This document shows positions 1 through 49,065 of a stretch of DNA of 49,065 nucleotides, piece by piece. Made by a program: the position numbers and the translations under genes. The DNA lies in contig JACNKZ010000083.1 in assembly GCA_014381785.1 (NCBI GenBank), forward strand, positions 1-49,065, given 5' to 3'. Under the pieces are notes generated by a model. That model was not told the DNA's origin. It ran no database searches and saw only the letters and a list, made by a program, of their open reading frames with translations. This DNA comes from Kiritimatiellota bacterium (GTDB lineage: Bacteria; Verrucomicrobiota; Kiritimatiellia; Kiritimatiellales; Tichowtungiaceae). Position 1 is the stretch's first letter. Each line of letters starts with the position of its first letter.

Positions 1-365
1 TCGTCGGTGTTGCGTTCGGGATAGTCTTTGAGCACCGCAGAAACCACGGCCCCGCCGTATGACGAAAGGGTCAGCTCGATGGTTTCGTTAGAAAGGGTCT
101 GAAACGCTTCGGGGACGTCTGGCATTTCAACGGCAGCCACTTCCGCAACCGCTTCCGCAGCCGCTTCAGCGGCTTTTTCCACAACGGCATCAACCGGTTC
201 ACTCAGGACTGGCGCGACAACCTCTGCGTCCTCGGCAGGCGCGGTCTGTTCAACCGGCTGTTCCGGCTTCGGGAAATACTTCTTTTCGAGCGCCGGGTAA
301 TACTTCATCCAGCCGAACATCAAAACCACAAGGATTCCGACGATTATAAAATCATTTTTCTTCAT
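1..365 (-). CDS. yidC: Membrane protein insertase YidC, N-terminal part (cut by window edge)
   Basis: Only the first 121 codons are in the window. The start ATG at 365-363 has a good Shine-Dalgarno (AGGACC) just upstream. The product begins MKKNDFIIVGILVVLMFGW, one N-terminal membrane segment, followed by an acidic Pro/Ala/Glu/Val-rich linker (about residues 25-80). The beginning of a periplasmic beta domain follows (ETIELTLSSYGGAVVSAVL), as in the P1 domain of Gram-negative YidC. YidC inserts and folds inner-membrane proteins with or without SecYEG. Its place downstream of rpmH, rnpA and yidD on the same strand is the conserved arrangement and supports the call. The catalytic C-terminal membrane domain lies outside the window. 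Confidence 0.88.
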   Translation of the reverse strand, partial: MKKNDFIIVGILVVLMFGWMKYYPALEKKYFPKPEQPVEQTAPAEDAEVVAPVLSEPVDAVVEKAAEAAAEAVAEVAAVEMPDVPEAFQTLSNETIELTLSSYGGAVVSAVLKDYPERNTD

Positions 366-497
366 AGCAGGTCCTATCGTTAAATCATTAAAACGCCCTG
401 TGGAATAAGTCGTGCAGCACACATTGGCACGTTCAGCACCAAACCTGCATTTCAAAACATTTCTCTTGTTTTGTTTCCTCTATTCCACGGGGCTCGT

Positions 498-785
498 TCA
501 ATCGCCCTTCGGGCTCGTTAAATCACTTTGTTCGTTAACGTCGTTCAATCCGACGTCTGGCTTCCGGCGTCTGGCTTCCGGCACGGGGTCAACCCCTCCC
601 GGATTCCACCGATGACAGCGGCAAATCCGCCTCAGGCTGAGCCAAAGACCGGCTACTATGCCATGCTTCTGCACAGCTTCAATCGTATAATCTGAACAAG
701 TTGGATAGAACCGGCAGCGGGCAGGGAAACAGCGCGAAACGCCCTGATATCGGCGGACCAGCCAAATAACGAACCGGCGGATCAT
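498..785 (-). CDS. yidD: Membrane protein insertion efficiency factor YidD
   Basis: A 95-residue protein with the YidD signature: an amphipathic N-terminus (MIRRFVIWLVRRYQ), the cysteine motif CRFYPTCSDYTIEAVQKHG (about 23-41) and a second C-x-C region ending in NPGGVDPVP. YidD is a small membrane-associated factor that assists YidC-dependent insertion. The ATG overlaps the rnpA stop (ATGA), suggesting translational coupling. Family members usually end soon after the DPVP motif. Here about 26 extra polar residues follow (EARRRKPDVGLNDVNEQ...), encoded by repeat-like intergenic sequence, so the C-terminus is probably a read-out of a repeat rather than a functional domain. Confidence 0.9.
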   Translation of the reverse strand: MIRRFVIWLVRRYQGVSRCFPARCRFYPTCSDYTIEAVQKHGIVAGLWLSLRRICRCHRWNPGGVDPVPEARRRKPDVGLNDVNEQSDLTSPKGD

Positions 786-1135
786 TTTAGAATCCCCGCG
801 TTACGGGCCAGCCGCAGCAGCTCGGCCTCTACTTCTTCATAGGGAGCATCCAGAATATTGCGACGACCGATGATGACCACGTCAACTGCTCCATCGAATT
901 CAGCGCGGTGGCGGCGAAAGATGTCGCGTAAAACGCGGCGGGCGCGGTTGCGATCAACAGCGCGGTTGCTCACCTTTTTACTGGTGACCACCCCAAGCCG
1001 GAGTGCGGCGCCCTCGCCTTCGCGAAGCCAAAGCACCATAAAGCGCCCGACAAAGCTCCTTCTCTGCGCAAAAGCCTCCCTAAAAAGAGAGGCTTTAATT
1101 ATGCGTTGTTTTTTGGAAAGCGTGTTTCCAGACAC
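782..1135 (-). CDS. rnpA: Ribonuclease P protein component
   Basis: About 117 residues. This is the protein subunit that helps the RNase P RNA mature the 5' ends of tRNAs. The arginine-rich RNR-type motif is clear (VSNRAVDRNRARRVLRDIF, about 55-73), preceded by the KASLFREAF helix and LRLGVVTSKKV strand typical of the family. I chose the GTG at 1135-1133 because a strong GGAGGA at 1141-1146 lies 5 bases upstream. A longer GTG start at 1156 is possible but has no ribosome site and lies immediately after the rpmH stop. The gene sits between rpmH and yidD, the conserved order, and its stop overlaps the yidD start. Confidence 0.92.
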   Translation of the reverse strand: MSGNTLSKKQRIIKASLFREAFAQRRSFVGRFMVLWLREGEGAALRLGVVTSKKVSNRAVDRNRARRVLRDIFRRHRAEFDGAVDVVIIGRRNILDAPYEEVEAELLRLARNAGILK

Positions 1136-1140
1136 CGGGG

Positions 1141-1146
1141 TCCTCC
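1141..1146 (-). promoter_or_regulatory. Shine-Dalgarno deciding the rnpA start
   Basis: Reading GGAGGA on the minus strand, 5 bases before GTG 1135. It lies inside the longer open frame that starts at GTG 1156, so it argues for the shorter rnpA product. Confidence 0.6.
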
Positions 1147-1157
1147 GGTTAACCACC

Positions 1158-1301
1158 TTACGCGTCGGCGACAGTCAGGCGTTTGCGGCCTTTCTGGCGG
1201 CGGCGTTTCAGAATGGCGCGGCCATCAGCAGTCAGCATGCGTTTGCGGAAGCCGTGCTTACGGGCGCGTTTAATTTTCGACGGTTGCCATGTACGTTTCA
1301 T
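1158..1301 (-). CDS. rpmH: 50S ribosomal protein L34
   Basis: A 47-residue, very basic protein beginning [20 protein letters not shown], the hallmark of bacterial L34, then the conserved [20 protein letters not shown] stretch and a short VADA end. L34 is a component of the large ribosomal subunit. The stop (TAA, 1160-1158) lies just before the rnpA reading frame, as in most bacteria, and the two genes are probably co-transcribed. A GGAG ribosome site precedes the ATG and a TTGACA promoter box is upstream. The neighbouring gene is glpK on the other strand rather than dnaA, so the usual oriC/dnaA partner is not adjacent. Confidence 0.95.
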
Positions 1302-1338
1302 TGTTCAAATCTCCACTAAAATCCTAAAAGAGCGGAAC

Positions 1339-1366
1339 ACCCTACCAATTCGCTCCAAGGTGTCAA
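1339..1366 (-). promoter_or_regulatory. Predicted promoter of rpmH-rnpA-yidD-yidC
   Basis: On the minus strand a perfect -35 TTGACA (1366-1361) is followed, after 16 bases, by a weak -10 TAGGGT (1344-1339). Transcription would begin about 30 bases before the rpmH ATG. The -35 is convincing, the -10 is not. Confidence 0.45.
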
Positions 1367-1425
1367 ATCTTTTAACTGCACATTCCGGCCATGCCTTGTA
1401 CACTGCCCCCAAACGGAGGAAACCA

Positions 1426-2853
1426 ATGGGAACCATCCTAGCGCTCGATCAGGGAACTAGCAGCTCGCGCAGCATCCTTTTTGACAAAAGCGGAAAAATC
1501 CTCAGCTCCGCCCAGCAGGAGTTTAAACAGATCTATCCCCGGCCCGGCTGGGTCGAGCACAATCCTTCCGATCTTTGGGCCTCACAGATCGAAACCGCCC
1601 GCGACGCGCTCCGGCAGGCCAGCGTTACCGCGCCGGACGCCATCGGCATCACCAACCAGCGCGAAACCGTCATTTTATGGGACCGCACCACCGGCGAACC
1701 GCTACACAACGCCATCGTCTGGCAGGACCGCCGCACCGCCCCAACCATCGAGCAGCTCAAGGCCGATGGCTGCGAACATATTATTCGCGAAAAAACCGGC
1801 CTGCTGCTCAACCCCTACTTTTCCGCCGCAAAAATTGCCTGGCTGCTCGATCACACGGACGGCGCGCGAGCACGCGCCGAGCGCGGCGAGCTGGCCGCCG
1901 GCACGGTGGACAGCTTCCTGCTGTGGAAGCTGACGGAAGGCCGCGTTTTCACCACCGACGTCACCAACGCCTCGCGCACCTCGCTGTTCAACATTCACAC
2001 GCTCGAGTGGGACAAATCCCTGCTGGAGCTCTTCCGCGTCCCGCGCGCGCTTCTACCAGAGGTGAAACCGTCCGGCGGCCTGTTCGCTGAACACACGCTT
2101 CTCGGCGCACCGGTTACCGGCATGGCGGGCGATCAGCATGCCGCACTGTTCGGCCAACGCTGCACCGAGCCCGGCATGGCCAAAAACACCTATGGCACCG
2201 GCTGCTTCATCCTGATGCAGACCGGCACGCAACCGGTCATCAGCCGCAACCGGATGCTCACCACCATCGCGTGGCAGCTCGAAGGGCAGCCCGTTAAATA
2301 CGCGCTCGAAGGCAGCGTCTTCACCGCCGGAGCCGCCATCCAGTGGCTTCGCGACGGGCTGGGAATTATTCAAAACGCAGCGGAAATCAACGAGCTCGCC
2401 GCGCAGGTGCCCGACAGCGGGGGCGTCACCGTTGTGCCCGCCTTCACGGGGCTCGGCGCGCCGCACTGGAACCCGGAGGCGCGCGGCATCATCACCGGCC
2501 TTACCTGCGGGAGCACCGCCGCGCATATTGCCCGCGCCACGCTCGAAGCGATCACCTGCCAGTCCGCCGACGTCCTGCGCGCGATGGGGGCGGATGTCGG
2601 CGCGCCGCTTAAAGAAATCCGCGTCGACGGCGGGGCCTCGCAAAGCGACCTGCTGATGCAGATGCAGGCCGATTTGCTCGGCATTCCGGTCCGGCGGCCG
2701 ACAACCATCGAAACCACCGCGCTCGGCGCGGCTTGCCTTGCCGGTCTCGCCGAAAAAGCCTGGGCCCTCGACCGAACATTTGAACCGACAAGTGATGATG
2801 CCAAACGCAAAGAGATTGAATCGCGCTGGCAAACTGCGGTTTCGAAAACGTAA
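1426..2853 (+). CDS. glpK: Glycerol kinase
   Basis: A 475-residue FGGY-family carbohydrate kinase that makes glycerol-3-phosphate from glycerol and ATP in the cytoplasm. The N-terminal ATPase signature ([18 protein letters not shown]) and the glycerol kinase NQRET stretch are present. So are the TYGTGCF region and the second FGGY signature with [20 protein letters not shown] (400-419). I chose ATG 1426 because a GGAGGA lies 5-6 bases upstream; the frame stays open further 5' across the rpmH region but that part is shadow. It is slightly shorter than the usual 495-500 residues. No glpF or glpD is adjacent. The stop lies at the foot of two strong hairpins. Confidence 0.95.
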
Positions 2854-2906
2854 ACGCGACGTCCCGTCGCGTTCCAGCTATTGAAAACGCGGTGAGGACA
2901 CCGCGT
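2853..2906. repeat. Two adjacent perfect hairpins after glpK
   Basis: Hairpin 1 has 9-bp arms (AACGCGACG, 2853-2861, and its complement 2865-2873) with loop TCC (GGA on the minus strand). Hairpin 2 has 8-bp arms (ACGCGGTG, 2887-2894, and 2899-2906) with loop AGGA. Neither is followed by a T-run, so they are not ordinary terminators. They resemble other hairpins in this window with GGA loops. Confidence 0.7.
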
Positions 2907-2935
2907 CTATGTTCATATTCCAAGGGTGGGGAGAA

Positions 2936-3429
2936 TCAGTCTTTGAATCTGCGGTAGCGGTTAGGCTTCTCAAACAAGTCGGGATTGTCCCGGTTCGCCA
3001 GCAACGTTTCGCGCAACACCGCAGAATCCTTGATCTTCGGGCTGACAACCTCCCTGCTCAGGGTTTTAACGGTCAAAATGCCCTCTTCCAGCGAATAACG
3101 GCAGATTTCGCAATCATCGCCCTCATCGGGTGCAGGCCATTTGAGCTGAACCAGTTCCATCCCGTCCAAAAAGGAGTGGACAGGCCCGGAAACAGCAGGG
3201 ATTATCCCCCAGTGACATCACAACAAGATATTCCGTTTTACTAAATGGCAGAATCGCCAGTCGGGCCATTGGATCCTCCGGATTCCTTTCATCCGGCAAC
3301 TTCTGCCAGACTCCGGTCAGAGCCTCATCCACCGGAACCGCCGCATCTTCTGTCAGCGGAACATCATAGTCGCAGTCGCAAAGCGCCAGCAGGATCAATC
3401 CGCAAAAAAAACCAGCCTGTATTTTTCAT
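2936..3429 (-). pseudogene. Small exported, possibly lipid-anchored protein broken by two frameshifts
   Basis: I do not recognise the family. A strong ribosome site (AAGGAGG, 3441-3435) precedes ATG 3429. The first 9 codons run into a stretch of eight T residues (minus strand, about 3411-3404). Removing one T would join them to the hydrophobic stretch CGLILLALCDC, a signal or lipobox-like segment, and to the frame covering DYDVPLTEDAAVPVDEALTG. A second +1 shift near 3165-3175, at a CTCCTTTTT run, is needed to reach the remaining frame (DGMELVQLKWPAPDEGDD ... NPDLFEKPNRYRRF, ending 2936). The repaired product would be about 160 residues. Both breaks are at homopolymers, so sequencing error is as likely as true decay. 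Confidence 0.55.
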
Positions 3430-3554
3430 AACCGCCTCCTTATCAATTGCGACCCCTGCCCTCACGGGCTCGCCTGAAAATCACTGCAATCGCCGGCGAA
3501 GCACAAAAAAACTGTCCGTTAAAAAACACGGCTTCAGGTGTTCCGGGCGCGAAG

Positions 3555-3656
3555 GGAGCGCCGCACCTGTATTATCGTCCACCGATCAGGCATCCTGCAA
3601 AACTGGTTCAGTTTGTCGTAGGAGCGCCGCACCTGTATTATCGTCCACCGATCAGG
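3555..3656. repeat. Two 36-bp direct repeats at the 3' end of the TIGR00266 gene
   Basis: Identical 36-bp copies at 3555-3590 and 3621-3656 (beginning GGAGCGCCGCACC), 30 bp apart. The second copy contains the last codons and stop of the neighbouring minus-strand gene. The first is therefore a duplicated piece of that gene's end. The 30-bp spacer contains a small inverted repeat (AAACTG...CAGTTT). Confidence 0.85.
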
Positions 3657-4426
3657 TCGCCGACGACGCCGAGCACGGAGCCTTCGCCCTGACGTTTGCC
3701 GCCGGCTTGCGGAGCATGGGCGAGGATGCGGTCGCACAGGCGGGAAAACGGCAGGCTCTGCAGATAAACCGTACCGGTTCCGCGCAGAGTGGCGAGGAAC
3801 AGGCCTTCACCGCCGAGCAGCATCGACTTCATGTTGCCCGCCCGCTCAATGGAATAGTCGATGTCGCCGCTGAAGCCGACAATACAGCCGGTATCGACCC
3901 TCAGGGCTTCGCCGTTGATTTCTTTTTTAACAATCGTTCCGCCGGCGTGAACAAAGGCCAGGCCATCGCCTTCGAGTTTCTGTAAAATAAACCCTTCGCC
4001 GCCGAAAAATCCGGCCCCCATACGCTTCGTAAAAGCAATGCTGACTTTGGTTCCTTTGGCCGCGCACAAAAACGCATCCTTCTGACAGACAAACTGCCCG
4101 CCATTTTGCGACAGGTCGAGCGCCTGAATTTTGCCGGGATACGGCGCAGAAAAGGAAACACGCTTTTTGCCCGCGCCGCTGTTGGTGAAATGCGTCATGA
4201 ACAGGGATTCGCCGGTCAGCGCCCGTTTCCCTGCGCTCATCAGCTTGCCCATCAGCCCCTCGCTCGGATTGGAGCCGTCACCCATTTTGGCTTCGAAGGT
4301 GATGCCCTCCTCCATGTAGTTCATGGCGCCGGCCTCGGCGATCACCGTTTCGCCGGGATCAAGTTCAATCTCCACCACCTGAAGATCGTCACCTAGAATT
4401 TCATAGTCCACTTCATGGGAATTCAT
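3638..4426 (-). CDS. TIGR00266/AIM24-family protein
   Basis: 262 residues, matching the TIGR00266 (AIM24-like) pattern. It has an N-terminal [20 protein letters not shown], then [26 protein letters not shown] and glycine-rich beta stretches ([40 protein letters not shown]). The family folds as a beta-helix-like or double-psi barrel protein and its role in bacteria is not settled. ATG 4426 was chosen for the GGAG 6 bases upstream; an in-frame ATG further 5' lacks a site. The C-terminus ([10 protein letters not shown]) is encoded inside one copy of a 36-bp direct repeat. Confidence 0.82.
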
Positions 4427-4505
4427 AACATTCTCCAGATCCGCGATCATGAATCGCAGCTGCATTTCCAATCATCCAAATCTCCAAAAATCCATTGCTC
4501 TGCTC

Positions 4506-5408
4506 TTAGAATGGTGCGGCGGTGCCGATCTTGGTGTTGAGGGCAGCTTCGGCGATGGAGCGGCCGTCAAGCAGGATGGGAGTCCGGCGCTCGCGCCAGA
4601 CGCGGCGCTTGGTTTTGGCCACCATGTTGTGGCCGGGGACGATAAAAATCAGAACCTTTTCAATTTTTGAGAGCAACCACATGAGCGGCCAAAGCAGCGT
4701 TCCGAATGCGCAAAGCCTAGTATAATGGTAGAAATGCTCAGTATCCGCATTGGCAGGCGGCATGTTGTAAGGGCCGCCCGCCATCTTGTTAGCCGCCGCC
4801 TCGCACATCAGACCGGGCACTTCCACGCAACAGGATGAATAAGAAGCCGTTTCCGGCACATCAAAACCGTCTTTGAGCACATTAAAAAACTCATGCGCGG
4901 TATAGCCGGCCCGCTCCAGACCCCGGCGCTTCCAGGACTGCCCGAGCAGAGCGCGCAGTGGGCCGCCGCCGAGAGCAAACGGCATTTTGCGCGCCGCCGT
5001 GACAATCAGCCGGCCATCGGTTTTCAACACCCGGTGACACTCCTTGATGAACGCGTGATCATCCCGAATGCGCTCGAGGGCGTCGACAATCACCACCGCA
5101 TCAAAACTATGGTCGGGCGCATTGATGGTGTTCCCGTCCAGAACCTGCACCTCCGGCTTAATAAAATAAGCCAGCGCGGCCTGCGCATCGTGAGTGGTCA
5201 CCAGCGTGGTCCAGGTTCCGCCGTCAAGCCGGAGCTGCTGGCTGATAATTCCGTCGCCGGATGTAACCTCCAGACAGGTCTGGTTCGAGGTGATGCCCAA
5301 CAGTTGTTTAACTTTGCGCAGGCGGGCCTGACGTCGGACAGAACGCTGAAACAGCTTTTCCTGCCAGCGGAGCACTTCGGTTGAAAGATTCTGATCCATC
5401 GCATTCAT
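4506..5408 (-). CDS. Class I SAM-dependent methyltransferase
   Basis: About 300 residues. Motif I is a slightly variant CLEVTSGDGIISQQL near residue 45, followed by a FDAVVIVDALERIRDDHAFI motif and a HRVLKTDGRLIVTAARK post-motif. These are typical of Methyltransf_11/UbiE-like enzymes. The C-terminal third (YHYTRLCAFGTLLWPLMWLLSKIEKVLIFIVPG) contains hydrophobic helices, suggesting membrane association and a lipid or quinone-like substrate, though the substrate cannot be told. The start was taken at ATG 5408; ATG 5399 is equally possible because no clear ribosome site exists. It lies between the TIGR00266 gene and pheS on the same strand without tight coupling. Confidence 0.75.
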   Translation of the reverse strand: MNAMDQNLSTEVLRWQEKLFQRSVRRQARLRKVKQLLGITSNQTCLEVTSGDGIISQQLRLDGGTWTTLVTTHDAQAALAYFIKPEVQVLDGNTINAPDHSFDAVVIVDALERIRDDHAFIKECHRVLKTDGRLIVTAARKMPFALGGGPLRALLGQSWKRRGLERAGYTAHEFFNVLKDGFDVPETASYSSCCVEVPGLMCEAAANKMAGGPYNMPPANADTEHFYHYTRLCAFGTLLWPLMWLLSKIEKVLIFIVPGHNMVAKTKRRVWRERRTPILLDGRSIAEAALNTKIGTAAPF

Positions 5409-5506
5409 ATGAAGGCGGAGTATACGGATAGAAACAGAAGAAGGGAACAAGGGAGTTCAACGTTCTGACGGGCGGGCTAACCGTCACAGCCCGAGCCCTG
5501 CCCGAC

Positions 5507-6493
5507 TTAGAACTGGGAGAGGAACCGCACGTCGTTTTCGTAGAGGTTGCGGATGTCTTTGATGCCGTACATGATCATGGCGAGGCGTTCGATGCCCATG
5601 CCGAAGGCGAAGCCGGTGACTTTTTCGGGGTCGTAACCGACCTTCTTGAATACTTCGGGGTCGACCATGCCCGCGCCGAGAATTTCGATCCAGCGCGCTT
5701 TGCCGCCAACCTCAAAAAAGAAATCCACTTCGAAACTCGGCTCCGTAAAGGGAAAAAAGTGCGGACGGAAACGGATTTTAACATCCTCGCCGAGGAACTG
5801 CTTGGCGAAGTAGGCCAGCGTCCCTTTGAGGTCGGCCATCGAAACATCTTCGGCTACAAAGAGCCCCTCCACCTGATGGAAGTTGGCGCTGTGGGTGGCG
5901 TCCGGCGTGTCGCGGCGGTAGCAGCGACCGGGCGCGATGATGCGGATCGGCGGGGTGTGGCTTTCCATGTAGCGCACCTGCACCGGCGAGGTGTGGCAGC
6001 GCAGCAGCTCGCCGCTGTTTAGATAAAACGTGTCCTGCTCGTCGCGCGACGGATGATCGGCCGGCGTGTTGAGCGCGTCAAAGTTGTTCCAGACGGTTTC
6101 CACATCCGGGCCGTCGGCGACGGTGAAGCCGAGCGTCTGGAAGATCTCCGTGATGCGGGCGGTCACTTTGCTGATTGGATGCTCGGAACCAAGTGCGGGC
6201 CACTGCCCCGGAAGGGTCGGATCAAACGCGCCGCCCTTTTTCGGGCCGTCGGAAAGCGATTCCTGACGCTCTTTAATCAGCGCAGTCAGTTCCTGCTTGA
6301 GCTCGTTGGCGCCTTTACCGAACAGCGGTTTTTCCTCGTTCGGCACATCTTTGAGCTGCGCCATCACATCGGTCAGCAACCCTTTGCGGCTGAGATACTT
6401 AATGCGCACCTCTTCGAGGGCGGCGGCATCGGCCGCGCCGTTGGCTTCCGCCAGCGCCGCTTCCTTAATCTGATTGAGCTCTTCTAAATTCAT
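5507..6493 (-). CDS. pheS: Phenylalanyl-tRNA synthetase alpha subunit
   Basis: 328 residues, normal length for bacterial PheS. It has an N-terminal coiled-coil tRNA-binding domain (NLEELNQIKEAALAEANGAAD...). The class II catalytic core follows, with motif 2 (APGRCYRRDTPDATHSANFH) and motif 3 (GFAFGMGIERLAMIMYGIKD), ending NDVRFLSQF as in other PheS proteins. With PheT it charges tRNA-Phe. The usual downstream partner pheT is not adjacent: the next gene on this strand is the methyltransferase, so pheT must lie elsewhere. ATG 6493 (MNLEEL) was chosen over a slightly longer frame. The upstream gap to the V-ATPase operon is filled with palindromic and decamer repeats. Confidence 0.96.
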   Translation of the reverse strand: MNLEELNQIKEAALAEANGAADAAALEEVRIKYLSRKGLLTDVMAQLKDVPNEEKPLFGKGANELKQELTALIKERQESLSDGPKKGGAFDPTLPGQWPALGSEHPISKVTARITEIFQTLGFTVADGPDVETVWNNFDALNTPADHPSRDEQDTFYLNSGELLRCHTSPVQVRYMESHTPPIRIIAPGRCYRRDTPDATHSANFHQVEGLFVAEDVSMADLKGTLAYFAKQFLGEDVKIRFRPHFFPFTEPSFEVDFFFEVGGKARWIEILGAGMVDPEVFKKVGYDPEKVTGFAFGMGIERLAMIMYGIKDIRNLYENDVRFLSQF

Positions 6494-6525
6494 AGCCTGT
6501 CCATTTTCCAATTCATGGAAACTTT

Positions 6526-6555
6526 AACCGCGAATGGACGCGAATAAACGCGAAA
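6526..6555 (-). repeat. Decamer-period repeat (three units)
   Basis: Three 10-bp units related to ATTCGCGTTC / ATTCGCGTCC / ATTCGCGGTT, read on the minus strand. The same array occurs at 9644-9673 and, diverged, at 19261-19290. It sits between the V-ATPase K stop and pheS. Confidence 0.7.
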
Positions 6556-6557
6556 TG

Positions 6558-6635
6558 TTCCAAGGTTCGGAAAAACTACTGATTAACGTTTCCAATGTCT
6601 GGAAAAATCGAACCCGTTTTTCCCAATGCTTGGAA
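6558..6635. repeat. Three TTCCAA-N3-TTGGAA-type palindromes
   Basis: At 6558-6572, 6590-6604 and 6621-6635, each with one mismatch to TTCCAA-N3-TTGGAA. The last touches the stop of the V-ATPase K gene. They belong to the window-wide palindrome family. Confidence 0.75.
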
Positions 6636-6637
6636 GC

Positions 6638-7111
6638 TTACTTAAACGCCATGCCGACGAGGAAGGTCACGAACAGCGCGACGGTTTCCACAATCCCGAT
6701 GGAGATAATACAGTTGGTGAGCCCCTGTCCGGTTTCTGCAATGGTGTCATTGGCTGCAGCTGAAGTCTTGCCTTGATACCAGGCCGATACACCAACCGCG
6801 ATTCCGCCTATGATTCCCGCACCCAAAACGGCAGGCCAAAGAGCCGCCACAGAAGGATCAGTGGCAATCGAATTTGCGATCTTGTTAAAGTTAATCAGCA
6901 TGAGCAGTCCGTAGATGGTCTGCGAGAGCGGAGCCCCGATGAAAACCAGCAGAATAAAGGGTGCTGGCTTATTTTGTGCAAAACATTTTTTCCAGGCTCC
7001 AATTCCGGCCATACCGGCGGTTCCAGTTCCGATGGCCGAGCCGATCGCGGCAAACGAGAAGGCGGCTACTCCGCCCAGTTTGATCAGTGCAGTTGCTAAT
7101 GATGCGTCCAT
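6638..7111 (-). CDS. atpK: V-type ATP synthase subunit K (membrane rotor ring)
   Basis: 157 residues with four membrane helices in two hairpins, the duplicated proteolipid of V/A-ATPases. Helix 1 is glycine/alanine-rich (AAIGSAIGTGTAGMAGIGAW). The ion site can be read as Ser63-Gln64 in APLSQTIYG, Gln113 in WYQGK and Glu142 in GIVETVAL. This matches Thr64/Gln65/Gln110/Glu139 of Enterococcus hirae NtpK, with the same 29-residue spacing between Gln and Glu, which points to a Na+-binding rotor (inference). A GGAGGAAC ribosome site precedes ATG 7111. It is the last gene of the operon, 27 bp after subunit I. Confidence 0.93.
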   Translation of the reverse strand: MDASLATALIKLGGVAAFSFAAIGSAIGTGTAGMAGIGAWKKCFAQNKPAPFILLVFIGAPLSQTIYGLLMLINFNKIANSIATDPSVAALWPAVLGAGIIGGIAVGVSAWYQGKTSAAANDTIAETGQGLTNCIISIGIVETVALFVTFLVGMAFK

Positions 7112-7138
7112 TGTTGTTCCTCCTAATTAGTCGATTCG

Positions 7139-8935
7139 TTAAAGGTTGCTTGTTTTTTTCTTGAACGGGTTGTAGTGGATTCCGGCCCATTCAACCCCCG
7201 CATGACCGGAAAATTCGAGTGTGTTCAGCCGGATTCCATGCACCATCACACCCATCGCACCTAGAATGATATTGAGTCCGTGTCCGGCAAAAAGAATCAG
7301 TGCGGCCCCCAGCGCGGCCAATCCATGGAAGCCAACACCGATCGCCATTTCATTGAAGGCCTGTGCGACAGCAAGCGATGCGGCGCCTACGGCATAAAGA
7401 CGAATATAGGAGATGATGTCCACAAAGTTGCTGATCACATCCAAAAACAGCGTAATGATTCCGATGTAGGATTTCATTAAAAGCAGTCCGACAGCTACAG
7501 AAAGAACACCCGCTCCAAGCAGAGGAATTTTAACTGTTTGAATCAATGGATACAGAGTCACATCAATCACGAGCTCCAGCACAATCATGTAGAGTGCCCA
7601 TGTGCACAGCAACCAACCGAAATCCACAAAGGCCGCGCCCGAATTGATTTTCCGGACAATATTCCACAAATGAGCAATCGACAGATGGATCACCGCAATC
7701 GAGAAGCAGATGAACATAATATGATTGGCGGCCAAATCTGAATCCCATTTCGCGCCGTTCCATCCCGTCATATAGGAGTTCGTCAGAACGTTTAGAAACG
7801 GAGGCAGACTCTCAATTGGAATGCCAAAATAATTTCCGGATAATGCCCCGAAAACAATCGTCGCCGTGCTCATAATCAGCATCAGGTTTAATCCCGGCTG
7901 CGCCGCCGGTTTGTCTTTGGTTTTAAACTTTCCAAATAACGTTACCCCCGCAAACAAAATCCCATACCCGGCATCGCCGATAATGAAGGCAAAGAAGATG
8001 CTTAAGAAAATCAGGAACAAAGCGCTCACATCGAGTTCCTTATAGCCGGGCACAACATCAATAAGATCCAGTACGGCCTTAACCGGTTTGACCCACTTTG
8101 GATTGCGCAGGAGGGTCGGCACGGGATCGTCGGCGGTCGGCTCTTCGACCAGCACGGCCCAGCCCCGCTTTTCAGCGGCGGCACGCAGTTCCTTTTCGTG
8201 ATCGGCCGGTAAAAATCCCTTAAGATAAGTAACGGCCTCTTCTTTGCCCATCCCGTTGCGGGCTTCAAGCCAGACCACATGATCCTCGGCTTCTCCGGCA
8301 ATAGCGGCCACCGCGGCGCGATCACCAATGTATGCGGCAAATCCTTCTTCCACTTCGGCCAGTTCTTTCTGAAGGCCTTCGATGTGCCGGGTCATCCCTT
8401 CAGCGGAACATTCCGGCAGCGGAAGCTCTTCAGCCTCAATATCGACCGGTTCGCGGCTGATCAGCGCGAAATATGCCGAGGTGCGGTCGCGGCCCAGCTC
8501 AACCAGCGTCGCCCCGTCAGGCTGCTCAGGAATCTGCTTGATCGGAGCGGTCAGCAATTTCACCTGCACGCCCTGCTCCTGCAAAGCGAGAACATCGTCG
8601 ACATCAAACGCACCGAACAGTTCATAGCGTTTGCGTTCGATTTCGAGCAGTTCGATTTTTTCAGTCAGCGCCTGTTTGCGGTGAATCAGCTTCCACAATT
8701 CATCCACCGCATCGTGTGCGGATTTTCCGGATGGCGCGGCATGCACATGCCTCGGCAGCACTTCGAGCGCGCGCTGCAGATAGGAAAAATGATTGCGGGC
8801 TTGATCGAGCCCCTCGCCCTCCGGCGATGTCACATGCTGCAGATGAACCGCACCCAGATCGCGCAACGCATCGAGCGTCATCTCGCGCGAAGCACGGGTG
8901 CAAATCAGCGTCAGTTTTTTCATTTTGACGATCAT
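7139..8935 (-). CDS. atpI: V-type ATP synthase subunit I (membrane stator subunit a)
   Basis: 598 residues. The N-terminal half is soluble and partly coiled coil (MIVKMKKLTLICTRASREMT; EKIELLEIERKRYELFG). The C-terminal half has seven or eight membrane helices, including the FIIGDAGYGILFAG and DVISNFVDIISYIRLYAVG segments typical of subunit a/I. The arginine in SYIRLYAVG is the expected stator residue of the ion path. The ATG at 8935 overlaps the subunit D stop (ATGA), so the true start is there although the frame stays open further upstream. It carries ions between the membrane faces to and from the K ring. Confidence 0.95.
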   Translation of the reverse strand: MIVKMKKLTLICTRASREMTLDALRDLGAVHLQHVTSPEGEGLDQARNHFSYLQRALEVLPRHVHAAPSGKSAHDAVDELWKLIHRKQALTEKIELLEIERKRYELFGAFDVDDVLALQEQGVQVKLLTAPIKQIPEQPDGATLVELGRDRTSAYFALISREPVDIEAEELPLPECSAEGMTRHIEGLQKELAEVEEGFAAYIGDRAAVAAIAGEAEDHVVWLEARNGMGKEEAVTYLKGFLPADHEKELRAAAEKRGWAVLVEEPTADDPVPTLLRNPKWVKPVKAVLDLIDVVPGYKELDVSALFLIFLSIFFAFIIGDAGYGILFAGVTLFGKFKTKDKPAAQPGLNLMLIMSTATIVFGALSGNYFGIPIESLPPFLNVLTNSYMTGWNGAKWDSDLAANHIMFICFSIAVIHLSIAHLWNIVRKINSGAAFVDFGWLLCTWALYMIVLELVIDVTLYPLIQTVKIPLLGAGVLSVAVGLLLMKSYIGIITLFLDVISNFVDIISYIRLYAVGAASLAVAQAFNEMAIGVGFHGLAALGAALILFAGHGLNIILGAMGVMVHGIRLNTLEFSGHAGVEWAGIHYNPFKKKTSNL

Positions 8936-9537
8936 GCGGCGGTCACTTTCTCGGCGCTTTTGCGCTTGGCAATCTTGGAACGGGCGACGGCGGCGGTTTG
9001 CTGGTCGCCCATGAAGATCCGGATCATGCGGATCTTCTCTTTGCATTCCGGAATCTTCACTTTTTCGAAAAGGTTGACGCGCTGGGAGGTGGTGCGCAGC
9101 TCAGCCAACAGCAACCTGTGCTGCTCTTCGATAATCTGTCGCTCGACACGCAAGCTGATGAGCTGACGGAGCATTTCAATTCCACTGTCCACCCAGGCGG
9201 CGGTTTCAAACAGATCAGGCGTCTCTTCAACAAACGAGATGCTTCCGAAGATTGGAATGTTGACCCCGGCGATGTTGCCGCTGGAGCGCTCAATTTCGGC
9301 AACCTGAATATACGGCGTGAAATCGAACGACTCGGCGAACAGCTTCACCCAGGCGGCGAGGTCGGCGCGCGCAGCATCCTCTTCGCCGCGCTTGGCTTCG
9401 ATCTGAGCTTCGAGTCCGCGCAGTTCCATCTGCAGCTGCTGCTTTTTGAGCATCAGCGTCGGCAGATAGCGCGTAAAGCGCGTCAGCGAGTCGCGCTGCG
9501 TCTTCAGCTCATTCTTCGTATATTTGATCTTTGCCAT
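8932..9537 (-). CDS. atpD: V-type ATP synthase subunit D (central stalk)
   Basis: 201 residues starting MAKIKYTKNELKTQRDSLTR, the standard N-terminus of V/A-ATPase subunit D, which forms the long antiparallel coiled coil of the rotor shaft. Two helical regions (LKKQQLQMELRGLEAQIEAK near the N-terminus and LRTTSQRVNLFEKVKIPECK near the C-terminus) match the family. The interior LEVAEIERSSG-like part corresponds to the globular head. The extreme C-terminus (RSKIAKRKSAEKVTAA) is basic. The stop overlaps the atpI start. A 134-bp spacer with repeat arrays separates it from atpB, unusual for this otherwise tightly packed operon. Confidence 0.95.
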   Translation of the reverse strand: MAKIKYTKNELKTQRDSLTRFTRYLPTLMLKKQQLQMELRGLEAQIEAKRGEEDAARADLAAWVKLFAESFDFTPYIQVAEIERSSGNIAGVNIPIFGSISFVEETPDLFETAAWVDSGIEMLRQLISLRVERQIIEEQHRLLLAELRTTSQRVNLFEKVKIPECKEKIRMIRIFMGDQQTAAVARSKIAKRKSAEKVTAA

Positions 9538-9544
9538 GATTTAT

Positions 9545-9673
9545 TGTTCAAATCGTTAAAGCCGTTAAAACGTTGAAGTCGTTAAACCCACCCCGCCCTT
9601 CGGGTACCCCTCCCATGGAGGGGAATCTTTTCCACCTTTGATTATTCGCGTTCATTAGCGTCCATTCGCGGTT
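9545..9673. repeat. Nonamer and decamer repeat arrays between atpB and atpD
   Basis: 9545-9587 holds 8/9-bp units related to TCGTTAAA. 9601-9625 holds a short palindrome (CCCCTCCCATGGAGGGG). 9644-9673 holds three decamers (ATTCGCGTTC, ATTAGCGTCC, ATTCGCGGTT). The atpB stop codon overlaps the last decamer. Confidence 0.7.
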
Positions 9674-10970
9674 AAACACTCTTCGGCCAGAATGCGTCGG
9701 TCAATTTCGATGCAATTCCGGTTTCCTGCGGCTCGAAGCAGTCGGCCAGAATGGCCCAGCCTCGGTCGAGGGCTTCTTCGAGCGGGATGTTGACAGACAG
9801 CGCCATCATTTCGTTTTCAAAGCGTTCGCCGTATTTCAGCAGTTTGCTGTCCCAGCCACTCATCCGGAAGCCCATCGACTGTTTCTCCAGCGTTTCCTTA
9901 TAAGAAGCGTAGAGCTGAATCATGGTGTCCATGATGGTGCGATGGTCGTCGCGGGTGGTTCCGTTGACCTGCTGTTTCAGACGGGAGAGCGATCCGAACG
10001 GCTCGATGCGGCCGTTCTTAAGATAGAACTGCCCTTCGGTAATGTACCCGGTGTTATCCGGCACCGGGTGGGTCACGTCGTCGCCTGGCATGGTGGTCAC
10101 GGCCAGAATGGTGATGGAGCCGGAGCCTTCGAAGTCGACTGCTTTTTCGTAGCGCGAAGCGAGCTGCGAGTAGAGATCGCCGGGATAGCCGCGGTTGGAC
10201 GGAATCTGCTCCATGGTGATAGCCACTTCCTTCATGGCGTCGGCAAAGTTGGTCATGTCGGTCAGCAGCACCAGCACGCGCTTGTCCTGCAAGGCGAACT
10301 GCTCAGCCGTGGCGAGTGCGATATCGGGCACGAGCATACATTCCACGGTCGGGTCGGCGGCGGTATGCACATAGAGAACCGAGCGCGACAGCGCACCGTT
10401 TTCTTCAAGGTAATCGCGGAAGTAGAGATAGTCGTCGTGCTTGAGACCCATGCCGCCAAGAATGATGATATCCACTTCGGCCTGCAGCGCAATGCGGGCG
10501 AGCAGTTCGTTGTAGGGTTCCCCGGCGACCGAGAAAATCGGCAGCTTCTGCGATTCGACCAGCGTGTTAAACACGTCGATCATCGGAATGCCGGTGCGCA
10601 CCATATTGCGCGGAATAATGCGTTTAGCCGGATTGACCGACGGCCCGCCGATCGGAATCAGGTTTTCGGTAATGACCGGCCCGTTGTCGCGCGGCACGCC
10701 GGACCCGGTGAACACCCGGCCCATCAGATTTTCCGAAAACGGTATCTGCATGGTGTTGCCGAGGAAGCGGACTTTCGCGTCGGTCGAAATTCCGCGTCCG
10801 CCGGCGAAAACCTGCAAATAAACCCGACTGTTTTCCAATCGAATAACCTGCGCCAGCGAGGCGCCGAAGTCCGACTCCACCCGAGCCAGCTCGCCATAGA
10901 TGACGTCCTCGGCGGTGACCACTATCACGTTCCCCGCGATCTGTTCAATACGATGATAAACTTTATGCAT
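9672..10970 (-). CDS. atpB: V-type ATP synthase subunit B (non-catalytic)
   Basis: 432 residues from ATG 10970 ([20 protein letters not shown]). The stretches [20 protein letters not shown] and [20 protein letters not shown] are subunit B hallmarks. [20 protein letters not shown] and the C-terminal [16 protein letters not shown] also fit. It forms the non-catalytic nucleotide-binding partner of subunit A in the A3B3 head, and lacks a canonical P-loop as expected. The start overlaps the last codons and stop of atpA by 8 bases, indicating coupled translation; the upstream extension of the frame is overlap with atpA. Confidence 0.96.
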
Positions 10971-12690
10971 AATCCGCAACCTCCGCGATCTGGTGATCGA
11001 GTTGTTCTTCCTGTTTTTTAAATTCGTCCGAGTCGAACGCGATCTGGTTCCAGTCGCGGGTCGCCTGAGTGAGCTTCTGGAAGAAGCCGCGCGCAGCATC
11101 TTTGTCCTCAAATTTCAGCTTGGTTTTGAGCAGGCGGGCGATGAAACCGAAAACGTGTTTTTGACGGTCGACCGGCGTCGCGGCATCGACATCGTTAAAC
11201 GCGTTCTGCTGAAGATAAACGTCATCGAGGTATTCCCCCTTCAGGTAACCCATGAAATCTTCGATTGAGGTCCCCTCTTCACCGACCACTTTCATCATCT
11301 GGCCGACCTCGCTGCCTTCGCGCAGGAAACGGCGCGCCTGCGCCAGCTCCTCTTCATCCACTACGCTCTTGTATTTGCTCCAGCTTTCGAGCGGGTCGAT
11401 GGCGGGGTAGCGCCGCGCGTCGGACCGGGCGCGGCTCAGGCCGTGGAATGCGCCGACCACCTTGAGTGTTCCCTGTGTAACCGGCTCTTCAAAGTTACCG
11501 CCGGCCGGAGAAACCGTTCCGCCGATGGTGACCGATCCGGTTTCGCCGTTATTCAGACGAACGACTCCGCCGCGCTCGTAAAAGGCGGCAATCACGGATT
11601 CAAGGTAGGCCGGGAACGCTTCTTCGCCGGGGATCTCTTCAAGGCGCCCGGACATTTCGCGCAGGGCCTGCGCCCAGCGGGAGGTGGAGTCGGCGAGCAG
11701 CAGCACATCGAGCCCCATCTGGCGGTAGTATTCTGCCAGCGTCACCCCGGTATAAACCGACGCCTCGCGCGCGGCCACCGGCATGGAAGAGGTGTTGCAA
11801 ATGATCACCGTGCGCTCCATCAGACTCTTGCCCGTTTTCGGGTCGGTCAGTTCCGGGAATTCGCGCAGCGTTTCCACCACCTCACCGGCGCGCTCGCCGC
11901 AGGCGGCGATGATCACGATATCGACATCGGCGTGGCGGCTGGTGATCTGCTGGAGCACGGTTTTGCCGGCACCGAAAGGACCGGGAATGCAGTAGGTTCC
12001 ACCGCGGGCGACGGGGAAGAAGGTGTCGACGATGCGCTGGGAGGTAGCCAGCGGCTCGGTCGGGCGCAGGCGCTCGGCGTAGCACTTGATCGGCATTTTC
12101 ACCGGCCAGACCTGCATCAGTTTCACATCGTGATCGCGGCCTTTATCGTCGGTGACCACAGCGACTACCTGTTCCACCGTATACTCGCCGGCGGCTTCAA
12201 CCGATTTGACAGTCAGGCGGCCGTGCAGCCGGAATGGAACCATGATTTTGTGATCAAAAATTCCTTCGGGAACCTGACCAACCGCATCGCCGGCAACGAC
12301 AGTGTCGCCAGCTTTAGCAATCGGTGTAAACGCCCATTTGGCGTCGCGCGGAAGCGGATCGAGATATTTACCGCGCTGCAGAAAAAACCCGCACTCTTCG
12401 GCCAGTGCCGGCAGCGGATTTTGAAGGCCGTCGAATACCTGCGTGAGCAGGCCCGGTCCGAGTTCCACCGAAAGCAGGGCTCCGGAAAACTCTACCTGAT
12501 CACCAATCCGCAGACCGGTGGTATCCTCAAACACCTGCAGCTCCGCATTGCGGTCGCGAATGCGAATGACCTCCGCCTTCAGCTGAATGTCGCCCAATTT
12601 TGCGAAACCCACTTCGTTCTGAATGACGGGGTTCTCAAACGCCACCGTCAGCAGGTTTCCGTTTACTCCAACAATTTTGCCTAGATTCAT
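10963..12690 (-). CDS. atpA: V-type ATP synthase subunit A (catalytic)
   Basis: 575 residues, normal for bacterial/archaeal subunit A. The P-loop [12 protein letters not shown] lies at 237-248, preceded by the non-homologous region ([19 protein letters not shown]). Downstream are the [17 protein letters not shown] motif and the [23 protein letters not shown] stretch with catalytic and Walker B region residues. With B it hydrolyses or makes ATP in the cytoplasmic head. The ATG overlaps the DUF2764 stop (ATGA). All key residues visible look intact. Confidence 0.97.
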
Positions 12691-13238
12691 ACTTCTATTC
12701 CTGTTTCAGGATTTTCCGCGGTTGCGGTTAAAATCAATTCTTCAACTTTTTCTTTTCCGGCCTCTTCATCTAGGCCCGCCCAGCGCTCTGCGATGCGGAC
12801 TTTGACGGCAAACGCCAGCACGGCGGCGAACCCGAACAGGTCCCCAACGGCCAGCTCGTCAACCAGGCTCCAGCGTGCGCGGTCGAGCTCCATCTCTTGT
12901 TCCATCGGATCAGGGCGGGTAAAGGCATCGGTCACCATTTTTTCAATGGTAACGCTAAAGCCGTCGTGCGGCTGGATAAAGCGGGAGGCATCGGTGCCGC
13001 GGTTTTTAGCGCGCACCCGCACGACCGCATCGCGCAGCTGCACTTCCCCGTTCCACCACAGCTCCGCAGGCGAGACGCCCGCTTCCGGCTCGCGGTTTTC
13101 GAGAGCCGCATCGATCACGACCCGTTCATCATCCGCCACCCAGCCCACGCAGGCGGCGCGAAACGCCTTCGCGCTCATCGGCGGTTTATCGCCAAAGCGC
13201 AGATACGGAAGCGATGAAACTAGATACCAGTGACTCAT
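12687..13238 (-). CDS. DUF2764 protein of the V-ATPase operon
   Basis: 183 residues beginning SHWYLVSSLPYLRFGDKPPM, the conserved DUF2764 opening. Proteins of this family are encoded between subunits E and A in V-ATPase operons of spirochaetes, chlamydiae, Bacteroidetes and related groups. Its position matches that exactly, and its stop overlaps the atpA start. No subunit C or F gene is present in the operon, so it may take the place of one of these connecting subunits (inference). The C-terminal half is alpha-helical and charged (MEQEMELDRARWSLVDELAV; RIAERWAGLDEEAGKEKVEE). Confidence 0.85.
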   Translation of the reverse strand: MSHWYLVSSLPYLRFGDKPPMSAKAFRAACVGWVADDERVVIDAALENREPEAGVSPAELWWNGEVQLRDAVVRVRAKNRGTDASRFIQPHDGFSVTIEKMVTDAFTRPDPMEQEMELDRARWSLVDELAVGDLFGFAAVLAFAVKVRIAERWAGLDEEAGKEKVEELILTATAENPETGIEV

Positions 13239-13244
13239 TAGAAA

Positions 13245-13280
13245 TCGTTCAATTCGTTAAACTCGTTGAAACCGTTAAAA
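13245..13280. repeat. Four 9-bp repeat units between atpE and the DUF2764 gene
   Basis: Exact 9-base period: TCGTTCAAT, TCGTTAAAC, TCGTTGAAA, CCGTTAAAA. Related units occur at 9545-9587 and loosely around 490-545. Confidence 0.75.
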
Positions 13281-13295
13281 TCGGAACATCCCCTC

Positions 13296-13919
13296 TTATT
13301 CTGCCGTCTTTTTTGCGACACGGCCGACAATATCAGCCAGTTTGGGGCGAAGGAAGGCGCTCAACGCCTCGGCGATGGCCTCCTGTGTAAAGTCGAGATA
13401 AACATGATCGTCCGCGAAACTCACCTTGAAGCCTTTAAGGATTTCGTTGTCCACGTGGAGCTCAAGGCCCTCAACCATCTTATCGGAGTACTTCGACGCG
13501 AAAAATTTCACGAGCTCATCCTGATCGGCTTCGCTCACCAGCAGCTCAATGCGGGTCTCGCCATGCTGATCGGCGCAGGATTTCGCCATGCTGACCATCA
13601 TTTTTTCGAGCACCTCAATGCCGAGCACTTCGTCGACGGAGGCCGTGACGATTTCGGAAAGAATGTTTTCGATCCCCTGACCAACGGTAATGAGCACATC
13701 GCGCGCCGACTGTTCGAGCGTGGCAATGCTGCGCCGCGTGAAGACCTCAGAATCGGTTTCGGCTTTTGCCAGCAGCTCTTTGGCTTTCGCCTCGGCCTCG
13801 CGCACCATCTGCGCGGCTTTTTCTTTGGCCTTCGAAAGAATCTCGGCGGCCTCGGTTTCGGCCTTTTCAATTCCCTCTTTGCGGATCTGATCCAGTAACG
13901 GTTGCAGTTCTTCAGCCAT
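13296..13919 (-). CDS. atpE: V-type ATP synthase subunit E (peripheral stalk)
   Basis: 207 residues from ATG 13919, with GGAGAG just upstream. The N-terminal 75 residues are a highly charged Ala/Lys/Glu coiled coil (IEKAETEAAEILSKAKEKAA; REAEAKAKELLAKAETDSE). The C-terminal globular part contains DEVLGIEVLEKMMVSMAKSC and GFKVSFADDHVYLDFTQEAI. This is the usual subunit E layout, the stator that holds the head against rotation. It is the first gene of the operon, with a plausible promoter 40-60 bases upstream. Confidence 0.9.
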   Translation of the reverse strand: MAEELQPLLDQIRKEGIEKAETEAAEILSKAKEKAAQMVREAEAKAKELLAKAETDSEVFTRRSIATLEQSARDVLITVGQGIENILSEIVTASVDEVLGIEVLEKMMVSMAKSCADQHGETRIELLVSEADQDELVKFFASKYSDKMVEGLELHVDNEILKGFKVSFADDHVYLDFTQEAIAEALSAFLRPKLADIVGRVAKKTAE

Positions 13920-13955
13920 AACGCTCTCCAATCGATTTAAAAATACAGAACGGGG

Positions 13956-13983
13956 ATTGTAGACGATGGCCCGCTCCCTGCAA
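13956..13983 (-). promoter_or_regulatory. Predicted promoter of the V-ATPase operon
   Basis: On the minus strand -35 TTGCAG (13983-13978), 16-base spacer, -10 TACAAT (13961-13956). The atpE start is about 37 bases downstream of the -10. Confidence 0.4.
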
Positions 13984-14085
13984 CAAAAAGACGACAACAA
14001 TACGGTTCTTTTCCGATGGTTGGAGGCCGACCCCCGTCATTTCTTCCAGTGTTTTGAGAAATTTGTGCGCGCCGATGCAATCGGC

Positions 14086-14100
14086 TTCCAAAGCTTGGAA
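14086..14100. repeat. TTCCAA-N3-TTGGAA palindrome (exact)
   Basis: Exact copy with centre AGC, between the V-ATPase operon and the EEP lipoprotein gene. Confidence 0.8.
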
Positions 14101-14124
14101 TTCATGACGCCATCGGCGTTAAAA

Positions 14125-15042
14125 TCAGTCCGCCGAACGGAAAACGCCGATGACGGGACGATGGTCGGAGGCTTTATAGGTGAGTGGGTCGCGAACAACA
14201 CGGGTGCGCTCTTCGATCACTTCGGGTTTCATGCCTTCATTAACGAAAAGATAGTCGAAGCGGCTGTGGCTGTCGGTGGGTGCGTGAAAACAGGTCCAGG
14301 CGTCGCCGGCGGAGTCGAGCGGGCGCAGATCAATCAATTCGCCGCCGCGGCGGCCGGCGACTTCGCGCAGGGGGGCGGAAGCATAGTCGTCGTTCATATC
14401 GCCGACCACCAGCAGGTTGACCTCCGGGGTTTCTTCGAGGATGTCGCGCACGGCTTTATTGAGCAGGCGCGCCTCGTTTCGGCGCATTTCGGTCTGCCCG
14501 AGCGGGCTGTACACCTTGGACTTGAGGTGCGCGTTCATCAGGCGGAAGCGGTAGGTCGGACTGACCTGAATATCCACATCGATAAAACCGCGCGCCACCG
14601 GAACTTTAGCGGAGCCGATGCGGTACCAATCGTTGGTGCGGTGCTGGACGGAAACGATCGGGAACCGGCTGAGCACGGCGAGGTTCACTTCGACCTGTCC
14701 GCGCTGAAGCAGCTCGGCATAGGGATAATTCAGTCCGGCCTCCCGCAAAGCATCCTGGAAATGCGAAAAGGCGATTTCATCGCCCATTTCCTGCAGGGCG
14801 AGTACATCGGGCCGTGCGGCGGCAATCAGCTGAATAACCGCTTCGCGCGCCTCCTTGGGTTTAGCGTCGTCGGCCTCGCCGCCGCCATCGCGGTCCATCC
14901 GTGCGTACTGGCGCACATTATAGGTCATCACAGAAAAGGTTTCCGCCTCCGGCATGTTGCCGCAACCGGTCAGCAGCAAGAGACAAACAGCCAAAAGCCC
15001 ACCGGTTTCCCGGCGCTGTAAAAGATATAAATCTCGCCCCAT
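14125..15042 (-). CDS. Endonuclease/exonuclease/phosphatase-family lipoprotein
   Basis: 305 residues. A type II signal peptide ends in LLTGC (Cys27), so the protein is probably lipid-anchored outside the cytoplasm. The EEP fold motifs are in order: VMTYNVRQYARMD, DVLALQEMGDE (metal-binding Glu), MNAHLKSKVYSP, LLVVGDMNDDYASAPLRE and YKASDHRPVIGVF (catalytic Asp-His). Members cut phosphodiester or phosphomonoester bonds in DNA, lipids or sugars; the substrate is not apparent. ATG 15042 was preferred because a promoter at 15071-15099 puts the transcription start near 15064; ATG 15054 is an alternative. Divergent from the amidase gene. Confidence 0.85.
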   Translation of the reverse strand: MGRDLYLLQRRETGGLLAVCLLLLTGCGNMPEAETFSVMTYNVRQYARMDRDGGGEADDAKPKEAREAVIQLIAAARPDVLALQEMGDEIAFSHFQDALREAGLNYPYAELLQRGQVEVNLAVLSRFPIVSVQHRTNDWYRIGSAKVPVARGFIDVDIQVSPTYRFRLMNAHLKSKVYSPLGQTEMRRNEARLLNKAVRDILEETPEVNLLVVGDMNDDYASAPLREVAGRRGGELIDLRPLDSAGDAWTCFHAPTDSHSRFDYLFVNEGMKPEVIEERTRVVRDPLTYKASDHRPVIGVFRSAD

Positions 15043-15070
15043 ATAATTTTCCATGCTAGACATTAAGCGA

Positions 15071-15099
15071 ACTATACATGCTTTTTTGTTGCGCGTAAA
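15071..15099 (-). promoter_or_regulatory. Predicted promoter of the EEP lipoprotein gene
   Basis: Minus strand -35 TTTACG (15099-15094), spacer exactly 17, -10 TATAGT (15076-15071). It lies in the short divergent gap with the amidase gene. Confidence 0.45.
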
Positions 15100-15108
15100 A
15101 GGAACTTC

Positions 15109-16095
15109 ATGGGAACGAGAAAACTCACAGCTCTGGCGCTCGGTGCCACCCTCCTCCTCGCCGCCGGGTCTGCCCTGAGCGACATACGCACCATCAGCTC
15201 CCGCGGAGAAGTGTATGTGCCGCTCAACAACATTGCCCCCTACTACGGCATGCAGATTTCGCAAACCGGAAAAGATCGCATTCAGCTCAAAAACAAATGG
15301 CACACGCTGGAGTTTGAAACCGACAGCCGCCGCTGCTGGATTAACGGTGCATTGGTGTGGCTGAACAATCCCGTCCGCAAGATCGGCTGGCAGTGGGCGT
15401 TGAAAGATCCCGATTTCGCCAAGACCGTTGAGCCGTCTGTGCGTCCCTACGCCTTCTTGAAAAACGCCGGCAGCCGCGTCGTCGTGCTCGACCCCGGTCA
15501 CGGCGGCTCCGATACGGGCGCCACCAGCCCGCGCAAGATCCACGAAAAACTGCTCACCAAAAACATCGCCAACCGGGTGCGCAACCTGCTGCAGGCGCGC
15601 GGAATCACCGTCTATCTGACGCGCGAAGACGACCGCAACCTCAGCCTGACCGAACGCGGCAAAATCGCCGCGCGCCGCAACGCGGATGTCTTTGTGAGCC
15701 TCCACGCCGACTCGGCCGGCACAACCGCCGAAGGCGCCGGAACATTCATTCTCGCCCTGCCGCAGCACTACAGCACCCACAGCTACGGCAAAGGAACTCC
15801 TTCAGCCACCTCTCATCCCGGCAACAAATTCGATCTCGCCAATCAGGCGCTCGGCACCCGCATCCAGCAGTATCTCGTCAAAAGCACCAGCCAGAATGAC
15901 CGCGGCGTAAAGCGCGCCCGCTTTCAGGTATTGCGCGAAGCGCCCTGCCCCGCCGCGCTCGTCGAAATGGCTTTTATCACCAATCCCAAAGAAGAACGGT
16001 TTGTGCTCAGCAAAAGCGGACAGGATAAAATCGCGCGCGGCATCGCCGACGGGATCGCCGCCTACCTGCACGACATCAGCCGCGCAAAGAAATAA
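15109..16095 (+). CDS. N-acetylmuramoyl-L-alanine amidase (AmiC-type, Amidase_3)
   Basis: 328 residues with a Sec signal peptide (MGTRKLTALALGATLLLAAG, cleavage near SALS-D). Residues about 27-110 resemble a copper-amine-oxidase-like or AMIN-like stalk domain. The zinc amidase domain (about 122-325) has all ligands: His131 in LDPGHGGSDTG, Glu146 in KIHEKLLT, His199 in VSLHADS and catalytic Glu286 in AALVEMAFITNP. It cuts the stem peptide from muramic acid in periplasmic peptidoglycan, for cell separation or recycling. AAAGGAA precedes the ATG. Its 3' end overlaps the converging helicase gene by 20 bp. Confidence 0.93.
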   Translation: MGTRKLTALALGATLLLAAGSALSDIRTISSRGEVYVPLNNIAPYYGMQISQTGKDRIQLKNKWHTLEFETDSRRCWINGALVWLNNPVRKIGWQWALKDPDFAKTVEPSVRPYAFLKNAGSRVVVLDPGHGGSDTGATSPRKIHEKLLTKNIANRVRNLLQARGITVYLTREDDRNLSLTERGKIAARRNADVFVSLHADSAGTTAEGAGTFILALPQHYSTHSYGKGTPSATSHPGNKFDLANQALGTRIQQYLVKSTSQNDRGVKRARFQVLREAPCPAALVEMAFITNPKEERFVLSKSGQDKIARGIADGIAAYLHDISRAKK

Positions 16096-19000
16096 CCCGC
16101 ACGGCTGCACCAATCAGCACCAGCGCGGCGGAAACCTGCTCGCCGGGATGAAGCGCTTCGACCGCCTCTTTGTAGGCCGCGAGCTGCGGGCCGTAGGTTT
16201 CCAATGCCGCCTCCGGCGATTCGTCTGAAAACTTGTAGTCCAGAATCTTCAGCTGGCTGGAACTTGTGACGCCGGCGGCGTTAAATTGCGCCAGCAAATC
16301 AATCGTGCCGTCAAGAATCAGATCGCCGCGCTTCAGCACAAACGGATGTTCAGCAAACAGCAGCTCCGCTCCGGCGGTTTCCTTAGCCAGCACCTCGCGG
16401 GCCGCTTCCAGTTGTTCTTCAAGCCCCTCGTACTCATTGGCGCCAAACAATCGCAGCAACTCCGGAATGTTTCCCGCCCAGTTGTTTTTCGCCAGCTCCT
16501 CAAGCACCGCATGGCCCAGCGTTCCGAACGCCCGGCGGTCGTTGGCAGGCTTTAGGCCTTGGGCCTTAGGCTTTAGATGTTCAACCAGACTCGTTACAGG
16601 TTTTCTTGCAACTCCCGCCGGAACTTTCAGCGAAATATAACTGACCTCTGGCCCCTGATCTCTGACCTCTGACCTCTGATCTCTGCCCTCCGACCTCTGA
16701 TCTCCGATCTCCGGCATTTCTGAAAACGTTCTACGACACAAAATTTCATCAGAAGCACCTTTAAAGAACGGCTCACCCAATTTCATCCAGCCGCCGACGC
16801 GCTGCGTCCCCGCGCCGGAAACGACAACCAGATCGCGGGCGCGGGTCATGGCGACATAAAAGACATTGGTCGATTCAGCGTCCCGCACCGCTTTATCCGC
16901 CTCGCGCGCTGCTTTCCATCCGGGACTGGCCACCTTGCCGCCGGTCAGATCGGAGATATTCATTTCTAAAGAACCCTGCGGCGAGAACATCGCGAAGCCC
17001 GGTTCGTTGACATCGCCAAAGCTGATGTCCGGCACAAAACAGACGCGCTGGGTCAGCCCCTTCGCGCCGTGCACGGTCATGATGGTCGCCGAATCCTGCT
17101 CCGGACTGGGTAGCAGCGCCTCGGCCGCGCCGCTCTTCGGCGGGGTTTGAATCGCCCGCTCGAAGCGCCGCACCACATCGCCGGCCAGCACCTGCCCGCC
17201 GCGCTCAGCGGCGCGGATCCAGTCGAGCGCTTTTTTAAAATTAGCCAGCTTCTGTTCGCCGCCGGGCTGCCCCGCTAGATGCGCGTCGAACGCCGTTTCG
17301 CGTGCAATCTCGCGCACCAACTGCGACGGCAGTTTGCTGCCGACCTGCGCACGATAGCGCAGGATCATTTCTGCCGCCTCACTTGCACTTGTAGGACGCG
17401 CTTCCCGTACTCGGGAGCGTGTGTCCTCACACACGCTCTCTGAATACAGAGAAGCTTGTCCTACAATAGATGCGGTTTCGAAAAACTGTTTTCGCAGAAT
17501 TTCGCGATCAAATGTTTCGCCGTCCCATCCAAGCTGAACGATTGTTTCGTCCGGCAAGTTGGCAAACGGCGAGCGCAGGAAACCGACCAGCGCCAGATCG
17601 TTTTGCGGCTGAGTCATCACCTGTAAAAACAGGAGCAGATCGCGCACCTCCTGCTGTTCAAACAACGCCTTGCCTTTGCCGCCACTACTGTAGGGAATGC
17701 CTGCGTCGCGCAGCGCCTTTTCGAGCGCGGCCTGATGTGTCGAGCGCTTCAGCAGAATCAAAATGTCGCCATAATCGAACGACTGACCTTCCAAAAAATC
17801 TTTGGTCTTATTGTCGTATCCAAATTTCGGACGCCAATCCTCTCCGCCGTTCACCAAAAGCCGGATGCGGCGCGCGACCGCCGCCATCTCTTCGTCACTG
17901 CCCTGGTCTTCGTTGTCGGCTTCCAAAAACTCCACACACGGCTTTTCATCCGTCAGGGCGGCGCGCGGCTCCAGCGCATCGTAGGATTCATAAATCCCGC
18001 CGAACAGTTCATTGACCGCCTCGATCACGCGATCCTTACTGCGATAGCTGGTAACGAGCGGGATCTGTTTATATTCCCCGCGCGGCTCCATCGCTTTTTC
18101 GAGGTCGGGCATCACATCGGGATCAGCACTGCGCCAGGCGTAGATGGACTGTTTTTTGTCACCGCAAACCACCAGGTTGGTTTGCGAAGCCCAAAGCGCT
18201 TCGACCACCTCGCACTGCACGCGCGAGGTGTCCTGCACCTCATCGACAATAATCCATTCAAACGGCGGTGCACCAAGTGGATTGTTTTTGAGCAGGTCGC
18301 GCGCGAGCAGCAGCTGATCGCCAAAGTCGACGCAGTCGCGCGACCGTTTGGCTTCGGCAAACCGGAGCGCACAACGCGCCAGACAACGAGCAAAAGCCCG
18401 GAACGTTGAGATATTTTCCGCATACAGCGTTTCGGTCAAAAATTGCTCTTTCAGCTCCGCCAGCTCGTCGGAAATGGGCTTCATCTCGTTGCCGGTAAAC
18501 TTGGTGAGCTCACCGATTTTTCCAATCATTGGAAAATCCTGAAGCAAAAGTTCCAATGTTTGGAAATTTTTTGCGGCCTTGGCGGGCAGTCCGCGCTCCG
18601 AGTCGATGACGGCCAGCCGATCATAGATGTTTTGAAACTCCGCGCGACCAACGGTCCGTTCCGGTTTGGGAAGCATGGCTTCAGCATCGCTCAAATCGAG
18701 CCCGCGGGAGGCGGCCTTTTCGAGCAGCGAGCGGATGGTGTTAATCACGCTGTATTCGTGGTCGCCAAGCACAGAGACCCCTCCACAAAAATCTCGGAAG
18801 TCCGCATCATTTTCCAAGGTTTGGAAAAGTTCGGCTTTCAGGGCGTCGTCGAGCAGTGCGTCGCGCTCTTCATCTTCCAGGGTTTGGAACGTCGGAGAGA
18901 GGCCGAGCCCGAGCGCGTGCTCGCGAAGCAGTCCGGCGCAGAAGGCATGGATGGTGGAGATATGCGAGGCCGGCAGTTTGCGCAGAACGGAGCGGGCCAG

Positions 19001-19222
19001 ATCGTTTTCCTCTTCGGCCGCGATCAGTTTTTTCGACACATTCTTGCGCAGCTCGGCGGCGGCGTTGTCGGTAAAAGTCATCAGCAGAATTTTTTCGGGC
19101 GGCACCGCCTGCCGCCCCGGCGGGAGGTGCTTCGAGTCTGTCCCGAGCACCAGCGCGCAATAGAGCTCGGTGACCTGCCAGGTCTTGCCCGTCCCCGCCG
19201 ATGCATTGAAAATCATATTCAT
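16076..19222 (-). CDS. RecB/AddA-like UvrD-family helicase-nuclease
   Basis: 1048 residues. SF1A helicase motifs are in order: Walker A NASAGTGKT (6-14), LLMTFTDNAAAELR, WIIVDEVQDTSR (Walker B), VVCGDKKQSIYAWRSADP, LVTSYRSKDR, IMTVHGAKGLT and VFYVAMTRARDLV. A C-terminal PD-(D/E)XK RecB-like nuclease follows (DLILDGTIDLL, LKILDYKFSD, GPQLAAYKEAV). It should unwind and degrade DNA ends for recombinational repair; no AddB/RecC partner is nearby. The gene is unusual for repeats kept in frame. It has four palindromes (three read as FQTLE, one as FPMIG) and heptamer arrays at 16548-16575 and 16641-16714. The latter gives a GDQRSE/RDQRSEV linker. A 76-bp hairpin-rich element lies at 17390-17465. Confidence 0.9.
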   Translation of the reverse strand: MNMIFNASAGTGKTWQVTELYCALVLGTDSKHLPPGRQAVPPEKILLMTFTDNAAAELRKNVSKKLIAAEEENDLARSVLRKLPASHISTIHAFCAGLLREHALGLGLSPTFQTLEDEERDALLDDALKAELFQTLENDADFRDFCGGVSVLGDHEYSVINTIRSLLEKAASRGLDLSDAEAMLPKPERTVGRAEFQNIYDRLAVIDSERGLPAKAAKNFQTLELLLQDFPMIGKIGELTKFTGNEMKPISDELAELKEQFLTETLYAENISTFRAFARCLARCALRFAEAKRSRDCVDFGDQLLLARDLLKNNPLGAPPFEWIIVDEVQDTSRVQCEVVEALWASQTNLVVCGDKKQSIYAWRSADPDVMPDLEKAMEPRGEYKQIPLVTSYRSKDRVIEAVNELFGGIYESYDALEPRAALTDEKPCVEFLEADNEDQGSDEEMAAVARRIRLLVNGGEDWRPKFGYDNKTKDFLEGQSFDYGDILILLKRSTHQAALEKALRDAGIPYSSGGKGKALFEQQEVRDLLLFLQVMTQPQNDLALVGFLRSPFANLPDETIVQLGWDGETFDREILRKQFFETASIVGQASLYSESVCEDTRSRVREARPTSASEAAEMILRYRAQVGSKLPSQLVREIARETAFDAHLAGQPGGEQKLANFKKALDWIRAAERGGQVLAGDVVRRFERAIQTPPKSGAAEALLPSPEQDSATIMTVHGAKGLTQRVCFVPDISFGDVNEPGFAMFSPQGSLEMNISDLTGGKVASPGWKAAREADKAVRDAESTNVFYVAMTRARDLVVVSGAGTQRVGGWMKLGEPFFKGASDEILCRRTFSEMPEIGDQRSEGRDQRSEVRDQGPEVSYISLKVPAGVARKPVTSLVEHLKPKAQGLKPANDRRAFGTLGHAVLEELAKNNWAGNIPELLRLFGANEYEGLEEQLEAAREVLAKETAGAELLFAEHPFVLKRGDLILDGTIDLLAQFNAAGVTSSSQLKILDYKFSDESPEAALETYGPQLAAYKEAVEALHPGEQVSAALVLIGAAVRVISLRG
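16548..16575. repeat. Heptamer array inside the helicase gene (GGCCTTA units)
   Basis: Four 7-bp units: GGCTTTA, GGCCTTG, GGCCTTA, GGCTTTA. They encode part of a linker (LKPKAQGLKP) between helicase and nuclease domains. Confidence 0.8.
16641..16714. repeat. Heptamer array inside the helicase gene (CTGACCT units)
   Basis: About ten 7-bp units of CTGACCT / CTGATCT / CCGACCT type. Because 3 x 7 bases equal 7 codons, the protein shows a heptad-like peptide repeat (GDQRSEG, RDQRSEV, RDQGPEV). Confidence 0.85.
17390..17465. repeat. 76-bp MITE-like element with terminal inverted repeats, in frame within the helicase
   Basis: Ends are TGTAGGAC (17390-17397) and GTCCTACA (17458-17465), a perfect 8-bp terminal inverted repeat. 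Inside are three small hairpins: CCCG-TA-CTCGGG, GTGTG-TCCT-CACAC and CTCT-GAATAC-AGAG. It is translated within the helicase as SIVGQASLYSESVCEDTRSR and following residues. No transposase motif is encoded. Confidence 0.65.
18520..18889. repeat. Four TTCCAA-N3-TTGGAA palindromes inside the helicase gene
   Basis: Exact copies at 18520-18534 (centre TCA), 18551-18565 (TGT) and 18812-18826 (GGT); one-mismatch copy at 18875-18889. In the minus-strand reading frame they encode FPMIG, FQTLE, FQTLE and FQTLE. Confidence 0.85.
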
Positions 19223-19244
19223 GACTGCGGATTATGTAGAGAAG

Positions 19245-19290
19245 TTCCAATGATTGGAAGATTAGTGTTCATTCGTGTGCATTAGTGGTT
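19245..19290. repeat. Palindrome plus decamer array before the D-aminoacylase gene
   Basis: Exact palindrome TTCCAATGATTGGAA at 19245-19259. Three 10-bp units follow at 19261-19290: ATTAGTGTTC, ATTCGTGTGC, ATTAGTGGTT. The short gap also contains the helicase start region on the other strand. Confidence 0.75.
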
Positions 19291-19302
19291 AACATATCTC
19301 CC

Positions 19303-20868
19303 ATGAATTTTGACCTGCTGATTCGAAACGGAGAGATGCTCGACGGGACGGGCGCGGAGGCGGTGCGGGCCGACATCGGAATTTGCGGCGAGCGGATTGC
19401 GGCGATCGGGGATCTGTCGCAGGCCGATGCAAAGACCGTCATCGACGCGACCGGTCAAATGGTCTGCCCCGGCTTCATCGATGTGCATTCCCACTCAGAT
19501 GCCTATCTACTGATCGATCCGCGTGCGCCGAGCAAGGTGTTTCAAGGAATCACGACCGAGGTGTGCGGTAACTGCGGCGCGTCGGCCGCGCCGCGTCTCG
19601 GCGGCGCGCAGCTGCCGTCGGACTGGCAGGACAAGCCGTTTCCCGGCACGTGGAGCACGGTGGCGGAGTATCGCGCACTGTTTGAGCAGGCGAAACCCGC
19701 CGTCAACGAAGCGCTGCTGATCGGCCATAACACGCTGCACCGCGGGGTGTGCGGCTATGAACCGCGCGGCGCCAACCCCGATGAGTTGAAGGCGATGTGC
19801 CGCGCGCTCGAACAGGCGCTCGACGAGGGCGGGTGCGGAATGAGCACCGGCCTGATCTATCCCCCCGCCTCGGCTGTGCCGCAGGAGGAAATCGTCGCGT
19901 TGGCAAAAGTCTGCGCGGCAAAAGAAAAAATCTACACCTCCCATATGCGCAGTGAGGGGAAAAACCTGCTCGAAGCCATTGAGGAAGCGCTCGACATCGG
20001 CCGCAAGGGCGGCGTGCGGGTTCAGGTTTCCCATCTGAAAACCTCCGGCAAAGCCAACTGGCATAAGATTGATGCCGCGCTCGAAAAAATTGAAGCCGCG
20101 CGCGCCGAAGGGATCGAGGTCGCCGCCGACCGCTACCCCTATACTGCCGCGCAGACCGACCTCGACATTATTCTGCCGGACTGGGCGCTCTACGACGGCA
20201 AGGCGGCGGTCTTGGCGAGGCTGGCCGATTCCAAGGTCCGGAAACAAATCCGGGATGAAATGCTCGAGGAGCGCGGCGAGTTCGGCTTCAGCACGGTGAT
20301 GATCGGCTCAACCGAACATCCGGACAACCATACCTTGCAAGGTATGGTTTTAGATGACGTCGCCAAACAACTCGGCATGGATCCAGTCGATGCCCTGCTA
20401 CACGTCATTGAAAAAGACGAACTGCGCACCGGCGGCATTTTCTTCGGTATGTGCGAAGAAAATATGTGGCGGATTCTAGCGCAGCCGTGGGTCATGATCG
20501 GGTGCGACGCGTCGCTGCGCGCGCCGGACGGAGTCCTGAGTAAAGACCACCCGCACCCCCGCGCCTACGGTAGCTTCACCAAGTTACTGCGCGCTTCGCT
20601 CGACGGACAAACCGTTCCTCTGCCGGAAATGATTCGAAAAATGACCTCGCTGGCGGCAAAACAATTCCGTCTGGACGGACGCGGCATCCTGAAAAAAGGA
20701 AACGCTGCCGATGTGACTGTGTTTTCCCCGAACGAGACAAAAGAGCACAGCACCTACGGCGATCCGCACCGGCTGTCGGAGGGAATCAAAACGCTTATCG
20801 TGAACGGCACGCTAACCATTCAAAACGGGCAATTAACCGGAAAACGGAACGGAAAATTTTTAGAATAA
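19303..20868 (+). CDS. N-acyl-D-amino-acid deacylase / D-aminoacylase family amidohydrolase
   Basis: 521 residues, amidohydrolase superfamily. The metal-binding HSHSD (62-66) follows GFIDV, and the D-aminoacylase-type TTEVCGNCGAS (85-95) provides the family's metal-binding Cys. YTSHMRSEG, RVQVSHLKTSGK and VMIGCDASLRAP are further signature regions. The enzyme removes acyl groups from N-acyl-D-amino acids, or may act on related N-acyl compounds. ATG 19303 begins the beta-strand MNFDLLIRNGEMLDG; a GTG 18 bases upstream lies in repeat DNA. The 3' end (TLTIQNGQLTGKRNGKFLE) is typical. Stand-alone, with no obvious partner. Confidence 0.9.
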   Translation: MNFDLLIRNGEMLDGTGAEAVRADIGICGERIAAIGDLSQADAKTVIDATGQMVCPGFIDVHSHSDAYLLIDPRAPSKVFQGITTEVCGNCGASAAPRLGGAQLPSDWQDKPFPGTWSTVAEYRALFEQAKPAVNEALLIGHNTLHRGVCGYEPRGANPDELKAMCRALEQALDEGGCGMSTGLIYPPASAVPQEEIVALAKVCAAKEKIYTSHMRSEGKNLLEAIEEALDIGRKGGVRVQVSHLKTSGKANWHKIDAALEKIEAARAEGIEVAADRYPYTAAQTDLDIILPDWALYDGKAAVLARLADSKVRKQIRDEMLEERGEFGFSTVMIGSTEHPDNHTLQGMVLDDVAKQLGMDPVDALLHVIEKDELRTGGIFFGMCEENMWRILAQPWVMIGCDASLRAPDGVLSKDHPHPRAYGSFTKLLRASLDGQTVPLPEMIRKMTSLAAKQFRLDGRGILKKGNAADVTVFSPNETKEHSTYGDPHRLSEGIKTLIVNGTLTIQNGQLTGKRNGKFLE

Positions 20869-21052
20869 ACCTTTTTCATTTTTGATTTTCAGGTATATTT
20901 TTCCCGTTTTTGAGAAGCGAGACGCTGCAAATCCACCTTGGAGGGCAAAAAATTCTAAGTTTGAGAAGTTATTTTTTTTATCTGCTTTTTATAGAAAATA
21001 TAAGCCGAAAGATGATTTCCCTTCCACCCACTGAGTATGATCCATGGATTTT

Positions 21053-21068
21053 TGGAATGCTTACTGCT
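21053..21068 (+). promoter_or_regulatory. Candidate sigma-54 promoter of the pseudopilin gene
   Basis: TGGAATGCTTACTGCT matches the -24/-12 consensus TGGCACG-N4-TTGCW at 9 of 12 defined positions, with GG and GC exactly 10 bases apart. The start codon is 49 bases downstream. An AT-rich 150-bp region lies upstream. A sigma-70-like TATAAT at 21072-21077 has no good -35. Confidence 0.4.
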
Positions 21069-21116
21069 TATTATAATAAGGGCAGGCAAATAGAAAGCCG
21101 CATCAGGATCAAGGTT

Positions 21117-21494
21117 ATGAAAAGCAAAAATGGATTCACACTGGTTGAGATTATGTTCGTGGTAGCGATCATCGGCCTGCTTGCGTCCATGGGAGTTCCC
21201 GCCATTTTGGGCGCAATGAATCATGCCAAAGAAAAAGTGCGCGAAGCAAATATCGCCTCTATTGAAAAAGCCAAGAGTATGCTCACCCTTCCCGAGCTGG
21301 TTTATGCCCATGGCCAAGGACTTGACGCCGGTGCTGTCTTCGGCGAAGGCGCATACACCGAAAGCAACCTGGTGGCCTGTATTAAAAGCGTCGAAAATCT
21401 TAAGGAACTCATGGTCGGCGACTTCTACCTGATCCCGGGCGATATCGGCACCAAGGCCTACTACACTGAAACCCGCCCCGCCTACGCGGAGTAA
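21117..21494 (+). CDS. Type II secretion / type IV pilin-like pseudopilin
   Basis: 125 residues with a textbook class III signal: short basic leader MKSKNG, cleavage before Phe7, then FTLVEIMFVVAIIGLLASMG. Glu5 of the mature protein and the hydrophobic helix are both in place. The prepilin peptidase would cleave and N-methylate it. The remaining about 95 residues are a small globular domain (NHAKEKVREANIASIEKAKS...) with a GDIGTKAYYTETRP end. Short pseudopilins of this kind are numerous in Lentisphaerae/Kiritimatiellota-type genomes and may act in secretion or surface display. It is alone here, with no assembly genes next to it. The frame is open upstream but ATG 21117 is where the leader begins. 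Confidence 0.88.
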   Translation: MKSKNGFTLVEIMFVVAIIGLLASMGVPAILGAMNHAKEKVREANIASIEKAKSMLTLPELVYAHGQGLDAGAVFGEGAYTESNLVACIKSVENLKELMVGDFYLIPGDIGTKAYYTETRPAYAE

Positions 21495-21524
21495 TCTTTT
21501 CTCATCCCCCTCCAACCGCCGGGT

Positions 21525-21570
21525 TTCCCAAACTCTGGGAAATCCGGCACCTTTTTCCCAATGTTTGGAA
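21525..21570. repeat. Two palindromes between the pseudopilin gene and pcnB
   Basis: A diverged copy (TTCCCAAACTCTGGGAA, about 21525-21541) and a one-mismatch copy of TTCCAA-N3-TTGGAA at 21556-21570. Confidence 0.65.
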
Positions 21571-21671
21571 AAAATCCTTTTCCCTGCCCCCCGCTACCTT
21601 TACATTGCTCCGAATCTTTATGCCCCACTGGAGTTGTTGCGAAAGCGAATTTGAAAATCTAATCAAACTGT

Positions 21672-22886
21672 ATGGAACCGAAAATCATAGCCCGCCCCGA
21701 CCACATCATCAGCCGCAGGAACATCAGCTCTGCCGCAAACAAGGTGCTCTACGGTCTGAAAGACGCCGGCTACACCGCCTACCTCGCCGGCGGCGGCGTG
21801 CGTGACCTGCTTCTCGAGCGCAATCCGAAAGATTTCGATGTCGCCACCAACGCCACGCCCGAAGAGGTGAAAAGAGTCTTCCGCAACTGCCGGCTGATCG
21901 GCCGCCGTTTCCGGCTGGCTCACGTCTACTTTCATAACGAGGTCATCGAAGTGGCCACCTTCCGCGCGCCCGCACCGGAAGAGGACGAACAAACAGAGGG
22001 AAACACCTTCCAGACAGAGAACGGCGTTGTGTTGCGCGACAATGTTTTTGGAACGCCCGAACAGGACGCCCTGCGGCGCGACTTCACCGTCAACGCTCTC
22101 TTCTACAACATCGGCGACTTTTCCATCATCGACTATGCCGGCGGACTCGAAGACCTGAACAAAAAGATTATCCGCGTCATTGGTGATCCTGACACCCGCT
22201 TCACGGAAGACCCGGTGCGTATCCTGCGCGCCATCCGCTTCGCCGCCTCACTCGGCTTCACCATCGAAGACAACGCCCGTCAGGCCGCCCTCAGGCAGGC
22301 CGAACGACTCGAGGCCTGCTCCTCTTCCCGTTTGTATGAAGAAATTCAAAAACTGCTGAGCTGCGGCAAAGCCGAACGGGTCTTTGAACTCAGTTGTGAA
22401 CTGGAGATCTTTGAGCACCTCTTTCCGGAGATCGGCGCCTGGCGCAATGATCCCGACGGTGAAGGCAAAACCCACTGGCTACAGAAAACCTTCAAACAGA
22501 TCGACCGCTGGCGCAACGCCGGCTTCGACATCAACCCCGCCCTGCTCTTTGCCCTGCTCTTTGGCGAATACCACGAATGGGTGGCCGAACAGCTCATGAA
22601 AAGCGACGGGCTCTCCCATGCCGAGGCGCTCATCGAAGCGACTCACCGCCACTGCCGCCAGCTATGCGACCGCATCCGCATCCCGAAGGCCGTCACCGCC
22701 CACATTGCCTCCATCATGGCTGGCCAGCCCCGCTTCCTCAAAACCACCTCAAAGAACGCGGCGCGCATGCTGCGCCACCGCGATTTTCTCGACGCCTTCC
22801 TTTACTTCAAATTCGCGGCCCGCACCACCGGACGCTATGCAAAGGAACTGGCCTGGTGGGAAGAGCAGCGGAAGAAAAAAAGCTGA
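21672..22886 (+). CDS. pcnB: Poly(A) polymerase I / CCA-adding-type nucleotidyltransferase (PcnB-like)
   Basis: 404 residues, class II nucleotidyltransferase. The head domain shows LAGGGVRDLLLERNPKDFDV with catalytic Asp-x-Asp, then FRNCRLIGRRFRLAHVYFHN, which is diagnostic for PcnB rather than Cca. The neck/body follows with LRRDFTVNALFYNIGDFSII and TRFTEDPVRILRAIRFAASL. It adds poly(A) tails to RNA 3' ends, promoting decay. A separate CCA enzyme could be needed if this is a pure poly(A) polymerase, though the tRNA gene downstream already encodes CCA. The stop codon runs directly into a heptamer-repeat hairpin. Confidence 0.9.
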   Translation: MEPKIIARPDHIISRRNISSAANKVLYGLKDAGYTAYLAGGGVRDLLLERNPKDFDVATNATPEEVKRVFRNCRLIGRRFRLAHVYFHNEVIEVATFRAPAPEEDEQTEGNTFQTENGVVLRDNVFGTPEQDALRRDFTVNALFYNIGDFSIIDYAGGLEDLNKKIIRVIGDPDTRFTEDPVRILRAIRFAASLGFTIEDNARQAALRQAERLEACSSSRLYEEIQKLLSCGKAERVFELSCELEIFEHLFPEIGAWRNDPDGEGKTHWLQKTFKQIDRWRNAGFDINPALLFALLFGEYHEWVAEQLMKSDGLSHAEALIEATHRHCRQLCDRIRIPKAVTAHIASIMAGQPRFLKTTSKNAARMLRHRDFLDAFLYFKFAARTTGRYAKELAWWEEQRKKKS

Positions 22887-22974
22887 AACTGGAAATTTGA
22901 AACCGGAAATCCGGCCCGACTGAACAAATCTATTTTCACTTCAAATTTCTAGTTTCACATCTCAAGTTTCAATT
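22886..22974. repeat. Opposed heptamer arrays forming an imperfect hairpin after pcnB
   Basis: Left arm 22886-22913: GAAACTG, GAAATTT, GAAACCG, GAAATCC. Right arm 22933-22974: TTTCACT, TCAAATT, TCTAGTT, TCACATC, TCAAGTT, TCAATTC, the complement-type units in opposite orientation. A 19-base loop separates them. A near-identical element lies at 48545-48651. Confidence 0.8.
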
Positions 22975-23030
22975 CTCCCCCTTTGTCGCTTGCCCTTTGG
23001 AAGTGAATATCATACATATCTCCTTCCCGC

Positions 23031-23122
<92 letters not shown>

Positions 23123-23127
23123 AACTT

Positions 23128-23165
23128 TAAACCTGTCAGATCGCAAGATCCGGCAGGTTTTTTTT
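23128..23165 (+). terminator. Rho-independent terminator of tRNA-Ser
   Basis: Imperfect stem AAACCTGTCAGATC / GATCCGGCAGGTTT around a GCAA loop, followed by eight T residues. Confidence 0.85.
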
Positions 23166-23198
23166 GGTGGTGAGGTGGTGGATGAGAACCCCAACAAA

Positions 23199-23225
23199 GT
23201 GGGACAGGCTGGAAGCCTGTCCCAC
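23199..23225. repeat. Perfect inverted repeat with TGGAA loop
   Basis: 11-bp arms (GTGGGACAGGC, 23199-23209, and its complement 23215-23225) with loop TGGAA. No T-run. It lies between the tRNA gene and the 3' end of glgB. Confidence 0.75.
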
Positions 23226-23302
23226 ATTACCGGAACGCACCCCAAGGCTTTCAGCCGGTCCCGCCCTACAATTTCTTGACGGAATGCCAATCGTTACATG
23301 CT

Positions 23303-25210
23303 CTAGTTTTTCAGCTTCAAAAGCACAGCGCCCAGAGGCGGAAGATCGAGCTGAAGGGAGTAGCCCTTGTCGTGCCACGGCAGATGATGGGCATCGTAGA
23401 CCGCGCCCTCTTTCGGGCCGGTCGCAGAGCCACCGTAGATCTTGGCATTGGTATTGAGAAGCACTTCCCAATCGCCGGCGGTGGGCAGGCCGATGCGGTA
23501 GCCGAGGCGCGGGGTCGGGGTGAGGTTGAGCACGACCGCAACCACATCGTCTTCGTCCTCCCCCTTGCGGAGGTAGGAGACGACGGAGCTTTCGGCATCC
23601 TGAAAATCGATCCAATCGAACCCTTTCCAGGAGGCTTCGATGCCGTAGAGCGCGTGCTCCGAGGTGTAGAGCTTGTTGAGTTTTTTGATGAGGTCCTGAA
23701 GCTGTTTATGCAGATCGTAGTCGAGCAGGTTCCAGTCGAGGCTGTTTTCGGCGTCCCACTCTTTCCACTGGCCGATTTCGCAGCCCATGAAGATCAGCTT
23801 TTTGCCGGGATGGGTGAACATGTAGCTGTAAAGCAGGCGGATGTTGGCGAATTTCTGCCACAGGTCACCGGGCATCTTGTCGAGCATCGAGGCTTTGCCG
23901 TGAACGACTTCGTCATGCGAAAACGGCAGGATGAAGTTTTCGGTGAAGGCGTAGATCATCGAGAAGGTGAGGTCGCCCTGGTGATATTTGCGGTGCACCG
24001 GATCTTTGCTGAAATAGTCGAGCGTATCGTTCATCCAGCCCATATTCCACTTGAAGTCGAAGCCGAGGCCGCCTTGATCGAGCGGATGGGAGACCTGCGG
24101 AAAGGCGGTGGATTCTTCGGCGAAGGTGAGGAAGCCGGGATATTCTTTATGCATGAGGCTGTTAAAGTGTTTGAGGAATTCAACGGCTTCGAGGTTTTCG
24201 CGGCCGCCGTACTGGTTGGGAATCCACTGGCCGTCTTCGCGCGAGTAGTCGAGGTAGAGCATGGAGGCGACGGCGTCGACGCGCAGGCCGTCGAGGTGAT
24301 ATTCCTCAGCCCAGAAGACGGCGCTCGACAGCAGGAACCCGCTAACTTCGTTGCGGCCGAAGTTAGGAATGAGCGTTCCCCAGTCCATGTGCTCGCCCTG
24401 ACGCGGATCGGCGTGCTCGTAGAGATGCGAGCCGTCAAAGTAACCGAGACCGTGGGCATCTTTCGGGAAATGGGCAGGCACCCAGTCGAGGATCACGCCG
24501 AGCCCGGCCTGATGACAGCGGTCGACAAAATAGCGAAAATCGTCTGGGGATCCGAAGCGCGATGTCGGGGCGTAGTAGCCGGTGGTCTGATAGCCCCACG
24601 ATCCATCAAACGGATGCTCGGTGATCGGCAGCAGCTCGATGTGGGTGTGACCCATCTCTTTGACATACGGCACAAGCTGATCGGCCAGTTCGCGATAGGT
24701 GAGCCAGCGGTTATTCTCTTCCGGGATGCGTTTCCAGGAACCGGGATGCAGCTCGTAAATACTGACCGGACTGTTCTGCCAATTGATGGATTGGCGCTTT
24801 TCGATCCACTCGGCGTCGGTCCACTCAAACGTGGAAAGGTCGCACACCACGGAGGCGGTTTTCGGACGCATCTCCGTTGCGAAGGCGTACGGGTCGGCCT
24901 TCTGCGCCCAGAATCCGTTTTGACCTTTAATCTCAAATTTATACTGATCGCCGGCTTTCGCGCCGGGCACAAAACGTTCCCACACGCCGGAGTCCTCGAT
25001 GCGGGTCATTTCATGAATCCACGCCTCCCAGTTGTTGAACGACCCGATGACGCTAACGGTTTCAGCGTTGGGCGCCCAAACGGAAAAATAGACCCCCGGC
25101 TCACCATTTTCTTCCAGCGGATGAGCCCCGAGTTTTTCGTAGGCGCGGTAGTGAGTACCCTTCCCGTGCAGAAAGAGGTCAAAGTCGGTTAGCTTAGGTC
25201 TTTTTTTCAT
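23303..25210 (-). CDS. glgB: 1,4-alpha-glucan branching enzyme
   Basis: 635 residues, GH13. An N-terminal CBM48 domain ([20 protein letters not shown]) is followed by the catalytic barrel. The GH13 regions are [37 protein letters not shown] (nucleophile Asp), FLTFAEEST (acid/base Glu) and [18 protein letters not shown]-terminal beta domain ends [13 protein letters not shown]. It creates alpha-1,6 branches in glycogen. It belongs to the shorter GlgB type without the extra N-terminal domain of E. coli. No other glg genes are adjacent. The neighbouring ORF6N gene ends 4 bases upstream of its start. Confidence 0.96.
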
Positions 25211-25214
25211 AGGT

Positions 25215-25736
25215 TTATTCCGAATCTAAATGAACATTGAAACCAATTCGACCCTTTTTAGGCGGTTCCGGTGGAACAAGCAAGGGTTGAAGATGCTCCC
25301 AGATCACTTGAAGTGCGCCGTTATGTTCCAGTAGAGCTTTGTCGATCTCTGCCAACCGCTTAAGAATTTCCGCATTAGCCGCCAGTTGCTCACGTATCTG
25401 CACAAATGCCCGCACCACAAAAACACTCATTTCCACCGCTTTCGGGCTGTTCAGCACCGATGCCGCCATAATCGCGCCATGTTCTGTAAATACAGCTGGA
25501 AGCTGCGGCGAAAACTTTAGCTTCTGGAGGTGGTCACAAGTTGTGACCACCTCTGATTTTTCAGCTTCTGTCAGCCGAAACATAAAATCCTCTGGAAAAC
25601 GATCTGCGTTCCGTTTAACCGCCTGATTAAGCGCTTTCGTCTCCACGCCATAGGCCTCGGCGAGGTCGGCATCTAAAATGCCCTTCTTGCCACGCACGGT
25701 CAGGATCAGCGGCTCAATGGTTTTTAGCTCACTCAT
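25215..25736 (-). CDS. ORF6N-domain DNA-binding protein
   Basis: 173 residues. The N-terminal ORF6N domain (about 8-95) is clear: [40 protein letters not shown] and [20 protein letters not shown] helical region ([20 protein letters not shown]) and a short C-terminal tail follow. ORF6N/KilA-N-type proteins are found on phages and as stand-alone genes in many bacteria; they are thought to bind DNA but their targets are mostly unknown. The gene lies between glgB and purF, unrelated to either. Within its coding DNA is a perfect 27-bp palindrome at 25527-25553. Confidence 0.85.
25527..25553. repeat. Perfect 27-bp palindrome inside the ORF6N gene
   Basis: 13-bp arms (GAGGTGGTCACAA and its complement) around a single central G. 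It encodes the [10 protein letters not shown] stretch of the protein, so it may be a by-product of the peptide sequence or a real operator or hairpin. Confidence 0.8.
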
Positions 25737-25813
25737 AGCACTTTATTATTTTCCAGGCATCTTGTCCCGCCCTAGCCTTTGGCGCCGGCGGATGGAATAT
25801 TTTTACCGATTTT

Positions 25814-25850
25814 TTCCAATCATTGGAAACTTTTCTTCCAAGGGTTGGAA
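25814..25850. repeat. Two exact TTCCAA-N3-TTGGAA palindromes downstream of purF
   Basis: 25814-25828 (centre TCA) and 25836-25850 (centre GGG), 7 bases apart. Confidence 0.85.
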
Positions 25851-25899
25851 AAGTTGCCTCCCCAACAATCCATCACTCCCCTAATCCAGACGTCCAATC

Positions 25900-27795
25900 C
25901 TAGTAGGCGCGCGCGTCGCTGTCTTCCATGAAGTTGATGAAAGAGCGGTTGGCGACGCGGTTGCCGCCGGGGGTGGGATAGTCGCCGCTGAAATACCAGT
26001 CGCCCTTATGGTTCGGGCAGGCGGCGTGCAGGCCGCTGAGGCTCTGGTAGATCACCTCGAACTCAGCCTTCAGATCGTCCGGACGAAGAATCTCCGCAAT
26101 TTTCTTTTCCACCTCATGCGGCTTGAACAGTTTGAAGAGCGGCTTCACTTCGTTGACCACCTGCTCGCGCGGCAGATCCATGGCGGCTTTGCACTTTTCG
26201 TAGATCTCGGTCAGCAGTGCTTCGCGTCCGGTTTCCTTCACCAGCGCGATCGCGGCCTGGAACGCGACAAAGTCCTTCAACTTGGACATGTCGATGCCGT
26301 AGCAATCCGGATAACGGATTTCCGGCGCGGAGGAGACAATGACAATTTTCTTCGGGTGCAGGCGGTCGAGAATGCGCAGGATACTCTCGCGCAGCGTGGT
26401 GCCGCGCACGATGGAGTCGTCGAGCACCACGAGGGTGTCGTTGGGCTTCACCACGCCGTAGGTGGTGTCGTACACCATCGACACCAGCTCGGTGCGGTCG
26501 GCATCGGCGGTGATGAAGGTGCGCAGCTTGGCATCCTTGGTCATGATCTTTTCGGTGCGCGGCTGATAGTGAATCAACTCGGCGACCCGCTCCGCCGACA
26601 GGTTGCGCTCGGCCAGAATATGATGTTTGGCGCGCTCGGCGACATAACTCTTCACGCCCTCAATCAACCCCATAAAGGCAGTTTCCGCCGTATTGGGGAT
26701 ATAGGAAAAGACGGTGTGGTCGAGATCGTAGTCGACCGCCTTCAGCACCGGCTCGGTGAGCTGGCGGCCCAGCTGTTTACGCTCATTATAAATATCGCGA
26801 TCGGTTCCGCGCGAAAAATAGATACGCTCGAAGGAGCACGGGGTGATTTTATCTACCTCCGAAATCTGCTCGTGCAGAATCTCGCCGTCCTTCCGGACGA
26901 CCAGCGCATGTCCGGGCTTGATCTCCTGAACCGAATCGATCGGCACATTAAACGCCGTCTGAATGGCGGGCCGCTCGGAGGCGACGACGACAAACTCGTC
27001 GTCGTGATAGAAAAAGCCGGGGCGAATGCCGCAGGCATCGCGCATCACGAACAGATCACCGTTACCGATGATGCCGGCCATGGTGTATCCACCGTCAAAG
27101 TTTTTGACCGAACGCTTCAGCACAGTCAGCAAGTCGAGGTTTTCACCAATCTTGTCGGAAATCTCGGGGCGGGAGAACCCCTCCTTGCGGAACTGCCGGA
27201 AAAGGCGGTCGTTTTCCTCATCGAGGAAATGGCCGATTTTTTCGAGCACCATCACCGTGTCTTTTTCACTGCGCGGATGCTGACCCAGCTCAACGAGCGT
27301 ATCGAACAGATGGTCGTTGTTGGTCAGGTTAAAATTACCCGCCAGCACCAGATTGCGACTCTTCCAATTGCTTTGGCGCAGGAAAGGATGGCAGTAGGAA
27401 ATGCCGCCCTGCCCGCGGGTGCCGTAACGCAAGTGACCCAACAGTAGCTCGCCGGCAAATTTGGCATGGCTTTTAATCCAGGCCGGATCGTTTATTCCGT
27501 CCGGGTTTTCATCAAACGCCTCGGCCAGCGAGCCGAGCATGTGCCGATGCACCTCCGCAATGGGATCTTTGTCTGCCGAAAGCGAGCGGAAGATAAACGG
27601 CTTGCCCGGTTCGGTGTCGGTTTTAATGACGACCGCGCCCGCGCCGTCCTGCCCCCGGTTATGCTGCTTTTCCATCAGCAGGTAGAGGCGGTTGATTGCA
27701 AAATACGGCGATCCGTACTTTTCGACGTAATACTCAAACGGCTTCAGAAGCCGAATGGCGGCGATGCCGCATTCATGGCCAATCCAGTCACTCAT
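25900..27795 (-). CDS. purF: Amidophosphoribosyltransferase-like protein (PurF, long form)
   Basis: 631 residues, longer than the 470-510 of classical PurF. N-terminal glutamine amidotransferase (Ntn) domain: candidate nucleophile Cys9 in HECGIAAIRL, then MEKQHNRGQDGAGAVV, LLGHLRYGTRGQGGISYCHP and LVLAGNFNLTNND. The phosphoribosyltransferase domain has TLVVLDDSIVRGTTLRESIL (PRPP loop) and IVIVSSAPEIRYPDCYGIDM. It would make phosphoribosylamine, the first step of purine synthesis. Such long forms with a C-terminal extension (about 530-631, KLFKPHEVEKKIAEIL ... CPNHKGDWYFSGDYPTPGGN) are known from Bacteroidetes and relatives. Eight residues precede the Cys, so processing would be needed. Confidence 0.88.
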   Translation of the reverse strand: MSDWIGHECGIAAIRLLKPFEYYVEKYGSPYFAINRLYLLMEKQHNRGQDGAGAVVIKTDTEPGKPFIFRSLSADKDPIAEVHRHMLGSLAEAFDENPDGINDPAWIKSHAKFAGELLLGHLRYGTRGQGGISYCHPFLRQSNWKSRNLVLAGNFNLTNNDHLFDTLVELGQHPRSEKDTVMVLEKIGHFLDEENDRLFRQFRKEGFSRPEISDKIGENLDLLTVLKRSVKNFDGGYTMAGIIGNGDLFVMRDACGIRPGFFYHDDEFVVVASERPAIQTAFNVPIDSVQEIKPGHALVVRKDGEILHEQISEVDKITPCSFERIYFSRGTDRDIYNERKQLGRQLTEPVLKAVDYDLDHTVFSYIPNTAETAFMGLIEGVKSYVAERAKHHILAERNLSAERVAELIHYQPRTEKIMTKDAKLRTFITADADRTELVSMVYDTTYGVVKPNDTLVVLDDSIVRGTTLRESILRILDRLHPKKIVIVSSAPEIRYPDCYGIDMSKLKDFVAFQAAIALVKETGREALLTEIYEKCKAAMDLPREQVVNEVKPLFKLFKPHEVEKKIAEILRPDDLKAEFEVIYQSLSGLHAACPNHKGDWYFSGDYPTPGGNRVANRSFINFMEDSDARAY

Positions 27796-28147
27796 ATCCC
27801 ATACACTCCTTGGTTCCGGATAAAGTTAAGTCGGGATGTTCGCATCCGGCCCCGCAACGGTCAACGGATTTCTCCCCCAAAGCGCGGCGATCTGATCGGA
27901 AACGCGGTCAGAATTTTTAACGGAAGCAAACAAAGGGAACAAAGGGCTCGGCGGCCAATCATCATTATCTGTTGCCTCTGCTTCGTTATCTTCGTTGCCC
28001 TCTGTGGGAACCCCTTGGATACGCATCATGACGCAGTTCATCAATATCACCGAATAGTGCGTCATGCCCAAAAGCAACAGCCCCGTTTTTATTGATCTTT
28101 TCAATTGTTGCGCAAAACATCCGGCATTAGACTGGTTGCAAAACGTC
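27796..28147. other. 352-bp gap between purF and a membrane protein gene
   Basis: No convincing gene. It contains three copies of a CGTCATGACG-like motif: CATGACGCA at 28027-28035, its complement TGCGTCATG at 28058-28066, and the palindrome CGTCATGACG at 28144-28153. The first two form an inverted repeat with a 22-base loop. 27920-28010 is degenerate repeat-like text (TTCGTTATCTTCGTTGCCC). No recognisable purine riboswitch. Confidence 0.5.
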
Positions 28148-28606
28148 ATGACGCTCGTTAAACACAAAATGATAAGACGCATTCTCAACCTATCACAGCG
28201 CACGGCACTCCGCTTCTTCCTGACATACACTGCCTTCGGATGGGGTATCTGCCTTGCCGGTGTTTTCACACCTGCCGCGACCGCCTTCGACCTTTTAGAG
28301 TATATTGGCGGAATTGATCCGGCACCCATGCTCGCAGACCCGATGTATGATTATTGGTTACGAATGGCATCAAGTACATTTGCCTTCATCGGAATTGGAT
28401 ATCTGATTCTGGCAATCTGGCCTCGCAGGTTCTCTTCCGTGTTGCCATTCGCAGGAGCATTCATGCTCCTCGAAGGTGTCATCCTGCTTGTGCATGGGCT
28501 CAGGCTCGATCTGCAGCCGACACCATTTCTGGGGGACACAGCCTTCTGCTTGGTCGGTGGAATTGGCATCCTCCTTTTCATGGGAAGCGTCCGAGAAGAA
28601 GAATGA
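28148..28606 (+). CDS. Small four-helix membrane protein, unknown function
   Basis: About 152 residues; I do not recognise a family. Four hydrophobic segments are visible: FFLTYTAFGWGICLAGVF, MASSTFAFIGIGYLILAIW, VLPFAGAFMLLEGVILLVHG and LGDTAFCLVGGIGILLFMGS, with a short periplasmic or cytoplasmic loop (DLLEYIGGIDPAPMLADP) between the first two. The start is uncertain: ATG 28148, ATG 28169 and a longer frame from 28064 are all possible and none has a clear ribosome site. It ends VREEE, leaving a charged tail. It is followed by a SemiSWEET transporter gene 137 bp downstream, with no evidence that they are linked in function. Confidence 0.6.
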   Translation: MTLVKHKMIRRILNLSQRTALRFFLTYTAFGWGICLAGVFTPAATAFDLLEYIGGIDPAPMLADPMYDYWLRMASSTFAFIGIGYLILAIWPRRFSSVLPFAGAFMLLEGVILLVHGLRLDLQPTPFLGDTAFCLVGGIGILLFMGSVREEE

Positions 28607-28743
28607 GAATTCCAAAAAAAGGCATGCATGTCATTGCCGCATAGTGCGGTAAAGCCTGATGCAGAGCGTTCGCCCCGACAAATGACCCATGGAGTTGATT
28701 CAGGATGATGAATGCTCATGTTTGAAAATGAAGGAGAAAAAGA

Positions 28744-29001
28744 ATGACGCCTATAAATATTATAGGACTTAGCGCAGCAATTTGTACGACGGGGGCCTTT
28801 TTACCCCAGGCGATCAAAGTTGTTGTGACACAAGAAACGAAATCTCTGTCTCTCATTATGTATATCATACTGACGACAGGAGTTGCGTTGTGGTTAGTCT
28901 ACGGGATTTTAAAACATGACATCCCAATCATTGCGGCCAATGGGGTTACCCTTTTATTTGCATCCATCATTCTAGCTATTAAATTTAGAAATAAAGATTA
29001 A
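28744..29001 (+). CDS. SemiSWEET family sugar transporter (PQ-loop)
   Basis: 85 residues with three membrane helices and the PQ-loop proline-glutamine pair (GAFLPQAIKV, Pro21-Gln22). TKSLSLIMYIILTTGVALWL and the IIAANGVTLLFASIILAIKF helix complete the MtN3/saliva half-unit. SemiSWEETs dimerise to move sugars such as sucrose or glucose across the inner membrane. An AAGGAGAA ribosome site precedes the ATG. The codon use looks less GC-rich than in neighbouring genes, which could mean recent acquisition, though the gene is too short to be sure. Confidence 0.9.
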   Translation: MTPINIIGLSAAICTTGAFLPQAIKVVVTQETKSLSLIMYIILTTGVALWLVYGILKHDIPIIAANGVTLLFASIILAIKFRNKD

Positions 29002-29061
29002 GCCCTTAATAGCGAATTGAATCGACGGGAAGAACACGCGCGCGTCTCATTCGAATCGTTC

Positions 29062-29129
29062 ATCCAACCCTTGGAAAAACGGAGTCTCAATTTTCCAAAG
29101 GTTGGAAAAAAAGTTTCCAAACCTTGGAA
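29062..29129. repeat. Three palindromes upstream of rubrerythrin
   Basis: One-mismatch copy at 29062-29076, exact copies at 29093-29107 (centre AGG) and 29115-29129 (centre ACC). The last ends 7 bases before a possible -10 TATAGT (29136-29141), so the family could overlap a promoter here. Confidence 0.8.
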
Positions 29130-29177
29130 AAGGCTTATAGTCGGGCTCCCGTTTCAACCCAACAGGAGGAAAAGATT

Positions 29178-29753
29178 ATGGAACTCAAAGGAAGCCAGAC
29201 TGAAACCAACCTGATGGCCGCATTCGCCGGCGAATCGCAAGCCCGCAACCGCTACACCTACTACGCATCTGCCGCCAAAAAAGAGGGCTTCGTGCAGATC
29301 TCGAATATTTTCGCTGAAACCGCTGATCAGGAACGAGAGCATGCCAAGCGCCTGTTTAAACTGATGGAAGGCGGCGAAATCGAAATTCCCGCCAGCACGT
29401 TCCCGGCCGGACCGGTGAAAGACACCATGAGCAACCTGCTGGACGGAGCCGCCGGCGAAGAGTATGAGTGGACCAAAATGTACCCCGGTTTCGCCAACAT
29501 CGCCATGGAAGAGGGCTTCACCGAAATCGCCGCCGTTTTCACCGCCATCGCTGTGGCTGAAAAGCAGCACGACAAACGCTACAAAGAGCTCGCCGCCAAC
29601 ATCGAGGCCGGCAAGGTGTTTGAGCGCGACGGAGAAGTCGTCTGGCGCTGCCTCAACTGCGGCTATCTCCACAAAGGCAAAAAAGCCCCCGCCAAATGTA
29701 TGGCCTGCGCGCATCCCCAGGCGCATTTCGAAATCCTCGCCGAAAACTGGTAA
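29178..29753 (+). CDS. Rubrerythrin
   Basis: 191 residues. The N-terminal erythrin-like diiron four-helix domain has the two E-x2-H-type iron sites (NLMAAFAGESQARNRYTYYA; ETADQEREHAKRL; ITAIAVAEKQHDKRYKEL-like second half). A C-terminal rubredoxin domain has CLNCGYLHKG and CMAC, two C-x2-C knuckles for one iron. It reduces hydrogen peroxide in the cytoplasm of anaerobes or microaerophiles. ATG 29178 follows an excellent AGGAGG. A strong terminator ends the unit 22 bases after the stop, so it is monocistronic. Confidence 0.95.
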   Translation: MELKGSQTETNLMAAFAGESQARNRYTYYASAAKKEGFVQISNIFAETADQEREHAKRLFKLMEGGEIEIPASTFPAGPVKDTMSNLLDGAAGEEYEWTKMYPGFANIAMEEGFTEIAAVFTAIAVAEKQHDKRYKELAANIEAGKVFERDGEVVWRCLNCGYLHKGKKAPAKCMACAHPQAHFEILAENW

Positions 29754-29774
29754 GCACCGGTTTTCCCGATCCCG

Positions 29775-29805
29775 AAGCCCCGGCTCCCGCCGGGGCTTTT
29801 CTTTT
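29775..29805 (+). terminator. Rho-independent terminator of rubrerythrin
   Basis: Stem AAGCCCCGGC / GCCGGGGCTT around a TCC loop, followed by TTCTTTT. Confidence 0.9.
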
Positions 29806-29822
29806 ACTCACATAAAAAACTC

Positions 29823-29899
29823 TCCAACGAATGAAAAAAAGCAACGAATCTAATCGCCTTAGGCAACTCTCTATTCGTTGCTTTTTTTCATTCGTTGGA
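29823..29899. repeat. Long perfect inverted repeat (27-bp arms)
   Basis: Arms at 29823-29849 and 29873-29899 are perfect complements, containing CAACGAATG, a run of seven A (or T) and GCAACGAAT. The 23-base loop has no obvious motif. It lies between the rubrerythrin terminator and the pseudouridine synthase gene. Confidence 0.9.
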
Positions 29900-30024
29900 A
29901 TATCTCCCCTTGGTGCGCAGTCATCCAATAGTTCGTCGAGCTCATCTATTTTCTGTGTCTTCCGTGGTTAAGTTTTTTGGCTGCAGCTTTGCTGCGCCGG
30001 GTATTCTGTGGTTAACATCAGCGC

Positions 30025-30957
30025 ATGGATTCGACAAGCTCACCACAGGTGTTTGAAAAAACAGTAGAAAAGCCGAGCAAGCGGCTGGATGCGTGGCTGG
30101 CGGAGAACGAGCCGGAGCATTCGCGCGCGCGCTGGCAGGCGCTGATCAAAAACGGTCTCGTTACGGTCAACGGCAAGCCGTCGAAGCCGAACGGCAGGCT
30201 GCACCCAGGCGACCGCGTGGAGTGGACGATTCCCGATCCGGTTTCAAGCGAAGTGCTGCCCGAAGATATTCCGCTCGATATTCTCTACGAAGATCCCCAC
30301 ATGATTGTAATCAACAAGCCTGCCGGGCTGGTGGTGCACCCCGCGGCCGGCAACGCGGACGGCACACTGGTCAACGCCCTGCTCCACCACTGCACCGACC
30401 TGGCCGGCATCGGTGGCGAAAAGCGCCCCGGCATTGTCCACCGGCTCGACAAGGATACCAGCGGCGTAATGGTGGTGGCCAAAACCGAAAAGGCAATGGT
30501 TGAGCTGGCGCGTCAGTTCAAAGCGCGCGAGACCGAAAAAGAATATCAGGCGATTGTGCGCGGCGTGCCGGAGCCGTCAACCGGCCATATCGAAACCACC
30601 ATCGGACGCCATCCGGTTCTACGCAAAAAGATGATGGCCAATGTGAAACGAGGCCGCCATGCGGTGTCGGATTATAGCGTGATGGAGGCGCTCAAAAACG
30701 CCGCGCTGCTGCGCGTCCGGATTGAAACCGGACGGACTCATCAGATCCGCGTTCACATGGCTCTGATCAAGCATCCGGTTCTCGGCGACCGCCTCTATGC
30801 CCGGCCTCAACCCGCCGACGCAGTCTGGCCGGACCGTCAAATGCTGCATGCGGCCAAACTTTCCATCGCCCACCCGGACAGCGGCGATCGGCTGTGGTTT
30901 CATGCGCCGCTGCCGCCGGATATGGAAGCGCTGCTGGATCAACTCCGGCTCGCATAA
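30025..30957 (+). CDS. RluA-family 23S rRNA pseudouridine synthase (RluD-like)
   Basis: 310 residues. An N-terminal S4 RNA-binding domain (KRLDAWLAENEP...GLVTVNGKPSKPNGRLHPGD, about 19-65) precedes the catalytic domain. The RluA signature GIVHRLDKDTSGVMVVAKTE carries the catalytic Asp142. Downstream KEYQAIVRG and RIETGRTHQIRVHMALIKHP are also conserved. It converts uridines in 23S rRNA helix 69 to pseudouridine (RluD role, by family). The start codon ATG 30025 was taken; the first dozen residues lie in a repeat related to the 44-bp direct repeats near 35551 (shared AAGCTCACCACAG), so the N-terminus may have been extended by it. Confidence 0.93.
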   Translation: MDSTSSPQVFEKTVEKPSKRLDAWLAENEPEHSRARWQALIKNGLVTVNGKPSKPNGRLHPGDRVEWTIPDPVSSEVLPEDIPLDILYEDPHMIVINKPAGLVVHPAAGNADGTLVNALLHHCTDLAGIGGEKRPGIVHRLDKDTSGVMVVAKTEKAMVELARQFKARETEKEYQAIVRGVPEPSTGHIETTIGRHPVLRKKMMANVKRGRHAVSDYSVMEALKNAALLRVRIETGRTHQIRVHMALIKHPVLGDRLYARPQPADAVWPDRQMLHAAKLSIAHPDSGDRLWFHAPLPPDMEALLDQLRLA

Positions 30958-31001
30958 CGCCTTGACGCTCAAGCCCAATCAACCGAAGATGCGCGCAAAC
31001 C

Positions 31002-32702
31002 ATGCTGAAACGACTGACCCAGAGACTCAACTACATCGTCGGACCGGTGGCGATCTTCGCCTTCGTGCTGCTGCTGCTGGAGCATAGCGAATGGCTGCGG
31101 CCGCATCCGGTGCTCATCCGGCAAATCAACCTCTCGATTCTCGGTCTGTTCGCAGTCGATGTATTGCTCAACTGGCTGGCCGGATCGAAAGACCGCGCGT
31201 ATCTGCGCCGCCACTGGTTTGACCTGATTGTCTTTGTCCCGCTCATTCAATTCTTCTACGCCCCGCCCGACAGCGCCCTCTCGGTGATTCTGCGCCAGAC
31301 CGCCATTATGGCGATGCTGCTTTCGCGCACGCGCCGGGTGAAAAATTTTGTTACGATGTTCAGCCTCCAGCCCGCCCAGCTGATGCTGATGAGCTTTGCC
31401 GGCGTCATCGTGTTCGGCACCGTGTTGCTGATGATGCCCGCCTCCACCGTTGCCGGCGAAAAGACCACCCTGCTCAACGCCTTCTTCACCGCCACCTCCG
31501 CCACCTGCGTGACCGGCCTGATCGTCTACGACACCGCCACCCACTTCACCTTCTTCGGCCAGCTGGTGATCCTGATGCTGATTCAGGTCGGCGGGCTCGG
31601 CATCATGACCTTCTCGGTGTCGCTCGCGCTGCTGATGCGCCGCGGCGTTTCCATGAAAGACCAGAGCATCATGCAGGACGTGCTCGATCAGGACACCCTG
31701 CAGAGCGTTAAACGGCTCGTCGGCTTTATTGTCTGCATGACCTTCCTGCTGGAGGCCATCGGCGCGGTCATCCTGTTCCGCGCCTGGAAGCCGGTCTTCC
31801 ACGGATCGCTCGAAACGGCCTGGCACGCCGTCTTTCACTCCATATCCGCCTTCTGCAACGCGGGCTTCTCCACCTTCAGCAACAGTCTGATGGGCTTTTC
31901 GACCGATGTGCCGACCAATCTGGTGATCGGCGGGCTGATTGTGCTCGGCGGGATCGGGTTTGTGGTGATCGGCGACTTTTATCAGGCGCTGCGCGACCGC
32001 CTCGTCCGGCGCATCAAACGCCGCTACAAATTCCGCATTCAGAGCCGCCTCGCGCTCGGCTGGACCGGCGGGCTCATCCTGCTCGGGACCGGTCTCGTCT
32101 ACTGGGTTGAGCGCTCCCGCCTGTTGAGCGATATGGCCTGGAACCACGCGCTGCTCGCATCGGTGTTCCAATCCGTCACTACGCGCACCGCGGGCTTCAA
32201 TACCTGCGAGATCGGCATGCTGCAGCCGGTCACTCTGTTTCTGTTCATTATTCTGATGTTCATCGGTGCCTGCCCCGGCGGTACCGGCGGCGGGATCAAA
32301 ACCACCACCCCGGCGGTGCTGTGGGCGGTGATCCGCTCGGGCTTTAACCGCCGGGCGCAAACCGAGCTCTATCGCCGAAGCATTCCGATCGAAGTAGTTC
32401 AGAAAGCAATCATGGTGCTGTGCGCCTCGCTGCTGCTCGTCTGCGGCGCGCTCGGACTGATGCTCGTTTTTGAGCCGGAAAAAGATTTTATCGATCTGTT
32501 TTTTGAAACCGTCAGCGCCTTCGGCACGGTCGGCCTTTCCACCGGCATCACCAATGCGCTGTCGACCGGCGGCCGGGTAATCATCACCCTGCTGATGTTC
32601 GTCGGCCGTCTCGGCCCGCTGACCATCGGCTTCGCCTTTATGCTGCGCAAAAGTCAGACCGCAAAATACCGCTATTCGGAAGAACGAATTATGATAGGAT
32701 GA
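31002..32702 (+). CDS. trkH: TrkH/KtrB-family potassium uptake channel subunit
   Basis: 566 residues. The first about 110 residues form an extra membrane region (ILGLFAVDVLLNWLAGSKDR; HWFDLIVFVPLIQFFY) that looks like part of an ion-channel sensor domain. The KtrB/TrkH core has four pore motifs: TSATCVTGL, SISAFCNAGFS, SVTTRTAGFNT and TVSAFGTVGLS, each with the filter Gly or its neighbour. MRRGVSMKDQSIMQD lies in a cytoplasmic loop. It imports K+ with a TrkA/KtrA regulator, encoded next. It starts 44 bases after rluD; no good ribosome site is visible at ATG 31002. Confidence 0.92.
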   Translation: MLKRLTQRLNYIVGPVAIFAFVLLLLEHSEWLRPHPVLIRQINLSILGLFAVDVLLNWLAGSKDRAYLRRHWFDLIVFVPLIQFFYAPPDSALSVILRQTAIMAMLLSRTRRVKNFVTMFSLQPAQLMLMSFAGVIVFGTVLLMMPASTVAGEKTTLLNAFFTATSATCVTGLIVYDTATHFTFFGQLVILMLIQVGGLGIMTFSVSLALLMRRGVSMKDQSIMQDVLDQDTLQSVKRLVGFIVCMTFLLEAIGAVILFRAWKPVFHGSLETAWHAVFHSISAFCNAGFSTFSNSLMGFSTDVPTNLVIGGLIVLGGIGFVVIGDFYQALRDRLVRRIKRRYKFRIQSRLALGWTGGLILLGTGLVYWVERSRLLSDMAWNHALLASVFQSVTTRTAGFNTCEIGMLQPVTLFLFIILMFIGACPGGTGGGIKTTTPAVLWAVIRSGFNRRAQTELYRRSIPIEVVQKAIMVLCASLLLVCGALGLMLVFEPEKDFIDLFFETVSAFGTVGLSTGITNALSTGGRVIITLLMFVGRLGPLTIGFAFMLRKSQTAKYRYSEERIMIG

Positions 32703-32820
32703 TGAAGATTTGGAATGATGAAGATTTGGAATGATGGAGTAAGGGAATAATGGAGTAAGGGAATAATGGAGTAATGGAAAAACAAAATATCCAGCACTCC
32801 GCGACTCCAATACTCCATGG
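32703..32820. repeat. Octamer-period repeats in opposed orientation between trkH and trkA
   Basis: Two 16-bp units (GATGAAGATTTGGAAT) are followed by ATGGAGTA / AGGGAATA units repeated at 8 bp. About 40 bases later come complement-type units (ACTCCGCG, ACTCCAAT, ACTCCAT). A related short array lies at 37390-37420. Confidence 0.75.
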
Positions 32821-32829
32821 AGGTTGTTT

Positions 32830-33516
32830 ATGAGAAATATTGCAGTCATCGGACTCGGAAAATTCGGTAGCTCCCTTGCCCGCGAGCTGACCGAAAAAGG
32901 AGCCGAAGTGCTCGCCATCGACCGCAACCGCGAGTCGGTGGAAGCCATCAAAGATTCCGTCACCCACGCCGCGACACTCAGCTCAACCGACGAGAACGCC
33001 CTCAGCGCGGTCGGCATCCAGAATGTGGATGTGGCGGTTGTCTGCATCGGGGAGGACATTGAAGCCAATCTGCTGACGACCATTCTACTCAAAAAAATGG
33101 GGGTCCAGCGAATCTGGACGCGGGCGCTCAGCCCGCTTCAGCAGGAGATTATTAAAATGCTCGAGGTCGACAACATCATCAACCTCGAACAGGAAATGGG
33201 CCGGATTATCGCCACCAGCCTCGCCTCCACCAATATCACCCGCCACATTCCGCTCGCCAAAGGGCACAGCATCGTCGAATTGCAGGTGCCCGAAGAGTTC
33301 GTTGGAAAAACCCTGCGCGCAATCGATGCCCGCAATAAATTCAGCGTCAATATCGTCGCCATCAAAAAGATGATTCCCGGCATCACCGACCAGGGCGAGC
33401 GCATTATGGAAGAATCGATCGAAGATGTGCCGAAGCCCGACGACGTGCTCGAAGAGACCGACCATCTGCTGATCGTCGGCACGGACAAAAACGTGGAAAA
33501 ATTTGCGAACAGATAG
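32830..33516 (+). CDS. trkA: TrkA/KtrA-family potassium uptake regulator
   Basis: 228 residues: an N-terminal RCK Rossmann domain beginning RNIAVIGLGKFGSSLARELT (GxGxxG dinucleotide site), and a C-terminal TrkA_C domain (HSIVELQVPEEFVGKTLRAI ... DHLLIVGTDKNVEKF). It is a single-unit KtrA type rather than the duplicated E. coli TrkA. It gates the TrkH/KtrB channel in response to nucleotides. ATG 32830 follows GGAGG. Gene order with trkH confirms the pair. The 127-bp gap between the two holds octamer repeats. Confidence 0.93.
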   Translation: MRNIAVIGLGKFGSSLARELTEKGAEVLAIDRNRESVEAIKDSVTHAATLSSTDENALSAVGIQNVDVAVVCIGEDIEANLLTTILLKKMGVQRIWTRALSPLQQEIIKMLEVDNIINLEQEMGRIIATSLASTNITRHIPLAKGHSIVELQVPEEFVGKTLRAIDARNKFSVNIVAIKKMIPGITDQGERIMEESIEDVPKPDDVLEETDHLLIVGTDKNVEKFANR

Positions 33517-33530
33517 GCGGCAGAGCCGCC

Positions 33531-34047
33531 GATTCGGGATACGGGATTCGAGTTGCGGGATGCGGGAGACGAGATGCGGGATACGGGATAGGATGCGCAA
33601 ATGAACTATAGAGATCTGGAAATCTGGCAATTATCGAGGGCGCTAGTCGTTGAGATACACAAAATGACGCTTCAAAAGCTGCCGAAATTTGAAATGTTTG
33701 AAGAGGCCCCTCAAATCAGACGATCGATGAAATCAGTAAAATCAAACATTGTCGAAGGGTATGGACGCCGAAGATACAAACAGGACTTCATCCGTTTTCT
33801 TGTTTATGCCCATGCGTCCTGCGACGAAACCATTGACCATCTAGAAACGCTGTCCGACACAGGATCATTATCTGACGACCCGCTGTTTCATAAATTGCTC
33901 GATGACCTGAACCTGCTTGGCGGGAAGCTGAATCGATTCATCCAAAGCGTTGAGTCGCAACACCTATCAGTAAAAGAAGCCCCCGTAGAATATGAGGTGC
34001 ACCCATGAACCATCTCATCCCTCATCCCTCATCCCGCATCCCATAAC
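33531..34047. mobile_element. Four-helix-bundle cassette bracketed by inverted heptamer arrays
   Basis: Left array 33531-33593 is nine 7-bp units of GATTCGG / GATACGG / GATGCGG type. Right array 34012-34047 is about five units of CATCCCT / CATCCCG type, the reverse complement. The four-helix-bundle gene begins 7 bases after the left array and stops 3 bases before the right. The arms could pair and enclose the gene, as the ends of 23S rRNA intervening sequences do. That it moves is inference. Confidence 0.5.
33601..34008 (+). CDS. Four-helix-bundle protein (S23 / 23S rRNA intervening sequence protein family)
   Basis: 135 residues. The opening [20 protein letters not shown], then [40 protein letters not shown] and a final [16 protein letters not shown] are the family pattern (TIGR02436). 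The fold is a basic four-helix bundle that assembles as a pentamer and is related to the Avd protein of diversity-generating retroelements. The first members were found in intervening sequences of Leptospira 23S rRNA genes; stand-alone copies have no known role. No reverse transcriptase or variable repeat is nearby. The gene is tightly bracketed by opposed heptamer arrays and interrupts the space between trkA and the PAS gene. Confidence 0.9.
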
Positions 34048-34064
34048 CCGAACCCCCAAACACC

Positions 34065-34760
34065 ATGACACCCAACTTGCTGAAAATTATCTGGTTCCTG
34101 CTTCCGATCTGCAGCCTCGGAATCGGGCTGGTATGCTGGCCCGAAATCGGCCAACCCGCCCGCTGGGGCGTCATTGTACTGAACGCCGTTACTCTGCTGG
34201 GGTGGAGCTTCCTCTCCGTGCGCTGCTTCGGCTTCCGCAAGCGCCTCTACAACTTCCTGCGCCTGTTGCTGGCCGGCGACTACGAAGCCGGCATGCGCAC
34301 CCGCGAAAAGCACACCGACGAAATCTTTGTGCTCGAAGATCTCGCCAATCAGGTGGCCGACCGTCTGCGCACCTACGATAGCCTGCGCGCCGCGCGCGTC
34401 TCCATCCACTCTCGTGTGCTCGACCTGCTCCTGCTCCAGTCCAAGGAGGCAATCATCACCGCCAACGTGGAGAAAGAAATCTTCGTCTTCAACCCCGTCG
34501 CGCAGAAAATCCTGGGCGTAAAACGCAAAACCTTCTCCTTTGAATCGGTGCTGAAGCCGAGCGTCAACGAAGCCTTCAGCAGACTGTTCAATCAGGCGAT
34601 TACTGGGCGCAAAACCAACACTGAAGGGCTCTGCTTCCTGCAGCTGCCCGGCATGCAGGCCCCGGCGCGCCTCTCTTTTCTGATGATGCCGCTGCGCGAC
34701 CGCGACGAAACCGTCCGCTTCGCCGTGCTCACCATTGATTCGTCCGGAGCGCCCTCATGA
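34065..34760 (+). CDS. Membrane-anchored PAS-domain protein
   Basis: 231 residues. Two membrane helices at the N-terminus (LLKIIWFLLPICSLGIGLVC; RWGVIVLNAVTLLGWSFLSV) precede a HAMP-like linker (LLAGDYEAGMRTREKHTDEI, VADRLRTYDSLRAARVSIHS). A PAS fold follows (SKEAIITANVEKEIFVFNPV; RLSFLMMPLRDRDETVRFAV). No kinase, cyclase or output domain follows, so it may act by binding another protein. The stop overlaps the start of the uracil-DNA glycosylase gene (ATGA), implying co-expression, though a functional connection is not obvious. Confidence 0.72.
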   Translation: MTPNLLKIIWFLLPICSLGIGLVCWPEIGQPARWGVIVLNAVTLLGWSFLSVRCFGFRKRLYNFLRLLLAGDYEAGMRTREKHTDEIFVLEDLANQVADRLRTYDSLRAARVSIHSRVLDLLLLQSKEAIITANVEKEIFVFNPVAQKILGVKRKTFSFESVLKPSVNEAFSRLFNQAITGRKTNTEGLCFLQLPGMQAPARLSFLMMPLRDRDETVRFAVLTIDSSGAPS

Positions 34761-35551
34761 GCCGGCGTGACCAGCTTCTAGACAACATCAACGCCTTCCT
34801 CGAATACAAAAAAGAAGAGGGTTTCCAAACCTTGGAAATTTCGCCCGAGACCCGGGCGAAACTCAAACCGGTCGCAACCCAGAAACCGGAACCGGCGCCA
34901 AAACCTGCCGCCGCCAAACCTGCCGCAGGCACCCCGGCCCTTCGGGGCGCGCCGACGGCGGGCTCTGATGTCCGCGTAACCGGTAAAACGCTTGCAGAGA
35001 TCGCCAAACAGATTTCCACCTGCTCCGCCTGCGGACTGCACGCCTCGCGCAATAAAACCGTCCCCGGCGAAGGCAACCCGAATTCACCGGACATCCTTTT
35101 CATCGGCGAAGGCCCCGGCGCGGACGAAGATGCGCAGGGTCGTCCCTTCGCTGGCGAACCCGGCCAGCTGCTCACCAAAATGATCGGCGCGATGGGCTAC
35201 ACCCGCGAACAGGTTTTTATTACCAACATCGTCAAATGCCGCGCACCCGGCAACCGTGTCCCGCTACCCGAAGAAATCTCGGTCTGCTCGGCCTACCTGC
35301 GCGCGCAGATCGCGCTGATCAAACCGAAGATCATCGTCGTGCTCGGCAAACACGCCATCGAAGCCCTGCTCAACAAACCGGTCGCCATCACCCGCTTCCG
35401 CGGAACCTGGTGCACATACGAAGGCATCGACCTCATGCCCACCTTCCACCCCGGCTACCTGCTCAAATCGCCCGGCAAAAAACGCGAAACCTGGGCCGAT
35501 ATGCAAGCCGTCCTCGCCAAACTCGGCAAAACCCCGCCCAAAGCAGGCTGA
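34757..35551 (+). CDS. udg: Uracil-DNA glycosylase, family 4
   Basis: 264 residues. After a variable N-terminus rich in Pro/Ala (about 36-70) the family 4 core starts. It has the four Cys of the iron-sulfur cluster (Cys89, Cys92 in CSACGL; Cys161, Cys177, 16 apart), active-site motif GEGPGADEDAQGRPFAGEPG (117-136) and HPGYLL (231-236). It removes uracil from DNA. The region around GFQTLEISPE is encoded by an exact TTCCAA-N3-TTGGAA palindrome (34823-34837). The C-terminus ends in KAG just where a 44-bp repeat begins. Translationally coupled to the PAS gene. Confidence 0.92.
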   Translation: MSRRDQLLDNINAFLEYKKEEGFQTLEISPETRAKLKPVATQKPEPAPKPAAAKPAAGTPALRGAPTAGSDVRVTGKTLAEIAKQISTCSACGLHASRNKTVPGEGNPNSPDILFIGEGPGADEDAQGRPFAGEPGQLLTKMIGAMGYTREQVFITNIVKCRAPGNRVPLPEEISVCSAYLRAQIALIKPKIIVVLGKHAIEALLNKPVAITRFRGTWCTYEGIDLMPTFHPGYLLKSPGKKRETWADMQAVLAKLGKTPPKAG

Positions 35552-35594
35552 GCCGGCCATGCGGGTTCCAATGGTTCGGCCAAGCTCACCACAG
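35551..35594. repeat. 44-bp direct repeat, copy 1
   Basis: Begins AGCCGGCCATGCGGGTTCCA, ends AAGCTCACCACAG, immediately after udg. Copy 2 is at 37275-37318 with one mismatch. A shorter relative (TTCGACAAGCTCACCACAG) lies at the start of the pseudouridine synthase gene near 30033. Confidence 0.85.
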
Positions 35595-35604
35595 CAAGTT
35601 AAGG

Positions 35605-36760
35605 GTTAAGGGGTCAGCCCGGTTAAGGGGTCAGCCTGAAGTAACCCCAGGTTAAGGGGTCAGCCCGTGATTTGTAGAGTTAAGGGGTCAGCCCGTGATT
35701 TGTAGCATTTTATCCTTCAAGCCAACCCTAATCGGATCGTTTGCTCGATCAAAAACTGAAATCGCTCGCGAGGCATTAGTGCGGTGCCCCATGCTCAATC
35801 TGGACGCCAACCAGACAACTGTGATCGTTGTATACTTCTTCAACATCCAAACAATAGCCTGCTTTTCTGCCTGAGTGCTTTTCATCAACAGCAAATCTGC
35901 TTCACAGATCCCCAGCGCCAATATTGCATGACTTAAAAGACGCTCCGCCTCCATTTCGTCATGCGCCTGCCGCTGCTCTCCACGAAGATTATCTGACGAA
36001 TGATCAATCATGCCGGTTAGAATCGCCCGAAAAGCATCTCCTCCAACATACCAGCCTCTTTTTAACTGTTTTTCGACGACTTCGCTCGCGGCATCACCCG
36101 CGCCTCCCCCGCCCATCTGCACTTCAAGCAAATCACGATAACGGGCTAAACGCTCGGATGCCGGGCCCGAAAAACCGCAACTTTTTAATAAGCGGTCGCG
36201 ACTCAACCATTTTGGACACGTCTTCGCGGCACCAATATACGCCCCATAGCTACTCCACCTAAACGCCTCTAACGGCTTGTCCAACCCGACGCCGGCCAGC
36301 CCCGCGCGATAGGGATTCAGGTGGATATAATTCCCAACAGCTCGAAAGTAGGATTCATCCTCACCGACCTCAACTGGAAGAGCCTTATAACGGCCCTGGA
36401 ACAGATGACCGCGGCACTTGAACATCGCATTAAAGCGCTGCGTATAGGCACCCTGAAACCACTTCATACCGGAAACTAAATTAGCCTCGGGTGTTTCAAG
36501 CAACAGATGATAGTGATTGGACATCAACACATATGCGTGAATCCGCCATCCGGTTTGCTGACAAACCTCGTCTAACGTTGACAGAAAAAGACGACGACCC
36601 TTGTCCGTCTTATAAATCGCTTGGCCGTTATTACCACGACACATCGCGTGATAAACCGCCCCGGCATACTCATGTCTTACTGACCTCGGCATGAACGAAA
36701 ATGTAGATGATACAGATCAGCAACTCAACCAGGAATGCTACAAATCACGGGCTGACCCTT
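35605..36760. mobile_element. RAYT/REP unit (REPtron)
   Basis: Four REP-like copies precede the transposase 3' end: 35605-35621, 35622-35638, 35651-35677 and 35679-35705, all starting GTTAAGGGGTCAGCC. The last two extend to GTGATTTGTAG. An inverted copy lies 5' of the transposase at 36734-36760. The copy ends carry the GTAG tetranucleotide and a GGG-TCAG-CCC mini-hairpin, features of REP sequences handled by RAYTs. Confidence 0.75.
35688..36692 (-). CDS. REP-associated tyrosine transposase (RAYT, Y1/HUH family)
   Basis: 334 residues. The IS200-like Y1 domain opens MPRSVRHEYAGAVYHAMCRG. It carries the HUH motif in LMSNHYHLLLETPEA (His60, His62), GRYKALPVE and a catalytic-helix region YFRAVGNYIHLNPYRAGL with a candidate nucleophile Tyr. 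The C-terminal third (HAILALGICEADLLLMKSTQ ... LASRLSMGHRTNASRAISVF) is a helical, helix-turn-helix-like extension found in one RAYT group. RAYTs cut single-stranded REP DNA. The last residues MLQITG and the stop codon are themselves encoded by the flanking REP copy, showing that gene and repeats form one unit. Confidence 0.92.
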   Translation of the reverse strand: MPRSVRHEYAGAVYHAMCRGNNGQAIYKTDKGRRLFLSTLDEVCQQTGWRIHAYVLMSNHYHLLLETPEANLVSGMKWFQGAYTQRFNAMFKCRGHLFQGRYKALPVEVGEDESYFRAVGNYIHLNPYRAGLAGVGLDKPLEAFRWSSYGAYIGAAKTCPKWLSRDRLLKSCGFSGPASERLARYRDLLEVQMGGGGAGDAASEVVEKQLKRGWYVGGDAFRAILTGMIDHSSDNLRGEQRQAHDEMEAERLLSHAILALGICEADLLLMKSTQAEKQAIVWMLKKYTTITVVWLASRLSMGHRTNASRAISVFDRANDPIRVGLKDKMLQITG

Positions 36761-37155
36761 CTTCCGTAAATATTGTTTAATCCATCGCTATCGGAATCCA
36801 CCGTACTATTGGCAGTCACCTTATAGAACACCGCTACACTGCTGTTAGTAATTAGGGAACCTCCGCCAACCAAATCCGGTAGTACAACCGACCCAAGCGG
36901 CAACACCCCGTTAGTTGTCGCATTGGTTTGAAGAACAGATGACCACGCGGCATCAAATAAATTACTGCACCTCATCAACGAGAGGGAGGCTCCGACAAAC
37001 TCATCCGGCAAATTCACCGAAAAGTTGGTGCTGTCCTGTACAATCTGGAAATCCGTAATCGTTTCAGCAGCTGATACCGACTCGATGGCCACAACTGCCA
37101 AAACAAGCAACACAACCCCTGTGGCGAAAAACCCAGCAAATAGTTTTCTTTTCAT
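36745..37155 (-). pseudogene. Secreted protein with type 3-repeat-like tail, truncated by the REP
   Basis: 136 residues from ATG 37155. There is a signal peptide (MKRKLFAGFFATGVVLLVLA...VSAAE), then a beta-rich segment (FSVNLPDEFVGASLSLMRCS; VAVFYKVTANSTV) of the kind often found before calcium-binding repeats. It ends DSDSDGLNNIYGRRVSP. DSDSDGL looks like the first turn of a DxDxDGL calcium-binding repeat, but it breaks off after one unit. GRRVSP and the stop are encoded by the inverted REP (36734-36760). The likely explanation is that the RAYT/REP unit landed in a longer gene whose 3' part is not seen on the other side. Confidence 0.6.
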
Positions 37156-37483
37156 GCAAATTCCTTAAAAGCCCGCATGATTAACAAGGATATTCGCAAG
37201 CGTTAAGGGATATGTCTATTGGTTGAAATTTGTTGGTCTGGCTGACACCGAATTTTTCGCGGCACAAACACAAAAGCCGGCCACGCGGGTTCCAATGGTT
37301 CGGCCAAGCTCACCACAGGTAATTGGAAAGCGTTTACGCGACTTGACTCCATGGAGGACTCATAGATAATGGCGCGGTTGTAAAAAAGATGGAATCACGG
37401 AGTACGGGAGTAATGGAATGCCGAGCGGCGTTCCAAATCAATACATCCGGTATTTAAATAATCCAGAATTTCAGGGCGTTTTA
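37156..37483. other. 328-bp gap before the ABC operon
   Basis: It holds the second 44-bp direct repeat (37275-37318) and a short octamer array (about 37390-37420, GGAATCAC, GGAGTACG, GGAGTAAT). No gene was found. A frame open upstream of the ABC gene (from 37418) crosses the array and is not a credible start. Confidence 0.5.
37275..37318. repeat. 44-bp direct repeat, copy 2
   Basis: Same orientation as 35551-35594 and one mismatch (T to C at position 10). The two copies lie 1,724 bp apart and bracket the RAYT unit and the truncated secreted-protein gene. Confidence 0.85.
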
Positions 37484-38434
37484 ATGATTAAGGTTCAAAA
37501 CCTGACTAAAAATTTTTCGGGGAATGTCGCGGTAGACGATATCTCGTTCGAGGTGGGGCGCGGGGAAATTATCGGCTTTCTCGGCCCGAACGGCGCGGGC
37601 AAGACAACCACCATGCGCATGCTGACCGGTTTTCTGCATCCGACCCGCGGATCGATAGAGATTGCCGGGTGTAATGTGATGACCAACCCGCTCGCGGCGC
37701 GCCGCCATATCGGCTATATGCCGGAGAGCTGCCCGCTTTATACCGAAATGCGCGTGGATGAATATCTGAAATTCCGCGCTCAGATCAAGGAAGTGCCGCG
37801 CCGCGAAGTGAAGACCCGCCTCGGTGCGGTGAAGGATCAGTGCGGACTGTCCGATATGGGCCGCCGCATTATCGGCCAGCTTTCCAAAGGTTACCGCCAG
37901 CGCGTCGGCCTGGCCGACAGTCTGCTCCACGAGCCGGACCTGCTGATTCTCGACGAACCAACCGCCGGACTCGACCCCAACCAGATCCGCGAAGTGCGCG
38001 ACTTGATCGGTCGCCTGGCGGAGCGCCACACGCTGCTGCTTTCCACCCATATTCTGCCGGAAGTCGAAATGGCCTGTAAACGGGTGCTGATTATTGACCG
38101 GGGCAAGATTGTTGCATCGGACTCGCCGGCAAGCCTGCAGAAACGGCTGCTGGGCGACGCGCTGATCTGTGCCGATATTCTGGGCGATGCGGCGGCAATT
38201 AAAGCCGCGCTGAAGACCATCGATGGCGTGGATGTTGTGATGACCGATCCGCTGGAGGACGGCTGGAGCCGCTTCCGGGTCGATTCGGCGGTGCCGGATA
38301 TCCGCACCCGCATTTTTGACTGTGTGGTTTCCAAAGGTTGGAAACTGCGCGAGCTGCACATGGAAAGCCGCTCGCTGGAAGATATTTTTGTCGCGATCAC
38401 GCGCGGCGACACCTTGTTGGAGGTGAAATCATGA
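37484..38434 (+). CDS. ABC transporter ATP-binding protein (GldA/CcmA-like)
   Basis: 316 residues from ATG 37484. Walker A GPNGAGKTTTMRMLTG (34-49), Q-loop region IGYMPESCPLYTEM, ABC signature QLSKGYRQRVGLADSL, Walker B LLILDEPTAGLDP and switch His in LLSTHILPE are all present. A C-terminal extension (about 215-316) ends in the RSLEDIFVAITRG motif common in ABC-2 export ATPases. It drives the permease encoded next, with which it overlaps (ATGA). VSKGWKLREL is encoded by a TTCCAA-N3-TTGGAA palindrome (38329-38343). First gene of an operon that runs to 45069. Confidence 0.93.
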   Translation: MIKVQNLTKNFSGNVAVDDISFEVGRGEIIGFLGPNGAGKTTTMRMLTGFLHPTRGSIEIAGCNVMTNPLAARRHIGYMPESCPLYTEMRVDEYLKFRAQIKEVPRREVKTRLGAVKDQCGLSDMGRRIIGQLSKGYRQRVGLADSLLHEPDLLILDEPTAGLDPNQIREVRDLIGRLAERHTLLLSTHILPEVEMACKRVLIIDRGKIVASDSPASLQKRLLGDALICADILGDAAAIKAALKTIDGVDVVMTDPLEDGWSRFRVDSAVPDIRTRIFDCVVSKGWKLRELHMESRSLEDIFVAITRGDTLLEVKS

Positions 38435-39162
38435 GAAGCTTTTTTGCCCTCTGGCGGCGCGAGTTCGCCGCTTTGTTTCTGTCGCCAATCGCCTATGTGA
38501 TGCTGATGTTCTTTCTGCTGGTGACCGGCTGCGGGTTCTACTGGCTGGTGAAGGAGAATCAGGAGCTGACCCATTCGATTCAGGGGCTGATGGTGGTGAT
38601 CTGGTCGTGCATGCTGATTGTGCTGCCGGTTCTGACCATGCGCACGTTCGCTGAAGAACGGAAAAGCGGCACCTTTGAGACGCTGATGACCGCGCCGGTG
38701 AACGACACCACGGTGGTGCTCTCCAAGTTCGCCGGTGTGCTGAGCTTTTTCCTGCTGATGTGCGCACCGACCGCGCTCTATCTGGTGATCATCGGCTGGA
38801 TCGCGCCGGAAACCATTGGCATCCTCGATGCCGGTTCCGTACTGGGCGGCTACCTGTCCGTCGCCCTGATCGCCTCGGCATTTATCGCGCTAGGCATTCT
38901 GGCCTCCGCGCTGACCTCCAATCAGATCATCGCGGCAATCTCGACCTTCGCCATTATGAGCATTCTGTTTTTCGGCGGTCTATTTGAGCCGCATCTTTCC
39001 AAAACGCCACTGGTGCGCGAGGTCGGCGGCTATCTTTCGTCGGCGCTGCATCTGATGGAAGCCGCGCGCGGCGTGTTCGACACCCGCTCGCTGGTACTCT
39101 ACCTGAGCACCACTGTCTTTTTCCTTTTCGCAACCACCAAAGCCGTCGCGGCGCGACGGTAG
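38431..39162 (+). CDS. ABC-2 type permease (GldF-like)
   Basis: 243 residues with six membrane helices: MLMFFLLVTGCGFYWLV, LMVVIWSCMLIVLPVL, VVLSKFAGVLSFFLLMCAPT, YLSVALIASAFIALGILASA, IIAAISTFAIMSILFFGGLF and LVLYLSTTVFFLFATT. The EERKSGTFETLMTAPVNDTT stretch between helices 2 and 3 is diagnostic of ABC-2 export permeases such as GldF and NosY. The ATG overlaps the ATPase stop and has TTGGAGG upstream. It forms the membrane channel with the ATPase, and by family context it works with the GldG-like protein that follows. Confidence 0.92.
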   Translation: MRSFFALWRREFAALFLSPIAYVMLMFFLLVTGCGFYWLVKENQELTHSIQGLMVVIWSCMLIVLPVLTMRTFAEERKSGTFETLMTAPVNDTTVVLSKFAGVLSFFLLMCAPTALYLVIIGWIAPETIGILDAGSVLGGYLSVALIASAFIALGILASALTSNQIIAAISTFAIMSILFFGGLFEPHLSKTPLVREVGGYLSSALHLMEAARGVFDTRSLVLYLSTTVFFLFATTKAVAARR

Positions 39163-39168
39163 AAAATA

Positions 39169-39196
39169 TTCAATGCTCAATACGCAATGTTCAATT
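39169..39196. repeat. Heptamer array between the permease and GldG-like genes
   Basis: Four 7-bp units: TTCAATG, CTCAATA, CGCAATG, TTCAATT. Confidence 0.65.
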
Positions 39197-39234
39197 TCTG
39201 ACAACTGATAACTTTTACCTGACTGACACACACC

Positions 39235-40668
39235 ATGAAAACCCGCAGACACCGTTTATGGATTGGACTCAACACCGGCGCCGCCCTATTGCTGGCCGCC
39301 GTTATCGTCCTGATGATCAACTATCTCTCCTACCGCCACTATTACCGGATCGACTGGAGCCGCACCCAGCGCTACGCCCTCTCGCCCAAAACGGTCAGCC
39401 TACTGGAATCACTCGACAAGCCGGTGAATATCACGGTGTTCTTTCAGCCGGGCAACGTGCTCTACGAAGACATCCATAATCTCCTGCGCGAGTATCAGGT
39501 TCACTCCGACCAGCTGAATATCCAGTGGGTCGACCCCGACCGCGACCTCGCGCTGACCGAGGAAATGGCGGTTAAATATCAGGTGACGGAACCCAATGTC
39601 GTGGTGTTCGAGTGCGAAGGCCGCAGCGAATATGAACGAACCGATGAGATCGCGCAGATCGATGCTTCCTCCGGGGTGGAACGCATGATGAGTTTTCGTG
39701 GCGAGCAGGCATTCTCCTCCGCCATTCAGGGCGTGGTTCAGAAAACTTCCCCCACGGTCTACTTCCTGACCGGTCACGGCGAATGCGACATCAACAGCTT
39801 TGACCAGCGAACCGGATTTTCCGGCATTCGGCAATTGATCGAACGCGACAATGCCAATGTCCGCACGCTCGAACTGAGCGTGGAAAAACAGATCCCCGCC
39901 GACTGCGATGTGCTGATTGTTGCCAGCGCCTCACAACGCATGTCCGACCCCGAAGCTGAGCTGATCGGCGCCTGGCTGCGGCGCAGCGGACGCCTGATGG
40001 TTCTGGCCGATGCCGGCCGGGTCTCCGGGCTGGAGCTGTTACTGCGCGATTGGGGAGTCCGCTTGCGCAACGATGTAGTGCTCGATCCGGAGCGCACCAT
40101 GACCGGCCGCGAAGTATTCGTGAGCGCGTACAACCGTCATCCCGTGACGGAGAAACTCGGCACCACCGCCGCGATCTTCCACCTGCCGCGCTCCGTAGAA
40201 TCCGGCGGCGCGCAAGCCCGCGGCGCCGACCGCCCGCAGGTCACCCCGCTGGCGTTTTCCTCCGACAATAGCTGGTCCGAAAGCCAGCCGGACCAGTCGC
40301 CTGCAAAATACGATGAAGACACCGACGACCTGCCCGGGCCGGTCTCGCTGGCCGTGGCCGTGGAAAAAGGCGCCACCGACGGGTTGCTCGACATGCAGAT
40401 CCGTCCGGCGCGCATCATTGTTTTCGGAGACTCCGGCTTTGTCTCCAACGGCGGACTGACCGGCGGCGACACCAGTCTGTTTATGAGCTCGCTCAACTGG
40501 CTGCTCAACCGTGAACAGCTAATGGCAATCGCCCCGAAACCGATCAACGACACCCGTCTCAAGCTGACCCGCACCGACACCCGCATCCTTTTCTGGAGCG
40601 CCATCTGGGGTATCCCCGCATTGGCGGCCCTGCTTGGAATCACCCTCTGGATGCGCAGAAGAAAATAG
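39235..40668 (+). CDS. GldG-family ABC transporter auxiliary protein
   Basis: 477 residues. One N-terminal membrane helix (GLNTGAALLLAAVIVLMINY), a large periplasmic region and a C-terminal helix (ILFWSAIWGIPALAALLGIT) followed by a basic tail. KTVSLLESLDKPVNITVFFQ, LLREYQVHSDQLNIQWVDPD, RGEQAFSSAIQGVVQKTSPT and TGHGECDINSF are typical of the ABC_transp_aux/GldG domain. GldG is needed for gliding in Bacteroidetes, but homologues in non-gliding bacteria act in uncharacterised export. No other gliding genes are present. It follows the permease after a 72-bp gap with a heptamer array. Confidence 0.9.
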   Translation: MKTRRHRLWIGLNTGAALLLAAVIVLMINYLSYRHYYRIDWSRTQRYALSPKTVSLLESLDKPVNITVFFQPGNVLYEDIHNLLREYQVHSDQLNIQWVDPDRDLALTEEMAVKYQVTEPNVVVFECEGRSEYERTDEIAQIDASSGVERMMSFRGEQAFSSAIQGVVQKTSPTVYFLTGHGECDINSFDQRTGFSGIRQLIERDNANVRTLELSVEKQIPADCDVLIVASASQRMSDPEAELIGAWLRRSGRLMVLADAGRVSGLELLLRDWGVRLRNDVVLDPERTMTGREVFVSAYNRHPVTEKLGTTAAIFHLPRSVESGGAQARGADRPQVTPLAFSSDNSWSESQPDQSPAKYDEDTDDLPGPVSLAVAVEKGATDGLLDMQIRPARIIVFGDSGFVSNGGLTGGDTSLFMSSLNWLLNREQLMAIAPKPINDTRLKLTRTDTRILFWSAIWGIPALAALLGITLWMRRRK

Positions 40669-40741
40669 CCCGGCATCTAAACCAATTTGACGGACATAAG
40701 TATGAAAAGATTTTACTCCAGTTATCAGATGACCTCGACCC

Positions 40742-40811
40742 GATACGGGGTTCGAGGCTCGAGTTTCGAGTTCCACTCTTTCTCACATCCCGCATCCCGC
40801 ATCCCGCATCA
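40742..40811. repeat. Opposed heptamer arrays between the GldG-like and DUF4340 genes
   Basis: Left part 40742-40775 (GATACGG, GGTTCGA, GGCTCGA, GTTTCGA). Right part 40783-40811 (three or four CATCCCG units, complement type). These are the same unit types as flank the four-helix-bundle gene at 33531-34047, but without a gene between them. Confidence 0.75.
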
Positions 40812-40826
40812 GGAATCCCCCTCCTC

Positions 40827-42605
40827 ATGAAACAAAAATTTACCACCGGAATGCTGTTGATCAGCGCCATTTTGATCGGAGCGTTTATCTGGTTTTTTGA
40901 CCGCGGCAGCGAAAACTCGCAACAACAGGAGCAGCTCAACCGCACTCTGTTCAGCGTCTACCCGACAAGAATTGAATGGATCCAGATGGAGCGCGGCGAT
41001 GTGCTGATTGAATGTAGCAAGGCCTCCGGCGAATGGCGCCTGACCCGCCCGGCCGACGCTCCGGTCAACGCGGCGGTGGTCGAGCGGATGATCGCGGGCA
41101 TGGCCGCCGTCGAGCGCGGAGAGCTCATCCGCGCGGAAACGCTGATCGAGCGCGGACTCACCCCTGCCGACTACGGCTTCGACGAGCCGCGCGCGCGCAT
41201 TACCTTTAAAAACAACCGCGGAACCTTCACCTGGTTGATCGGCCGCGACGCCCCGCTCGGCGAAATGCTCTATGTGATGTCTGCCGACGGAGGGGATATC
41301 ATCGCCGCGCCGAAGACCTTGCTGAATCTGGTGCCTGAAGATCCCGCGTGGATCCGCGACCGCTCGCTCTTTGCCAGCAAAGCGGGAGCCGTGCGCGGCA
41401 TCGACCTGCGCCGCGCCGGCGGGTTCCTTCAGTTGCGTCAAAGCGACGGCGACTGGATGATCCAACAGCCGCATGTCGGCCGCGCCGACCGGCTGGGCGT
41501 GAACACACTGATCGAAAAAATGCTCTCCGCCCGAATTGGCAGGTTCATTGACGACAAACCAACCGACCTCACCATTTACGGCCTTGAAGAGGCCTCACTC
41601 GAGCTGACGCTCTTTACTGAAAGCGGAGAAACACAAACGCTGCGCATCGGAAAAGTGCTGCCCGAGCAGCCCGAATTGCGCTATGCAAAATGGGTGGATG
41701 ATTATTCCGTCTTCACCGTTCCCGCAGAGTGGGCCGCTACGTTTGAACTCGACGGCGATACGCTGCGCAACCGCAAGGTGATGGACGAACAGCTCAACCG
41801 GATTTCCAGCCTGACCATTACCGCCGGTGAACGTCAAATCGAGCTCGTGCAGACCAATAACCAGTGGCAGGTTATCCGCCCCGCCCGCTGGGATGCGGAA
41901 CCCGCGTCGATCCGCGCCATACTGGAGGCCATCGGCAGCAGTATCATTCAGGAGTTTGTGGATAATCCAAGTGCCCTGCAGGCAGAACAAATCGCGAATG
42001 CACCCTGGACCATCACCTTCGGCACCGATCAGGAAAAACACACCTTGCGCATCGCCCAGCCCCTTGCTGACGGGCGTCTGATGATGCAGCGCGATGATGA
42101 GGCATCATTTTACATCACCGAAGGCGCACTGCTCAATACCCCCTTCATCGAGCCGCTGTTCTACCGCAACCGCACCGTGCTGCAAATCGATCCGCAGCAG
42201 ATACAGGCCATCACACTGCAAACCGGCGAGGAGGAATTCCGGGTTGAAAATCTTAACGGACAGTACGCCGCCGCCGACCGGACACAGAAGCCTGTGGCGA
42301 ATGCGGTGTTTACGCTAATCGCCGAATTGACCGGCCTGCGAACCGAACAGTATGTCGCCTTCAACCCGGACTCCCTGACGGCTTATGGACTGGACAATCC
42401 TTCAACCCGGCTGAGCATTACACTCACCGGAACGAATATGCTGGGCCATGTGCTTCTTCTCGGAGGCTCCGCCGAGGGCGGTCGCTTCGCCATGCTGCAG
42501 GGACAACCCGTTATTTTTGTTCTGCCGGAAACATCCGCGGATGCCCTCACCCAGGAACTGACACAGCCCGTTGAAAAGCAAACCGAAGAGATCAAACAGC
42601 CCTGA
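40827..42605 (+). CDS. DUF4340-domain protein
   Basis: 592 residues. One N-terminal membrane anchor (MKQKFTTGMLLISAILIGAF) precedes a long periplasmic region made of repeated DUF4340 units, visible as recurring segments. Examples are IEWIQMERGDVLIECSKASG...WRLTRPADAPVNAAVV, then LQLRQSDGDWMIQQPHVG, LTITAGERQIELVQTNNQWQ and TLQTGEEEFRVENLNGQY, with YGFDEPRARITF, YGLEEASLELTLF and YGLDNPSTRLSIT. The family regularly follows GldG-type genes in Planctomycetes, Verrucomicrobia and Bacteroidetes, so it is probably a periplasmic partner of the exporter. Its stop overlaps the next gene by 35 bases. Confidence 0.88.
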   Translation: MKQKFTTGMLLISAILIGAFIWFFDRGSENSQQQEQLNRTLFSVYPTRIEWIQMERGDVLIECSKASGEWRLTRPADAPVNAAVVERMIAGMAAVERGELIRAETLIERGLTPADYGFDEPRARITFKNNRGTFTWLIGRDAPLGEMLYVMSADGGDIIAAPKTLLNLVPEDPAWIRDRSLFASKAGAVRGIDLRRAGGFLQLRQSDGDWMIQQPHVGRADRLGVNTLIEKMLSARIGRFIDDKPTDLTIYGLEEASLELTLFTESGETQTLRIGKVLPEQPELRYAKWVDDYSVFTVPAEWAATFELDGDTLRNRKVMDEQLNRISSLTITAGERQIELVQTNNQWQVIRPARWDAEPASIRAILEAIGSSIIQEFVDNPSALQAEQIANAPWTITFGTDQEKHTLRIAQPLADGRLMMQRDDEASFYITEGALLNTPFIEPLFYRNRTVLQIDPQQIQAITLQTGEEEFRVENLNGQYAAADRTQKPVANAVFTLIAELTGLRTEQYVAFNPDSLTAYGLDNPSTRLSITLTGTNMLGHVLLLGGSAEGGRFAMLQGQPVIFVLPETSADALTQELTQPVEKQTEEIKQP

Positions 42606-45069
42606 CCCGCGCGGCCGTTTGGGAAAAGGAATCCTGCACCTGTTGAGGCTTGCCGGGTTTGCTCTGATTTTAATTCTACTGCTGGCCCTTTTCCACCTGT
42701 TCACTCTGGGAATTCCCGCCCCGCTTACCCGAAACCTCACCGCCAATCTGCAAAAAAACGGCATCCCGCTTCACATCGAATCCATCAGCCTCTCTCCGCA
42801 CCGCGGATGGGTGTTGCATAACGTACGGCTCTACAGCACCTGTGCGGATGATCTGAAGCCGGTATTCCAAATCGAAAAACTGTACGTCCGGGCCTGGCCC
42901 AGCCAATGGATCGCTCTTTCACAGAGCGAATGGGAAATCAGCCTGTACGGCAAACAAATTGATGTCTCCCTGGGTTCTCCGTGGGAAGCCGCGCTGAACG
43001 AGACGCACCCGTTCCGGATCATAGACCGTCTGCGAACCCATCTGCATATCGGACAGGATGGCCTGTCGTTCGACAGCGCCGAAGTGAACTGGGGCGGATA
43101 TATCCTGCGCGGCGAAGGGCAGATCGCTTTTCCGAAACAAAAACAACCGGCGAATCCCGCATTCTACGGCTCACTCCAGACCCATGCCACCCGCGCCGCG
43201 GAGATTCTGACCGATCTTACATTCGACACACCGCCGGAAATCAGCATCCGCTTCGACCTTCCTGCCGGTTCGCTGAAAGACGCCGCTATCAACGCCGCGT
43301 TCTTGGCCTCCGGCTTCCAGCGAGGGGAGCGGCTCTACGACCGGATCGACGGGATCTTCAGCCTGCGCGACGGCGACGCCAAAATCGACTCCCTGCAGAT
43401 TCGCCTGCAAACCGGCGAGCACCTGATCGTCTCCGGCCGCTATGAGCTGTCCAGCGGAACCACGCAAATCGAACTAAAAAACACCCTTCGCAGCGCCGAT
43501 CTCCTCAGTCTGTTTCCGGAACACATCGCCGATAAAATCGCCCAGGCGGAACTTCAACCGTTCGGTGCTATGGAGTTTGATGCCGCCCTGGGGCCCTGCC
43601 CGCCGGCACAACTTCTCGAGCAGATCCGCGTGCAGGTGCACAACCTGCAGATCACCCGCAACGATCTGACGCTCGACCCGGTGCAGTTCGATCTCATTCG
43701 CAACGGGGATCAGCTAAAACTAAGCGGGATAGACGCGCTGGCAAATGGCGGGCCGCTGGCCGGAGACGTTGACCTCAACCTATCGACCCGCGCGTGGCGC
43801 ACCTCCCTTCAGGGCGCGGTGTTTCCCGATGCGATCGGAACGCTAGTGGGCGGAGGGTTCCAGACCTTTATCAGCCGCTTCACGTTTCCTAACTCTCCAC
43901 CGAATGTCAGCGTGGAGCTCTCTCACTCCGGCGTCAAAGGATCACTTCGTCTGGATGGTGAAATTGCCGGAACCGATTTTCTATGTGCCGGCATTCCGCT
44001 GGACCGCTTTGAAACCTCCATGGCGTATTCCAACCGGGTGCTCGTGCTCACCGACCTCCGCGCGGATCACGCCGGAAAAAACTTCAGCGGCGATATTGAA
44101 ATCGACTTTGCCGGGAAGCTGGCGGAATTTGACGTAATCAATGAGTTTCCGCCGCCCCAGATTGCGCAGGCACTGGCTCCGGATCACCCCACCATTCTGA
44201 ATAAGTTCTCCTTCGAAGGGCCGGTCTATTCGAAGGGCAGCGGACAGGTGGACTACAGCGGCGGAACCAACCATCATTTTGACGGAGTCTTTACGGCGGA
44301 AGATGTCTCATTCGCCGGCCTGAAAGCGGATCGGTTCGACAGCGATATCAGCGGGCGCAACTCACAGCTGATTTTCAGCAACACATCCATGCAGATCTTC
44401 GACGGCGCCGTGGAAGGCGGCGCCACATTCGATCTGCAGTTTACCAACGACGCCTCGCCCTATCGGCTGGATATTGATGCCACGGAACTCGATCTGGCGA
44501 AACTCTTCCGGTGCTTCAACAAACAGGATAAGGGCGCCGCCAAAGGACGTCTTTCTGCCACGCTCGACCTGACCGCCGACGCGGCGGCCGGATTCTGGGC
44601 TTCTGCCAAGGGGCAGGGCGAAGTGGAAATCGAAGAGGGCCAGCTGCGGGACTTTCCCATCCTCGGCGGGTTTTCCAAACTGGTCCGCACCACCCTGCCC
44701 GGCTTCTCGCTGTTTTCGCTCACCACATTCTACTCAGAATATGAACTGCGCGACGGCGCACTGCGCAGTGAAAATCTACAGCTCGGCGGCACCCTGTTCA
44801 GCACCCGGGCCCGCGGAAAATACTCCCCGCAGAAAGGCCTCGATTTTACCGTGCGTGCCGAACCGCTGCGCCAGACCCGCAAAAATAAAAAGTGGTACCA
44901 GCTTCACCTCTGGGCCGCCGACGCCATTAAACAGGGAACCTCCCCGCTTTTTGACCTGCTTGAATTCCAGTTGGAAGGACCGCTGAAAGACCCGACCTGG
45001 CGGATGCAGGCTCTCCCGAAAGAGGCCTATGAGCTGTTCGAGAAGCTCAAATTCTCCTCGGAGAAATAA
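42571..45069 (+). CDS. AsmA/TamB-like envelope protein
   Basis: 832 residues. A basic N-terminus and one signal anchor (LLRLAGFALILILLLALFHL) precede a very long beta-strand-rich periplasmic region. It opens with LTANLQKNGIPLHIESISLS and WVLHNVRLYS, as in AsmA-like proteins. Near the C-terminus the segment LRDFPILGGFSKLVRTTLPG...LFSLTTFYSEYELRDGALRS is an AsmA-type C-terminal motif. Such proteins form groove-like bridges that move phospholipids between membranes. It is the last gene of the ABC operon and overlaps the DUF4340 stop, suggesting that lipid or envelope transport is the theme of the whole unit (inference). Confidence 0.82.
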   Translation: MKSKPKRSNSPDPRGRLGKGILHLLRLAGFALILILLLALFHLFTLGIPAPLTRNLTANLQKNGIPLHIESISLSPHRGWVLHNVRLYSTCADDLKPVFQIEKLYVRAWPSQWIALSQSEWEISLYGKQIDVSLGSPWEAALNETHPFRIIDRLRTHLHIGQDGLSFDSAEVNWGGYILRGEGQIAFPKQKQPANPAFYGSLQTHATRAAEILTDLTFDTPPEISIRFDLPAGSLKDAAINAAFLASGFQRGERLYDRIDGIFSLRDGDAKIDSLQIRLQTGEHLIVSGRYELSSGTTQIELKNTLRSADLLSLFPEHIADKIAQAELQPFGAMEFDAALGPCPPAQLLEQIRVQVHNLQITRNDLTLDPVQFDLIRNGDQLKLSGIDALANGGPLAGDVDLNLSTRAWRTSLQGAVFPDAIGTLVGGGFQTFISRFTFPNSPPNVSVELSHSGVKGSLRLDGEIAGTDFLCAGIPLDRFETSMAYSNRVLVLTDLRADHAGKNFSGDIEIDFAGKLAEFDVINEFPPPQIAQALAPDHPTILNKFSFEGPVYSKGSGQVDYSGGTNHHFDGVFTAEDVSFAGLKADRFDSDISGRNSQLIFSNTSMQIFDGAVEGGATFDLQFTNDASPYRLDIDATELDLAKLFRCFNKQDKGAAKGRLSATLDLTADAAAGFWASAKGQGEVEIEEGQLRDFPILGGFSKLVRTTLPGFSLFSLTTFYSEYELRDGALRSENLQLGGTLFSTRARGKYSPQKGLDFTVRAEPLRQTRKNKKWYQLHLWAADAIKQGTSPLFDLLEFQLEGPLKDPTWRMQALPKEAYELFEKLKFSSEK

Positions 45070-45071
45070 TT

Positions 45072-45117
45072 TTCCAACCCTTGGAAAAAAGACGTATCGT
45101 TTTTCCAATGTTTGGAA
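45072..45117. repeat. Two exact TTCCAA-N3-TTGGAA palindromes after the AsmA-like gene
   Basis: 45072-45086 (centre CCC) and 45103-45117 (centre TGT), 16 bases apart, between the stop of the ABC operon and the HesB-like gene. Confidence 0.85.
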
Positions 45118-45201
45118 AGCCGGGGGAGTTCTGGTAGAAACAATTAGTTTTTATTAAATGCGCTTTTCATGAGTAGATTGCTCGGGTATAAAGTCCGCAC
45201 A

Positions 45202-45501
45202 ATGAATTTAACGACGGCAGCAAAAAAACGGCTACAGCACCTGCTTCCGCAGGAAGCGGCTGGCCTCTCTGTAACCGGATACCTCGGAACCTGCCGCGGC
45301 AGCACCCCGATCATGAACCCCGCCGCCGGTCCGGCCGCCGGTCAGGAAACCATAACGTGCGGGGAGATTTCGTTTTTTGTAAACCCGGATATCGCGGATG
45401 AATTCCGCGACTGCAAAATGGACTACGACCCTTCCCTGTTCGGGAAAGGATTAACCGCAACCTGGCCGCACCGGGCCGGATGCGCCTGTAACCACGCTTG
45501 A
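45202..45501 (+). CDS. HesB/IscA-like small protein upstream of nqrB
   Basis: 99 residues from ATG 45202; a start at 45169 adds 11 residues, and neither has a ribosome site. The sequence resembles the HesB/IscA fold: LTTAAKKRLQHLLP..., VTGYLGTCRGSTPIMNP, GEISFFVNPDIADEF, DYDPSLFGKGLTATWPH and a final GCAC. The cysteines at GTC and GCAC correspond in place to the iron-sulfur ligands of IscA, but the spacing is looser and two further Cys are present. It sits where nqrA normally lies and ends 11 bases before nqrB, so it may help load the iron centres of NQR (inference). Confidence 0.6.
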   Translation: MNLTTAAKKRLQHLLPQEAAGLSVTGYLGTCRGSTPIMNPAAGPAAGQETITCGEISFFVNPDIADEFRDCKMDYDPSLFGKGLTATWPHRAGCACNHA

Positions 45502-45512
45502 ACGGAGAGACC

Positions 45513-46562
45513 ATGCCAAACCCGCCGAAAAAAAACTCCTGGCTCAAACAGCAGCCGATGATGCGCAAAGTGGAGTACGCGCTGATGCCCGCGCTGCTCG
45601 GCGCCATCTATTTCTTCGGCTGGCGCTCGCTGGCCATGGTGCTGTGGGTGGCCGCGGTCGGTATCGCAACCGAATATGTGATGTCGAAAAAACGCGGCGA
45701 CACCGTCAGCGAAGCGGTCCTCGTCACCGCGCTCCTGCTGGGGCTCTCACTGCCGCCGACCATTCCCTTCTGGCAGGCAGGCGTCGGCATGTTTGTCGCC
45801 ATCCTCTTCGGCAAAGAGGTCTTCGGCGGCTTCCCGCGCAATGTCTTCAACCCGGCCATTGTCGGTCGCGGCTTCCTCTACGTCTGCTTTCCCATCGACA
45901 TGACCAGTAAGTTTACGGCGGTCTGGAACGGGCTTCCCGGCGGTTTCGCCCATTGGGGCGCGCGATTGCAGTTCGACGGTCTCGACGCCGTCTCGGCGGC
46001 CACACCGATGTGGTCGCGCCGCGACTTCGGCTTTGAAACCAGCATCTGGGATCTCATCACCGGCAATATCGGCGAGCTGTTCACCGGCACCGACGGGGTG
46101 ACCCGCGCGCTGACCGCCGGGTCGGTCGGTGAAGTGTCCGCCATTCTAGTGCTGATCGGCGGCGCTTATCTGCTTTGGACAAAAACTGCGCAGTGGCGCC
46201 TCACCGTCTCCACGCTGGTCGGCGCCATCCTTTCCACGGTCATCTTCCGGCTGTTGCCCGGTGGCGACGGCGTTCCGCCGGTGCTCTGGACGCTCTGCTC
46301 CGGCGCGATGCTCTACGCCGCCTTCTTTATGGTCACCGACCCGATCAGCGGACCGAAAAATAAAAACTCGCAGTGGGTGTATGGCCTCTTTATCGGAACG
46401 ATGATTGTCTTTCTGCGCTGGAAAGCGGTCTTCGCCGGCGCGGTAGCCTTCGCCATCCTGCTGGGCAACACGTTGGCGCCGACACTGGATATGTTTTTCA
46501 AGGCCCGCCTGAAAAAGCAGAAAGCCAAAGAAACGGCAGCAAAACAAGGAGCGGAAGCCTGA
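45513..46562 (+). CDS. nqrB: Na+-translocating NADH:quinone reductase subunit B
   Basis: 349 residues with about ten membrane helices (ALMPALLGAIYFFGWRSLAM; WQAGVGMFVAILFGKEVFGG). VFNPAIVGRGFLYVCFP is the NqrB/RnfD core. The covalent FMN site is DAVSAATPMW with Thr164. It matches the Dxx(S/T)xAT rule for ApbE flavinylation but has SAAT rather than the common SGAT. NqrB holds FMN and riboflavin and is part of the Na+ path. ATG 45513 follows CGGAGAGA. It overlaps nqrC by one base (TGATG). Confidence 0.93.
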   Translation: MPNPPKKNSWLKQQPMMRKVEYALMPALLGAIYFFGWRSLAMVLWVAAVGIATEYVMSKKRGDTVSEAVLVTALLLGLSLPPTIPFWQAGVGMFVAILFGKEVFGGFPRNVFNPAIVGRGFLYVCFPIDMTSKFTAVWNGLPGGFAHWGARLQFDGLDAVSAATPMWSRRDFGFETSIWDLITGNIGELFTGTDGVTRALTAGSVGEVSAILVLIGGAYLLWTKTAQWRLTVSTLVGAILSTVIFRLLPGGDGVPPVLWTLCSGAMLYAAFFMVTDPISGPKNKNSQWVYGLFIGTMIVFLRWKAVFAGAVAFAILLGNTLAPTLDMFFKARLKKQKAKETAAKQGAEA

Positions 46563-47242
46563 TGAAACGGGTTAAAATTGTCGTTTTTATGGTGGCGATC
46601 GCCGCGCTCTACGGTGCGGGCGTCACCGGACTGCATCTGAGCACCATCAAAACGGTGGAGCAAAACAATCGCCTGATCGAACAGAAAGCGCTCGTCGAAC
46701 TCTTCGGCCTCGGCGATGTCAAAATGCTCTCGAAGGAAAAAATCGGACAAATCGTCGCCACGCAGATTGATCAAACCGAAACCCTCACCGACCCGCAGAC
46801 CGGCAAAACCATTCCGCTGCTGAAAGCCTACGACAGTGCCGCCCGCGACCACCTGACCGCCTACGGCTTCCCCTTCTCCGGCATCGGCTTCTGGGCCGAG
46901 ATCAAGGGCTACATCGCTGTGGATGCAAGCCTTCAAAAAACGGTCGGGCTTAAAGTGATTGAACAGGTGGAAACGCCGGGACTCGGCGCGCGCATTGAAG
47001 AACCCTTCTTTGTGAAGCCATTTGCCAATGGTCTGGATATCAGCACGCCCGCTCCGGGAAAAAGTTATATCTACATGGGCACCGCCGGCTCCACACCGGA
47101 TCCCGGCACACCGCAGTACGGACGAACCTTTGACGCCATCACCGGCGCCACCCAGACCTCACTGGCCATGGAGCGGATGCTCAACGCCGCCGTCGCCGAA
47201 TTCAGACGGGCGGCCGACAACCGGGAAGCGGGAGTTCAATGA
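46562..47242 (+). CDS. nqrC: Na+-translocating NADH:quinone reductase subunit C
   Basis: 226 residues: one N-terminal membrane helix (VKIVVFMVAIAALYGAGVTG), a mid region with AYGFPFSGIGFWAEIKGYIA and a C-terminal FMN-binding domain with VETPGLGARIEEPFFVKPF and the flavinylation motif DAITGATQTS (Thr197). FMN is attached by ApbE, and the domain lies outside the membrane. It starts inside the nqrB stop. After its stop a 97-bp spacer with a palindrome (47248-47262) and a very strong hairpin (47274-47319) separates it from nqrD. Confidence 0.95.
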   Translation: MKRVKIVVFMVAIAALYGAGVTGLHLSTIKTVEQNNRLIEQKALVELFGLGDVKMLSKEKIGQIVATQIDQTETLTDPQTGKTIPLLKAYDSAARDHLTAYGFPFSGIGFWAEIKGYIAVDASLQKTVGLKVIEQVETPGLGARIEEPFFVKPFANGLDISTPAPGKSYIYMGTAGSTPDPGTPQYGRTFDAITGATQTSLAMERMLNAAVAEFRRAADNREAGVQ

Positions 47243-47247
47243 AAAAT

Positions 47248-47319
47248 TTCCAAACATTGGAACAATGGAACAAGGCAGGCGGGACGCCTGCGATACGTAC
47301 CGCAGGCGTCCCGCCTGCC
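47248..47319. repeat. Palindrome and 19-bp-arm perfect hairpin between nqrC and nqrD
   Basis: Exact TTCCAAACATTGGAA at 47248-47262. A perfect inverted repeat follows, with 19-bp arms at 47274-47292 and 47301-47319 (arm starts GGCAGGCGGGACGCC) and an 8-base loop. Each arm can also fold on itself (GCAGGCG-GGA-CGCCTGC). No T-run follows. Confidence 0.9.
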
Positions 47320-47338
47320 CTGAACTCGGGAGTAACGC

Positions 47339-47965
47339 ATGAGCTTTAAAGACACACTCGGAGGACGGGCGCTGATTGGAAACCTGTGGCGGGACAATCC
47401 GGTTTTCCGTCAGGTGCTGGGCATCTGCTCCGCGCTGGCCGTCACCAACCTTCTCAAAAACACCCTGCTGATGTGCGGCGGACTCGTCTTCACCGCGGCG
47501 CTTTCCAATTTCACCGTCTCCCTGCTTCGAAAAACCATTCCCAAACAGGTGCGCATGATGGTGCAGGTGCTGATTATCGCGGCGTACGTCATCATTGTGG
47601 ATATTTTCATCCGTGCGCAGTTCCCGGAAATTCATAAAACCATCGGGCCGTACGTCGGGCTGATCATCACCAACTGCATCATCATGGGCCGCGCCGAAGC
47701 CTTTGCCTCGAAAAACCCGGCGTGGCCGTCGCTGCTCGACGGCATCGGCGCGGGGCTCGGCTACAGCATGGTGCTCATCGTCATCGCCGTGTTCCGCGAG
47801 GCGCTCGGTTTCGGCACCCTGATGGGCATTCCGCTGCCCGCGCGCGACATCTGGTGGTACCAGTGGACCATTATGGTGATGCCGCCCGGAGCCTTCTTTA
47901 TGCTCGCTCTGGTTGCGTGGTTCGGCAACAGCTACGTCCTCAAAAAAGAAGGAGGTGCGAAATGA
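47339..47965 (+). CDS. nqrD: Na+-translocating NADH:quinone reductase subunit D
   Basis: 208 residues, six membrane helices. The paired cysteines of NqrD/RnfE that hold the membrane-embedded iron centre with NqrE are present: Cys30 in LGICSALAVT and Cys113 in ITNCIIMGRAEAFA. DGIGAGLGYSMVLIVIAVFR and LGFGTLMGIPLPARDIWWYQ are also conserved. It starts at ATG 47339, and its stop overlaps the nqrE start (ATGA). Confidence 0.95.
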   Translation: MSFKDTLGGRALIGNLWRDNPVFRQVLGICSALAVTNLLKNTLLMCGGLVFTAALSNFTVSLLRKTIPKQVRMMVQVLIIAAYVIIVDIFIRAQFPEIHKTIGPYVGLIITNCIIMGRAEAFASKNPAWPSLLDGIGAGLGYSMVLIVIAVFREALGFGTLMGIPLPARDIWWYQWTIMVMPPGAFFMLALVAWFGNSYVLKKEGGAK

Positions 47966-48543
47966 CACAGCTGCTCGTCATCTTCCTCGCCGCGGCCTTC
48001 ACCGAAAATATCCTGCTGGCCCGTTTTCTCGGGATGTGCTCGTTTCTGGCGATTTCCCGCCAGATGAAAACCAGCGTCGGCCTCGGCGCTGCCGTGGTCT
48101 TTGTCACCACCTTCACGGCGGCGATTAACTGGCTGCTGCACACCTATGTGATGGTGCCGCTCGGCATCGAGTTTCTCGAACTGATCGTTTTCATCGTCGT
48201 CATTGCCGCCTTCGTGCAGCTCGTCGAAATGATCATCGAACGGTTCAGCCCGTCGCTCTACTTCTCGCTCGGCATCTTCCTGCCGCTGATCACCGTCAAC
48301 TGCGCCATCCTCGGGGTGTCGCTGTTCATGTTGAACAAAGAAGGGTTCCGGTTCTGGGAATCGCTGGTGTTCGGCTTCGGCAGCGGCGTTGGCTGGCTGC
48401 TCGCCATCGTGCTGATGGCCGGAATCCGCGAGCAGATCAAAGAAGATAAAATTCCGGCCGGCCTGCGCGGGTCGGGCATCACCCTCATCATCACCGGCAT
48501 TATCGCCCTCGCCTTTGTCGCCTTCAGCGGAATGATTAAGTAG
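47962..48543 (+). CDS. nqrE: Na+-translocating NADH:quinone reductase subunit E
   Basis: 193 residues, six membrane helices, inverted-topology partner of NqrD. Cys26 in RFLGMCSFLA and Cys114 in ITVNCAILGVS supply the other iron ligands. FTENILLARFLG near the start and VFGFGSGVGWLLAIVLMAGI near the end are family hallmarks. ATG 47962 overlaps the nqrD stop and has AAGGAGG upstream; the longer frame upstream is only nqrD in another phase. A heptamer-repeat hairpin (48545-48651) follows before nqrF. Confidence 0.95.
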   Translation: MTQLLVIFLAAAFTENILLARFLGMCSFLAISRQMKTSVGLGAAVVFVTTFTAAINWLLHTYVMVPLGIEFLELIVFIVVIAAFVQLVEMIIERFSPSLYFSLGIFLPLITVNCAILGVSLFMLNKEGFRFWESLVFGFGSGVGWLLAIVLMAGIREQIKEDKIPAGLRGSGITLIITGIIALAFVAFSGMIK

Positions 48544-48544
48544 G

Positions 48545-48651
48545 GAATTCGAAATGAGAAATTTGAAATTAGAAAACAGACCGTTCAGCAAACAGCCGAC
48601 CCAGCCTGATTCCCTGCCTCAAGTTTCCAATTTCAAATTTCAAGTTTCTGG
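48545..48651. repeat. Opposed heptamer arrays between nqrE and nqrF
   Basis: Left 48545-48579: GAATTCG, AAATGAG, AAATTTG, AAATTAG, AAAACAG. Right 48619-48651: TCAAGTT, TCCAATT, TCAAATT, TCAAGTT, TCTGG. Same class as 22886-22974. Confidence 0.8.
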
Positions 48652-48672
48652 ACGAACAGATGTGAGGACCTC

Positions 48673-49065
48673 ATGACCTTTTGGATTGCAGTTGGAAGCT
48701 TGTGCGGGATTTGCGGGATCCTCGCCGTCTTGCTGGTCATCGCCGACCGGTATCTGAATGACTACGGCATCTGCAAGCTCATCATCAACAAAGGCGCGCG
48801 CGAAGAAGAGGTGGAAGGCGGAAGCACCCTGCTCAACTCGCTCAACTCGGCCGGCATTTTCATTCCCTCCGCCTGCGGCGGACAAGGCAGCTGCGGGCTG
48901 TGCAAACTCAAGGTGCACGCCGGTGCGCCGCCCGTCCTGCCTACCGAAGAGCCGCACCTTTCCAAGGAGGAAACGGCCGATCATGTCCGCCTCTGCTGCC
49001 AGCTCAAGGTGCACGAGGATATGGAACTCGAAATCCCGGAAGAGCTGTTCAACATCCGCGAATTC
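48673..49065 (+). CDS. nqrF: Na+-translocating NADH:quinone reductase subunit F (partial)
   Basis: The first 131 residues; the window ends inside the gene. One N-terminal membrane helix (WIAVGSLCGICGILAVLLVI) precedes a plant-type [2Fe-2S] domain with Cys68, Cys74, Cys77 (ACGGQGSCGLCKLKV) and Cys109 (RLCCQ), the C-x5-C-x2-C-x31-C pattern of NqrF. The FAD/NADH domain lies beyond the edge. NqrF takes electrons from NADH and distinguishes NQR from the related RNF complex. ATG 48673 follows GAGGACC. Confidence 0.93.
   Translation, partial: MTFWIAVGSLCGICGILAVLLVIADRYLNDYGICKLIINKGAREEEVEGGSTLLNSLNSAGIFIPSACGGQGSCGLCKLKVHAGAPPVLPTEEPHLSKEETADHVRLCCQLKVHEDMELEIPEELFNIREF

Follow-up and report, generated by a model that had tools for sequence, protein, structure and literature searches.

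The window, a stretch of 49,065 nucleotides from contig JACNKZ010000083.1 of a Kiritimatiellota bacterium, encodes on its reverse strand a Y1/HUH transposase of the TIRYT type with 334 amino acids (35688..36692; PF01797, E 5.8e-12). The gene lies within an element of 1,074 bp (35685..36758, reverse strand) which runs from inverted repeat to inverted repeat; its relatives mostly measure 1,075-1,119 bp. The terminal inverted repeat, GGGTCAGCCCGTGATTTGTAGCATT, is perfect over 25 bp. One copy is located at the 3' end of the gene (35685-35709, forward strand), where it is the source of the transposase stop codon, and the other at the 5' end (36734-36758, reverse strand). The first-pass annotation of this locus had described four direct repeat copies on one side of the Y1 gene and one inverted copy on the other, and these repeats are real. 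The direct copies of GTTAAGGGGTCAGCCCG were found on the 3' side of the gene, on the forward strand at 35605, 35622 (with one mismatch), 35651 and 35679, against a chance expectation of 0.06. Only the inner two (35651 and 35679) are complete and reach GTGATTTGTAG; the first two (35605 and 35622) are shortened. The single inverted copy lies on the 5' side (36738-36758).

The stop codons of both adjoining genes had been proposed to come from repeat DNA, and the translation positions agree with this proposal. The transposase C-terminus MLQITG-TGA is read from the repeat, with the stop codon at 35688-35690. A transposase stop codon inside the repeat was found in 48 of 55 relatives (the window gene included), 31 times as the TGA of CTGACC, and is a trait of the family. 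Repeat and gene-end overlaps of the same kind have been marked for TIRtrons (PMC3733652). At the other end, the element adjoins the 5' remnant of a gene which it cut (36745..37155, reverse strand). The product of 136 amino acids ends with RVSP-TGA, and its stop codon (36745-36747) likewise stems from the repeat. The suspected truncation was confirmed by a homologue of 407 amino acids from the same genus, which aligns up to residue 129 of the 136 and then goes on, where the window has just YGRRVSP-stop. Judged from this alignment, the neighbouring gene is truly truncated; its stop codon within the repeat is accidental.

In the transposase the HUH motif was assigned from the sequence to H60-Y61-H62 and the catalytic tyrosine to Y122 within YIHLNP. 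H60, H62, Y122, N126 and P127 are invariant across 27 relatives. The TnpA-Y1 subclass 2.1, which holds the TIRYTs, is characterized by NH[YF]H, FQ, Y[IV]HLNP and a Bac_DnaA_C-like tail (Quentin et al. 2018, PMC6006769). The window protein carries the matching motifs NHYH, LFQG and YIHLNP. Residues 241-334 (35691..35972, reverse strand) make up a C-terminal domain for which structure prediction and fold search indicated a DNA-binding fold like that of DnaA domain IV (1j1v, 3pvp; TM 0.72, prob 1.00, E 0.07-0.11). This similarity was seen by fold search alone, and sequence comparison of the domain with Pfam and PDB yielded no useful match. The pLDDT was mostly 68-95 in the domain and low elsewhere; the prediction used four sequences only, and the modelled N-terminal core cannot be relied on. 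The repeats are probably recognized as double-stranded sequence via this predicted DnaA-like domain, and not as a REP hairpin. A domain binding double-stranded DNA would fit recognition of inverted repeats better than recognition of hairpins.

Searches of the host genome, which comprises 88 contigs and 2.2 Mb, were made with patterns and stretch by stretch. The genome-wide search for copies of the window repeat, which had been named beforehand as the refuting test, returned 19 copies with at most three mismatches, and the reversed control returned none. Seven related genes or gene fragments were found in this genome, and the other six are 38-68% identical to the window gene. The window gene and the gene on contig C81 have one common repeat. 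The remaining loci possess repeats of their own, namely GGGTCAGTCCTCGCATTTAAGCATT (C83), GGGTCAGTCCGATAATTTGACAATT (C18), GGGTCAGTCCTTGAATTCTGACATT (C88 and C76) and GGTGTCAGTCCTATTATTT (C58), so that seven genes and five repeat types coexist in one genome. Within the order the family is present in 31 of 43 genomes, with about 50 elements whose inverted repeats hold GGKGTCAGNCC, the core common to the relatives' repeats, at a spacing of mostly 1,075-1,119 bp. The nearest named relatives occur in Pontiellaceae B12219, with one (L056) 66% identical to the window protein, and in Kiritimatiellae/Verrucomicrobiota metagenome genomes; by these relatives the host would most probably fall into that group. 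The inner 17 bases of the repeat show 1.6 differences between the ends of one element compared to 8.1 between elements, and repeat distance tracks protein distance (Mantel r 0.51, p 1e-4). Consequently, each enzyme has its own repeat. Target duplications of whole elements were not detected above chance.

Inverted pairs of 48-65 bp without a gene, which resemble REPINs, were found in 15 of the 43 genomes. One of them, folded as an example, gave a near-complete hairpin (z -9.6). An internally deleted element of 424 bp on contig C88 (L025:1435-1858) retains the inverted repeat at either end together with the first 105 transposase codons, and is possibly a non-autonomous form. Nearly perfect palindromes, GGGGTCAGGCCTTGACTTTTGC-N6-GCAAAAGTCAAGGCCTGACCCC, were observed as pairs approximately 1.1 kb apart at L280 (G032:C3:624494 and 625590) and L283 (G036:C95:9505 and 10598); they resemble an element bounded at both ends by inverted dimers. 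A dispersed sequence, GTACCCGGTGTATCTGTTACCTATGTGCCCGGTTCAGACC, occurs near three related elements of the same genome (L021:46-85; L022 near 1377 and L025 near 78, both on the reverse strand) and resembles the end of an unrelated insertion sequence.

Taken together, the element is very probably a TIRtron. TIRtrons and their TIRYT enzymes were described with the repeat motif GGGGWSAS (Di Nocera et al. 2013, PMC3733652). The motif takes the form GGGGTCAG in most relatives and at 35684 in the window; at the other window end AGGGTCAG stands in its place, and some relatives have GGTGTCAG. The Y1 gene between terminal inverted repeats, the protein motifs, the Bac_DnaA_C-like tail, the occurrence of repeats as singles, dimers or groups and the overlap of the repeat with the gene end are likewise shared with TIRtrons. 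In contrast to those described, the window element resides in a Kiritimatiellota-type host with seven genes and five repeat types in one genome, and it carries arrays with a fixed outer restart for which we found no description in the literature consulted. The first-pass annotation had placed the element elsewhere, as a REPtron in which a RAYT acts on REPs tagged with GTAG. The locus, which lies outside the Proteobacteria, does hold a Y1 HUH transposase flanked by inverted repeats with further copies dispersed in the genome; the assignment as a RAYT/REP unit did not hold. REPtrons such as that of E. coli TnpA-REP (PMC8266576, PMC3116915) resemble the element in their Y1 enzyme, in the separate repeat family of each gene, in inverted repeat pairs elsewhere in the genome and in the dispersal of the cognate repeats, although dispersal is equally true of TIRtrons (PMC3733652). 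REPs are hairpins whose 5' foot bears GTAG or GTGG (PMC6006769, PMC8266576), whereas on both strands the single window repeat failed to fold better than shuffled sequence (z -0.8 and -0.5). GTAG is present as claimed, yet at the inner end of the window repeat and not at a hairpin foot; it is absent from the other repeat types of the family and thus unconserved. The protein does match the curated REP_Tyr_transpos model, but weakly, with 54.7 bits under a cutoff of 80, and it is long and has a DnaA-like tail, an extra domain compared to RAYTs, whose units also differ from the window element with its true terminal inverted repeats. The REPtron was therefore rejected on account of the missing hairpin and the unconserved GTAG, and we consider it very improbable. 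An ordinary IS200/IS605 insertion sequence, such as IS608 or ISDra2, is scarcely credible. In its favour are the common HUH/Y1 core, a profile match, though a weak one (E 0.13), to ISDra2 TnpA, and a base preference in the flank adjoining the end. However, the ends here are perfect terminal inverted repeats instead of subterminal hairpins, YIHLNP stands in place of Y---Q, the DnaA-like tail is present and the copies within the genome are just 38-68% identical; near-identical copies that conserve subterminal hairpins and a single fixed target sequence, which such an assignment would need, were absent.

While the element type is already known, the array at its edge was unexpected. In the window a stutter array extends from 35598 to 35683 on the forward strand, with units from 35598, 35605, 35622 and 35651 and a last prefix GTTAA at 35679-35683. 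Its start had been placed at 35605, where the second unit begins; an earlier unit of 7 bp, GTTAAGG, was found at 35598. All units restart at one host 5-mer, GTTAA, at a distance of five bases outside GGGGTCAG. The stops are variable and lie inside the repeat; in the order of the units they follow GG, GGGGTCAGCCC(G), GGGGTCAGCC and ...TTTGTAGA, and the unit that stops at GGGGTCAGCC carries 14 unmatched bases next. The combination of prefix and repeat, TTAAGGGGTCAGCC, had no occurrence elsewhere in the genome and is unique to the window locus.

The same rule of a fixed restart was observed across 26 genomes, in which 78 arrays display 47 different 5-mers, for example GCGAA, GCGCA, GATTA and ACAGT. 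These counts were obtained by flank matching; a dynamic-programming parse was dropped because long prefixes trivially win. At least 4 nt of the outer flank were copied in 138 of 150 junctions, and the lower edge of the copied flank is sharp (1 junction at 3 nt, 24 at 4 and 53 at 5). A restart at -4 or -5 accounts for 58 of the 65 simple junctions. The flank shows a purine/A-rich base preference at -6 to -1 and none farther out. The commonest stops were after GGGGTCA(G) and near GGGGTCAGNCCN, in a spectrum that is biased, since the pattern used for searching favoured units which reached GGGGTCAG or went past it, at the expense of shorter stops. Some units extend past the repeat into the inner flank of their own locus, and prefixes differ between the ends of a single element. 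Consequently, the arrays grow in place. Near-complete genomes also hold 21 such arrays, with 34 of 39 junctions fitting the rule, which ruled out an assembly artefact. Arrays are present in 25 of the 31 genomes with a close transposase match and in 4 of the 12 without, no more than a moderate association (p 0.009). Across the phylum the array pattern was detected in 91 of 388 genomes, some of these cases being chance or other simple repeats. Arrays with 7-bp units (GGGGTCA, GAGGTCA, GAGTTCA) in the host genome (G000:C25:15310-15408 and G000:C27:4900-6778) fit the pattern as well; they resemble a different simple repeat and were left out of the stutter-array counts. A literature search with the motif letters returned unrelated primers only.

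That the restart stays fixed while the DNA at this position changes from locus to locus points to something, presumably a protein, that measures from the repeat end. The simplest candidate would be the HUH enzyme of the element itself. In HUH chemistry the enzyme keeps the 5' end and leaves a free 3' end. Accordingly phrased for the strand 5'-NNNNN-GGGGTCAG-3', the transposase would nick approximately five nucleotides outside the repeat and stay bound to the 5' end, a host polymerase would copy the five host bases and then a portion of the repeat onto the free 3' end, and the new 3' end would then be joined, at a point that varies, to the enzyme-held 5' end. Each round would add on the outside one unit of five host bases and the beginning of the repeat. 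Rolling-circle Rep proteins and HUH elements of the IS91/Helitron type offer a likeness to such a nick, 3'-end extension and rejoining; here, in contrast, just tens of bases would be copied per round. We give this proposed mechanism, in which the transposase nicks, a short stretch is copied and the ends are rejoined, an even chance of having made the arrays. A TIRtron whose arrays formed through copying by its transposase is the overall best explanation, with a probability of roughly 0.6.

Two other origins of the arrays were weighed, both of which leave the element a TIRtron. Ordinary replication slippage at G-rich repeats would need no transposase. G-runs could stall polymerases, exactly one base is common to stop and restart at 26 of the 65 simple junctions, which is compatible with microhomology, and a few genomes that lack a close transposase match do have arrays. 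Slippage gives no reason, however, for a restart at -4 or -5 in host DNA that varies from locus to locus across 47 5-mers, and it appears unlikely. More doubtful still is that each unit arose when a repeat fragment inserted anew and duplicated about 5 bp of target. Formally, five host bases followed by a repeat fragment do equal a 5-bp target duplication, but whole elements show no such duplication. Moreover, the units match the last copy of their own array in repeat type and sometimes in the inner flank, which shows that they were copied locally.

The arrays bear on how Y1 transposases create and spread REP-like repeats. In the literature that we found, TIRYTs are known from sequence alone. 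Our data raise the idea, which we put forward tentatively and at somewhat less than even odds, that TIRYTs are nick-copy-rejoin enzymes which cut approximately 5 nt outside the inverted repeat, allow a short polymerase run-in and reseal. If this is true, the stutter arrays at the ends record the cut position and every stop, and would serve as natural footprints that predict the cut site almost to the base. Short repeats would then be amplified without movement of the element, which could be a route to REP-like families. The TIRtron family is common in this bacterial group, for which we found no earlier mention of it in the literature consulted.

Outside the element and the gene remnant, a direct repeat of 44 bp was found on the forward strand at 35551..35594 and 37275..37318. 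The two copies are 98% identical and are the only ones in the genome. They bracket a block of 1.7 kb downstream of a uracil-DNA glycosylase gene, as though this block had arrived or been duplicated whole. The window also contains three copies of a short palindrome, TTCCAATGATTGGAA, at 18534 and 25828 on the reverse strand and at 19245 on the forward strand, and the related sequence TTCCAATGGTT lies inside the 44-bp repeat.
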